NCBI RefSeq assembly: GCF_000376265.1
Contig: NZ_AQWU01000056.1
Span: 1 to 41,094, forward strand
DNA from: Thermus igniterrae ATCC 700962
GTDB lineage: Bacteria > Deinococcota > Deinococci > Deinococcales > Thermaceae
DNA length: 41,094 bases
Direction: 5' to 3'
Numbering within the stretch: position 1 is the first letter of the stretch; each line of letters starts with the position of its first letter. Below, piece after piece: positions 1 through 41,094 of the stretch. The notes beneath the pieces are model-generated. The model searched no databases, was not told the DNA's origin, and saw nothing but the letters and a program-made list of their open reading frames with translations. Made by a program: the position numbers and the translations under genes.

Positions 1-221
1 GAGGTGCGTACCGGAGGCTTTTGGGGCGGCGGTGGGAGCTGGAGACGGTCTTTGGTCTGCTGAAGGGGCCGATGGGGCTGGTGGGGGCGGTGGGGAGGGT
101 ACGGGGGCTGAAGGCGGTGGCCCTGCAAGTGGAAGCTTGGGTGATGGCCTGGAGCGTGGTGGCCCAGCTTCTTGGGCAGGCGGGTCTGCCCATCACCCGG
201 GTGTTGCGGGCGGTGGCGTGA
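1..221 (+). CDS. DDE transposase, C-terminal fragment (runs off the left edge)
   Basis: An open frame enters from the left edge, with its first full codon at base 3, and stops at 221. The visible residues include the arrangement R-x3-E-x6-K, the signature around the last catalytic glutamate of IS4/IS5-type DDE transposases (RRWELETVFGLLK). A helical C-terminal tail follows. The catalytic aspartates must lie outside the window. The fragment would be the 3' part of an insertion sequence whose right end lies between 222 and about 286, before the DUF302 gene. I could not define a terminal inverted repeat there. A second partial transposase, start only, sits at the right edge in the same orientation. 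Whether they are copies of one element cannot be judged, because they show non-overlapping parts of the protein. Confidence 0.7.
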   Translation, partial: GAYRRLLGRRWELETVFGLLKGPMGLVGAVGRVRGLKAVALQVEAWVMAWSVVAQLLGQAGLPITRVLRAVA

Positions 222-286
222 GGTGAGTACGCAGGTGAATATCCGAAAAGGGGGTAAAAGAAGTATAAAGGTCCCTCCAGAACCCC

Positions 287-676
287 CTAGAGTTTGGCCA
301 AGGCTTTCTCCAGCCGGTTTCTCGCCTCCTCGGCTACGGGTTTGAGCGCCTCCTGGGTTTCTGTAGGAAGGACCCGGAACATCTCCCTGGGATCCTGCAA
401 GAGGACCTCCACGCCCTCTGGCCCCTCCTTGAGCACCGCATTGCAGGGGAGGAGGAGGCCGATATCGGGTTCGGCCTCGAGGGCCTTAGCGGCCAGGTTC
501 GGGTTGCAGGCCCCCAGGATCAGGTAAGGGGGCCTTTCCAGGCCCAGGCGGGCTTTTAGGGTGGCGGCCACATCGATCTCCGTGAGGATGCCGAAGCCCT
601 CTTCCTTTAGAGCGGCCTCCAGCCGGGCCCGGGCCTCGGCCAGGCTGGCTTTTAGGGTTTTCCTTAGGTCCGTCAC
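287..676 (-). CDS. DUF302 family protein
   Basis: This 129-residue protein has the features of the DUF302 family: a region ending in the motif YLILGACNP, then a segment with LLPCNAVL. The two cysteines in these motifs are the conserved family residues. It has no signal peptide or membrane segment, so it should be cytoplasmic. The biochemical role of DUF302 is not established; the family often appears beside metal-resistance and sulfur genes, and here it lies next to a copper island. The start is a GTG at 674-676 with a good ribosome binding site (GGAGGG, four bases upstream). A TACACT box lies at 695-700. The gene is transcribed away from the rest of the island, toward the transposase remnant. 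Family assignment is fairly sure; function is unknown. Confidence 0.75.
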   Translation of the reverse strand: MTDLRKTLKASLAEARARLEAALKEEGFGILTEIDVAATLKARLGLERPPYLILGACNPNLAAKALEAEPDIGLLLPCNAVLKEGPEGVEVLLQDPREMFRVLPTETQEALKPVAEEARNRLEKALAKL

Positions 677-694
677 GATACCCTCCTTACCTAA

Positions 695-700
695 AGTGTA
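695..700 (-). promoter_or_regulatory. Candidate -10 box for the DUF302 gene
   Basis: TACACT (on the minus strand) lies 18 bases before the GTG start of the DUF302 gene, upstream of its ribosome binding site. I see no good -35 hexamer at 16-18 bases, so a regulator may be needed or the call may be wrong. Confidence 0.35.
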
Positions 701-778
701 GCGGAACCTGAGGGAAAAGGCCTTTCGTGAAAGTTGTGTTGAGGGGTTTTGGGGGGTATAGGAAAGGCCCGGGCCCCG

Positions 779-798
779 CCCAGGGCAGCTGCCCCGGG
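779..798 (-). terminator. Hairpin downstream of the Met-rich PepSY gene
   Basis: The 12-base perfect palindrome GGGCAGCTGCCC (783-794) is flanked by CCC and GGG that can extend the stem across one mismatch. It lies 17 bases past the stop of the PepSY-like gene on the minus strand. There is no clear T-run, which is common for GC-rich Thermus terminators. It separates this gene from the DUF302 gene further along the same strand. Confidence 0.45.
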
Positions 799-815
799 CA
801 AGGGCCCTACCGGGA

Positions 816-1469
816 TCACTCTCCCAGGAAGAAGCCGTGCCAGGTGTGGACCCAGACCTCCCCTGTGTAGGCGTTCACGGAAAGCATGCCCTCCACCTCC
901 TTACGCCCGAAGTCAAAGGTGTAGTACCCGGGGAAAGCCCCGGCTTCCAGGACCCGGGCACCCGGGAGGTAGCCTTTCAGGAAGGTTTCGGCCAGCTTCC
1001 TGGCTTCCTCCACAGAGAAGCGGACAGGAGTCTGCACGGGCCCGCCCATCATGCTGTAGCGGGTGTTCCACATCATGTTGGGGCCAGGTTCCGGGGAGAC
1101 TACCCCGGTGTAGCGGTCGGCGATGAGCTCAAAAAGCCCCTGCCCCTTCTCGTCCACCACCTGGGCATAGTAGTTTTGGCTGAAGACCATGAAGTCCTTA
1201 AGGCGTGCCCCCGGGTAGATGCGCTTGGCGTAGGCTTCCATCCGAGCCTTGGCCTCTTTCTGGGGGATGGGCTGGGCCTCCGGGGGGTAGACCGCCATCA
1301 TGCCCATCATCCCGTGGCCGCCCATCATCCCGTAGCCCATCATCCCCGGGCCGTACTGGGGGCCGTAGCCCATCATCCCCGGGCCAAAGCCCCCCATCAT
1401 GCCCTGGGTGAGGGCAAGGCCTAAAAGCGCGAGGGCCAGAACTCCTAAAGTTAAACCGTAGCGTTTCAT
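816..1469 (-). CDS. Secreted methionine-rich PepSY-like protein, probable copper binder
   Basis: The 217-residue protein starts with a signal peptide (MKRYGLTLGVLALALLGLALTQ). A segment of about 45 residues follows, dominated by Gly-Met-Met and His units (GMMGYG, GMMGGHGMMGMM), a composition typical of Cu(I)-binding regions outside the cytoplasm. The rest contains two repeats of a PepSY-like fold. Each starts with a helix (EARMEAYAKRIYPGARL; EEARKLAETFLKGYLPGAR) and ends with a strand motif resembling DRYTGVV or NAYTGEV. The start codon overlaps the stop of the upstream SHOCT gene by four bases (ATGA), so the two are translationally coupled. An in-frame extension further upstream exists but lies inside that gene. 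I infer a role in periplasmic copper capture. PepSY-like assignment rests on motif shape only. Confidence 0.7.
   Translation of the reverse strand: MKRYGLTLGVLALALLGLALTQGMMGGFGPGMMGYGPQYGPGMMGYGMMGGHGMMGMMAVYPPEAQPIPQKEAKARMEAYAKRIYPGARLKDFMVFSQNYYAQVVDEKGQGLFELIADRYTGVVSPEPGPNMMWNTRYSMMGGPVQTPVRFSVEEARKLAETFLKGYLPGARVLEAGAFPGYYTFDFGRKEVEGMLSVNAYTGEVWVHTWHGFFLGE
1294..1403 (-). repeat. In-gene repeats encoding the Met-rich segment
   Basis: The plus strand shows at least six copies of CCCATCAT or close variants, irregularly spaced. They encode the repeated Gly-Met-Met units of the Met-rich secreted protein. They are part of its coding sequence and not a separate element. Such a tract could change length by slippage. 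Confidence 0.7.
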
Positions 1470-1711
1470 GCTGCACCTCCCTTTTCCAGTTCCTTCCGCA
1501 ACCTTTTGTAGGTTTCCTCGTCCAGCTCGCCCCTGGCGTACCGGAGGCGCAGGGCTTCCAGGGCCGCATCCTTTTTTGGCTCCCCGCTTCCCCGTTCCCA
1601 GGCCCGAAGGCCCAGGTACAGGAGAAGACCCAAGAGGGCCAGCACCAGGAGTATGCTGAGAAGCCCGAAGAACCACCCGAAACCCATACCGCCCCAACCC
1701 ATCATGCCCAC
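1466..1711 (-). CDS. Small SHOCT-domain membrane protein (copy 1)
   Basis: This 81-residue protein has three parts: an N-terminus rich in Gly, Met and Trp (GMMGWGGMGFGWFF), one strong transmembrane helix (about residues 16-36), and a C-terminal SHOCT motif (ALRLRYARGELDEETYKRLRKELE). SHOCT is a short helical module found at the ends of many small membrane proteins; its molecular role is unclear. The start is GTG at 1709-1711, six bases after GGAGG; an ATG two codons further in is an alternative. The stop overlaps the start of the Met-rich PepSY gene. A protein of the same design lies at 6334-6573, just before copRS-like genes, so both copper gene sets carry one. The aromatic and Met-rich head could bind metal; that is inference. 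Confidence 0.75.
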   Translation of the reverse strand: MGMMGWGGMGFGWFFGLLSILLVLALLGLLLYLGLRAWERGSGEPKKDAALEALRLRYARGELDEETYKRLRKELEKGGAA

Positions 1712-1736
1712 GATCCACCTCCACCTGTACCCTAGG

Positions 1737-1781
1737 CCGGTATTGTTAAGCTGGCATAAAGGGGCTTTACCGGCACTTAAC
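1737..1781. promoter_or_regulatory. Divergent control region between the SHOCT/PepSY and CcdA-like genes
   Basis: The 93-base gap 1712-1804 separates two diverging gene pairs. It holds two interleaved inverted pairs: CCGGTA (1737-1742) with TACCGG (1768-1773), and GTTAAG (1745-1750) with CTTAAC (1776-1781). The half-sites are spaced alike on each side, so a dimeric regulator binding twice is possible. TAAGCT (1792-1797) lies seven bases before ATG 1805 and may be the -10 box of the rightward gene. No good -35 box is visible in either direction. Confidence 0.35.
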
Positions 1782-1804
1782 GTTTGGCCCTTAAGCTGAT
1801 GGGC

Positions 1805-2629
1805 ATGCGAGGAGGGCTGCTGGTGCTGGGTCTTGCCGTCCTGGGCCTGGTGGGGTTGGCCCTGGGAAGCGGGCTACTGGAGGAGGTTTCCCGAAGCCTT
1901 TACCGAACGGCCAACACTCTTTACGCTCTCCTGGCCCCCTGGGTGGATGGGCTGAGGCGGGAAGTGGGGGTTCCTTGGCTTTCGGCTTTCCTTGTTGGGG
2001 TCTTGGCGGCCTTTGCTCCCTGCCAGATCACCACCGGGGCCAGCGCCCTGGCCTATCTGGCTCCTTCCGCTATTCAGGGAAGGGTCTGGCCCAGGTTTCT
2101 GGCCTTTCTCCTGGGGAAGGCCCTCACCTACCTGGTGCTTGCCGGAGTGGTCCTCTTCTTGCTGGGCGGGTCCCTGGACAACCCCGGGGCCATCTTCCGC
2201 CCGGTGCGGCTGGCCCTTGGGCCCTTCATGATCCTGGTGGGCTTGGGCCTTTTGGGGGTGGTGCGCTGGCCCCTGGCCTGGGGGGTGCCGGAGGGCGTGG
2301 GGGCCCGGGTGGGAACGTGGGGCGGGCTTCTTGGGCCCCTAGCCCTCGGGGGGGTTTACGGCCTGGCCTTCTGCCCCACCCTCTTCTGGCTTTTTTTCGG
2401 TCTTTTGCTTCCCCTGGCCCTGGCCTCGCCCCTGGGTTTCCTGCTCCCCGGTGTGTTTGCCCTGGGGACGGGCCTCCCCTTGGGTTTGCTGCTACTGCTC
2501 TTCGCCCGCCTGGGCCGGGGCCAAGCCCTTAAGGGGATGCGCCATCTGGGGAGCGCGCTTTTGAGGGGTGCAGGAGGGGTCTTCGTGGTGCTGGGGCTTT
2601 TGGATACGGTGCTTTACTGGAACCTCTAG
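1805..2629 (+). CDS. CcdA/DsbD-like polytopic membrane protein
   Basis: This is an integral membrane protein of about 274 residues with six or seven strongly hydrophobic segments. Two cysteines in equivalent settings, AFAPCQITTG in the first core helix and AFCPTLFW after the midpoint, match the way CcdA and the DsbD core place one reactive cysteine in each half of an internal repeat. Proteins of this group carry reducing equivalents across the membrane; related families (TauE, UreH) move sulfur compounds or metals, so the exact substrate is open. Possible starts are TTG 1784, ATG 1799 and ATG 1805. I prefer 1805, because TAAGCT seven bases upstream fits the leaderless pattern seen elsewhere here. 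The methyltransferase gene follows 16 bases after the stop, so they probably form an operon. Confidence 0.6.
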   Translation: MRGGLLVLGLAVLGLVGLALGSGLLEEVSRSLYRTANTLYALLAPWVDGLRREVGVPWLSAFLVGVLAAFAPCQITTGASALAYLAPSAIQGRVWPRFLAFLLGKALTYLVLAGVVLFLLGGSLDNPGAIFRPVRLALGPFMILVGLGLLGVVRWPLAWGVPEGVGARVGTWGGLLGPLALGGVYGLAFCPTLFWLFFGLLLPLALASPLGFLLPGVFALGTGLPLGLLLLLFARLGRGQALKGMRHLGSALLRGAGGVFVVLGLLDTVLYWNL

Positions 2630-2645
2630 CATGGGAGGCAAGGGC

Positions 2646-3266
2646 ATGAAGAGGGGCTTAAGGGCTCGGTTTTTCGCGGCGCTTCTTCCCGCTCTTTCCC
2701 AGGGGCACGCCAGGGTAAGCGAGCCCTGGCGGAGGAAACTCCTGGGAGGCCTGGCGGGCACGGTGCTGGAGATCGGCCCGGGAACAGGGATTAACCTGGC
2801 CTACCTGCCGGATGGGGTCTACTGGCTGGGCCTCGAGCCCAATCCCCACCTGCACCCCTGGTTGGAAACGGCCTTGCGGCAGAGGGGAGTCTTGGGCGAG
2901 GTGCTGCTGGGCCAGGCGGAGGAGATTCCCCTGCCGCAGGAAAGCGTGGATGCCGTGGTGGCCACCTTGGTCCTCTGCTCGGTGGAGGACCCCAGGCGGG
3001 CGTTGGCGGAGATCCTCAGGGTGTTGAAGCCCGGGGGGCGTTTCGTCTTTTTGGAACATGTGGCCGCTCCCCGGGGTTCCGGCCTGCGCTGGGCCCAGGA
3101 CCTCCTCTGCCCCCTATGGGCCTTCTTGGGGGATGGCTGCCACCCCAACCGGGAAACCCTGGCCCTTATCCGGGAGGCCGGGTTTGCCCGGGTGGAGGCA
3201 GCGTCCTTCGCTTTGCCCCTTCCCCTGGTGGCCCCCCATGTGGCCGGGGTGGCCTGGAAGGAATAG
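2646..3266 (+). CDS. TMT1/METTL7-like SAM-dependent methyltransferase (copy 1)
   Basis: This 206-residue class I methyltransferase has the SAM-binding motif LEIGPGTG (about residues 41-48), an acidic ribose-binding position in GLEPNP, the mid motif DAVVATLVLCSV and the strand LKPGGRFVFLEHVA. Its C-terminal half carries DGCHPNRET and ends in APHVAGVAW. This order of motifs (TLVLCSV, EHVAA, DGC-x-x-(T/N)RE, PH-x-x-G-x-A) is that of animal TMT1A/METTL7, which are thiol S-methyltransferases acting on small thiols including hydrogen sulfide. I start the gene at ATG 2646, seven bases after GGGAGG, and not at ATG 2631. A close paralogue lies at 10104-10730. The location behind a CcdA-like thiol-redox gene in a copper island fits a thiol or sulfide substrate, but that is inference. 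Its stop lies three bases from the convergent BNR gene. Confidence 0.75.
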   Translation: MKRGLRARFFAALLPALSQGHARVSEPWRRKLLGGLAGTVLEIGPGTGINLAYLPDGVYWLGLEPNPHLHPWLETALRQRGVLGEVLLGQAEEIPLPQESVDAVVATLVLCSVEDPRRALAEILRVLKPGGRFVFLEHVAAPRGSGLRWAQDLLCPLWAFLGDGCHPNRETLALIREAGFARVEAASFALPLPLVAPHVAGVAWKE

Positions 3267-3269
3267 CCC

Positions 3270-4025
3270 TTAGCGCCCCCGCCAGAGGGTGCCCCTTCCG
3301 TCCACCCAGGCCAGCAGGCCCTCCTCCTGGGGGTGGGCGGCCAGGGCCAGCACCGTACCCTGCCAGAGCCTGCGCCAGCCCACTTCTGTTCGTTGCCATA
3401 TTCCAAGCTGCCCTCCTAGGTACAGGGTGCCGGAGGGGGAGAGGGCCAAGGGTCCAGGGGCGGGGTCCGGGGTGGGGATGGGGCGGAAGCTCCTACCCCC
3501 GTCCTCGCTCAGGAAGAGCCCTCTTTCCATAAGGGAGGCCCAGATGCGGCCCTTTTGGTCCACCAGGAGAAAAGCCATCCCGGCCTTGGGCAGGCCCTGG
3601 GCAGGCAACTTCGTCCAGGTCTGCCCTCCATCCTGGCTCTGGAAGTAGCCGTAGGTGGCCTCGAGGGTGTAGTGGACCTCGGGCTTCTTGGGATTTACGG
3701 CATAGGCGTGGAGGTCCAAGGCGGGAAGGCCCTTGGGCTTTAGGTCGCGGAAGCGCTTGAGATCCTGGCTTTCCGCATAGATCCAGTGCCCGGCAACCAG
3801 GAGGCGCCTGCCGTCCCAGGCCAGGTTCATGGCGTCCCAGTCCCGCCGCCGCACCAGGTCCTGGGGGGTGCTGTTATTCCAGAGAACAATGCCGTCGTGG
3901 TGGCCCAGGAGCAAGGCTCCCGAGGGGTGCCATAAAAGGGCGTGGACGTCCCGGGTAGGCACCGGGCCCAAGGAGGTTTGGGCTAGGGCAAGGCCCAGGG
4001 TGAGAAGGAGGGCGAGAGGGCGCAT
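3270..4025 (-). CDS. Secreted BNR/Asp-box repeat protein (F510_1955-like)
   Basis: The 251-residue protein has a signal peptide (MRPLALLLTLGLALAQ) followed by a beta-propeller-like region. Two clear Asp-box motifs are seen, SQDGGQTWTKL and SEDGGRSFRPI, and further degenerate blades around them. It resembles the proteins named F510_1955 family glycosylhydrolase in bacterial annotations, which are often found beside copper genes; I see no catalytic sialidase residues, so enzyme activity is doubtful. It begins six bases after the cueP stop and is the last gene of the leftward copper operon. It may act outside the membrane as a binding or scaffold protein. The fold call is reasonable; the function is unknown. 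Confidence 0.6.
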   Translation of the reverse strand: MRPLALLLTLGLALAQTSLGPVPTRDVHALLWHPSGALLLGHHDGIVLWNNSTPQDLVRRRDWDAMNLAWDGRRLLVAGHWIYAESQDLKRFRDLKPKGLPALDLHAYAVNPKKPEVHYTLEATYGYFQSQDGGQTWTKLPAQGLPKAGMAFLLVDQKGRIWASLMERGLFLSEDGGRSFRPIPTPDPAPGPLALSPSGTLYLGGQLGIWQRTEVGWRRLWQGTVLALAAHPQEEGLLAWVDGRGTLWRGR

Positions 4026-4031
4026 GGCGTT

Positions 4032-4547
4032 CTACCGCGAGGCAAGGCGGAAGCCGGTCAGGCAGGTGGGGCTTTGGCTGAAGGTGGCCACGGAGCCGGT
4101 GGCCGCCAGGTTCCCCCAGCGGATCTCCAAGGTGTAGCGGCGGTTGCGGGGCAACCAGAGCTCAAAGAACCCGTCCTTCCCCGATCTGACCTGGGTCTTG
4201 AGCACCTCCTTTTCCCCCTCCAGCACCCGCACCAGAAATACCTCCTCCTGTAGCTCCCCGGTGCAGCTGGAAAAGTAGTGGACCTGGCAGGGGTGGGTGC
4301 GGCTGACATAGGGGGCCACCGCCAGGAGGAAGCGGTCCTTGAGGGCCACCTGGGCCTTGCGACCGTCCGGGAACTCGAAGAAGAAGGCCTCGGGGGTCAC
4401 GTAGCTCACCACCCTTTGCCCTTCTTCCCGCCACCGCTTGGCCAGGGCCAGGGCCTCTTCGGGCCCCAGGCCCTTGAGGGCCTCAGGGCTAGGGGCCTGG
4501 GCCAGACCTAAAGCCACGCCGAGGGCAAGCGCCAGAAGCTTCTTCAT
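4032..4547 (-). CDS. cueP: CueP-family periplasmic copper-binding protein
   Basis: The 171-residue protein starts with a signal peptide (MKKLLALALGVALGLAQ). It carries the CueP motif HPC-x7-C-x-GEL, the block DGFFELWLPRNRRYTLEI and a final PTC near the C-terminus. Cysteines at about 87, 95 and 162 are spaced 8 and 67 apart, which matches the three copper-binding cysteines of Salmonella CueP. CueP holds periplasmic copper and can pass it to Cu,Zn superoxide dismutase in Salmonella; the partner here is unknown. I start at ATG 4547; a GTG three codons upstream (4554-4556) is possible. It lies between the histidine kinase (10-base gap) and the BNR gene (6-base gap), so it is co-transcribed with them. 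Confidence 0.85.
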   Translation of the reverse strand: MKKLLALALGVALGLAQAPSPEALKGLGPEEALALAKRWREEGQRVVSYVTPEAFFFEFPDGRKAQVALKDRFLLAVAPYVSRTHPCQVHYFSSCTGELQEEVFLVRVLEGEKEVLKTQVRSGKDGFFELWLPRNRRYTLEIRWGNLAATGSVATFSQSPTCLTGFRLASR

Positions 4548-4557
4548 GGCACCCACC

Positions 4558-5676
4558 CTAACCCTTCCCCGTTAAGCCTGTGTAAAGGGGGAGGGTGAAG
4601 CGGAAAACGCTTCCCTGGCCTAACCGGCTTTCCACCCAAATCCCCCCCCCCATGGCCTCCACCAGGCCCTTGGCGATGGTGAGGCCCACCCCTGTTCCCC
4701 CGTCTTGGCGGCTACGGGAGGGATCTATACGGTAAAACCGCTCGAATATGCGGGAAAGGTGCTCCTCGGGAATGCCAGGACCCGTGTCCTCCACGCTGAA
4801 GACCACCGCCTGGCCCATGGCCTCCGCCCCAAGCCTCACCTTTCCTCCCTCTGGGGTGTGGCGAAGGGCGTTGGAAAGCAGGTTGGCCAGCACCTGGAGG
4901 GTCCGTTCCTCGTCGGCCCAGACCAGGGGGAGGGAGTGGGCCACCACCTCCAGGGCCACCCCCTTGGCCTGGAAGGCGGGACGGAAGCGCTCCGCCGCCT
5001 GCTCCAGGAGGCCTTTGGGGTCGAGGGGCTGGGGATGAAGCTCCACCGCTCTTGCCTCCACCTGGGAAACCAGGGAGAGGTCCCGGACCAGCCGGCTCAT
5101 GGCCCGCACTTCCTGCTGGATCCTTTCCGCTGCCTTTTCAGGCTCCATGACCCTGTCCGCCAGGGCCTCGGCGTAGGCCTGCAGGGCGGATAGGGGGGTC
5201 CTGAGCTCGTGGGCTACGGTGCCGATGAGCTCTACCCGGCTTTGTTCCACCTTTTCCAGGGCCTCGGCCAGGCGATTGAAGTGGAGGGCCACCTCGCCCA
5301 GCTCGTCCCGTTCTAGGGTAGGAAGGCGCACCCGGTACTCCCCCTGGGCCATGCGCCGGCTGCCCTCCGCCAGAAGCCTAGCGGTGCGGGAGAAACGCAG
5401 GCTGGCGAAGGAGGCGGAGAGGGCGGCCCCAAGCACGGATAGGGGGAGGGCGGAGAGGAGGGCGGCGGTGAGGGTGGAGCGCAGGCCCTCCTCGAGGTCC
5501 CGTCTCAAGGCCTCGCCCATCATGAGCCCCCCCATCATGGAGAGGGCGTGGTACATGCGCTCCACGTGTCCCCGGTAGAAGGAGGGAGCCAGGGCTTCGG
5601 CCAGGAGGAAGAACAGGAAAAGGGCCAGGAGGGCCACCAGGAGATGGCTGAGGAAGAGCTTAGCGAAGAGGCGCAT
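4558..5676 (-). CDS. Sensor histidine kinase, copper-type (CusS/CopS-like)
   Basis: The 372-residue kinase has a first membrane helix (about 8-30), a short extracytoplasmic loop (about 31-67) and a second helix (about 68-92). HAMP, a HisKA domain with the phosphorylated histidine in VAHELRTPLSAL (H156) and an ATPase domain with LANLLSNALRH, DTGPGIP and a GTGVGL lid follow. The sensor loop is only about 37 residues, far shorter than that of E. coli CusS, but is rich in Met and His (HVERMYHALSMMGGLMMGEA), which suits Cu(I) sensing. The start at ATG 5674-5676 lies inside the response regulator gene, with a 17-base overlap. A longer frame upstream has no support. It presumably phosphorylates the adjacent regulator when periplasmic copper rises. 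Confidence 0.88.
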   Translation of the reverse strand: MRLFAKLFLSHLLVALLALFLFFLLAEALAPSFYRGHVERMYHALSMMGGLMMGEALRRDLEEGLRSTLTAALLSALPLSVLGAALSASFASLRFSRTARLLAEGSRRMAQGEYRVRLPTLERDELGEVALHFNRLAEALEKVEQSRVELIGTVAHELRTPLSALQAYAEALADRVMEPEKAAERIQQEVRAMSRLVRDLSLVSQVEARAVELHPQPLDPKGLLEQAAERFRPAFQAKGVALEVVAHSLPLVWADEERTLQVLANLLSNALRHTPEGGKVRLGAEAMGQAVVFSVEDTGPGIPEEHLSRIFERFYRIDPSRSRQDGGTGVGLTIAKGLVEAMGGGIWVESRLGQGSVFRFTLPLYTGLTGKG

Positions 5677-6337
5677 CGGTTTCCCGGAAGCGGTATCCCA
5701 CACCCCGCACCGTTTCAATGAACCGGGGGTTTTCCGGATCGTCCATAAGCTTTTTTCTCAAGGCGGCGATGTGCACGTCCACCACCCGGTCTATGCCCGG
5801 GAAATCCGGCCCCCATACCTTTTCCAAAAGCCTTTCCCGGGTGAAAACCATGCCCGGGTGCTGGGCCAGGGTGAGGAGCAGGTCAAACTCCAGCTGGGAG
5901 AGGGGAAGGGGTTTGCCCTCCAGGTAGGCCTGGCGCTCCTTGGGAAGGAGGCGCAAGGGGCCGTAGCTGAGCTCCTCCTTGAGGCCTGCCCGCCTGAGGA
6001 GGGCCTTGACCCGGGCCACCACCTCCTTGGGGCTAAAGGGCTTGACCACGTAGTCGTCGGCCCCGAGCTCCAGGCCTAGGACGCGGTCCTCCTCCTCCCC
6101 CTTGGCGGTGAGGATGAGGAGGGGAAGCTCGGGGCGCTCCCTTCGCAGGATGCGGGCCACCTCCAAGCCCCCCACCTTGGGGAGCATCAGGTCCAGGATG
6201 ACGAGATCGGCGGTGGGGAAGAGCTCCAGGGCTTTCTCCCCGTCCTCCGCCACGAGGACCTCAAACCCGGCCCCCTCGAGGTAGGCCCCGAGGACCTCGA
6301 GGAGGGCCGGGTCGTCGTCCACCAGGAGGACCTTCAT
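5660..6337 (-). CDS. OmpR/PhoB-family response regulator, copper-type
   Basis: The 225-residue regulator has a receiver domain with the acidic pocket DDD at residues 7-9, the phosphorylated aspartate in VILDLMLP (D49), the conserved threonine in LILTA and lysine 99 in VVKPFS. A winged-helix DNA-binding domain follows (about 128-222), with the recognition region around FTRERLLEKVWG. The start overlaps the SHOCT gene stop by four bases (ATGA) and the end overlaps the kinase start by 17, so this is a tightly coupled two-component pair. The setting, between copA and cueP, points to copper response. Target sites are not obvious; the divergent region 1712-1804 would be one place to look. Confidence 0.9.
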   Translation of the reverse strand: MKVLLVDDDPALLEVLGAYLEGAGFEVLVAEDGEKALELFPTADLVILDLMLPKVGGLEVARILRRERPELPLLILTAKGEEEDRVLGLELGADDYVVKPFSPKEVVARVKALLRRAGLKEELSYGPLRLLPKERQAYLEGKPLPLSQLEFDLLLTLAQHPGMVFTRERLLEKVWGPDFPGIDRVVDVHIAALRKKLMDDPENPRFIETVRGVGYRFRETDAPLR

Positions 6338-6573
6338 GAGAGGTCGCGCTTCATGCGCTCGAAGGTTTCCTTGTCAATCTCCCCCCGGGCGTAGCGCTCC
6401 TTGAGGATTTCCAGGGCCCGGTCCTCCTGCTTGGGGGCCAGGGTCCGCACCACCAGGTAGACCCCCAGGATCAGAAGGGCCAGGAAGAAGAGGGGATAAA
6501 GCCAGCCCAACCAGCCCAAGCCCCAGCCCATGTGGGGGCCGTAGCCGTACCATCCGTGTGCCCATGCCATCAT
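6334..6573 (-). CDS. Small SHOCT-domain membrane protein (copy 2)
   Basis: The 79-residue protein repeats the plan of the one at 1466-1711: an N-terminus rich in Gly, Trp, Tyr, His and Met (HGWYGYGPHMGWGLGWLGW), one transmembrane helix (about 24-45) and a SHOCT motif (ALEILKERYARGEIDKETF). The ATG at 6571-6573 follows GGAGG at a good distance. It starts 21 bases after copA and overlaps the regulator by four bases, so it is part of the copper operon. The aromatic and histidine-rich head could touch metal or the kinase's sensor loop; this is inference. Its SHOCT part is clearly similar to copy 1, while the heads have diverged. Confidence 0.75.
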   Translation of the reverse strand: MMAWAHGWYGYGPHMGWGLGWLGWLYPLFFLALLILGVYLVVRTLAPKQEDRALEILKERYARGEIDKETFERMKRDLS

Positions 6574-6594
6574 GCCGCACCTCCTTTTCCCAGG

Positions 6595-8979
6595 TTAGGG
6601 GGTGGCGGTTAGTCCCCGGTAAGCCCGGAAGCCCCGAAGCCGCAGGGAGTTGGTGAGGACGAAGAGGCTGGAGAGGCTCATGGCCGCCGCCGCTAAGGCG
6701 GGGTGGAGGAGGAGCCCGGTGAGGGGGTAAAGGGCCCCCGCGGCCACGGGGATGAGGAGGACGTTGTAGGCATAGGCCCAGAAGAAGTTGAGGTGGATGG
6801 TGCGCAGGGTCCTGCGGGCCAGGAGGAGGGCGTCCACCAGCCCCCACAGGTTCCCCGACATCAGGACCACGTCCCCGGCCTCGAGGGCAATCTCCGTGCC
6901 CGTGGCCAGGGCCACCCCCACATCCGCCCGGGCCAAAGCGGCGGCGTCGTTGATGCCATCCCCCACGAAGACCACCCGGCGCCCTTCCTTCTGGAGCTTC
7001 TCTATGGCCGCCACCTTCCCCTCGGGCCGCACCCCGGCCAGCACATCCCCGATGCCCAGAGCCTCCGCCACCCTGCGGGCGGGAAGGGGGTGGTCCCCGG
7101 TGAGGAGGACGGGGGTGAGGCCTAGCCCCTTCAGGGCGCTCACCACGGCCCGGGCCTCGGGCTTGGGGGGGTCAAACACCTGGAAGGCCGCCAGCAACCC
7201 CCCCTCCTCCGCCAGGTAAAAGGGCGTGGACCCTTCCTCGGCCAGGGCCTGGGCCTCGGGGGGGAGGCTCAGGCCAAGCCGCTCCATGAGGGCCTGGTTG
7301 CCCAGGAAAAGCCGCCTCCCCGCCACCACCCCCTCCACCCCCTCCCCGGGGAGGGCCCGCACCTCCTTGGCCTCCGGCAGGGGAAGGCCAGAGGCGGCCT
7401 CCAGGATGGCCTTGGCGATGGGGTGGGTGCTTCCTGCTTCCAAGGCGGCGGCCAGGCGCAGGGCCTCCTCCTGGGGCAGGCCAAAGGGCAGGACCTGGGT
7501 GAGGGTGGGCTTGCCCAGGGTAAGGGTTCCCGTTTTGTCCAGCACCACGGTGTCCGCCCGGGCCAAGCCCTCCAGGGCCGTGCCCTTGCGGAAAAGGATC
7601 CCCATCTGCGCCGCCTTTCCCGTGGCCACGGCGATGGCCGCCGGGGTGGCCAGGCCCATGGCGCAGGGGCAGGCGATGAGGAGCACGGAAAGGAGGGCCA
7701 CGAAGGCGTGGGAAAGCCCGGGCCCCCAAAGAAGCCAGAGGAGGAAGGTCAGAAGGGCCACCAGGAGGACCAGGGGAACGAAGACCGCGGCGATGCGGTC
7801 GGCCAGCTCCTGCACCTTGGGCTTGTGCCCCTGGGCCTCCTCCACCATGCGGGCCATCTGGGCCAGGACCGTGGCCTCCCCCACGCGGCTAACCCGCACC
7901 AGGAGGAGCCCTTCCCCGTTCACCGTGCCCCCCACCACCTCGTCCCCAGGGCCTTTGGCCTTGGGGATGGGCTCCCCGGTGAGCATGGCCTCGTCCACGT
8001 GGCTCTGGCCCTCCACCACCACCCCGTCCGCAGGGATGCGCTCCCCAGGCAGGACCCTGACCAGGTCCCCGGGGATGAGGGCCTCCGCGGGGATTTCTTT
8101 CTCCCCGGCTTCCTGCACCACCCGGGCCGTCTTGGGCCTCAGGGAGAGGAGCTTGCGGATGGCCTCCGAGGCCTTGCCCTTGGCGCTTTCCTCCAGGTGC
8201 TTTCCCAAGAGGATCAGGGCCAGGATGGCCGCCCCGGCCTCAAAGTAGAGGTGGCGGGCCGTCTCCGGGAGGAGGAAGGGGAAGAAGAGGGCAAGGAAGG
8301 AGTACAAGTAGGCCGACCCGGCCCCCAGGGCCACCAGGGTGCTCATCCCCAGGGCGCGGTGGCGCACCTCGGCCCAGGCCTGGCGGAAGAAGCGCCGGCC
8401 GGCGTAGAGCACGGGAAGGGCGGTGGCCGCCTGCAGGATGGGGGGGAGGTGGGGGAGGGGCAGGAGCATGGGCCCCATGGCCAGGAGGAGGGTGAGGAGG
8501 GCAAAGGGCAGGGCCAGGAGAAGGTCCTTGCGGTAGAGGGGTTCGGCCCTGGGGGCTTCTTCTTGGGCTTCCAGGGGCTCATACCCCGCCTCCCGGATGG
8601 CCTGGCGCAGGCGGGCCAGGCTCACCGTGTCGGGCAGGTACTCCACGAAGGCCTTTTCCGTGGCCAGGTTGACGCTGGCGGCAAGCACCCCGGGAAGCCT
8701 CTGGAGGGCCCTTTCCACCCGTGCCACGCAGGCGGCGCAGGTCATGCCCCGCACGGGGATTTCCGCCCGGGCCACCACGGGCTCGTACCCCGCCTCCTCC
8801 ACCCGCCGCAGGACCTCCTTGAGGTCCACCCCCTCCCCCAGGCGCAAGAAGGCCTCCTCGGTGGTGAGGTTGACCAGGGCCTCCTCCACCCCCTCCGCCC
8901 GCTTCAGGGCCCTTTCCACCCGCGCCACGCAGGCGGCGCAGGTCATGCCCCTTACCCCAACCCTCACCTCAAGAGCCAT
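6595..8979 (-). CDS. copA: Copper-exporting P-type ATPase CopA
   Basis: The 794-residue P1B-type ATPase pumps Cu(I) out of the cytoplasm with ATP. Two heavy-metal domains each carry GMTCAAC (cysteines 14/17 and 81/84). Then come eight hydrophobic segments, the actuator motif LTGEP, the transmembrane metal site CPC (about residue 436, in [11 protein letters not shown]), the phosphorylated aspartate in DKTGTLT (about 480), the HP motif in STHPIAKA and [10 protein letters not shown]. The CPC motif assigns it to the Cu(I)/Ag(I) group. The start ATG 8977-8979 lies inside the end of the DUF305 gene (16-base overlap). It is the main effector of the CsoR-controlled operon. Confidence 0.96.
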
Positions 8980-9464
8980 AGCCTGAAGGCGTGCATCTCC
9001 TGGGCCTGGGCCAGGATGATGTCCCGGGCCAGGTCCAGCACCCGGCGGTCCTTGGCGGTGGGGAGGATGTTGAGGGCCATCTCCACCGCGCCCTTGTGGT
9101 GGAGGAGCATGAGCTCCACGAAGGCCCGGTCGGGGTCCTTGGCGGCTTTGAGCTCCTTGAGCATGGTGTTCATCTCCTGCTGCATGCCCCTATAGGCCGC
9201 CTGGTCCAGCCCGCCCAGGCTCACCAGCCAGCTCCGCATGAGGGCGATTTCCCGCTCCTGGTCCTTAAGGATGGCCTCGGCCCAGGCCCGCACCTGCTTG
9301 TCCTTGCCCACCTCCAGGACGTGGCGGGCCATGGCCAGGGCCCCCTCGTGGTGGGCGATCATGCCCGAGAGGAAGGCCCGCTCCCCCGTGTCCTGAGGGG
9401 TGTGATGGGCGTGCTGGGCAAGGCTTGGCACCAGGAAAAGGAGGATGAGGGTAAGCAACCGCAT
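8964..9464 (-). CDS. DUF305 family exported protein, copper-associated
   Basis: The 166-residue protein has a signal peptide ([17 protein letters not shown]) and a ferritin-like helical DUF305 domain. The two family motifs [12 protein letters not shown] (about 35-46) and [12 protein letters not shown] supply paired histidines and methionines. Related CopM of Synechocystis binds copper outside the cytoplasm, and the family is often linked to copA. Here it lies between csoR and copA, overlapping copA by 16 bases and separated from csoR by 39, so it belongs to the copper operon. The ATG at 9462-9464 follows GGAGGT ten bases upstream. Confidence 0.85.
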
Positions 9465-9503
9465 GGCTCTTGCACCTCCGAGGTCAGGATGGGGGGATAA
9501 AAG

Positions 9504-9788
9504 CTACCGGTACTTGAGGGCCTCCATCAGCTCCTCCACGATTTCCTCCACGTCCCCCCGTTCGTGGGCGGTGGCCACGTGGTCCCGCAGATGGGCCCTT
9601 AGGACCATCTCCCCCACCCGGTCCAGGGCCCCTTCCACCGCCTTAAGCTGCTTCAGTACGTCCACGCAGTAGACGTGGGGGTCTTCCAGCATGCGCAGGA
9701 TGCCCTCCAGGTGGCCCTTGGCCGACAGGAGGCGTTTTTTGGCCTCCTCCCGCACCCTGGGGTCCAGGTGAAGGTGCCCGTGGGGCAT
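9504..9788 (-). CDS. csoR: Copper-sensing repressor CsoR
   Basis: The 94-residue all-helical repressor has the CsoR ligand set C41 (in VYCVDVLKQLKAV), H66 and H70 (in HLRDH). This Cys-His-His set is the one known from T. thermophilus CsoR; most others have a second cysteine in place of H70. An N-terminal His-rich stretch (MPHGHLHLD) may add metal contacts. CsoR binds G-rich palindromes as a tetramer and lets go when Cu(I) is bound. Its likely operator is at 10010-10029, before copZ, so it would repress its own operon. The gene starts four bases after the copZ stop. Confidence 0.94.
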   Translation of the reverse strand: MPHGHLHLDPRVREEAKKRLLSAKGHLEGILRMLEDPHVYCVDVLKQLKAVEGALDRVGEMVLRAHLRDHVATAHERGDVEEIVEELMEALKYR

Positions 9789-9792
9789 GGCC

Positions 9793-9993
9793 CTAGCCGG
9801 CCACCTGGGCCCGGTACCCCTCCTCCGCCACCGCCTGGAGGAGGGCCTGCGGGTCGGCCTGGCCCTCCACCCAGGCTTCCCCCTTTTCCAGGCTCACCTC
9901 GGCCTTTTCCACCCCCGGCACCCGCAAGAGGGCCTTCTTGACCGCCATCACACAGTGGTTGCAGGTCATGCCTTCCACCTTGAGCTTGAGCAT
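9793..9993 (-). CDS. copZ: Copper chaperone CopZ
   Basis: The 66-residue heavy-metal domain protein has the Cu(I) site MTCNHC (C11, C14). It carries cytosolic copper to CopA and can affect CsoR loading. The length equals that of T. thermophilus CopZ when the ATG at 9991-9993 is used. The upstream GTG at 10000-10002 overlaps the ribosome binding site GGAGGT (10003-10008), so ATG is the better start. It is the first gene of the nine-gene operon copZ, csoR, DUF305, copA, SHOCT, regulator, kinase, cueP, BNR, all on the minus strand with small gaps or overlaps. Confidence 0.94.
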   Translation of the reverse strand: MLKLKVEGMTCNHCVMAVKKALLRVPGVEKAEVSLEKGEAWVEGQADPQALLQAVAEEGYRAQVAG

Positions 9994-10009
9994 CGCCTTC
10001 ACCTCCTAT

Positions 10010-10029
10010 CCCACCCCACCTGGGGTGGG
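10010..10029 (-). promoter_or_regulatory. CsoR operator upstream of copZ
   Basis: A perfect inverted repeat, CCCACCCCA-CC-TGGGGTGGG, has nine-base arms and a two-base centre. It has the C-tract/G-tract form of CsoR operators. It lies just downstream of the predicted transcription start and upstream of the copZ ribosome binding site, so bound CsoR would block RNA polymerase. Confidence 0.75.
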
Positions 10030-10039
10030 GTTTGGCCTC

Positions 10040-10068
10040 AACTTAGGCCTCCAGGTGGAGGGTGTCAA
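10040..10068 (-). promoter_or_regulatory. Promoter of the copZ-csoR-copA operon
   Basis: On the minus strand a perfect -35 TTGACA (10063-10068) is followed after 17 bases by TAAGTT (10040-10045). Transcription should start near 10033, about 40 bases before the copZ ATG. The CsoR-type palindrome lies at about +4 to +24. Confidence 0.75.
10048..10061. promoter_or_regulatory. Second palindrome inside the copZ promoter spacer
   Basis: CCTCCA-GG-TGGAGG is a perfect palindrome with six-base arms and a two-base centre, placed between the -35 and -10 boxes of the copZ promoter. It may be a second, weaker CsoR site or a site for the two-component regulator. Its centre spacing equals that of the main operator. 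Confidence 0.45.
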
Positions 10069-10091
10069 GGGGCGTGAGCCCAAAGGGGAGT

Positions 10092-10097
10092 TAGGCT
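10092..10097 (+). promoter_or_regulatory. Candidate -10 box for methyltransferase copy 2
   Basis: TAGGCT ends six bases before the GTG start at 10104, as expected for a leaderless transcript. There is no clear -35 box. It sits in the same 101-base gap as the copZ promoter and operator. Confidence 0.4.
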
Positions 10098-10103
10098 AAG
10101 GGG

Positions 10104-10730
10104 GTGGGCGCCAAGGGCGGCCTTCAGGCCAGGATTTTCGCCGGCTTGCTTCCCGGCCTGGCCCGGGGGCATGCCCGCCTGAGCTGGGCCTGGCGCCAGA
10201 GGTTGCTGGCGGGCCTACGGGGCACGGTCCTGGAGATCGGCCCGGGGACGGGGGTGAACCTGGAGGCCTATCCCCAGGGGGTTCGCTGGTTGGGCCTAGA
10301 GCCCAACCCCTACCTGCACCCGGGGCTTGAGAGGGCCCTCGAGTCCCGGGGCTTCCCGGGCCAGGTGCTCCTGGGCCAGGCGGAGGCCATCCCCCTGGAG
10401 GCGGAAAGCGTGGACGCGGTGGTCTCCACCCTGGTGCTCTGCTCGGTGGCCGACCCCAGGCGGGCCCTTGCGGAGGTCCTGCGGGTCTTGAGGCCCGGTG
10501 GACGCCTGCTCTTTCTGGAGCACGTGGCGGCCCCCCGGGGTACGCCCCTCCGCGCCCTCCAGGACCTGGTGGTCCCGGTGTGGAGGGCCTTGGGGGATGG
10601 CTGCCACCCCAACCGGGAAACCCTCCGCCTCATCCAGGAGGCAGGCTTTGCCAGGGTGGAGGGGGAGGCCTTTCGCCTCCCCCTGCCGGTGGTGGCCCCC
10701 CACGTGGCGGGCGTGGCCTGGAAGGGCTAG
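10104..10730 (+). CDS. TMT1/METTL7-like SAM-dependent methyltransferase (copy 2)
   Basis: The 208-residue protein is a close paralogue of the one at 2646-3266. The two align without gaps over nearly their whole length and look about 70% identical by eye. It keeps LEIGPGTG, GLEPNP, DAVVSTLVLCSV, LRPGGRLLFLEHVA, DGCHPNRET and the C-terminal APHVAGVAW, the motif order of TMT1/METTL7 thiol S-methyltransferases. The likely start is GTG 10104 with no ribosome binding site, fitting a leaderless mRNA. It diverges from copZ across a shared 101-base control region with the CsoR-type palindrome, so it may respond to copper too. The substrate is unknown; a small thiol, sulfide or metalloid is the best guess. 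Its stop shares bases with the stop of the convergent Rieske gene. Confidence 0.75.
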   Translation: MGAKGGLQARIFAGLLPGLARGHARLSWAWRQRLLAGLRGTVLEIGPGTGVNLEAYPQGVRWLGLEPNPYLHPGLERALESRGFPGQVLLGQAEAIPLEAESVDAVVSTLVLCSVADPRRALAEVLRVLRPGGRLLFLEHVAAPRGTPLRALQDLVVPVWRALGDGCHPNRETLRLIQEAGFARVEGEAFRLPLPVVAPHVAGVAWKG

Positions 10731-11029
10731 AGGTCCAGGAGGACCGTATCCCCCTCCAGCCGGGCGGGGAAGACCCGGATGGGCCTGGGGGCGGGCAGGG
10801 TGCCCCGGCCCGTGCGCAGGTCAAACCGGGCCCCGTGGCGGGGGCAGACGATCCTCCCGTCCTCCACCTCCCCCTCGTGCAGGGGGCCGTCGTCGTGGGT
10901 GCAGACGTCCTCCAGGGCGAAGACCTCCTCCCCGGTGTGGAGGAGGAGGATGGGCTTCTTGTGCTCGGGCCGCCGCACCACCAGGCGGCCGTTGACGAAC
11001 TCCTTAAGGGTGGCTACCGGGGTCCACAT
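10727..11029 (-). CDS. Rieske [2Fe-2S] ferredoxin-like protein
   Basis: The 100-residue soluble protein has the Rieske motifs C43-T-H45 and C62-P-R-H65, spaced 16 residues apart, which bind one [2Fe-2S] cluster. It has no membrane anchor, so it belongs with Rieske-type ferredoxins (NirD- or BphF-like) and not with the cytochrome bc type. It lies downstream of sufD on the same strand but is separated by a strong hairpin (11048-11075), and TAGCAT (11036-11041) six bases before its ATG suggests its own leaderless promoter. It may be an electron carrier tied to cluster assembly; the context does not prove this. Confidence 0.85.
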   Translation of the reverse strand: MWTPVATLKEFVNGRLVVRRPEHKKPILLLHTGEEVFALEDVCTHDDGPLHEGEVEDGRIVCPRHGARFDLRTGRGTLPAPRPIRVFPARLEGDTVLLDL

Positions 11030-11035
11030 GGCCTC

Positions 11036-11041
11036 ATGCTA
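11036..11041 (-). promoter_or_regulatory. Candidate -10 box for the Rieske gene
   Basis: TAGCAT on the minus strand ends six bases before the ATG. This fits the leaderless pattern and would allow expression of the Rieske gene independently of suf. No convincing -35 box is seen. Confidence 0.4.
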
Positions 11042-11047
11042 AGGCAA

Positions 11048-11075
11048 GGCGCCGAACGGCTTCCCGTCCGGCGCC
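11048..11075 (-). terminator. Hairpin at the end of the suf operon
   Basis: GGCGCCG (11048-11054) pairs with CGGCGCC (11069-11075). The inner ACGG and CCGT also pair across one mismatch and leave a four-base loop. The stem lies 14 bases past the sufD stop. The minus strand after it begins TTGCCTTAG, a weak T-run. Termination is the likely role, possibly partial. Confidence 0.65.
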
Positions 11076-11089
11076 CCGGGGTCTAGGGC

Positions 11090-12385
11090 CTAGAGCCGCA
11101 CCTTTTCCTCAATCACCGCCTCAATGTGGTTCCGCAGGGCCTTTAGGGGGATGCGGGTGAGGACGTCCGCTAGGTGGGCCTTCACCAGAAGCTCCTGGGC
11201 CAGGGTGCGGGGCAGGCCCCGGGACTGGAGGTAGAAGAGCTGCATCTCGTCCACGGGGGCGGTGGTGCTCCCGTGGGTGCAGCGCACGTCGTTGGCCCCG
11301 ATCTCCAGCTGGGGGATGGAGTCCACCCGGGCGGTGGGGGAGAGGAGGAGGTTGCGGTTGGCCTGGTAGGCGTCGGTCTTCTGTGCGCCCCGCTCCAGGC
11401 GGATGAGGCCGGAGAAGACCGCCCGGGCCTCGTCCTTCACCGCCCCCTTGTAGAGGAGGTCGGAGCGGGTGTGGTGGTCCACGTGGTGCTGCAGGGTGTA
11501 GTGGTCAAAGTGCTGGCGCCCGTGGCCGAAGTAGAGGCCCAGCATCTCGCTTTCCGAGCCCGCTCCCAGGAGCTCGGAGGCCACCTCGCTCCGGGCGTAG
11601 CGCCCCCCCAGGTTCACCACCAGGTCGTTGAGGCCGGCGTCCCGCTCCAGGAGGGCCCGCTGCCGGTGGAAGTGCCAGACTCCCTCCCCGAAGGTCTGCA
11701 CGTGGGCGTGGCGCAGGCGGGCCCCGGGCCTCAGCACCATCTCCGTGGCCGAGAGGTGCAGGGTGGGAGGGAGGTCGGGGGAGAGGTACTCCTCAATGTA
11801 GGCGGCCTTGGCGTTGTCCTCCAGGAAGAGGAGGCTCCGGCCCGCCGAGGCCTTTTCCCCTTCCAGGAGCACCTTGAAGACCCCCAGGGGCTTTTCCACC
11901 TCGAGGCCTGCCGGCACGTAGAGGAAGGCCCCGTGGGTGAAAAAGGCGGCGTTCTGCGCGGCGAACTTGTCCTCGGTGAACACCCCCTGGAAGAGGGCGT
12001 TTTCCACCTTGTTGGGATGGCGCTTCAGGGCCTCCGCCAGGGAGGTGAAGACCAGGCCCTTGGCCAGAAGCTCCTCGGGGACTTCCGCATAGACCAGGTC
12101 CGGCCCCACGAAGACCAGGAAGCCGGAGACATCGGTCTTCTCCAGGCGGCGCCGCACCAGCTCGGGCAGCTCGTCCCGGGAAAGCCTCAGGCCCCTGGGG
12201 GCCTCCACTTCCTGTTCCAGGGGGGCCTCGGAGAGGTCGGTGTAGCGCCAGGCCTCATCCTTCTTGGTGGGGTAGGGGAGGTGGTGGAAGGCCTCGAGGG
12301 CCTTAAGCCGCTTGGCCAGCACCCAGGCCGGTTCCCCCAGGGCCTGGGAGAGGGTTTCCACACGCGTCTTGTCCAGTACCTGCAT
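11090..12385 (-). CDS. sufD: Fe-S cluster assembly protein SufD
   Basis: The 431-residue protein is a SufB/SufD-family beta-helix subunit of the SufBCD scaffold complex. Family blocks include the region ending NRNLLLSPTARVDSIPQLEI, followed by CTHG and FYLQSRG, which it shares with SufB. The order sufC-sufB-sufD on one strand supports SufD over a second SufB. The ATG at 12383-12385 sits four bases after AAGGAGG. A GTG five codons upstream overlaps that ribosome binding site and is unlikely. The complex builds [4Fe-4S] clusters in the cytoplasm. A 62-base gap with a hairpin separates it from sufB. Confidence 0.92.
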   Translation of the reverse strand: MQVLDKTRVETLSQALGEPAWVLAKRLKALEAFHHLPYPTKKDEAWRYTDLSEAPLEQEVEAPRGLRLSRDELPELVRRRLEKTDVSGFLVFVGPDLVYAEVPEELLAKGLVFTSLAEALKRHPNKVENALFQGVFTEDKFAAQNAAFFTHGAFLYVPAGLEVEKPLGVFKVLLEGEKASAGRSLLFLEDNAKAAYIEEYLSPDLPPTLHLSATEMVLRPGARLRHAHVQTFGEGVWHFHRQRALLERDAGLNDLVVNLGGRYARSEVASELLGAGSESEMLGLYFGHGRQHFDHYTLQHHVDHHTRSDLLYKGAVKDEARAVFSGLIRLERGAQKTDAYQANRNLLLSPTARVDSIPQLEIGANDVRCTHGSTTAPVDEMQLFYLQSRGLPRTLAQELLVKAHLADVLTRIPLKALRNHIEAVIEEKVRL

Positions 12386-12404
12386 TGGGCCTCCTTGCAC
12401 AAGG

Positions 12405-12437
12405 GGGCGGCGAACGAGGGACGCCCGTCCGCCGCCC
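12405..12437 (-). other. Hairpin between sufB and sufD
   Basis: GGGCGGCG (12405-12412) can pair with CGCCGCCC (12430-12437) around a 17-base loop that holds a short inner GACG/CGTC pairing. It sits in the 62-base gap between sufB and sufD, before the sufD ribosome binding site. It could protect the upstream mRNA or reduce sufD expression relative to sufB. It is not a certain terminator because sufD has no visible promoter of its own. Confidence 0.5.
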
Positions 12438-12447
12438 GGAGGGGGGT

Positions 12448-13854
12448 CTAGCCTACGGACCCCTCCATCTCCAGCTCAATGAGCCGGTTAAGCTCCACGG
12501 CGTACTCCAGGGGGAGCTCCTTGGCGATGGGCTCAATGAAGCCCCGCACGATGAGGGCAGCGGCCTCGTCCTCCTTCAGGCCGCGGGACTGGAGGTAGAA
12601 GATCTGCTCGTCGTTGATCTTGGAGACCGTGGCCTCGTGGCCCACGTGGGCGGTCTCCTCCTCAATCTCAATGTAGGGGTAGGTGTCCGTGCGGCTTTCC
12701 GGGTCAATGAGGAGGGCGTCGCACTCCACGTTGGCCTTGGCCCCCCGCGCCCCGTCCAGCACCTTGACCAAGCCGCGGTAGCTGGCCCGGCCCTCTCCCT
12801 TGGAGATGCTCTTGGACACGATGGTCCCCGAGGTGTGGGGGGCGGCCAGGACGATCTTGGCCCCGGTGTCCTGGTGCTGGCCCGTCTTGGCAAAGGCGAT
12901 GGAGAGGATCTCCGTGCGGGCCCCGGGCTCCAGGAGGTAGCTGGAGGGGTACTTCATGGTGACCTTGGAGCCCAGGTTGCCGTCCAGCCACTCGTGGAAG
13001 GCCTCCCCGTAGACCAGGGCCCGCTGGGTCACCAGGTTGTACATGTTGGTGGACCAGTTCTGGATGGTGGTGTAGCGGCTCCGGGCCCCCCGCTTCACCA
13101 CGATCTCAATCACCCCGGTGTGCAGGCTCTCCGTGGAGTACATGGGGGCGGTGCACCCCTCGATGTAGTGCACCTCGGCCCCCTCGTCCACGATGATCAG
13201 GGTGCGCTCAAACTGGCCGAACTCGGGGGTGTTCACCCGGAAGTAGGCCTGCAGGGGGAGTTCCACCTTCACCCCCGGGGGGATGTAGACGAAGGAGCCC
13301 CCGGACCAGGCGGCGGAGTTCAGGGCGGCGAACTTGTTGTCCTCGGGGGGCACCACCGTGGCGAAGTACTCCTTGAAGAGGTCCTCGTACTTCTTCATCC
13401 CCTCCTCAATGGCCACGAAGATGACCCCCTGCCGCTCCAGCTCCTCCTTGACCCGGTGGTAGACCATCTCCGAGTCGTACTGGGCCCCCACCCCGGCCAG
13501 CACCTTGCGCTCGGCCTCGGGGATGCCCAGCCGCTCGTAGGTGCGGCGGATCTCCTCGGGGATTTCCTCCCAGCTCCGGGCGTCCCGCACCTCGGCGGGC
13601 TTGACGTAGTAGACCAGGTTTTCCAGGTCCAGGCCGGAGAGGTCCGGGCCCCAGGTGGGCATGGGCTTCTTCTGGAAAATCTCCAGGGCCCGCAGGCGGA
13701 ACTTCAGCATCCACTCGGGCTCGCCCTTGTGGTAGCTGATGGCCTCAATGACCCGCCGGGTGAGGCCCCGCTCGGCCACGAAGACCGGCCTGACCTCGTC
13801 CACGAAGTGGTACTTGTACTCCTCCCCCAGGGTCTTCAGGTCAACCTCGCTCAT
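12448..13854 (-). CDS. sufB: Fe-S cluster assembly protein SufB
   Basis: The 468-residue protein is the core scaffold subunit of SufBC2D, where new Fe-S clusters form. Family features include the early block [17 protein letters not shown], the middle [35 protein letters not shown] with a conserved cysteine, and the C-terminal block [29 protein letters not shown]. The ATG at 13852-13854 follows AAGGAGG and overlaps the sufC stop by four bases (ATGA), indicating translational coupling. An in-frame start further upstream lies inside sufC and is not supported. Length fits the family (about 465-480 residues). Confidence 0.95.
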
Positions 13855-14603
13855 GCCCCCTCCTTTACCCTCTCCCGGAGCCACTCGTACCCCTTGGCCT
13901 CCAGCTCCAGGGCCAGCTCGGGGCCGCCCTCGGCCACCACCCTGCCGTCCATCATCACGTGCACCCGGTCGGGCACGATGTAGTTCAGGAGGCGCTGGTA
14001 GTGGGTGATGACCAGGGCGCCGAAGCCGGGCCCCCGCATGGCGTTCACCCCCCGGGCCACCACCTTGAGGGCGTCAATGTCCAGGCCGGAGTCCGTCTCG
14101 TCCAGGACGGCGTAGGTGGGCTCCAGGACCAAAAGCTGCAGGATCTCGTTGCGCTTCTTCTCCCCGCCGGAGAAGCCCTCGTTGAGGTAGCGGGAGAGGT
14201 AGCCCTCGTCCCAGTCCAACAGTTCCAGGGCCCGCTTGACCTTGCCCCAGAACTCCGCCACGCCCACCTCGCGCCCCAGGCGGGCCTGGAGGGCCAGGCG
14301 CAGGAAGTTGGCGATGGTGACCCCGGGGACCTCCACCGGGTACTGGAAGGCCAGGAAAAGCCCCTTGCGGGCCCGCTCATCGGGGGAGAGCTCCAGGATG
14401 TTCTCCCCGTCCAGGAGGATCTCCCCCCGCTCCACCGTGTACTCCGGGTCCCCGGCCAGAATCTTGCCCAGGGTGCTCTTGCCGGCCCCGTTGGGGCCCA
14501 TGAGGGCGTGCACCTCCCCCTTGGGAACCACCAGGTTCACGCCCTTGAGGATGGTCTCGCCGTCAATGGAAGCCCAGAGGTCGCGGATTTCCAGCTGGTT
14601 CAT
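13851..14603 (-). CDS. sufC: Fe-S cluster assembly ATPase SufC
   Basis: The 250-residue ABC-type ATPase powers the SufBCD scaffold. It shows Walker A in [15 protein letters not shown] (about residues 35-49), the signature [12 protein letters not shown], Walker B in [14 protein letters not shown] and the switch histidine in [10 protein letters not shown]. The signature FSGGEKKR and the DETDSGLD Walker B are typical of SufC and differ from transporter ATPases. It is the first gene of the suf operon. The ATG at 14601-14603 follows AGGAGG seven bases upstream. The 88-base upstream region holds a promoter and a long inverted repeat. Confidence 0.96.
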
Positions 14604-14632
14604 GCTTTTGCCTCCTGGTGCCGGGCCGGATG

Positions 14633-14657
14633 CTTACTGCGACCCGTTCGCAGTAAG
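14633..14657. promoter_or_regulatory. Inverted repeat (operator or RNA hairpin) before sufC
   Basis: CTTACTGCGA-N5-TCGCAGTAAG is a perfect repeat with ten-base arms and a five-base centre. It lies 29 bases before the sufC ATG and downstream of a TATACT box. This suits a repressor site covering the transcription start, or an mRNA hairpin in the leader. It does not match the SufR or IscR sites I know. No regulator gene lies next to it. Confidence 0.6.
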
Positions 14658-14680
14658 AGTATAGCCCCTGGCCCTCCAAA

Positions 14681-14709
14681 AGTATAGTGGTTTAGTCGGG
14701 ATTTGCCAG
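14681..14709 (-). promoter_or_regulatory. Promoter of the sufCBD operon
   Basis: On the minus strand CTGGCA (14704-14709, four of six matches to the -35 consensus) is followed after 17 bases by TATACT (14681-14686). It overlaps the end of the preceding P-loop gene. A second TATACT lies at 14658-14663, directly next to the inverted repeat, and may serve as an alternative -10 box. Confidence 0.55.
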
Positions 14710-17454
14710 GTGGAAGCCCAGGGCCTCGGGCAGGGCCAGGGGGCTTTGGGGAAGCCAGGCCTCCAGGTCGGGGCAGAAGCGCCCGAGGGCCCGGCCCAGC
14801 TGCAGGCGGAAGGGCCGGGGCAGGTGGCCCTGCCGCACCTCTTCCAGCTTGTGCCGGGCGGCCTCCCGTTCCCCCAGGCCCAGGAGGGCCAGCACCTCCA
14901 CCGCCCGGGCCTGGGCCTGGAGGCCGGGGTCCTCCAGGGGGGGTAGGGCCACGGTCTGGGCCAGGGCCTCCCCAAAGGCCCCTTCCCGGGCCAGGGCCTC
15001 CGCGTAGGCCAGCCGGGCCTGGGCCCTGAGGTAGGGGTTTTCCAGCCCCAGGAGGGGCCTGAGGAGGGCCTTGCCCTCCCTGGGGGGGAGGAGGAGGGCA
15101 AGCAGGCTCACCGTGTCCAGCCTCAAGGCGGTGTAGCGGTCGGTGGCCTCCTCGGGGATTTTCTCCAGCAGGTTTTCCAAAATCCTCTGGGCATGGGGGG
15201 CGCTAAGCCCTCCCAGGAAGGGGGCGCGGTAGGGCTGGCCGGCCTCCAGGAGGAGGTAGGTGGCCCCCAGGCGGAACAGGGTGCGCAGGTGGCGGTAGCG
15301 GGCCTCCTTGGGCCGCTCCTGGGTGGTGCGGAAGTAGGCCTCGGCCCGCTCCAGGAGGCTCAGGGCCTCAAAGGGATGGCCCCGGGCGGCCTCGAGGATG
15401 CCCGCCTCGCTCTCTACCCGGGCGCGGGTAAAGGGGTCCTCGGCCTCGGCCAGGGCCTTGCGGATGGCCTCTTCCGCCTCCCCGTAAAGCCCAAGCCGCC
15501 GGAGCAGGGTGGCGTAGCGGGCCCGCACCCGGGCCACCTCGTCCTTGGGCGCCCCGGCCTCCTCCAGGGCCTTGAGGCCCTCCTCCATGCGTTCCTTGGC
15601 CTCGAGGCTCCCCAGGCGCATGAGGAGGTCCCCCATCTGGTAGCGGGCCCGCCCCAGAAGGAGGGGGTCGTGGCCCACCTGGGCCAAGGCGGTGAGGGCC
15701 TCGGCGTAGCGGCCCAGGTCCTTGGCCACCAGGCCGCGCCAGAGTTGCACCCGGTCCCGCAGGAAGGGGGCCACGGGGAGGCTTTCCGCCTCGGCCACGA
15801 AGCGGGCCGCCTTCTCGTAGTCCCCTTTCCAGCGCTCCACCGCGGCCATGACCAAAAGCCCCTCGGCCTGGGCGGTCTGGTCCAGGAGGCCCAGGTCCCC
15901 CTTGGGGGGTAGGAGCTCCTCGGCCTCCTTGTAGAGGGCAGCGTCCGCCTTGGCCTCCGCCGCCTTGATGCGGGCCCAGGTCCTCAGGGAGGGGTCTTGT
16001 GCCTGGGAGAGCACCCTGAGGGCCTCCTCCGCCTCGGGGTGGGCGTACTGGCCCAGGACCGCCCGGTAGCGCACCACCACCGAGGCCAGGGCCTCGAGGT
16101 CCTCCCGGGGCCAGCCCTGGGCCTCCTCCCAGAGGCCCGGCAGGAGGGCCAGGCGGGCCGGGTCTTCCTGGAGAAGCTCCAGGAGGGCCCGGCGCTCCCC
16201 GGCCTTGTGGGCGTGGTGGAGCCGGCGAAAGAGGTTCTCCTTGGGGAAGAACTCCAGGGCCAGGCGGTGGAGCTCCTTGGGGGCCTCCTCGGGGAGGAGG
16301 CTACGCAGGGAGGGCCGCACCAGGCCCTCCCCCACCCAGTCCAAGAGGGCCCGCTCCGCCTGGGAGAGCCTTTCCAGGGGCTTGCCCAGGGCCCTTTCCA
16401 GAAGCTCCAGGGGAAAGGCAGGGTCGGCCTCGGGGCTGAAGGCGGCCAGGGCCAGGAGGAGGGGCCTCAGGGCGGGATCGTCCTGCAGGGGGGTCTTGGG
16501 GTCGTGCTTGGCCGCCTCCAGAAGGACCAGCCGGGAGAGCTCCCCGAAGTTGCGCCCTGCCTGGTTGACCAGGGCCTCCAGCCGCTCGGGGGGCAGGTGG
16601 GGGAGCCTCTCCCGCACGAAGCGCCGGGCCTCTTCCCGGCTGGGAGGGGAGAGGGGCTGGTGGGCCAGGGTGGGCGGGGGTTCGCTTAAGGCGGCCAGGT
16701 AGGGAATGGAGAGCCCCTTGAGCAGGGGTTCCAGCCAGGCCGCCAGCCCCCGTTGCCCCCCGTCAGGGCCCCGCAGGGGGAGGCCTTCCAGGGTGCCCTC
16801 TGCCTCCGCCCGCAGGAGGAGGGGATGGCCCTCCCGGTTGAGCCCCCGGGCCAGGAGGGTGAGGACCTCCTGCTGCAGGGCCCCCTGGAGGATGTAGGGC
16901 TGGGTGGGGGAGAGCTGGGCCAGGAGGGCCCGCACCTCCTCCGCCACCCCCAGGCTTTCCGCCAGGGGTACCAGGGCCTGGGCCAGCTCCCCCCCCAGGT
17001 TCAGGACCAGGGGCTCGCGGCCGGGCAGGGCGGAGAGGGCCCGGGCCAGGGCGGAGAGGAGCACCCCCTTGCCCGTGGCCGGCCCCCCTACCACCACCAT
17101 CTGCGGCCGCCCCCCCGCCTCCAGCTCCTTGAGGAAACGGCGGAAGATGCGCCGCTTGTCCCGGCCCAGGGCCTTGCGGGCGCTTTCCAGGAAGAGTTCC
17201 GCCGGGGGCGGTGGGGGGGTGAGGCCGGCCTCCTTGTACAGGTCGGCGATGACCCCATAGAGGCGTTCCTTCTCCTCGGGGCTTCCCAGGTCCTTGTAAA
17301 GGATGTTGCGCACGGTGCCCGAGCGCCCGCCCCGCTCGGCCATGAGGGCCTCCAGCCAGCGCAAGGAACCCCGCTTGCCCCGGTGGTCACGCCCCCCCAG
17401 GTGGGGGCGGAGGTCCTCGAGGTAGCGCAGCCAGGGTGTAGGAGCATCCGACAT
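14692..17454 (-). CDS. Large P-loop protein with TPR-like helical repeats (STAND-like)
   Basis: I do not recognise a named family for this 920-residue protein. Residues 1-95 are a charged helical domain that could bind nucleic acid or protein (PWLRYLEDLRPHLGG, then a proline run). A P-loop follows, GGPATGKG (about residues 123-130). It has glycine where most P-loops have Ser or Thr after the lysine, a form also seen in adenylate kinases. No classical Walker B (four hydrophobics then DE) is visible. From about residue 380 to the end the protein is all helical, with TPR-like units (YEKAARFVAEAES, YAEALTALAQ, YGEAEEAIRKALAEA). This resembles STAND-type signalling ATPases, but a catalytic role is unsure. 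The start is ATG 17452-17454, because a promoter lies directly upstream; an ATG 13 codons earlier falls inside the -35 region. It precedes the suf operon on the same strand. Confidence 0.65.
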   Translation of the reverse strand: MSDAPTPWLRYLEDLRPHLGGRDHRGKRGSLRWLEALMAERGGRSGTVRNILYKDLGSPEEKERLYGVIADLYKEAGLTPPPPPAELFLESARKALGRDKRRIFRRFLKELEAGGRPQMVVVGGPATGKGVLLSALARALSALPGREPLVLNLGGELAQALVPLAESLGVAEEVRALLAQLSPTQPYILQGALQQEVLTLLARGLNREGHPLLLRAEAEGTLEGLPLRGPDGGQRGLAAWLEPLLKGLSIPYLAALSEPPPTLAHQPLSPPSREEARRFVRERLPHLPPERLEALVNQAGRNFGELSRLVLLEAAKHDPKTPLQDDPALRPLLLALAAFSPEADPAFPLELLERALGKPLERLSQAERALLDWVGEGLVRPSLRSLLPEEAPKELHRLALEFFPKENLFRRLHHAHKAGERRALLELLQEDPARLALLPGLWEEAQGWPREDLEALASVVVRYRAVLGQYAHPEAEEALRVLSQAQDPSLRTWARIKAAEAKADAALYKEAEELLPPKGDLGLLDQTAQAEGLLVMAAVERWKGDYEKAARFVAEAESLPVAPFLRDRVQLWRGLVAKDLGRYAEALTALAQVGHDPLLLGRARYQMGDLLMRLGSLEAKERMEEGLKALEEAGAPKDEVARVRARYATLLRRLGLYGEAEEAIRKALAEAEDPFTRARVESEAGILEAARGHPFEALSLLERAEAYFRTTQERPKEARYRHLRTLFRLGATYLLLEAGQPYRAPFLGGLSAPHAQRILENLLEKIPEEATDRYTALRLDTVSLLALLLPPREGKALLRPLLGLENPYLRAQARLAYAEALAREGAFGEALAQTVALPPLEDPGLQAQARAVEVLALLGLGEREAARHKLEEVRQGHLPRPFRLQLGRALGRFCPDLEAWLPQSPLALPEALGFHLANPD

Positions 17455-17463
17455 GGTGGCTAC

Positions 17464-17492
17464 ACTATAAGTCCTTGGTATAGGTTTTTCCA
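17464..17492 (-). promoter_or_regulatory. Leaderless promoter of the P-loop/TPR gene
   Basis: TGGAAA (17487-17492, four of six consensus matches) is followed after 17 bases by TATAGT (17464-17469) on the minus strand. TATAGT ends nine bases before the ATG, so transcription should start at or within about three bases of it. This decides the start codon. Confidence 0.65.
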
Positions 17493-17521
17493 TACCCCAA
17501 CTTCGGTAAAGGATAAACGCA

Positions 17522-17548
17522 GGCGCCCCACCTGGGGGGCGGGGCGCC
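17522..17548 (-). terminator. Hairpin after isocitrate lyase
   Basis: GGCGCCCC (17522-17529) pairs perfectly with GGGGCGCC (17541-17548) around an 11-base loop. It lies 16 bases past the aceA stop on the minus strand and before the promoter of the next gene. No T-run is seen, as with other hairpins in this GC-rich window. Confidence 0.6.
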
Positions 17549-17564
17549 GGAAACCCTCTGGGGG

Positions 17565-18881
17565 CTAGTGGGCCACCTCGTTGAACTGGGCCTCCTCGGT
17601 GGAGCCCTTGAGGGCCAGGGTGGAGGCCTCCCCCTGGGTCAGGGCCAGGACCACCTCGTCAAAGTAGCCGGCCCCCACCTCCCGCTGGTGCTTCACCGCG
17701 GTGAAGCCCTGGGCCTGGGCCAGGAACTCCTTCTGCTGGAGCTCCACGAAGGCGGGCATGCCCCGGGCCTTGTAGCCCTTGGCCAGCTCCCAGATGTAGT
17801 AGTTCACCGTGTGCCAGCCGGCCAGGGTGATGAACTGGAACTTGTAGCCCATCTCCCCCAGCTCCCGGTTGAACTTGGCGATGGTCTCGTCGTCCAGGAA
17901 CTTCTTCCAGTTGAAGGAGGGGGAGAGGTTGTAGGCCAGGAGCTTGTCGGGGAACTCCCGCTTCACCGCCTCGGCGAACTTGCGGGCCTCCTCCAGGTCG
18001 GGCTTGGAGGTCTCCATCCAGATGACGTCCGCGTAAGGGGCGTAGGCCAGGGCCCGGGCGATGCCCGCCTCAATGCCGTTGCGCACCCGGTAGAAGCCCT
18101 CAGGGGTCCGCTCCCCGGGGAGGATGAAGGGCCGGTCCCGCTCGTCAATGTCGCTGGTGATGAGGGTGGCGGCCTCCGCGTCGGTGCGGGCGATGATCAC
18201 CGTGGGCACCCCCATGACGTCCGCCGCCAGGCGGGCGGCCTGCAGGGTGCGGATGTGCTGGGCGGTGGGCACCAGGACCTTGCCCCCCAGGTGGCCGCAC
18301 TTCTTCTCCGAGGCCAGCTGGTCCTCGTAGTGGATGCCCGCGGCCCCGGCCTCAATCATGGCCTTGGTGAGCTCAAAGACGTTCAGGGCTCCGCCGAAGC
18401 CCGCCTCGGCGTCGGCCACGATGGGCACGTACCAGTCCCGGGTGACCTTGCCCTCGGAGCGCTCAATCTGGTCGGCCCGCATGAGGGCGTTGTTGAGGCG
18501 CTTCACGATCTGGGGCACGGAGTTGTAAGGGTAAAGGGACTGGTCGGGGTAGGTCTGCCAGGCCAGGTTGGCGTCCGCGGCCACCTGCCAGCCGGAGAGG
18601 TAGATGGCCTCGAGGCCCGCCCGCACCATCTCCACCGCCATGGCCCCGGTGTAGGCCCCGAAGGTGTGCACGTAGGGCCGTTCGTGGAGGAGTTGCCAGA
18701 GTTTTTCCGCTCCTCGCTTGGCCAGGGTGTACTCCACCTTCACGCTGGGCCGGAGGCGCACCACGTCCTCGGGGCGGTAGTCCCGCCGCACCCCCTTCCA
18801 GCGGGGGTTGGTCTCCCACTCCCTGCGAAGCTCCTCCGCCTCCTGCCGCATCTCCGGGGTCAGCATGCTGAGGGGTTCCAT
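17565..18881 (-). CDS. aceA: Isocitrate lyase
   Basis: The 438-residue enzyme splits isocitrate to glyoxylate and succinate, the first step of the glyoxylate bypass used for growth on acetate or fatty acids. The catalytic loop KKCGHLGGK (K193 to K201, with C195 as the catalytic cysteine) is intact. Other family blocks are [20 protein letters not shown] and [10 protein letters not shown]. The length is that of the short bacterial form. The ATG at 18879-18881 follows GGAGGT at a normal distance. No malate synthase gene lies in the window. The 114-base upstream gap contains a GTGTG/CACAC dyad (18929-18953) that may bind a CRP-like regulator. It is followed by a strong hairpin. Confidence 0.96.
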
Positions 18882-18928
18882 GCGCCACCTCCAGGGTTCA
18901 GTCTGGGGGTGGCGGCTTGGGCGGTGTA

Positions 18929-18953
18929 GTGTGTAAGCCCAGGAGCTTCACAC
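18929..18953. promoter_or_regulatory. Imperfect dyad upstream of isocitrate lyase
   Basis: GTGTGTAAGC (18929-18938) and GCTTCACAC (18945-18953) form an inverted pair around six bases, with one extra base in the left arm. The GTGTG/CACAC half-sites recall CRP-family sites, though the inner spacing is not the classical one. It lies 48 bases before the aceA start. No clear -10 or -35 pair is seen. Confidence 0.4.
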
Positions 18954-18995
18954 GGAGGAGTGGTGTTTTGAGTGCAAAGGTACACCGCTTGGGCC

Positions 18996-20327
18996 CTACC
19001 GGGCCTGCTGGGCGGCGATGAGGAGGGGGTCCCAGACCGGGCTGTAGGGGGGGGCATAGGCCAGGTCCAGGCCCAGGAGGTCCTCCAGGGTGCCCTCCCG
19101 GTGGAGGAGGGCGGCCAGGGCGTTAATGCGCAGGGCCCCGTGGCCGTGGGCCACCACCGCCCCGCCCAGGAGCCTTTCCGTGCCCTCCTCGTACACCAGC
19201 TCCACCCAGAGGGGCTGGCTTCCCGGGTAGTAGTGGGCCCCATCGCGGCTTTGGATGAAGACCTTGCGGGCCCGGAAGCCCTCCCTTTGCGCCGCCTCCA
19301 GGGAGAGCCCGGTGGTGGCCACCGCCAGGCCGAAGGCCTTGAAGATGGCCGTGCCCACCACCCCGGCGAAGCGGGCCTCCTGGCCGGCGATGTTGCTTCC
19401 GGCCGTGCGCCCGTGCTTGTTGGCCACATCCCCCAGGGGAAGCCAGTAGGGGCGCTTCAGGACCCGGTGGAAGCTTTCCGCCACGTCCCCAGCGGCATAA
19501 ACCCCTTCCAGGTTCGTCCGCATGCCCTCATCCGTGGCGATGGCCCCCGTGGGCCCCAGGGCCACCCCCATGGCCTGGGCCAGTCCGGTGTTGGGGCGGA
19601 TGCCGGTGGCTAGGAGGACCAGATCCGCGGGGACCACCCCTTCCGAGGTCTCCACCGCCTCCACCCGCCCCGTTCCCCTGAGGGCCTCCACCCGCACCCC
19701 CGTCCAGACCTCCACCCCGTGGCGCTCCAGCTCCTCCCGCAGGAGGTCCCCCACCTCTGTGTCCCAGTGGGGCAGGGGGCGGTCCTTGGCCTCCAGGAGG
19801 GTCACCTCCAGGCCCCGCTTGCGGAAGGCCTCCGCCACCTCGAGGCCGATGTACCCCGCTCCCAGGATGGCGGCCCGCCGGGCCCCCGGCAGGGCCTTTA
19901 GGAGCCTTTCCCCGTCCTCCATGCTCCTTAAGGTGTAGACCCCCTCCTGCTCCGTGCCGGGAATGGGGGGAATGAGGGGCTTGGCCCCCGTGGCCAGGAC
20001 CAGGTAGTCGTACCGGTCCTGGAAGGTCCGGCCTTCCCCGTGGTCAAAGACCGTGAGGACCCGGAGGTCCGGGTCCACGTCCACCACCTCGTGGCGGGTG
20101 TGGACGGCGATGCCCTGCCTGCGGAACTCCTCGGGGGTCCGGGCCAGGAGTTTTTCCAGCCCGGGGATCTCCCCGGAAAGCACGTAGGGCAGGCCACAGG
20201 CCCCGTAGGAGACGAAGCCCGACTTCTCGTAGACCACCACCTCCAGCTCCGGGTTCTCCCGCTTGGCCTTGGCGGCGGCGGAGGCCCCGCCCGCCACGCC
20301 CCCGATCACCACCATGCGCTTACCCAT
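18996..20327 (-). CDS. CoA-disulfide reductase (FAD/NAD(P)H-dependent)
   Basis: The 443-residue flavoprotein belongs to the single-cysteine branch of the disulfide reductases. It has the FAD-binding motif VVIGGVAGGASAAAK at the N-terminus, the active-site cysteine in SYGACGLPYV (C44), the NAD(P)-binding GAGYIGLEVAE (about 155-165) and the second FAD contact VYAAGDVAE. CoA-disulfide reductase of T. thermophilus is of this type, and related enzymes also reduce polysulfide or NADH-dependent persulfides. There is no C-terminal rhodanese domain, so it is not the longer CoADR-Rhd form. The start is ATG 20325-20327 with CACAAT six bases upstream, a possible leaderless promoter; ATG 20313-20315 is an alternative. 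The aceA gene follows on the same strand after 114 bases. Confidence 0.85.
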   Translation of the reverse strand: MGKRMVVIGGVAGGASAAAKAKRENPELEVVVYEKSGFVSYGACGLPYVLSGEIPGLEKLLARTPEEFRRQGIAVHTRHEVVDVDPDLRVLTVFDHGEGRTFQDRYDYLVLATGAKPLIPPIPGTEQEGVYTLRSMEDGERLLKALPGARRAAILGAGYIGLEVAEAFRKRGLEVTLLEAKDRPLPHWDTEVGDLLREELERHGVEVWTGVRVEALRGTGRVEAVETSEGVVPADLVLLATGIRPNTGLAQAMGVALGPTGAIATDEGMRTNLEGVYAAGDVAESFHRVLKRPYWLPLGDVANKHGRTAGSNIAGQEARFAGVVGTAIFKAFGLAVATTGLSLEAAQREGFRARKVFIQSRDGAHYYPGSQPLWVELVYEEGTERLLGGAVVAHGHGALRINALAALLHREGTLEDLLGLDLAYAPPYSPVWDPLLIAAQQAR

Positions 20328-20333
20328 GGGGGC

Positions 20334-20339
20334 ATTGTG
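20334..20339 (-). promoter_or_regulatory. Candidate -10 box for CoA-disulfide reductase
   Basis: CACAAT on the minus strand ends six bases before the ATG at 20327, fitting the leaderless pattern. The upstream TTGCCC is only 13 bases away, too close for a normal -35, so support is weak. Confidence 0.35.
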
Positions 20340-20367
20340 CCACGCCCCCCCGGGGCAAGATGTCCCG

Positions 20368-21048
20368 CTACCCTGCGGGTTGGACCACCTCTTCCCGGGC
20401 CAGCCTTCCCCCCTTCAGGTACAGGATGCGCTCGGCCCGGGCGGCCAGCTCCAGGTCGTGGGTGACCAGGATGAGGGTCCTCTCCTTCCCCGCCTCAAAA
20501 AGGAGGGCCGCCACCTGCTCGCGGCTTTCCGCGTCCAGGTTCCCCGTGGGCTCGTCGGCGAAGAGGACCGGAGGGTCCAGGGCTAGGGCCCGGGCCAGGG
20601 CCACCCGTTGCTGCTCCCCTCCCGAGAGGCGGCTTGGCAGGTGGTGGAGGCGGTGGGCGAGCCCCACCCGCTCCAGGAGGGCGAAGGCCTGCTCCTGCCT
20701 CTCCTTGCGGGGCCGGCCCGCCAGGAGGAGGGGAAAGGCCACGTTCTCCCAGGCGGTGAGGGTGGGGATCAGGTTCCACTGCTGGAAGACGAAGCCCATG
20801 TGCTTGAGGCGTACCCGGGCCCGCTCGTCCTCGGGGAGCTGGTGGAGGGCGAGGCCGTCCAGGTAGACCCCGCCCTCGCTGGGCAGGTCAAAGCCCGCCA
20901 GAAGGTTGAGGAGGGTGGTCTTGCCGCTTCCTGAAGGCCCCACCACCGCGGTGGCTCCCCTGGGGAAGGCGTAGGTGAAGCCCAGGAGGGCCACCACCTC
21001 CTTTTCCCCTTGCCGGTAGCGTTTGCTGAGGTTTTCCGCGCGCAACAT
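20368..21048 (-). CDS. ABC transporter ATP-binding protein (LolD/MacB type)
   Basis: The 226-residue ATPase has Walker A in [19 protein letters not shown], a Q-loop ([11 protein letters not shown]), the signature [15 protein letters not shown], Walker B in [11 protein letters not shown] and the switch histidine in LVTHD. The sequence DEPTGNLD and the motif [16 protein letters not shown] are typical of the MacB/LolD/FtsE group, which moves lipoproteins, peptides or drugs using mechanical coupling. The partner permease lies 14 bases upstream on the same strand, so the two form a complete dimeric exporter unit. The substrate cannot be told from sequence. Confidence 0.9.
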
Positions 21049-21062
21049 CGGGCCTCCTTGGG

Positions 21063-22205
21063 CTAGACCCGCCCCAGGGCCTCCACCACGGGGATGCGGC
21101 TAGCGTGGTAGGCGGGAAGGAGGCCAGCCAAAAGCCCCAGGAGGAGGGCCACCAGGAGGGCGAAGAGGGAGAGGCGGGGGGTCACGGCGGAGAGGGCCAG
21201 GCCCACCTGGTCCAGGGTGTAGAGGTTGATGGCGAAGGAAACGACGCCCCCCAGGGCCAGGCCCAAGGTACCCCCCAGGAGGGCGAGGAGGAGGGCCTCC
21301 AGCACCACCAGGCGGAAGATGAAGCCCCGCCTGGCCCCCAGGGCCCGCATGACCCCGAACTCCCGGATGCGCTCGTAGACGCTCATCATCACCGTGTTGG
21401 CCACCAGAAGCCCCCCCACGATGAGGGCCACCAGGCTGATGCCGAAACGCACCAGGTCGCTGATGCGCAGGGCGCGCTCGGCGAAGCGCATGACCTCCCC
21501 CGTGGTCTGGGCCTTGAGGCCGGGCACGGCCGCCTCCAGGGCCCGGGCTACCTCTTCCGCCTTCTGCCCGGGGTTCAGGGCCACTAGGACGGCGCTGTAG
21601 TTCTCCGTGCCCAGCACCTGCTGCAGGGGGGCCAGGGGAACGAAGATGAGGTTGTCCGCCAGGCCCCCGCTTTCCTCCAGGATGCCCACCACCTTAAGGC
21701 CCACCTGGGGAGACAGCCTTAAGGGGCTTCCTAGGGAGAGCTGGCTCCGCTTGGCCACCTTGCCCCCCACCACCGCCCCCCCTTCCGTGGGCACCAGGCG
21801 GCCCTCCCTGGCCCGCACCCCGGGGTAGAGGAGGTCCGGCCCCACCCCCGGGGGTAGGCCCTGGAAGAAGAAGCTGGTCTGGGGGTCAAACCCTCCGCGG
21901 GCCAGGAAGAGGGTGGGGACCAGGGCCCGCACCCCCAGGGCCTGCCCGGCCTCCTGGAGGGCGGCCAGCTGCCTGGGGGTGATCTCCGGGTAGCCGCCAA
22001 ACCCCAGGCCCTCCGTGCCCTCGGGCACCACCTGGATGGCGGGGCCCACCCGGGAGAGTTCCTGGAAGAGGGAGCGCCGCAGGCCCTCGCCGAAGGAGAG
22101 GAAAAGGACCATGCTGGCGGTGGCGATCAGAACCCCCAGGAGGGTGAGGAGGCTCCGCACGGGACGGGCCAGGAGGTTGCGCAGGACCAGGTGGAGGATC
22201 TCCAT
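21063..22205 (-). CDS. ABC transporter permease (MacB/FtsX family)
   Basis: The 380-residue permease has the MacB/FtsX layout: one N-terminal transmembrane helix ([20 protein letters not shown]), a large extracytoplasmic domain of about 230 residues, then three more helices near the C-terminus (from about residue 265). The block [20 protein letters not shown] between helices 2 and 3 is the coupling region characteristic of the family, and the end [10 protein letters not shown] is typical too. It lies directly upstream of its ATPase. The extracytoplasmic domain contains [11 protein letters not shown] and resembles the MacB periplasmic core. Substrate unknown. TAAGCT eight bases before the ATG could be a leaderless -10 box. 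Confidence 0.87.
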
Positions 22206-22258
22206 GCCCCCTGAGCTTACCTTGCTCCCCTGCCATCGGGGTGGCGGGGGCTACAGGG

Positions 22259-22534
22259 CTAGAGCAGGCGCTCCACGAACTGGGTCTCCAGGGCCTCGAG
22301 GAACTGCCTGGGGTCCACCTTCTGCCGCTCGGGATGCTGGTAGTAGGCGGCCTCGGCCTGCTCAAAGTCCTCGTGGGCCACGAACCAGAGAAAGTCCCGC
22401 TCCGAAAGCCAGTAGGCCCCCAGGATCTGGAAGCCCGTGGCCTGCCTTAGGGGAACGATGGTCTCCAGGAAGACCCGCTGGAAGGCCTCCCTGGTCCCCT
22501 CCTTGAGCCGGTAGCGCCGCATCTGGACCTTCAT
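22259..22534 (-). CDS. NIPSNAP-like dimeric alpha-beta barrel protein
   Basis: This 91-residue cytoplasmic protein starts MKVQMRRYRLKEGTREAF and carries the pattern of NIPSNAP-type ferredoxin-like barrels: a strand, a helix with FLETIVPLRQATGFQILGAYWL, a strand with DFLWFVAHEDFEQAEAAYY and a short C-terminal helix. Such domains form homodimers and have varied or unknown roles. I choose ATG 22532-22534. A GTG 13 codons upstream (22571-22573) would start inside a perfect hairpin and lacks a ribosome binding site at proper spacing. The ABC exporter follows on the same strand after 53 bases. The transposon TnpB gene diverges from it upstream. Confidence 0.65.
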   Translation of the reverse strand: MKVQMRRYRLKEGTREAFQRVFLETIVPLRQATGFQILGAYWLSERDFLWFVAHEDFEQAEAAYYQHPERQKVDPRQFLEALETQFVERLL

Positions 22535-22623
22535 CCCAATGGGGTCTAGGGCGGGAAACCCCAGGCCGCCCACGGGCGGCTACACCCCCTCACCTCCCTT
22601 GCGTAGTTTATTACGCTACTTTT

Positions 22624-23787
22624 GTGCAGACCCTCACCCTGCGCTGCACCCTCAAGCCCACCCCCGAGCAGGCCGCGGCCCTGGAGAAGACCGTGCACCT
22701 CTTCACCCAGGCCTGCAACCACACCCTGTGGGTGGCCAGGGAGAGGAGGGAGTTCCGCCGGTTCAAACTGCACCACCTGGTCTATAAAGACCTTCGGGGT
22801 ATGGGCCTTTCCGCCAACCTGGCCGTGCAGGTGGTGGCCCGGGTGGGCCGGAGGCAGGGGAACCGGGCCAAGGCCTATCGGCCCACCTCCTGTGCCTTTG
22901 ACCAGCGGACGCTTTCCCTCCGGGGGGAGGCGGTTTCCCTCTCCACCGTTTCCGGCCGGATGCGTGTCCCCATGAAGCTGGGGGAGTACCAGCGGCAGGT
23001 CCTTGGGAAGGCGGTGAGCGTGCAGGGGGGTGTTCTGGTCCGGGGATCCAAGGGGAGGTGGCATATCTACCTGACCCTCAGGGTAGAGGTCCCGGAGCCC
23101 CCCCAGGGTGGGGGGAAGGTGGTGGGGGTGGACCTAGGGCAGCGGGCCCTGGCCACCCTCTCCACGGGGGTGCAGTTCTCTGGAGGACCCCTCAAGGGGA
23201 AGCGTCTGCACTACCTGCGGAAGCGGGCCGAGATCCGCTCCAAACTGGACCGCCCTTCCCTACGCACCAGGGGGGTAAAGCGCCTCTGGGCACGGCTTGG
23301 GGGAAGGGAGGCCCGCTTCGTGAACCACACCCTGCATACCCTGGCGAGGCGCATCGTGGACAGCCTGGAGCCCGGGGACACCCTGGCCATTGAGGACCTC
23401 ACCGGGCTCAGGGGCCGCACCAGGAGGCGAGGTCCTGAGGAGCGCTATCTGCACGAGCTCTGGCCCTACGCCCGCTTCCGCTCCTTCCTGGAGTACAAGG
23501 CCAGGCTGAGGGGGATACGGGTGGTGGCGGTGGACCCCAAGCACACCAGCCAGGAGTGCCCCCGTTGCGGGCACACCGCCCGAGAGAACCGGAAGACCCA
23601 GTCCCTCTTTCGCTGCGTGGCCTGTGGGTTTCAGCACAACGCCGACTGGGTAGCGGCTACCAACATTGCCCGAAGAGCTGGCTCTACGGGCATGGGCCGC
23701 TGTAAACCGGCCCCTATTCTGAGGGTGTCTTCTCCCCATCGTCCTCCTTCGGAAAGCCCTAGCCAGAACACGCTAGTGTTGGGTTAG
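22624..23787 (+). CDS. tnpB: RNA-guided nuclease TnpB of an IS1341-type element
   Basis: The 387-residue protein has an intact split RuvC nuclease: D170 in GVDLGQ, E257 in LAIEDLTGL and D341 in HNADWVAATNI. A zinc finger lies between the last two (C312/C315 in CPRCG and C331/C334 in CVACG). TnpB proteins with these residues are RNA-guided DNA endonucleases, using an RNA from the element's right end as guide. The start GTG 22624 has no ribosome binding site. The C-terminal 35 residues are low-complexity, Pro- and Ser-rich, as usual where the gene overlaps its guide RNA. No TnpA recombinase is present. Length and motifs suggest a working protein and not a decayed one. Confidence 0.92.
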   Translation: MQTLTLRCTLKPTPEQAAALEKTVHLFTQACNHTLWVARERREFRRFKLHHLVYKDLRGMGLSANLAVQVVARVGRRQGNRAKAYRPTSCAFDQRTLSLRGEAVSLSTVSGRMRVPMKLGEYQRQVLGKAVSVQGGVLVRGSKGRWHIYLTLRVEVPEPPQGGGKVVGVDLGQRALATLSTGVQFSGGPLKGKRLHYLRKRAEIRSKLDRPSLRTRGVKRLWARLGGREARFVNHTLHTLARRIVDSLEPGDTLAIEDLTGLRGRTRRRGPEERYLHELWPYARFRSFLEYKARLRGIRVVAVDPKHTSQECPRCGHTARENRKTQSLFRCVACGFQHNADWVAATNIARRAGSTGMGRCKPAPILRVSSPHRPPSESPSQNTLVLG

Positions 23788-23797
23788 GGTGGTTTAC
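23702..23797 (+). ncRNA. Candidate right-end guide RNA (omega RNA) scaffold of TnpB
   Basis: GTAAACC (23702-23708) can pair with GGTTTAC (23791-23797), closing a region that contains a second stem: CCCTAGCC/GGTTAGGG (one G-U pair) topped by AACAC-GCTA-GTGTT, at 23757-23789. The region overlaps the tnpB 3' end, where guide RNA scaffolds of TnpB lie. If the scaffold ends near 23797, the guide would be the next 16-20 bases, which are the alaS promoter. The structure is read by eye and the transcript is inferred. Confidence 0.45.
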
Positions 23798-23807
23798 GCC
23801 GACATCC

Positions 23808-23813
23808 TATAAT
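23808..23813 (+). promoter_or_regulatory. -10 box of alaS (leaderless promoter)
   Basis: A perfect TATAAT ends seven bases before the alaS ATG at 23821, so transcription should begin at or next to the start codon. The position of a -35 box (about 23784-23790) falls in the right-end hairpin of the inserted element and shows only a weak TTAGGG. Confidence 0.75.
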
Positions 23814-23820
23814 CAAAGGC

Positions 23821-26469
<2,649 letters not shown>

Positions 26470-26482
26470 GCCTGGCCAGGAG

Positions 26483-26488
26483 TAAAAT
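26483..26488 (+). promoter_or_regulatory. -10 box for the membrane protein at 26495
   Basis: TAAAAT ends six bases before ATG 26495, fitting a leaderless start. An AGGAG (26478-26482) is also present but is 12 bases from the ATG, too far for a good ribosome binding site. Confidence 0.5.
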
Positions 26489-26494
26489 ACCCCC

Positions 26495-27184
26495 ATGGCG
26501 CTCCTTTTTGCCCTTCTTGCCGTGGCCCTTTCCTGGGCCCTCTTCGCCCTCACCTTTGCCCGCTACCGGAAGCGGCCCAGCCTGCACAACGCCTTCTACA
26601 GCCTGGGCCTCCTCTTCTTCGCCCTGGGCGTTTCCGCCGAGCTCCTGGCCCGGCTCAAGGGGGCCTGGGACCCCTTTTCCTACCGGCTTTGGTACTTCAC
26701 CGGGGCCATGCACGGGGTGACCTTCCTGGGCCTGGGGAGCCTGGCCCTTCTGAACCCCAAGGCGGCGCGGGGCCTCCTCTTGGCCCTTTCCCCCCTGATC
26801 CTCTTCGGGCTTTACCTGGTGGCCGCCGCTCCCCTGGACTTTGCCCAGCTCCCGGAGCCCTACGCCCCCCTGGGCAAGGCCTTCCCCGAGCCCAGCCTCA
26901 CCTCCCCCAGGCTCTGGACCATCCCCTTCAACCTCCTGGGCACGGCCCTCATGGCCGGGGTGGCCTTCTACACCACCCTCCTCTTCTGGCGCAAGAACCC
27001 CCAGCGGGCCCAGGGCACGGCCCTCATCTTCCTGGCCGCCCTGGTCCTGGCCTCCACCAGCACCCTGAACCGCTTCGGCGTGGTGGGCCTTGAAGAGGCG
27101 GGCCGGGCCTTCGGGGTGGCCCTCCTCTACCTGGGGGTGCTCCTGGCGGACCGGAGCGCAGCCTATGCGGGTGGGCGCGCTTGA
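26495..27184 (+). CDS. Conserved polytopic membrane protein, function unknown
   Basis: I do not recognise a named family. The 229-residue protein has about seven hydrophobic segments: near residues 1-22, 33-52, 66-86, 89-110, 146-170, 178-195 and 203-220. Short charged links ([14 protein letters not shown]) suggest alternating loops. The layout of seven helices and no soluble domain resembles the sensor part of some histidine kinases, but no kinase follows. It begins 25 bases after alaS, and its 3' end overlaps ruvX by 20 bases, so it is part of the alaS-ruvX-mltG run. The end (about the last ten residues) is Ala- and Gly-rich. Confidence 0.6.
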
Positions 27185-27572
27185 CGTGGGGGAGGCCCGG
27201 ATCGGCCTGGCGGTGGGGGAAGAGGGAAGCCCCTTCGCCTTCGGCCGGGGCTACCTGGTGCGCCGGGGGCTGGAGGCCGACGTGGCCGCCCTCCTGGAGT
27301 TCGTCCGGCGGGAGGGCCTGGGCAAGCTGGTGGTGGGCCTTCCCCTGCGCACGGACCTCAAGGAAAGCGCCCAGGCCCAGCGGGTCCTCCCCCTGGTGGA
27401 GGCCCTGAGGGCCCAGGGCCTGGAGGTGGAGCTTCTGGACGAGCGCTTCACCACCAAGGCCGCCCAGGAGCGGCTCAAGCATGCCCCCAAGCGCGTGCGC
27501 CAGGAAAAGGGCAAGCTGGACGAGCTGAGCGCCGTGGTCCTGCTGGAGGGGTACCTTGCCGGAAGGCCCTAG
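27165..27572 (+). CDS. ruvX: Putative pre-16S rRNA nuclease YqgF/RuvX
   Basis: The 135-residue protein has the RNase H-like fold pattern of Yqg[18 protein letters not shown] at the start with the catalytic aspartate D7, the central strand [13 protein letters not shown], the acidic [10 protein letters not shown] and a C-terminal [14 protein letters not shown] with the last acidic residue. In E. coli YqgF matures the 5' end of 16S rRNA. The ATG at 27165 lies inside the membrane protein gene (20-base overlap). Earlier in-frame starts belong to that gene's coding region. mltG overlaps its end by 17 bases; ruvX, mltG and alaS are neighbours in many bacteria. Confidence 0.9.
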
Positions 27573-28569
27573 GCCCTGGCTCTGGCGTGGGGTGGTCCTG
27601 CTCTTCCTCACCTTCGCCGGGCTTTTGGCCTATGTCCTCTGGCTTTTGGGCCCCACGGGTAAGGAGGCCACGGTGCGCATCCCCCGGGGGGCCACGGGGG
27701 CGGAGGTGGCCCGGGCCCTGGAGGGGGCGGGCCTGTTGCGCTCGGGGTATCTCTTTTCCGCCTACCTGCGCTTTTCCGGCCGGGCCAAGCGCCTGGTGCC
27801 GGGGGTCTACCGCCTCAAGGGGGAAGGGGCCTTTCGCCTGGCCCGGGCCCTCACCGGGGGGGAGGAGCCCCTGAGGGTGAGCCTCACCTTCCCCGAGGGA
27901 TTGCGGGCGGTGGACTATGGCCGCCGGCTTTCCCAGGCCGGCCTGGATGGGGAGGGGTTCTTGCGTCTGGTGGAGGACCCCGAGGGGCTGAAACCCCCTT
28001 ACGTGGAGGGGAGGACCCTGGAGGGCTACCTCTTCCCCGCCACCTACACCTTTGACCTCCTGGCCACCCCGGAGGAGGTGGTGCGGGCCATGCTCCGGCG
28101 CTTTGAGGCCGAGCTCACCCCTCCCGTGCGCCAGCTTTTGCAGGCCCGCGGCCTTTCCGTCCACGCCTGGGTGACCCTGGCCTCCATCGTCCAGGTGGAG
28201 GCGGGGAGCGAGGCGGAGATGCCCCTCATCGCTGGGGTCTTCCTGAACCGGCTGGAGCGGGGCATGCCCCTGCAGGCGGACCCCACCGTGGCCTACGCCC
28301 TGGGGAAGCCCCTTCCCGAGCTTTCCCGCCCCGCGGGGGACTTCGCCGTGGACTCCCCCTACAACACCTACCGCTACGCCGGCCTGCCCCCGGGGCCCAT
28401 CGGCAACCCGGGGCGGGCTGCCCTCCTGGCGGTGCTGAACCCGGTGCGCCTGGACGAGAAGGGCCGCCCCTACCTCTACTTTTTCCACGCCCAGGGGCGG
28501 ATTTTCCTAAACCCGGATTTTGAGGGCCACCTCAAGGACCTGGCCCGCCACCGCTACTCCTCCCCGTGA
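27556..28569 (+). CDS. mltG: Endolytic murein transglycosylase MltG (YceG-like)
   Basis: The 337-residue protein has a short cytoplasmic start, one transmembrane helix (about residues 10-32), a LysM-like region ([19 protein letters not shown]) and the YceG catalytic domain. The catalytic glutamate is E215 in [12 protein letters not shown]. The blocks [35 protein letters not shown] and [20 protein letters not shown] are family hallmarks. MltG cuts new glycan strands at the membrane and sets their length. The start is a TTG at 27556 within the ruvX end; a later start would lose the membrane anchor. Its 3' end overlaps the convergent ABC permease gene by 16 bases. Confidence 0.92.
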
Positions 28570-29390
28570 CGCAAAAGCCGCAGCTGGGCGTAGGCGAAGA
28601 GGAGGGTGAGGAGGAGGATGACCACGGTGACCGCCGCGGCGTAGCCCAGGCGGAAGTTCTCAAACCCCGACTCGTAGAGGTAGTAGCCCAGGACCCGGGT
28701 GGCCCCATAGGGCCCGCCCCGGGTGAGGAGGAAGACCGCGGAGTAGGACTGCAGGGAGAGGATGGTGCCCACCACCACCAAAAAGGCCACCGCCGGGCGC
28801 ATCAGGGGCAGGACCACGTGGCGGAAGGCCTCCCAGGGGCCTGCTCCGTCCACGTAGGCCGCCTCCAGGAGGGTTTTGGGGATGGCCTTGAGCCGGGCCG
28901 AGGCCACCAGCACCCCGTAGCCCAGGTGGCGCCACAGGGTGAAGAGCACCACCATGGCCAGGGCCCAGAACCCCTCCCGGTCCCAGGGGGGGATGGGGAG
29001 GAACTGGGCCAGGGCCCCGTACTCCGGGGTGAAGAGGGTGTACCAGGAGAGGGTGGCCCCGCCCAGGGTGACCAGGCCGGGGAGGAAGAGGAGGCCTTTG
29101 GCGAAGCGCTCGTAAGGAGCCCCCTCCAGGGCCACCGCCAGCCCGATGGAGAGGAGCACGAAGAGGGGTAGGGCCAGGAGCATGAACTTCAGGGTCACCC
29201 AGAGGCTACCCCAGAAGGCGGGGTCCTGGATGAGGTCCTGGTAGTTCTTGAGGCCAATGGGCTTGGGCTCGGAAAGCCCCGACCAGTCCCAGGTGGAAAA
29301 GCGCAGGACGTCCAGGAAGGGGTAGAGGACGAAGAGGCCCAGGGTGAAGAGGGCGGGGAGGGAGAAGAGGAAGAGGGGCAGGCGGCGCAC
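28554..29390 (-). CDS. Sugar-type ABC transporter permease (MalF/UgpA-like), orphan
   Basis: The 278-residue permease has six transmembrane helices and the EAA loop AAYVDGAGPWEAFRHVVLPLMRP that docks on the ATPase. The start (LFSLPALFTLGLFVLYPFLDVLRFS) and the NYQDLIQDPAFWGSLWVTLKF region are typical of the first permease of carbohydrate importers (MalF, UgpA, LacF). No partner permease, binding protein or ATPase lies nearby. It presumably works with subunits coded elsewhere. The start is GTG 29388-29390, four bases after the preceding exported protein, so the two are co-transcribed. Its end overlaps mltG by 16 bases tail to tail. Confidence 0.88.
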   Translation of the reverse strand: MRRLPLFLFSLPALFTLGLFVLYPFLDVLRFSTWDWSGLSEPKPIGLKNYQDLIQDPAFWGSLWVTLKFMLLALPLFVLLSIGLAVALEGAPYERFAKGLLFLPGLVTLGGATLSWYTLFTPEYGALAQFLPIPPWDREGFWALAMVVLFTLWRHLGYGVLVASARLKAIPKTLLEAAYVDGAGPWEAFRHVVLPLMRPAVAFLVVVGTILSLQSYSAVFLLTRGGPYGATRVLGYYLYESGFENFRLGYAAAVTVVILLLTLLFAYAQLRLLRHGEE

Positions 29391-29394
29391 GGGG

Positions 29395-29886
29395 CTACCA
29401 GAGGTAGAGGAGGCTCAGGAGGAAGGGGTAGCGGTCCGAGGCGGAGACCTCGAGGGCCAGGGGCTCCAGGTAGAGCCGGAAGCCCGCCCCCCAGGCCAGG
29501 TGGAGGCCGTTTTGGTACCCGAGGCCCAGGGTGCCGGAAAGGGCCCCGCCCGGCACCTCCACGCTCAGCACCGGGCCCAGGTGGAGGCCAAAGGGGTAGC
29601 GCAGGTCCAGGCCGAGCCCCACCGAGGTGTAGAGGTCGGCCAGGACCAGGCCGGGGAAGAGGTTGGCCTTGAGGAGGAGCTGGGCCTCGAGGGGTTGGGC
29701 CAGGCGGAGCTGGAGGTCGGCCCCGGTGTCAATGCCCAGGGGGGAGAAGGGAAGGAAGGCGCTAGCCTGGAGGTGGAACCCCTTTTCCGGGCTGTAGCCG
29801 AGGCCCAGGGTGTTTTCCGGATAGGCGGGAGCCTGGGCCAGGGCAAGCCCCAGGGCCAGGCTGAGGAGGGTAAGGAGCCGCTTCAT
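29395..29886 (-). CDS. Small exported beta-barrel-like protein, unknown function
   Basis: The 163-residue protein has a signal peptide (MKRLLTLLSLALGLALAQ). The rest alternates hydrophobic and polar residues in short strands (NTLGLGYSPEKGFHLQASAF, TGADLQLRLAQ, LDLRYPFGLHLGPVLSVEV, LHLAWGAGFRLYLEPLALEV). It ends in an aromatic residue (LLYLW), as outer-membrane proteins often do. With about ten short strands it could form a small barrel. I do not know the family. TATGAT nine bases before the ATG (29884-29886) may give a leaderless start. The orphan ABC permease follows after four bases, so a role in solute entry is possible but unproven. Confidence 0.55.
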   Translation of the reverse strand: MKRLLTLLSLALGLALAQAPAYPENTLGLGYSPEKGFHLQASAFLPFSPLGIDTGADLQLRLAQPLEAQLLLKANLFPGLVLADLYTSVGLGLDLRYPFGLHLGPVLSVEVPGGALSGTLGLGYQNGLHLAWGAGFRLYLEPLALEVSASDRYPFLLSLLYLW

Positions 29887-29895
29887 ATCCCCGCC

Positions 29896-29901
29896 ATCAT
29901 A
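29896..29901 (-). promoter_or_regulatory. Candidate -10 box for the exported barrel-like protein
   Basis: TATGAT on the minus strand (four or five of six consensus matches) ends nine bases before the ATG at 29886. No clear -35 box is seen. It diverges from the promoter at 29949-29954. Confidence 0.4.
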
Positions 29902-29948
29902 GCAAAAGCCCCTGGCTTGGGCCGGGGAAAGGCTTGCTTCTTTTTGCC

Positions 29949-29954
29949 TACAAT
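29949..29954 (+). promoter_or_regulatory. -10 box for the P-loop protein at 29962
   Basis: TACAAT ends seven bases before ATG 29962. It overlaps an earlier in-frame ATG (29953), which argues for the later start and a leaderless mRNA. Confidence 0.55.
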
Positions 29955-29961
29955 GGCCTCC

Positions 29962-30672
29962 ATGGCGGCTTTCTCCCTAGACCCTCTCCCCGGCCTGCTT
30001 CCCGTTTCTCAGACCTCCCTCCTGGTCCTGGTGGGCCTCACCGGGGTGGGCAAGAGCACCCTGGTGGAGGCCCTGGGCCTTCCCCGGCTTCCGGACCGCC
30101 GGGAGCTCGTGGACCTCTACGTCCTCCCCCGCTATGGGGCCAAGCCCCCCATCCCCCGGGAGGAGCGCTTCCGCCTCACCCGCCGCTTCCGGGAGGAGTT
30201 CCCCGGGGGGGTGGCGGAGGTGCTGGCCCGGGGGTTCGTGGAGGCCCACCCTCTCCTCCTCTTTGACGGCCTGAGGGGGGAGGCGGAGGTGGCCTATGCC
30301 CTGGCGCACCTCCCAAAGGCCCTCTTCGTGGTCCTCCACGCCCGGGACCTCACCCGGCTCAAGCGCCTCATCCGCCGCCAGGACGCCTTTGACCGGGTGG
30401 CCCTGCGCCCTGAAGAGATGGCGGAAATGGAGGCCCTGGCGGAGGGGGTCCTCTCCCCGGAGGAGCTGGCGGAGGTCCTGGCCCTGGCCCCGGCCGAGGA
30501 GGTCCTGGCCAAGCTGAAGATCGTGGCCGAGGAGAAGCGGAACTATGACCCCCAAGGCCCCTTGCGCCTCCTGGCCCACCACCCCCGGGCCCTGGTCCTG
30601 GACACCGAGGCCTTGACCCCGGAAGAGGAGGTGGGGGAAGTGCGGGCCTTCCTTTCCCGGCACGGGTTCTGA
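29962..30672 (+). CDS. P-loop kinase/ATPase-like protein, unknown function
   Basis: The 236-residue protein has a clear Walker A, VGLTGVGKSTLVEAL (about residues 26-40), close to its N-terminus, in the style of small nucleotide kinases. A hydrophobic strand LLLFDGLRGEAEV follows at about residue 95, a plausible Walker B with a single aspartate. An arginine-rich helix (HARDLTRLKRLIRRQD) could be a lid. The C-terminal half is helical and acidic. I cannot name the family; candidates are a sugar or nucleoside kinase-like ATPase. The start ATG 29962 follows TACAAT by seven bases; ATG 29953 is the alternative and lies inside that box. The enolase-superfamily gene follows after 28 bases. Confidence 0.6.
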   Translation: MAAFSLDPLPGLLPVSQTSLLVLVGLTGVGKSTLVEALGLPRLPDRRELVDLYVLPRYGAKPPIPREERFRLTRRFREEFPGGVAEVLARGFVEAHPLLLFDGLRGEAEVAYALAHLPKALFVVLHARDLTRLKRLIRRQDAFDRVALRPEEMAEMEALAEGVLSPEELAEVLALAPAEEVLAKLKIVAEEKRNYDPQGPLRLLAHHPRALVLDTEALTPEEEVGEVRAFLSRHGF

Positions 30673-30687
30673 CCGGGCCGGGGGGCA

Positions 30688-30693
30688 TAAAAT
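30688..30693 (+). promoter_or_regulatory. -10 box for the enolase-superfamily gene
   Basis: TAAAAT ends seven bases before ATG 30701 and overlaps an earlier in-frame ATG (30692). This supports a leaderless start at 30701. Confidence 0.5.
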
Positions 30694-30700
30694 GGGCCTC

Positions 30701-31777
30701 ATGGCCAGCCTTAAGGACATCCGCCTCATTCCCTTCCGCATCCCCCTGAAGGCCCCCCTGCGCTGGGGAAAATCCTCGGAGCTCCAGGCCCTGGAGCACG
30801 CCCTTCTGGAGGTGGAGCTTTCGGATGGTGCCCTGGGCCGGGCGGAGGTGGCCATCCGGCCCACCATCTACGGCGAGACCCTGGGGAGCGTGCAGGCGGG
30901 CCTGGAGTACCTGAAGCCTAAGCTTTTGGGCCTCGAGGCCGACGACCAGGAGGGAATCCGGGCCCTCCTGGAAGGCTTTCCCTGCAACCTGGGCCTCAAG
31001 GGAGCCCTGGACATGGCCATCTGGGAGGCCTGGGCCAGGAGCGAGGGGGAGGAGCTCCACCAGGTCCTCAAGCCCGCCAAGCACCGGGTGCGCGTGGCCT
31101 ACCTCCTGGGTATGGCCTCAGAAGAGGCCATGCTGGAGGACGCCAGGATGGCCTACGCCGCCGGGGTCCGGGTCTTCAAGGTGAAGGTGGGCCGGGACCT
31201 CGAGGGGGACACCCAGAGGATCGCCCACCTCAAGGAGGCTTTGCCAGAGGCCCAGTTTTACGCCGACGCCAACGAAACCCTCTCCCCCAAGGAGGCTGTG
31301 CGTTACCTCATCGCCTGGAAGGAGCTCGGCCTCCTCTACGTGGAGGAACCCTTGCCCACGGAGGAGGTGGAGGCCAGAAGGGGGCTTCGGGAAAAGAAGA
31401 TCCTCCCCCTCATCGCCGACGACTCGGCCATGACCCCCAAGGACCTTCGCCGGGAGCTCCTCCTGGACACCTTTGACATCCTGAACCTCAAGCCCGCCCG
31501 CACCGGCATCACCTGGACCCTGGAGATGCTGGCCCTGGCCCGGGAAAAGGGAAAGAGGGCCATGGTGGGAAGCCAGGCCCAAAGCAGCTTTGGAGCCTAC
31601 CACTCGGCCCTTCTGGCCTTTCAGCAGGGGGTGACCGAGCCCAACGAGCTGGCCTTCCACCTGAAGGTGGAGGGCGGCTTCTTCCCCTTCCCCCCCTTCC
31701 GGGAGGGCTGGCTCTACTGGGACGACCTGGTGCGGGCCCGCTTTGATGAGGCAGCCTTCGCCCGGTACGCCCTATAG
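30701..31777 (+). CDS. Enolase-superfamily enzyme, muconate-lactonizing subgroup
   Basis: The 358-residue enzyme has the capping domain and barrel of the mandelate racemase/muconate lactonizing group. Active-site residues are all visible: the base pair K160-x-K162 (VFKVKVG), metal ligands D189 (YADANE), E215 (YVEEP) and D240 (IADDS), and the opposite lysine K264 (LNLKPARTG). This K-x-K/D-E-D/K set marks the subgroup with muconate lactonizing enzyme, o-succinylbenzoate synthase, N-acylamino acid racemase and dipeptide epimerase. Which reaction it runs cannot be read from sequence. The barrel end SSFGAYHSALLAF is unusual. I prefer ATG 30701 over 30692 because of the TAAAAT box. Its stop overlaps the convergent HAD gene stop. 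Confidence 0.85.
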   Translation: MASLKDIRLIPFRIPLKAPLRWGKSSELQALEHALLEVELSDGALGRAEVAIRPTIYGETLGSVQAGLEYLKPKLLGLEADDQEGIRALLEGFPCNLGLKGALDMAIWEAWARSEGEELHQVLKPAKHRVRVAYLLGMASEEAMLEDARMAYAAGVRVFKVKVGRDLEGDTQRIAHLKEALPEAQFYADANETLSPKEAVRYLIAWKELGLLYVEEPLPTEEVEARRGLREKKILPLIADDSAMTPKDLRRELLLDTFDILNLKPARTGITWTLEMLALAREKGKRAMVGSQAQSSFGAYHSALLAFQQGVTEPNELAFHLKVEGGFFPFPPFREGWLYWDDLVRARFDEAAFARYAL

Positions 31778-32398
31778 CAGGCCCAAGGCCTCCCTGAAGT
31801 CCCTCAGGACTTCCTTGGCCCCCGCGGCCAGGAGGGCCTCGGGGCTATGTCCCGTGGGGAGGGCGTAGGTGGGGATGCCCGCTCTCACGGCGCTTTGCAC
31901 CCCCGCGGGGGAGTCCTCAAAGGCCAAAGCCTCCTCAGGGGGTATCCCTAGGCCCTCGAGGGCCACCCGGTAGGGGAGGGGGTCGGGCTTGCCCCGCCCC
32001 ACCTCCTCCGCCAGGACCAGAAGGGGTGGGTTCAGGCCCAGGGCCTTGAGCACGTGGAGGGCGTTTTCCTTGGGGGCGTTGGTCACCACGCCCCACGTGA
32101 GCCCCCTGGCTTGAGCCTTTTGCAGGAGGGCATGGAGCCCCGGGGTGGGCTTCAGGTCCTGGGCCAGGTGGCGAAAGAGGGCCTCCTTGGCCTCTATGAG
32201 GGCCCGAGCCGCCTCTCCTTCCAGGCCCAGGAGGTCCCGCACGATCTCCGGGTTGAGCCTGCCCGAGATCCTTTCCCGGTAGAAGGCCGGGCTCACTGCC
32301 AGGCCATAGGGCCTGAGCACCTCCTGCCAGGCCCGGCGGTGCAGGGGGTCGGTGTCCGCCAGCGTACCGTCCAGGTCAAAGAGGAGGGCCTTAAGCAC
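31772..32398 (-). CDS. HAD-superfamily phosphatase/phosphoglucomutase-like hydrolase
   Basis: The 208-residue HAD enzyme has the nucleophile motif FDLDGTLADTD (near residues 7-17), motif II in VVTNAPKENA, the lysine of motif III in GRGKPDPLPY and motif IV in FEDSPAGVQSA. The helical cap between motifs I and II places it in the beta-phosphoglucomutase/phosphoglycolate phosphatase-like class; the substrate is uncertain. The start is GTG 32396-32398, preceded by GGAGG, inside the MFS gene end (8-base overlap), so the two are coupled. Longer in-frame starts lie in the MFS gene. Its stop shares the six bases CTATAG with the stop of the convergent enolase-superfamily gene. Confidence 0.87.
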   Translation of the reverse strand: MLKALLFDLDGTLADTDPLHRRAWQEVLRPYGLAVSPAFYRERISGRLNPEIVRDLLGLEGEAARALIEAKEALFRHLAQDLKPTPGLHALLQKAQARGLTWGVVTNAPKENALHVLKALGLNPPLLVLAEEVGRGKPDPLPYRVALEGLGIPPEEALAFEDSPAGVQSAVRAGIPTYALPTGHSPEALLAAGAKEVLRDFREALGLL

Positions 32399-33440
32399 GG
32401 GCCTCCTCCCGTTCCAGCCCCTGCACCAGGAGGAAAAGGGCCAGCACCAGGCCAAGAAGGCCCAGGGGAATGCCCCCTGGGGGGAGGTGGGCGAAGAGGG
32501 CCGGCACCAGGGTGCTCCCCGCCGCCCCCGCGTAGAGGAGCCCCCCCAGGGCCCGGTGGCCAAAGCGGGCCTGGACCAGGGCGAAGAGGGTGGAGAAGAG
32601 GGGGCCCAGGAAGAAGCCCACCAGGGGGAAGAGGAGGGCGGTGGGGGGCAAGAGGTTGAGGAAGAGAAGCCCCAGGACGCCCACCAGGAGCCCTTTCAGG
32701 GCGAAGAGGGGCCTTTGGGCCACCTGGCGGGCGAGGAGAAGCCGGCCTAGGGCCAGGGCGAGCCAGTAGAAGGAGAGGAGGAGCCCCCCGGTGGCCGTGG
32801 CGTACCCCAGGTGCTCCAGCCACACCCGGTTCCAGGTGGCCAGGCTTCCCTCCAGCCCGGTGTAAAGGGCCACGGCCAGGAGGAAGGGCCAGAGCCTGCC
32901 CCCGTTGCCCCTCTGGCCGCGCTCCACCGGAGGGGCCTGCCAGAGGAGTCCGGCTCCCACCCAGGCCAGAAGGGCCCCCAGGCCCAGGACGGCGGCGTAG
33001 GGCAGGAGGGTGAGGGCGAAGGGGGTGAAGACCGCCCCCAGGCCGAAGGCCACGTTCACCCGGTTCAGGAGCTCCACCCGTTTCTGGGGGTAGAGCTCCC
33101 CCACCAGGCTGTTGCCGTGGACGTTCAGCACCCCCTGGGCGAGGCCCAGGAAGAAGGCCAGGGCCACCACCAGGGGAAACCCTGGGGCTAGGGCCACCCC
33201 CAGGAGGCCCAGGCCCAGGAGGAGGAGCGCGGCAGGGAGAAGGGGGTGGCGCCGCTCCCCCTGGGCCAGGCGCACCCCCAGAACGAGGCCCAGGAGGAGG
33301 GCGGTGAAGAACCAGGAGACCTCCTCCCCCACCCCGTAGCGCGCCCGCCACGCCGGCAGGGCCGCCCCCGGCAGGGCCACCACCACCCCCACCAGGAAGA
33401 GCGCCACAAAGGAGCCCCAGAAAAAACGCACGTGGGCCAT
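32391..33440 (-). CDS. Major facilitator superfamily transporter
   Basis: The 349-residue membrane protein has about 11-12 hydrophobic segments and the loose layout of a small MFS carrier. Segments begin with FFWGSFVALFLVGVVVALPG. The block LGLAQGVLNVHGNSLVGELYPQKRVELLNRVNVAFGLGAVFTP resembles the FucP/NarK-like sugar group with a conserved asparagine-rich helix. The substrate is unknown. Coupling to a sugar phosphatase-type HAD gene (8-base overlap) suggests a sugar or polyol, which is inference. The ATG at 33438-33440 follows GGTGGAG. Upstream, TGACC-N4-GGTCA (33454-33467) lies between it and the divergent ygfZ gene. Confidence 0.85.
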   Translation of the reverse strand: MAHVRFFWGSFVALFLVGVVVALPGAALPAWRARYGVGEEVSWFFTALLLGLVLGVRLAQGERRHPLLPAALLLLGLGLLGVALAPGFPLVVALAFFLGLAQGVLNVHGNSLVGELYPQKRVELLNRVNVAFGLGAVFTPFALTLLPYAAVLGLGALLAWVGAGLLWQAPPVERGQRGNGGRLWPFLLAVALYTGLEGSLATWNRVWLEHLGYATATGGLLLSFYWLALALGRLLLARQVAQRPLFALKGLLVGVLGLLFLNLLPPTALLFPLVGFFLGPLFSTLFALVQARFGHRALGGLLYAGAAGSTLVPALFAHLPPGGIPLGLLGLVLALFLLVQGLEREEARA

Positions 33441-33453
33441 TCTCCACCCCGCC

Positions 33454-33467
33454 TGACCCTTTGGTCA
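33454..33467. promoter_or_regulatory. Inverted repeat between MFS and ygfZ genes
   Basis: TGACC-CTTT-GGTCA has five-base arms around four bases. It lies in the 39-base gap between the diverging MFS gene and ygfZ, 13 bases from the MFS start. It may be an operator. On the minus strand TTGACC (33463-33468) could act as a -35 box but no fitting -10 is seen. Confidence 0.35.
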
Positions 33468-33472
33468 ATAAT
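33467..33472 (+). promoter_or_regulatory. -10 box of ygfZ
   Basis: AATAAT ends seven bases before ATG 33480 and overlaps an earlier in-frame ATG (33471). The same arrangement recurs upstream of other rightward genes here, so a leaderless start at 33480 is favoured. Confidence 0.5.
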
Positions 33473-33479
33473 GGGGGGG

Positions 33480-34259
33480 ATGGAGGCACTGCTGGAAAAA
33501 GCCCTGGCGGGGGAGGGGTACTTTGCCTTCCCCGGCCTTCTGCTCCTCAGGGGGCCCGATGCCTTGGCCTTCCTCCAGGGGCAGTGTACCCGGGACCTCA
33601 GGCGGCTTTCCGGGCCGGCGGGGGCCCTTTTCCTCAACCACAAGGGCCAGATAGAGGAGGCGGCCACCCTGTTTCCCCATCCCGAGGGGTTTTTGCTGGC
33701 CCCTTGGGGGAGCCTCGAGGGCCTCGAGGCCCGGCTAAAGCGCTACATCGTCTTTGACCAGGTGGAGGTTTTGCCGGTGTCCCTTGTCCGCCTCCTGCAC
33801 GCGGATGGGCGGGAGGAGGTGGCCGAGGCCGCCGAAGGGGCTCTGCCCCCGGAGCTTTACCCCCTGTACACCCTCCTCCGCGGGACGCCCCTCCTCTCCG
33901 ATGTGCGGGGCGAACTGCCCCAGAGCGTGGGCCTGCTCCACCTGGTGGACTACGGCAAGGGGTGCTACGTGGGCCAGGAGATCATGGCCCGCACCGAGGG
34001 GAAGGAGGTGCCCTATGGCCTCCTGGGCCTCAGGGCCCTGGAGCCGGGGGCTGAGCCTCCCTTTCCCCTGTTCCTGGGGGAGAAGCGGGTAGGGGAGGCC
34101 AAGCGCCTGCTGGAGACCCCCTATGGCCTCCTGGGCCTGGCGGTGGTGCGCAAGGAGGTCCTCCCGGGGATGGTGGTGGAGGGGGGCGGGGGGCGTTTTC
34201 TGGTGGAGGCCCTCCCCTTCAAGGAGGCGGCATGGAGCGGGCAGAGATCCTCGGGGTAG
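33480..34259 (+). CDS. ygfZ: YgfZ/GcvT-like folate-binding protein
   Basis: The 259-residue protein has the YgfZ signature K160-G-C162-Y-V-G-Q-E167 ([11 protein letters not shown]) and the N-terminal folate-binding block [17 protein letters not shown], as in the glycine-cleavage T-protein. YgfZ helps maturation or repair of certain [4Fe-4S] enzymes such as MiaB, using tetrahydrofolate; C162 is the key residue. It is shorter than the E. coli protein (about 326), missing part of the C-terminal barrel. The start ATG 33480 follows AATAAT by seven bases. cinA overlaps its end by 28 bases, starting a tightly packed run to recA. Confidence 0.88.
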
Positions 34260-35416
34260 GCACGGAGCTCCTCTACGGGGAGACCCTGGACACCAACACA
34301 GCGGAAATCGCCCAAAGCCTCAAGCCCTACGCCCTCAAGGTGGAGCGCACCCTGCGGGTGGCGGACGAGCTTCCCCCTCTGGTCCGCGAGGTGGGGGAGG
34401 CCTGGGAACGGGCCCGTCTGGTGGTCCTCTCGGGGGGGCTTGGCCCCACCCCGGACGACGTGACCCGGGAGGCGGTGGCCGAGGCCCTGGGGGAGCCTTT
34501 GGAGCTGGACGAGGGGATGCTGGCCCACATAGAGGGCCTCTTCCGGGCCCGGGGGCGCCCCATGCCCGAGGCCAACCGCAAGCAGGCCCTAAAAATCCCC
34601 TCCGCCACCTGGCTTCCCAACCCCCGGGGCACGGCCCCTGGCTGGTGGGTGCGCAAGGGCGGCAAAGACCTGGTGCTCCTTCCCGGGCCGCCCTCCGAGT
34701 GGCGGCCCATGTGGCAGGCACTTCTGCCCCAGCTGGGCCTTCCCCGCCGGGCCTATGGGGAGAGGGTCCTCAAGACCTGGGGCATCGGGGAGTCGGAGAT
34801 CGTGGAGCGGCTGGGCGACCTCTTCCTGCGGGGGGAGGAGGTGGAGGTGGGCACCTACCCCAGGCCCCATGGGGTGGAGGTGGTGGTGCGGGGCCGGGAG
34901 GACCTGGTGGCGGACCTGACCGAGCGCATTAAGAAGAAGCTTTTCAAGGAGGTCTGGGGTGAGGGGGAGCTCACCCTGGCCGAGGCGGTGAAGCGCCGGC
35001 TGGAGCTGGAGGGGGCCACCCTGGCCACCATGGAGAGCCTGACCGGGGGGCTTTTGGGGGCGGAGATCACCCGGGTGCCGGGGGCGAGCCGGTTCTACCT
35101 GGGGGGCGTGGTATCCTATTCCCTAGGGGCCAAGGCCCGCTTCGGGGTGCCGGAGGAACTCCTCGCCAAGACGGTTTCCGCCGAGACGGCCAAGGCCATG
35201 GCGGAGGCCGCCCGGGCGCTTTTCGGGTCCACCTATGCCCTGGCCACCACCGGGGTGGCGGGGCCGGATCCGCTGGAAGGGGAGGCGGTGGGCACGGTGT
35301 ACGTGGCCCTGGCGGGACCCAAGGGCGCGGAGGCGCGCCGCTACCGCTTCCCCGGCGACCGGGAGACCATCCGCCTGCGGAGCGTGTACGCCGCCTTGGC
35401 CCTCCTGCTGACATGA
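34232..35416 (+). CDS. cinA: CinA: nicotinamide-nucleotide amidase / ADP-ribose pyrophosphatase
   Basis: The 394-residue protein has both CinA halves. The N-terminal MoaB/COG1058 domain (about residues 1-165) starts [19 protein letters not shown] and has the motif [17 protein letters not shown]. The C-terminal PncC amidase domain (about 245-394) has the motif [32 protein letters not shown] and [11 protein letters not shown]. thermophilus CinA has been studied as an enzyme that deamidates NMN and cleaves ADP-ribose, recycling pyridine nucleotides. The ATG at 34232 follows AAGGAGG. It overlaps ygfZ by 28 bases and thpR by four (ATGA). The order cinA, thpR, recA is also known from other Thermus genomes; in pneumococcus cinA and recA share a competence operon. 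Confidence 0.95.
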
Positions 35417-36006
35417 GGCTTTTCTACGCGGTTTTTCTGCCGGAGGAGGTACGGCAGGCCCTGGTGGAGGCCCAGGGCCAGGTGGCCCGTTTTAAGGGGT
35501 GGAAGGAGGTGGCCCCCCACCACCTCCACCTCACCCTCTTGTTCCTGGGGGAGCGACCGGAGGAGGACCTGCCGGACCTGCGGGCCCTGGGGCACCGCCT
35601 GGGGCGGCTGGTGCCCCCCTTTGCCGCCCGCATCCGGGGCACAGGCTACTTCCCCAACGAGGGCACGCCCCGGGTTTGGTTCGCCAAGGCCGAGGGGGAG
35701 GGGTTTTCCCTCCTGGCCGAGGGGCTTAGGGCGGGGGTGGCGGAGCTTCTGGGGGAAGAGGCCCTGCGGGCGGGGGGGGACAAGCCCTTCAAGCCCCACA
35801 TCACCCTGGCCCGGCGCAAGGCCCCGGCCCCCCGGGTGCCCCCGGTGGTCTTCGGTCTGGAGTGGCCGGTTTCCGAGTTCGCCCTGGTGCGTTCGGAGCT
35901 TAAGCCCAAGGGGCCCGTCTACACCATTTTGGAGAAATTCCCTCTGCGAGGTGAGCATGGACGAGAACAAGAAGAAAGCCCTGGAAAACGCCCTAAAGAC
36001 CATTGA
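35413..36006 (+). CDS. thpR: RNA 2',3'-cyclic phosphodiesterase ThpR (LigT)
   Basis: The 197-residue protein of the 2H phosphoesterase family has both catalytic motifs: H39-L-T41 ([11 protein letters not shown]) and H129-I-T131 (FKPHITLAR). Such enzymes open 2',3'-cyclic phosphates on RNA and can reversibly form 2'-5' linkages in vitro. The ATG overlaps the cinA stop by four bases. The last 17 codons overlap the start of recA by 50 bases, an unusually long overlap. The charged tail this encodes ([17 protein letters not shown]) lies past the 2H fold and may just be a by-product of it. Confidence 0.92.
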
Positions 36007-36976
36007 GAAGGAGTTCGGCAAGGGCGCGGTGATGCGCCTGGGGGAGTTGCCCAAGTTCCAGGTGGACGTGATCCCCACGGGTTCCTTGGGCCTGGACCTG
36101 GCCTTGGGCATAGGGGGCATTCCCCGGGGGCGGGTCATTGAGATCTACGGGCCCGAGTCGGGGGGGAAGACCACTTTGGCCCTCACCATCATCGCCCAGG
36201 CCCAGAAGCAGGGGGGGGTGGCGGCCTTCGTGGACGCGGAGCACGCCCTGGACCCCCTTTACGCCCAGAAGCTGGGGGTGAAGGTGGAGGACCTCCTGGT
36301 CTCCCAGCCGGACACCGGGGAGCAGGCCCTGGAGATCGTGGAGCTCCTGGCCCGCTCCGGGGCGGTGGACGTGATCGTGGTGGACTCCGTGGCCGCCCTG
36401 GTGCCCAAGGCGGAGATTGAGGGGGAGATGGGGGACCAGCACGTGGGCCTCCAGGCCCGGCTTATGAGCCAGGCCCTGCGGAAGCTCACCGCGGTGCTCT
36501 CCAAGAGCAACACCGCCGCCATCTTCATCAACCAGGTGCGGGAGAAGGTGGGGGTGATGTACGGCAACCCCGAGACCACCCCCGGGGGGCGGGCCCTGAA
36601 GTTCTACGCCAGCGTGCGCCTGGACGTGCGCAAAAGCGGCCAGCCCATCAAGGTGGGCAACGAGGCGGTGGGCATCCGCGTCAAGGTAAAGGTGGTCAAG
36701 AACAAGCTGGCCCCCCCCTTCCGGGAGGCCGAGCTGGAGATTTACTTCGGCCGGGGGCTGGACCCGGTCATGGACCTGGTGAACGTGGCCGTGGCGGCCA
36801 ACGTGATTGAGAAGGCGGGCTCCTGGTTCTCCTATGGGGAGGCCCGGCTGGGCCAGGGCAAGGAGAAGGCGGCGGACTACCTGCGGGAGCGGCCCGAGCT
36901 TCTGGAGGAGATCCGCGCCAAGGTCCTGGAACGGGCCGGGGAGGTGGTCCTGGCCGCCAGCGAGGAGGAGGAGTAG
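35957..36976 (+). CDS. recA: Recombinase RecA
   Basis: The 339-residue recombinase has Walker [10 protein letters not shown] (residues 65-73), Walker B in [15 protein letters not shown], the L1 and L2 DNA-binding loops (around [14 protein letters not shown] and [21 protein letters not shown]) and an acidic C-terminal tail (ASEEEE). Length equals that of known Thermus RecA (about 340). It drives strand exchange, SOS signalling and natural transformation. The start ATG 35957 lies inside thpR, with GAGGTG just upstream; a longer in-frame extension in thpR is not RecA-like. No LexA-type operator is visible, and it is probably transcribed with ygfZ, cinA and thpR. rny starts immediately after its stop. 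Confidence 0.98.
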
Positions 36977-38701
36977 ATGAGCCTGCTGGACCTGGTGCTC
37001 TTCCTCCTGGTCCTCCTCCTCCTTTTGGCGCTTTTCCTGAGGCGCCGGGGAGAGGAGCAGGCGGGCCGGGAGGCCCGGGAGCTTTTGGAGGCGGCCAAGG
37101 AGGAGGCCAGGGAGGCCCTCGAGGCCGCCCGCAAGGAGGCGCGGGAGATCCTGGAGGCCGCCCGCCAGGAGGCCAGGGCCCTGCGGGAGGCCGCCGAGGA
37201 GCGGGGGAGGGCCCTGCGCCAGGAGCTGGAGGCCGAGGCCAAAAGGCGGGTGGAGGCCCTGGAGGCCGAGGCCAAAAGGCGCCTGGCCGAGGCCGAGGAG
37301 CGGCTGAAGGCGGAACGGGAAGAGCTCCGCGCCGAGCGGGAGCGGCTTAGGGCCCTCCAGGAGGAGGTGCGGGGGGAACGGGAGCGCCTCAAGGAGGAGC
37401 GGGAGGAGCTCCGCCGCGAGGCGGAAAGGCTTTCCAAGCGGGGGGAGGCCCTGGACGCCCGGGCCCTCCGGCTGGACGCCCTGGAGGAGGCCCTGGCCAA
37501 GCGGGAGGAGGGCCTGAAGGAGCGGGAGGCCCAGCTTCAGGAGAGGGAGAAGGAGGTGGAGGCCAGGCTCTACCAGGTGGCTGGCCTTTCCCCGGAGGAG
37601 GCCAGGCGGCTCATCCTGGAGCGGCTGGACCAGGAGCTGGAGGAGGAGAAGGCCCAGCGGGTGCGGGCCGCCCTGGAGAAGGCCCGGCTGGAGGCAAGGC
37701 GGGAGGCCCAGAAGATCCTGGCCCAGGCCATGCAACGCCAGGCCTCCGAGACCGCGGCCCAGCTGGCGGTCTCCGTGGTGCCCATCCCCTCCGATGCCAT
37801 GAAGGGGCGCATCATCGGGCGCGAGGGGCGGAACATCCGCACCTTTGAGGCCCTCACCGGGGTGGACCTGATCATTGACGACACCCCGGAGGCGGTCCTC
37901 CTTTCCTCCTTTAACCCCGTGCGCCGGGAGATTGCCCGCATGGCCCTGGAAGAGCTCCTCAAGGATGGCCGCATCCACCCAAGCCGCATTGAGGAAGTGG
38001 TGGAGAAGGCCAAGCAGGAGATGAAGACCTTCATCTACGAAAGGGGGGAGGAGGCGGCCCTCGAGGCCGGGGTGGTGGGCCTGAAGCCCGGGCTCATCCA
38101 GCTCTTAGGCCGGCTCCACTTCCGCTCCAGCTACGGGCAGAACGTCCTCAAGCACTCCATCCAGGTGGCCCACCTCACGGGCATCATGGCCGCGGAGCTG
38201 GGCCTGGATGCGGCCCTGGCCCGGCGGGCGGGGCTTTTGCACGACATCGGCAAGAGCGTGGACCGGGAGGTGGAGGGAAGCCATGTGGAGATCGGCATCG
38301 CCCTGGCCCGGCGTTTTGGGGAGCCCCCCGAGGTGATTGACGGCATCGCCCACCACCACGACCCCGAGAACGCCGAAACGGTGTATGCCGTGCTGGTGGC
38401 TGCCGCCGACGCCCTTTCCGCCGCCCGGCCCGGGGCCAGGCGGGAGTCCTTGGAGGAGTACCTGCAGCGCCTCGAGGCCCTGGAGCGCATTGCCCTCTCC
38501 TTCCCCGGGGTGGAGACGGCCTTCGCCGTGCAGGCGGGGCGGGAGGTGAGGGTCATCGTCAAGCCCGACAAGATCACCGACGCCAAGGCCACCCTCCTGG
38601 CCCGGGAGATCGCCAGCCGCATAGAGCGGGAGATGAACTACCCCGGCCAGGTGCAGGTCACGGTGGTGCGGGAGACCCGAGCGGTGGAGTACGCCCGCTA
38701 G
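36977..38701 (+). CDS. rny: Ribonuclease Y
   Basis: The 574-residue endoribonuclease starts mRNA decay at the membrane. It has an N-terminal transmembrane helix (residues 3-22), then a very long coiled coil of E/A/R heptads (about 25-245, with repeats such as [20 protein letters not shown]). A KH domain follows ([21 protein letters not shown], about 272-292), then an HD domain (HSIQVAH and LLHDIGKS, metal-binding HD at about 420). The coiled coil region is unusually long and regular compared with the B. subtilis protein (520 residues). The ATG at 36977 directly follows the recA stop TAG, with GGAGGAG as ribosome binding site inside recA. Confidence 0.96.
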
Positions 38702-38705
38702 CGGG

Positions 38706-38711
38706 TAGAAT
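38706..38711 (+). promoter_or_regulatory. -10 box of mreB
   Basis: TAGAAT ends eight bases before the mreB ATG at 38720, in the 18-base gap after rny. It suggests that mreB starts its own leaderless transcript although it follows rny closely. No -35 box is convincing. Confidence 0.5.
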
Positions 38712-38719
38712 GGGGCGAT

Positions 38720-39751
38720 ATGCTTAGGGGCGAGGACATCGGGATTGACCTGGGGACGGCCAGCGTCCTCATCTACGTGCGGGGGAAGGGCATCGTCCTG
38801 CGCGAGCCCTCGGTGATTGCCGTGGTGCAGGGGAAGCGGGAGGTCAAGGCGGTGGGGGCCGAGGCCTACCGCATGCTGGGGCGCACCCCGGGGAACATCG
38901 TGGCGGTGCGGCCTCTCAAGGACGGGGTTATCGCCGACTACGCCCTCACCGAGCGCATGCTCCTCCTCTTCCTCCAGAAGGTGCTCTCCCCCATGAGCCG
39001 CTTCTTCAAGCCGCGGGTCATGGTGGGGGTGCCCTCCGGGGTTACGGATGTGGAGCGGCGGGCGGTGGTGCAGGCGGTCTCCGCCCTGGCCCAGAAGGTC
39101 TACCTCATCGAGGAGCCCCTGGCGGCGGCCATCGGCGCGGGGATCAACGTGGCCGAGCCCACGGGGAGCATGGTGGTGGACATCGGCGGCGGCTCCACCG
39201 ACATCGCCGTCATCTCCCTGGGGGGGATTGTGCGCTCGGAGAGCCTGCGCATCGCCGGGAACGAGATGGACCAGGCCATCATCCGCTACGTCCGCCAGAA
39301 GTACAGCCTCCTCATCGGGGAGCGCACCGCCGAGGAGCTCAAGATCCAGCTGGGCCGGGCCAAGGTCCTCCCCGGGGAGGAGAAGGAGGTGGCCGAGGTG
39401 CGGGGCCGCGACCTCATCACGGGCCTCCCCCGCACGGCGGAGATCCCCGCCGAGGACGTGGCCGAGGCCCTCAAGGAGCCCCTGGAGAAGATCTTCCAGG
39501 GGGTGAAGGGGGTGCTGGAGACCACCCCGCCCGAGCTGGCCTCGGACATCTACGAGCGGGGCATCCTCCTCACCGGGGGCGGGGCCCTCCTCAAGAACCT
39601 GGACGTGGCCCTGGAGGAGGCCACCGGGGTGCCGGTGGTGGTGGCGGAAAACCCCATAGAGGCGGTGGCCCTAGGCACGGGGAAGGCCCTGGAGATGCTC
39701 CACGTCCTGGAGGACACCATCCTCTCCTCCGACGACGTGCTGAAGAGGTGA
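38720..39751 (+). CDS. mreB: Rod-shape determining protein MreB
   Basis: The 343-residue actin-like ATPase has the phosphate 1 motif IGIDLGTASVLIYV (residues 7-20), the phosphate 2 motif MVVDIGGGSTDIAVISLGG (about 152-170), the ILLTGGGALLKNLD adenosine motif (about 282-295) and the connect blocks ALAQKVYLIEEPLAAAIGAG. It forms membrane-bound filaments that guide lateral cell-wall synthesis, fitting the rod shape of Thermus and the nearby mltG. mreC and mreD, usually next to it, are not found here. fabZ follows after four bases, so they share a transcript. Confidence 0.96.
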   Translation: MLRGEDIGIDLGTASVLIYVRGKGIVLREPSVIAVVQGKREVKAVGAEAYRMLGRTPGNIVAVRPLKDGVIADYALTERMLLLFLQKVLSPMSRFFKPRVMVGVPSGVTDVERRAVVQAVSALAQKVYLIEEPLAAAIGAGINVAEPTGSMVVDIGGGSTDIAVISLGGIVRSESLRIAGNEMDQAIIRYVRQKYSLLIGERTAEELKIQLGRAKVLPGEEKEVAEVRGRDLITGLPRTAEIPAEDVAEALKEPLEKIFQGVKGVLETTPPELASDIYERGILLTGGGALLKNLDVALEEATGVPVVVAENPIEAVALGTGKALEMLHVLEDTILSSDDVLKR

Positions 39752-39755
39752 GGCC

Positions 39756-40187
39756 GTGGAGATTGGGGAGATCCTCCGGCTCCTCCCGCACCGCTACCCC
39801 TTTCTCCTCATTGACCGGGTGCTCCACGCGGACGAGCGCACCTTCCGCGCCCTGAAGAACGTCACCTTCAACGAGCCCCACTTCCAGGGCCACTTCCCCG
39901 GCTACCCCGTGATGCCGGGGGTGCTGATCCTCGAGGCCATGGCCCAGGCGGCGGTGGGCACCATCGCCCGGCAGCCGGGCTTCAAGCCCGGAGGGCTGGT
40001 CTTCCTGGTGGGGGTGGAGGAGGCCCGCTTCAAGAAGCCCGTGGTCCCTGGGGACACGATGGTCCTGGAGGGGGAGCTCCTCCTCTTCCGCCGCGGCCTG
40101 GGCAAGGTGGCGGTGCGGGCCCTGGTGGAGGGGGAAGAACGGGCCAGCGCCCGCCTGAGCTTCGTGGTGCGGGAGGAGGCCCCCTGA
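39756..40187 (+). CDS. fabZ: 3-hydroxyacyl-ACP dehydratase FabZ
   Basis: The 143-residue hot-dog-fold enzyme removes water from 3-hydroxyacyl-ACP in fatty acid synthesis. Catalytic residues are H46 and E60, in HFQGHFPGYPVMPGVLILEAMAQ; the N-terminal LPHRYPFLLIDRV is also a family mark. The start is GTG 39756, four bases after the mreB stop, so translation is probably coupled. The length fits FabZ. No other fab gene lies nearby. Confidence 0.96.
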   Translation: MEIGEILRLLPHRYPFLLIDRVLHADERTFRALKNVTFNEPHFQGHFPGYPVMPGVLILEAMAQAAVGTIARQPGFKPGGLVFLVGVEEARFKKPVVPGDTMVLEGELLLFRRGLGKVAVRALVEGEERASARLSFVVREEAP

Positions 40188-40192
40188 CCGGG

Positions 40193-40198
40193 TAGGAT
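40193..40198 (+). promoter_or_regulatory. Candidate -10 box for the S4-domain gene
   Basis: TAGGAT ends seven bases before GTG 40206 and overlaps an in-frame ATG at 40197. By the pattern used elsewhere here it supports a leaderless GTG start. Confidence 0.4.
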
Positions 40199-40205
40199 GG
40201 GGAGC

Positions 40206-40844
40206 GTGGCGGACCTCCTTGCCTACCTCAAGCGGGCCCGGGGCGGCCGGGTGGTGCAGACGGGCTTCCTGGACCTCGAGGCCCAGGCCCTTTTGGAGGA
40301 GCAGGCCCGGGCCGAGGGCCTAAAGGTGGCCTTCTTCGGGGGCCTACCCCTGGCGGAGCGGAAGGTGGCCGTCCTCTACCCCCCTGAGGTCCCCTCGGTG
40401 CACGACCCCGTGGAGGTGGTCTTCCTGGAGAAGGAGCCCCCGGACCTGGGGGAGGCCATGGGGGACCTGGAGGAGGTGGAGGGGGGCTTCCTTCTGGCCC
40501 TCCTGCCCCAAGGCAAGAAGGCCCTCCTGGCGGCGGGCCACACCCCCCTGCCCCCCCCGGAGGGGGCCCTCAGGCCGGGCCGGGAGCGGGTGCGCACCCT
40601 GGTGGTGCCCTCCTTGCGGGTGGACGCCGTGGGGGCCAAGGGCTTTGGCGTCTCCCGGACCTACTTCGTCCAGGGGGTCAAGGCGGGCAAGGTGCGCCTA
40701 CGGGGCAAGGTGGCCTCCCCCAAGGACGAGGTGGCCCCCGGGGACACCCTTTTGGCCGAGGGGCTTGGGGCCTTAAGGCTTCTTGAGGTGCTGGGCGAGA
40801 CCCGGCGGGGAAACTATAAAATCAAGGTGGAGGTGGAGCGCTAG
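40206..40844 (+). CDS. YlmH-like S4-domain RNA-binding protein
   Basis: The 212-residue protein ends in an S4 RNA-binding domain (about residues 130-212): RVRTLVVPSLRVDAV, then GVSRTYFVQGVKAGKVRLRGK, DEVAPGDTLLAEG and GALRLLEVLGETRRGNYKIKVEV. The N-terminal part resembles YlmH, a factor in Gram-positives and cyanobacteria linked to cell division and, more recently, ribosome quality control. The start is GTG 40206 (after TAGGAT) or ATG 40197. It follows fabZ closely and reads straight toward the transposase at the right edge. Function in Thermus is inferred from the family. Confidence 0.75.
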   Translation: MADLLAYLKRARGGRVVQTGFLDLEAQALLEEQARAEGLKVAFFGGLPLAERKVAVLYPPEVPSVHDPVEVVFLEKEPPDLGEAMGDLEEVEGGFLLALLPQGKKALLAAGHTPLPPPEGALRPGRERVRTLVVPSLRVDAVGAKGFGVSRTYFVQGVKAGKVRLRGKVASPKDEVAPGDTLLAEGLGALRLLEVLGETRRGNYKIKVEVER

Positions 40845-40873
40845 GGGACCTGGGGCTTGCGGCTGGGCTTGCC

Positions 40874-40903
40874 TTGCAAAGGTCAGGAGGACGGGTGTAT
40901 ATC
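40874..40903 (+). promoter_or_regulatory. Promoter of the right-edge transposase
   Basis: TTGCAA (40874-40879, four of six consensus matches) is followed after 18 bases by TATATC (40898-40903). The start of transcription would be about 40910-40912, directly at ATG 40913, giving a leaderless transposase mRNA. Confidence 0.5.
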
Positions 40904-40913
40904 TCTCTCCTGA
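40883..40913 (+). other. Inverted repeat covering the transposase ribosome binding site and start
   Basis: TCAGGAG (40883-40889) pairs perfectly with CTCCTGA (40907-40913). The left arm holds the AGGAGG-type ribosome binding site, and the right arm ends in the first base of ATG 40913. In a transcript that enters from the upstream genes, this stem would hide the translation signals; a transcript that starts at the element's own promoter lacks the left arm. Confidence 0.5.
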
Positions 40914-41094
40914 TGGGCAAGCGAGGCTTCCTTCGCAGGGAGGCAAGCCCCAAGGAGGTCTTGGAACACTGCCTGCGCCTGGCCCGGGAGGTGGCCCCTC
41001 CCACCCCCAAAGGCAAGCGGGGCCGCCCCTGGCGCTACAGCCACGCCCTTTACCTGGCCCTCCTTCTCTTCCGCGCCTTCTTCCACCTCACCTA
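40913..41094 (+). CDS. Transposase, N-terminal fragment (runs off the right edge)
   Basis: An open frame starts at ATG 40913 and continues past the right edge. The 60 visible residues begin MGKRGFLRREASPKEVLEHC and include GKRGRPWRYSHALYLALLLFRAFF. A basic head, then a proline-rich Lys/Arg stretch and a helical segment, matches the start of IS4/IS5-group transposases of Thermus. GTG 40895, in frame and four bases after AGGAGG, is an alternative start. The catalytic region is outside the window. The element's left end must lie in the 68 bases after the S4-domain gene; I cannot fix it. It reads in the same direction as the upstream genes and as the transposase tail at the left edge. Confidence 0.65.
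   Translation, partial: MGKRGFLRREASPKEVLEHCLRLAREVAPPTPKGKRGRPWRYSHALYLALLLFRAFFHLT

What the first reader, a model, noticed from the sequence alone, without database searches (positions are those of the whole stretch)
23702..23820. TnpB guide region coincides with the alaS promoter
The element's right end is bounded by a predicted stem (GTAAACC/GGTTTAC) and hairpin. TnpB guides are read from the DNA just past the right end, which here is the TATAAT box and leader-free start of alaS, an essential gene. TnpB keeps all catalytic residues. If active, the guide would target alleles lacking the insertion at this essential promoter, a strong retention force; it could also bind the alaS promoter in trans. 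The element end also replaces the alaS -35 region.
Basis: partly seen in the sequence, partly recalled or inferred. Interest (0 to 1): 0.6.

Follow-up and report, generated by a model that had tools for sequence, protein, structure and literature searches.

The report
Thermus TnpB element beside alaS promoter
A small selfish DNA element carrying an intact RNA-guided DNA-cutting enzyme (TnpB) has inserted precisely between two Thermus genes, so that its RNA guide would copy the promoter of the alanyl-tRNA synthetase gene; this fits the known way such elements defend their own insertion site, with the unusual detail that in this family the landing motif is often a gene's start codon.

Summary
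The element is 22535-23797 (1263 bp). Its right end is fixed by alignment with about 20 related elements. Both ends are fixed by empty sites in other Thermus genomes, one of which (G006) aligns without gaps across the joined flanks. The 3'-terminal stem GTAAAC/GTTTAC is a covarying pseudoknot of a typical TnpB omega-RNA scaffold. The flank read as guide starts at 23798 and contains the alaS -10 box TATAAT (23808-23813). TnpB keeps its RuvC triad (D170, E257, D341) and is under purifying selection. The target/TAM motif is (T)TCAT; here TTCAT (22530-22534) is the antisense start codon of the divergent gene, whose own -10 overlaps the alaS -10, and the guide covers both. In 11-12 of 19 independent insertions the motif is likewise a start codon. 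The own genome has no TAM-bearing target, so no binding of its own alaS promoter is expected; it has no detectable Y1 TnpA; sister alleles mismatch the guide seed. Replacing the -35 probably matters little, because only the -10 is conserved across Thermus.

The parts
22259..22534 (-). Divergent neighbour, 91-aa conserved small gene (NIPSNAP-like by eye; no Pfam match). Its ATG is the complement of CAT 22532-22534.
   Evidence: ORF; start codon position conserved in the Thermus relatives that keep the gene next to alaS; no Pfam or NCBIfam match.
22530..22534 (+). TTCAT: target motif / putative TAM, directly left of the element
   Evidence: TCAT directly precedes the left end in 17 of 19 independent relatives, TTCAA in the other 2.
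22535..23797 (+). Whole element, 1263 bp, TnpB only (no tnpA)
   Evidence: Ends from alignment of relatives and from empty sites in G006, G021, G024.
22612..22617 (+). TACGCT, leaderless -10-like box 6 nt before the tnpB GTG; relatives mostly have TATACT or TATAAT here
   Evidence: Sequence, comparison with relatives.
22624..23787 (+). tnpB, 387 aa, intact. RuvC D170, E257, D341; zinc ribbon C312, C315, C331, C334.
   Evidence: NF040570 guided_TnpB 179 bits over cut-off 100; Pfam OrfB_IS605 and Cas12f1-like_TNB; alignment to solved Cas12f/TnpB chains; residue numbers; dN/dS about 0.14-0.22.
23674..23797 (+). Predicted omega-RNA scaffold, overlapping the 3' end of tnpB
   Evidence: Conserved block and covarying helices.
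23694..23713 (+). Hairpin GGGCCG / CGGCCC whose loop contains GTAAAC
   Evidence: 99% of cells paired, one compensatory pair type.
23702..23707 (+). GTAAAC, 5' strand of the pseudoknot, pairs with GTTTAC 23792-23797
   Evidence: Three different paired variants in relatives.
23756..23791 (+). Terminal hairpin of the right end
   Evidence: Sequence and alignment.
23798..23817 (+). Flank read as the guide: GCCGACATCCTATAATCAAA (first 16-20 nt)
   Evidence: Directly adjoins the fixed right end; length by analogy with ISDra2 (PMC8612924).
23804..23809 (-). TAGGAT, -10 of the divergent gene in the empty site (6 nt from its ATG), now cut off from that gene by the element
   Evidence: the same box and spacing are readable in empty sites L011, L014, L015.
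23808..23813 (+). TATAAT, -10 of leaderless alaS
   Evidence: Invariant in 22 distinct alaS upstream sequences of the nearest genomes, 7 nt from the ATG.
23821..26469 (+). alaS, 882 aa
   Evidence: Orthologues at 91-97% identity over the N-terminal part in the genus.

Best explanation
This is a TnpB-only element of the IS200/IS605 (IS1341-like) kind. It inserted directly 3' of a TTCAT motif that is also the antisense start codon of the gene divergent to alaS. Shown: the exact ends, the TAM-like motif, the intact nuclease gene, a covarying omega-RNA scaffold ending at 23797, and alaS promoter sequence as the first 16-20 nt beyond it. Inferred: the tnpB transcript is processed into an omega-RNA whose guide reads GCCGACATCCTATAAT..., and TnpB uses it to cut copies of this locus that lack the element (TTCAT followed by that sequence). 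The break is then repaired from an element-bearing chromosome copy, which keeps or spreads the element among genome copies and against incoming empty alleles. alaS keeps its essential -10 and start, so the insertion is tolerated. The divergent gene loses its own -10. The guide does not act on the occupied alaS promoter, because the TAM there has been replaced by the element end.
For: Ends. Empty sites. TCAT before the left end in 17 of 19 independent insertions. Joining the flanks restores an ORF-adjacent -10 for the left gene in 5 of 19 cases, against about 2% in control positions. Covarying pseudoknot and hairpins: 98% of cells paired; covariation score 0.120 against 0.053 in shuffles, 0 of 500 as high. 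TnpB family and catalytic residues. Purifying selection, dN 0.15-0.21 and dS 0.7-1.2. No TAM-bearing target in the own genome. Mechanism of the family: PMC8612924, PMC10278001, PMC11870625.
Against: No RNA or activity data. Single copy, with no Y1 TnpA detected in the genome, so excision that would create empty alleles is not expected now. The tnpB -10 (TACGCT) is a weaker variant than in relatives. No conspecific empty allele was available. Sister-species alleles carry 2-3 mismatches at guide positions 1-5 and would probably escape. dN/dS reflects the whole lineage, not necessarily this copy since insertion.
Confidence: 0.6

Rival explanations
1. The element is an inactive passenger: tnpB is expressed weakly or not at all, and the guide position over the alaS promoter has no consequence.
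For: Single copy, no Y1 TnpA in the genome, a weaker -10 than relatives, and a closely related copy in G007 that has acquired a stop.
Against: Open frame, full catalytic and zinc-binding residues, intact paired scaffold, and low dN/dS over the lineage.
Confidence: 0.27
2. TnpB has been co-opted as an RNA-guided regulator of alaS, in the manner of TldR.
For: The guide covers the -10 box of alaS and the overlapping -10 of the divergent gene.
Against: The RuvC triad is intact, whereas TldR proteins are described as nuclease-dead (own knowledge). The occupied locus has TTTAC instead of TTCAT next to the guide match, and no other target exists within 3 mismatches. The insertion is found only in this genome among 27 sampled genomes of the genus.
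Confidence: 0.03
3. The main effect is on transcription. The element supplies new upstream sequence, and tnpB/omega-RNA read-through feeds into alaS, so the insertion was kept because it changed alaS expression.
For: tnpB and alaS are codirectional, no terminator-like site was found between them, and the -35 position is replaced.
Against: No sigma-70 -35/-10 pair is found at the occupied site. The upstream region differs widely among Thermus while TATAAT is fixed. A -10 alone can act as a promoter in Deinococcus (PMC12340547).
Confidence: 0.1

Closest known systems
ISDra2 TnpB of Deinococcus radiodurans (IS200/IS605)
   Same: TnpB with D/E/D RuvC triad and zinc ribbon; right-end RNA overlapping the 3' end of tnpB; guide from the right flank; insertion directly 3' of a pentanucleotide that serves as TAM.
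   Different: Motif here is (T)TCAT instead of TTGAT; no tnpA in the element or genome; distant in protein sequence (PDB 8h1j, E 1.3e-9).
TnpB elements of Allomeiothermus silvanus and Thermus thermophilus plasmids
   Same: Same family (70-72% identity), same type of right-end pseudoknot; TTCAT motif in the T. thermophilus plasmid copies inspected.
   Different: Other insertion sites; T. thermophilus plasmid copies use the GTCAGCT/AGCTGAC version of the stem and are not at an evident start codon.
TldR (nuclease-dead TnpB-derived RNA-guided transcription factors)
   Same: Guide lies over a promoter.
   Different: Catalytic residues intact here, and the guide matches the element's own insertion site, not a promoter elsewhere.

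Membership tests
TnpB of IS200/IS605-type elements | TnpB protein with RuvC D/E/D and C4 zinc ribbon | tested here: met
   NF040570 over cut-off, Pfam PF01385 and PF07282 over cut-off; triad aligned to solved chains; residues located.
TnpB of IS200/IS605-type elements | Structured RNA at the right end, ending at the border of the element | tested here: met
   Covarying pseudoknot and hairpins ending at 23797.
TnpB of IS200/IS605-type elements | Insertion 3' of a short fixed motif (TAM) without target duplication | tested here: met
   TCAT in 17/19 relatives, TTCAA in 2; empty site in G006 aligns without duplication.
TnpB of IS200/IS605-type elements | Right-end RNA is made and guides DNA cleavage | not testable with these tools
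   No expression or biochemical data.
Autonomous IS200/IS605 element | Y1 transposase TnpA in the element | tested here: not met
   No Y1_Tnp in the whole genome; the control genomes rang. The element is TnpB-only.
TldR | Inactivated RuvC triad | tested here: not met
   D170, E257, D341 present.
TldR | TAM plus guide match at a promoter in the genome | tested here: not met
   Only the own right flank matches, without TAM.

The most novel reading that the evidence does not exclude
In this Thermaceae TnpB family the TAM (T)TCAT is in effect an antisense start codon (ATGA). In a phylum where about 30% of genes carry a -10 directly at the ORF (PMC12340547), such elements systematically land between a gene and its own -10, and their guides systematically spell promoters. 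That would be a ready-made starting point for TldR-like promoter control and a built-in way to spare coding sequence. It could be a targeting preference and not merely the outcome of selection against coding insertions.
Probability: 0.2. Interest if true: 0.6.

Novelty: new member of a known kind. Interest (0 to 1): 0.4.

Why it matters
It gives an exactly delimited TnpB element with an experimentally testable target in an essential-gene promoter of a polyploid, naturally transformable genus, where gene-drive-like retention on a chromosome could be measured. It also raises the question whether a start-codon-shaped TAM makes TnpB guides read promoters as a rule, which bears on how TnpB-derived promoter regulators could arise.

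Tried and rejected
Rfam search of 22200-24000 gave only chance-level hits. No relatives were found in viral contigs. Empty sites of the T. thermophilus plasmid copies were sought with joined flanks, but no plasmid covered the junction. A self-targeting or trans-binding role was rejected for lack of a TAM-bearing site. A sigma-70 -35 contributed by the element was looked for and not found. Start-codon enrichment was compared with a rough null from this window: of 139 TCAT sites 120 lie inside coding sequence, 14 intergenic, at least 5 at start codons. Against all sites the enrichment is large; against non-coding sites only (5 of 19) it is modest, so selection against coding insertions may explain most of it. 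Literature searches for TnpB with TTCAT, and with leaderless genes, gave nothing relevant. No structure prediction was run, since sequence families and solved-structure matches already settle the protein's identity.

Full report
What was checked. The window is contig C56 of a draft genome of the genus Thermus (near relatives include T. altitudinis and T. brockianus by contig match). tnpB lies at 22624-23787 and alaS at 23821-26469. The element occurs once in the genome; the only other TnpB trace is a broken one on another contig. No Y1 transposase is detectable in the genome, while the control genomes rang.

Ends. About 20 related elements in Thermaceae and relatives (65-79% protein identity) were fetched with flanks and aligned. 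Their similarity stops after GGTGGTTTAC (or its variants TTGTTAC and AGCTGAC), which puts the right end at 23797. On the left, the conserved element sequence follows TCAT in 17 of 19 independent insertions and TTCAA in 2. My search pattern asked for TCAT or TCAA, but the same is visible in the unfiltered listings. In the window this gives TTCAT 22530-22534 and element 22535-23797, 1263 bp.

Empty sites. Several Thermus genomes without the element keep the small divergent gene next to alaS. In G024 and G021 the distance from its CAT to TATAAT is 10 nt, as in the joined flanks of the window, and GACATCCTATAATCAAA is identical. G006 aligns to the joined flanks over 158 nt without a gap.

Right-end RNA. 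GTAAAC sits in the loop of hairpin GGGCCG/CGGCCC and pairs with the last six bases of the element. Three paired versions occur (GTAAAC/GTTTAC, GTAACA/TGTTAC, GTCAGCT/AGCTGAC). On 18 distinct sequences 97.9% of cells pair, with covariation 0.120 against 0.053 in shuffles (0 of 500 as high), and sliding the partners destroys it. These relatives share ancestry, so the shuffle number is not a probability, but the independent double changes stand.

Protein. NCBIfam guided_TnpB and two Pfam domains are over their cut-offs. The triad is D170, E257, D341, with a C4 zinc ribbon. dN/dS against eight relatives is about 0.14-0.22.

Guide and promoters. The first 20 nt beyond the end are GCCGACATCCTATAATCAAA. 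TATAAT (23808-23813) is the alaS -10. It is invariant in the 22 distinct alaS upstream sequences examined, while positions further upstream are poorly conserved. In the empty site the divergent gene has its own ORF-adjacent -10, TAGGAT, which overlaps TATAAT by two bases; the same pair is readable in G021, G024 and G006. The element thus sits between the divergent gene and its -10 and leaves the alaS -10 in place. The guide covers both boxes. ORF-adjacent -10 boxes are a known expression mode of Deinococcus-Thermus, mostly without a -35, and the -10 alone suffices in D. radiodurans (PMC12340547). Loss of the former -35 position is therefore real but probably of small effect. Expression was not measured.

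Family pattern. In 11-12 of 19 insertions TCAT is the antisense start codon of a plausible gene, for example glutamate racemase, a glucose/sorbosone-type dehydrogenase, a glyoxalase-fold protein and a cupredoxin. Joining the flanks restores a -10 for that gene in 5 of 19 cases (control about 2%) and a Shine-Dalgarno-like run of five or more in 4 (control about 8%). This supports the ends and suggests why guides read promoters here. A rough null shows that selection against coding insertions could produce much of the pattern.

Mechanism. Known: TnpB guided by right-end RNA cuts TAM-flanked DNA, and cutting of the donor joint is proposed to reinstate the element (PMC8612924); TnpB processes its own mRNA (PMC10278001); it can drive element-bearing plasmids to fixation (PMC11870625). 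Inferred: the same here for empty alleles of the alaS locus, with the occupied chromosome copies of a polyploid cell as template (PMC6469415 for T. thermophilus). Limits: no TAM-bearing target in the own genome, no transposase, and the nearest sister-species alleles have 2-3 mismatches in the first five guide positions. The essentiality of alaS is not needed for this mechanism and adds no demonstrated force.

Verdict. A well-preserved member of a known kind, at a striking place. The retention reading is plausible and standard. The trans-binding reading is not supported.

Noticed in passing
L005, L010, L012, L013 (G011, G014, G019, G009), L028 (G016), L019 (G018), upstream of alaS: The junction between alaS and its divergent neighbour is repeatedly interrupted in Thermus: about 720 bp in the G011/G014 group, about 100 bp of stem-rich sequence in G016, and other sequence in G018, always leaving CCTATAATC intact.
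   Followed up: partly
L004 (G017) around 900-1200: A TnpB of a different group ends just downstream of the small divergent gene next to alaS in another species.
   Followed up: no
L037 (G030), element borders: The 11 nt CCATACCTCGC follow both the TTCAT at the left end and the right end, an apparent duplication not expected for this element type.
   Followed up: no
L035 (G001), element borders: The right flank is the 3' part of a tRNA gene, consistent with a start just after the CTCAT of a tRNA-Met-like anticodon loop, and the left flank also holds tRNA sequence: the element seems to have entered a tRNA gene and the left side was rearranged.
   Followed up: partly
L137 / L073 (G039:C1:277742-279800): A deletion derivative that lacks the middle of tnpB but keeps the ends and scaffold, placed just upstream of the antisense start codon of a P-II-like gene.
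   Followed up: no
L039, L124, L126, L127 (G033) and L119 (G031), scaffold region: Some copies carry an extra roughly 40-nt insert with its own hairpins inside the scaffold, in the loop that holds the pseudoknot strand.
   Followed up: no
G000:C52:7354-7566 (L084): A second, broken TnpB remnant with two stops in the same genome.
   Followed up: no
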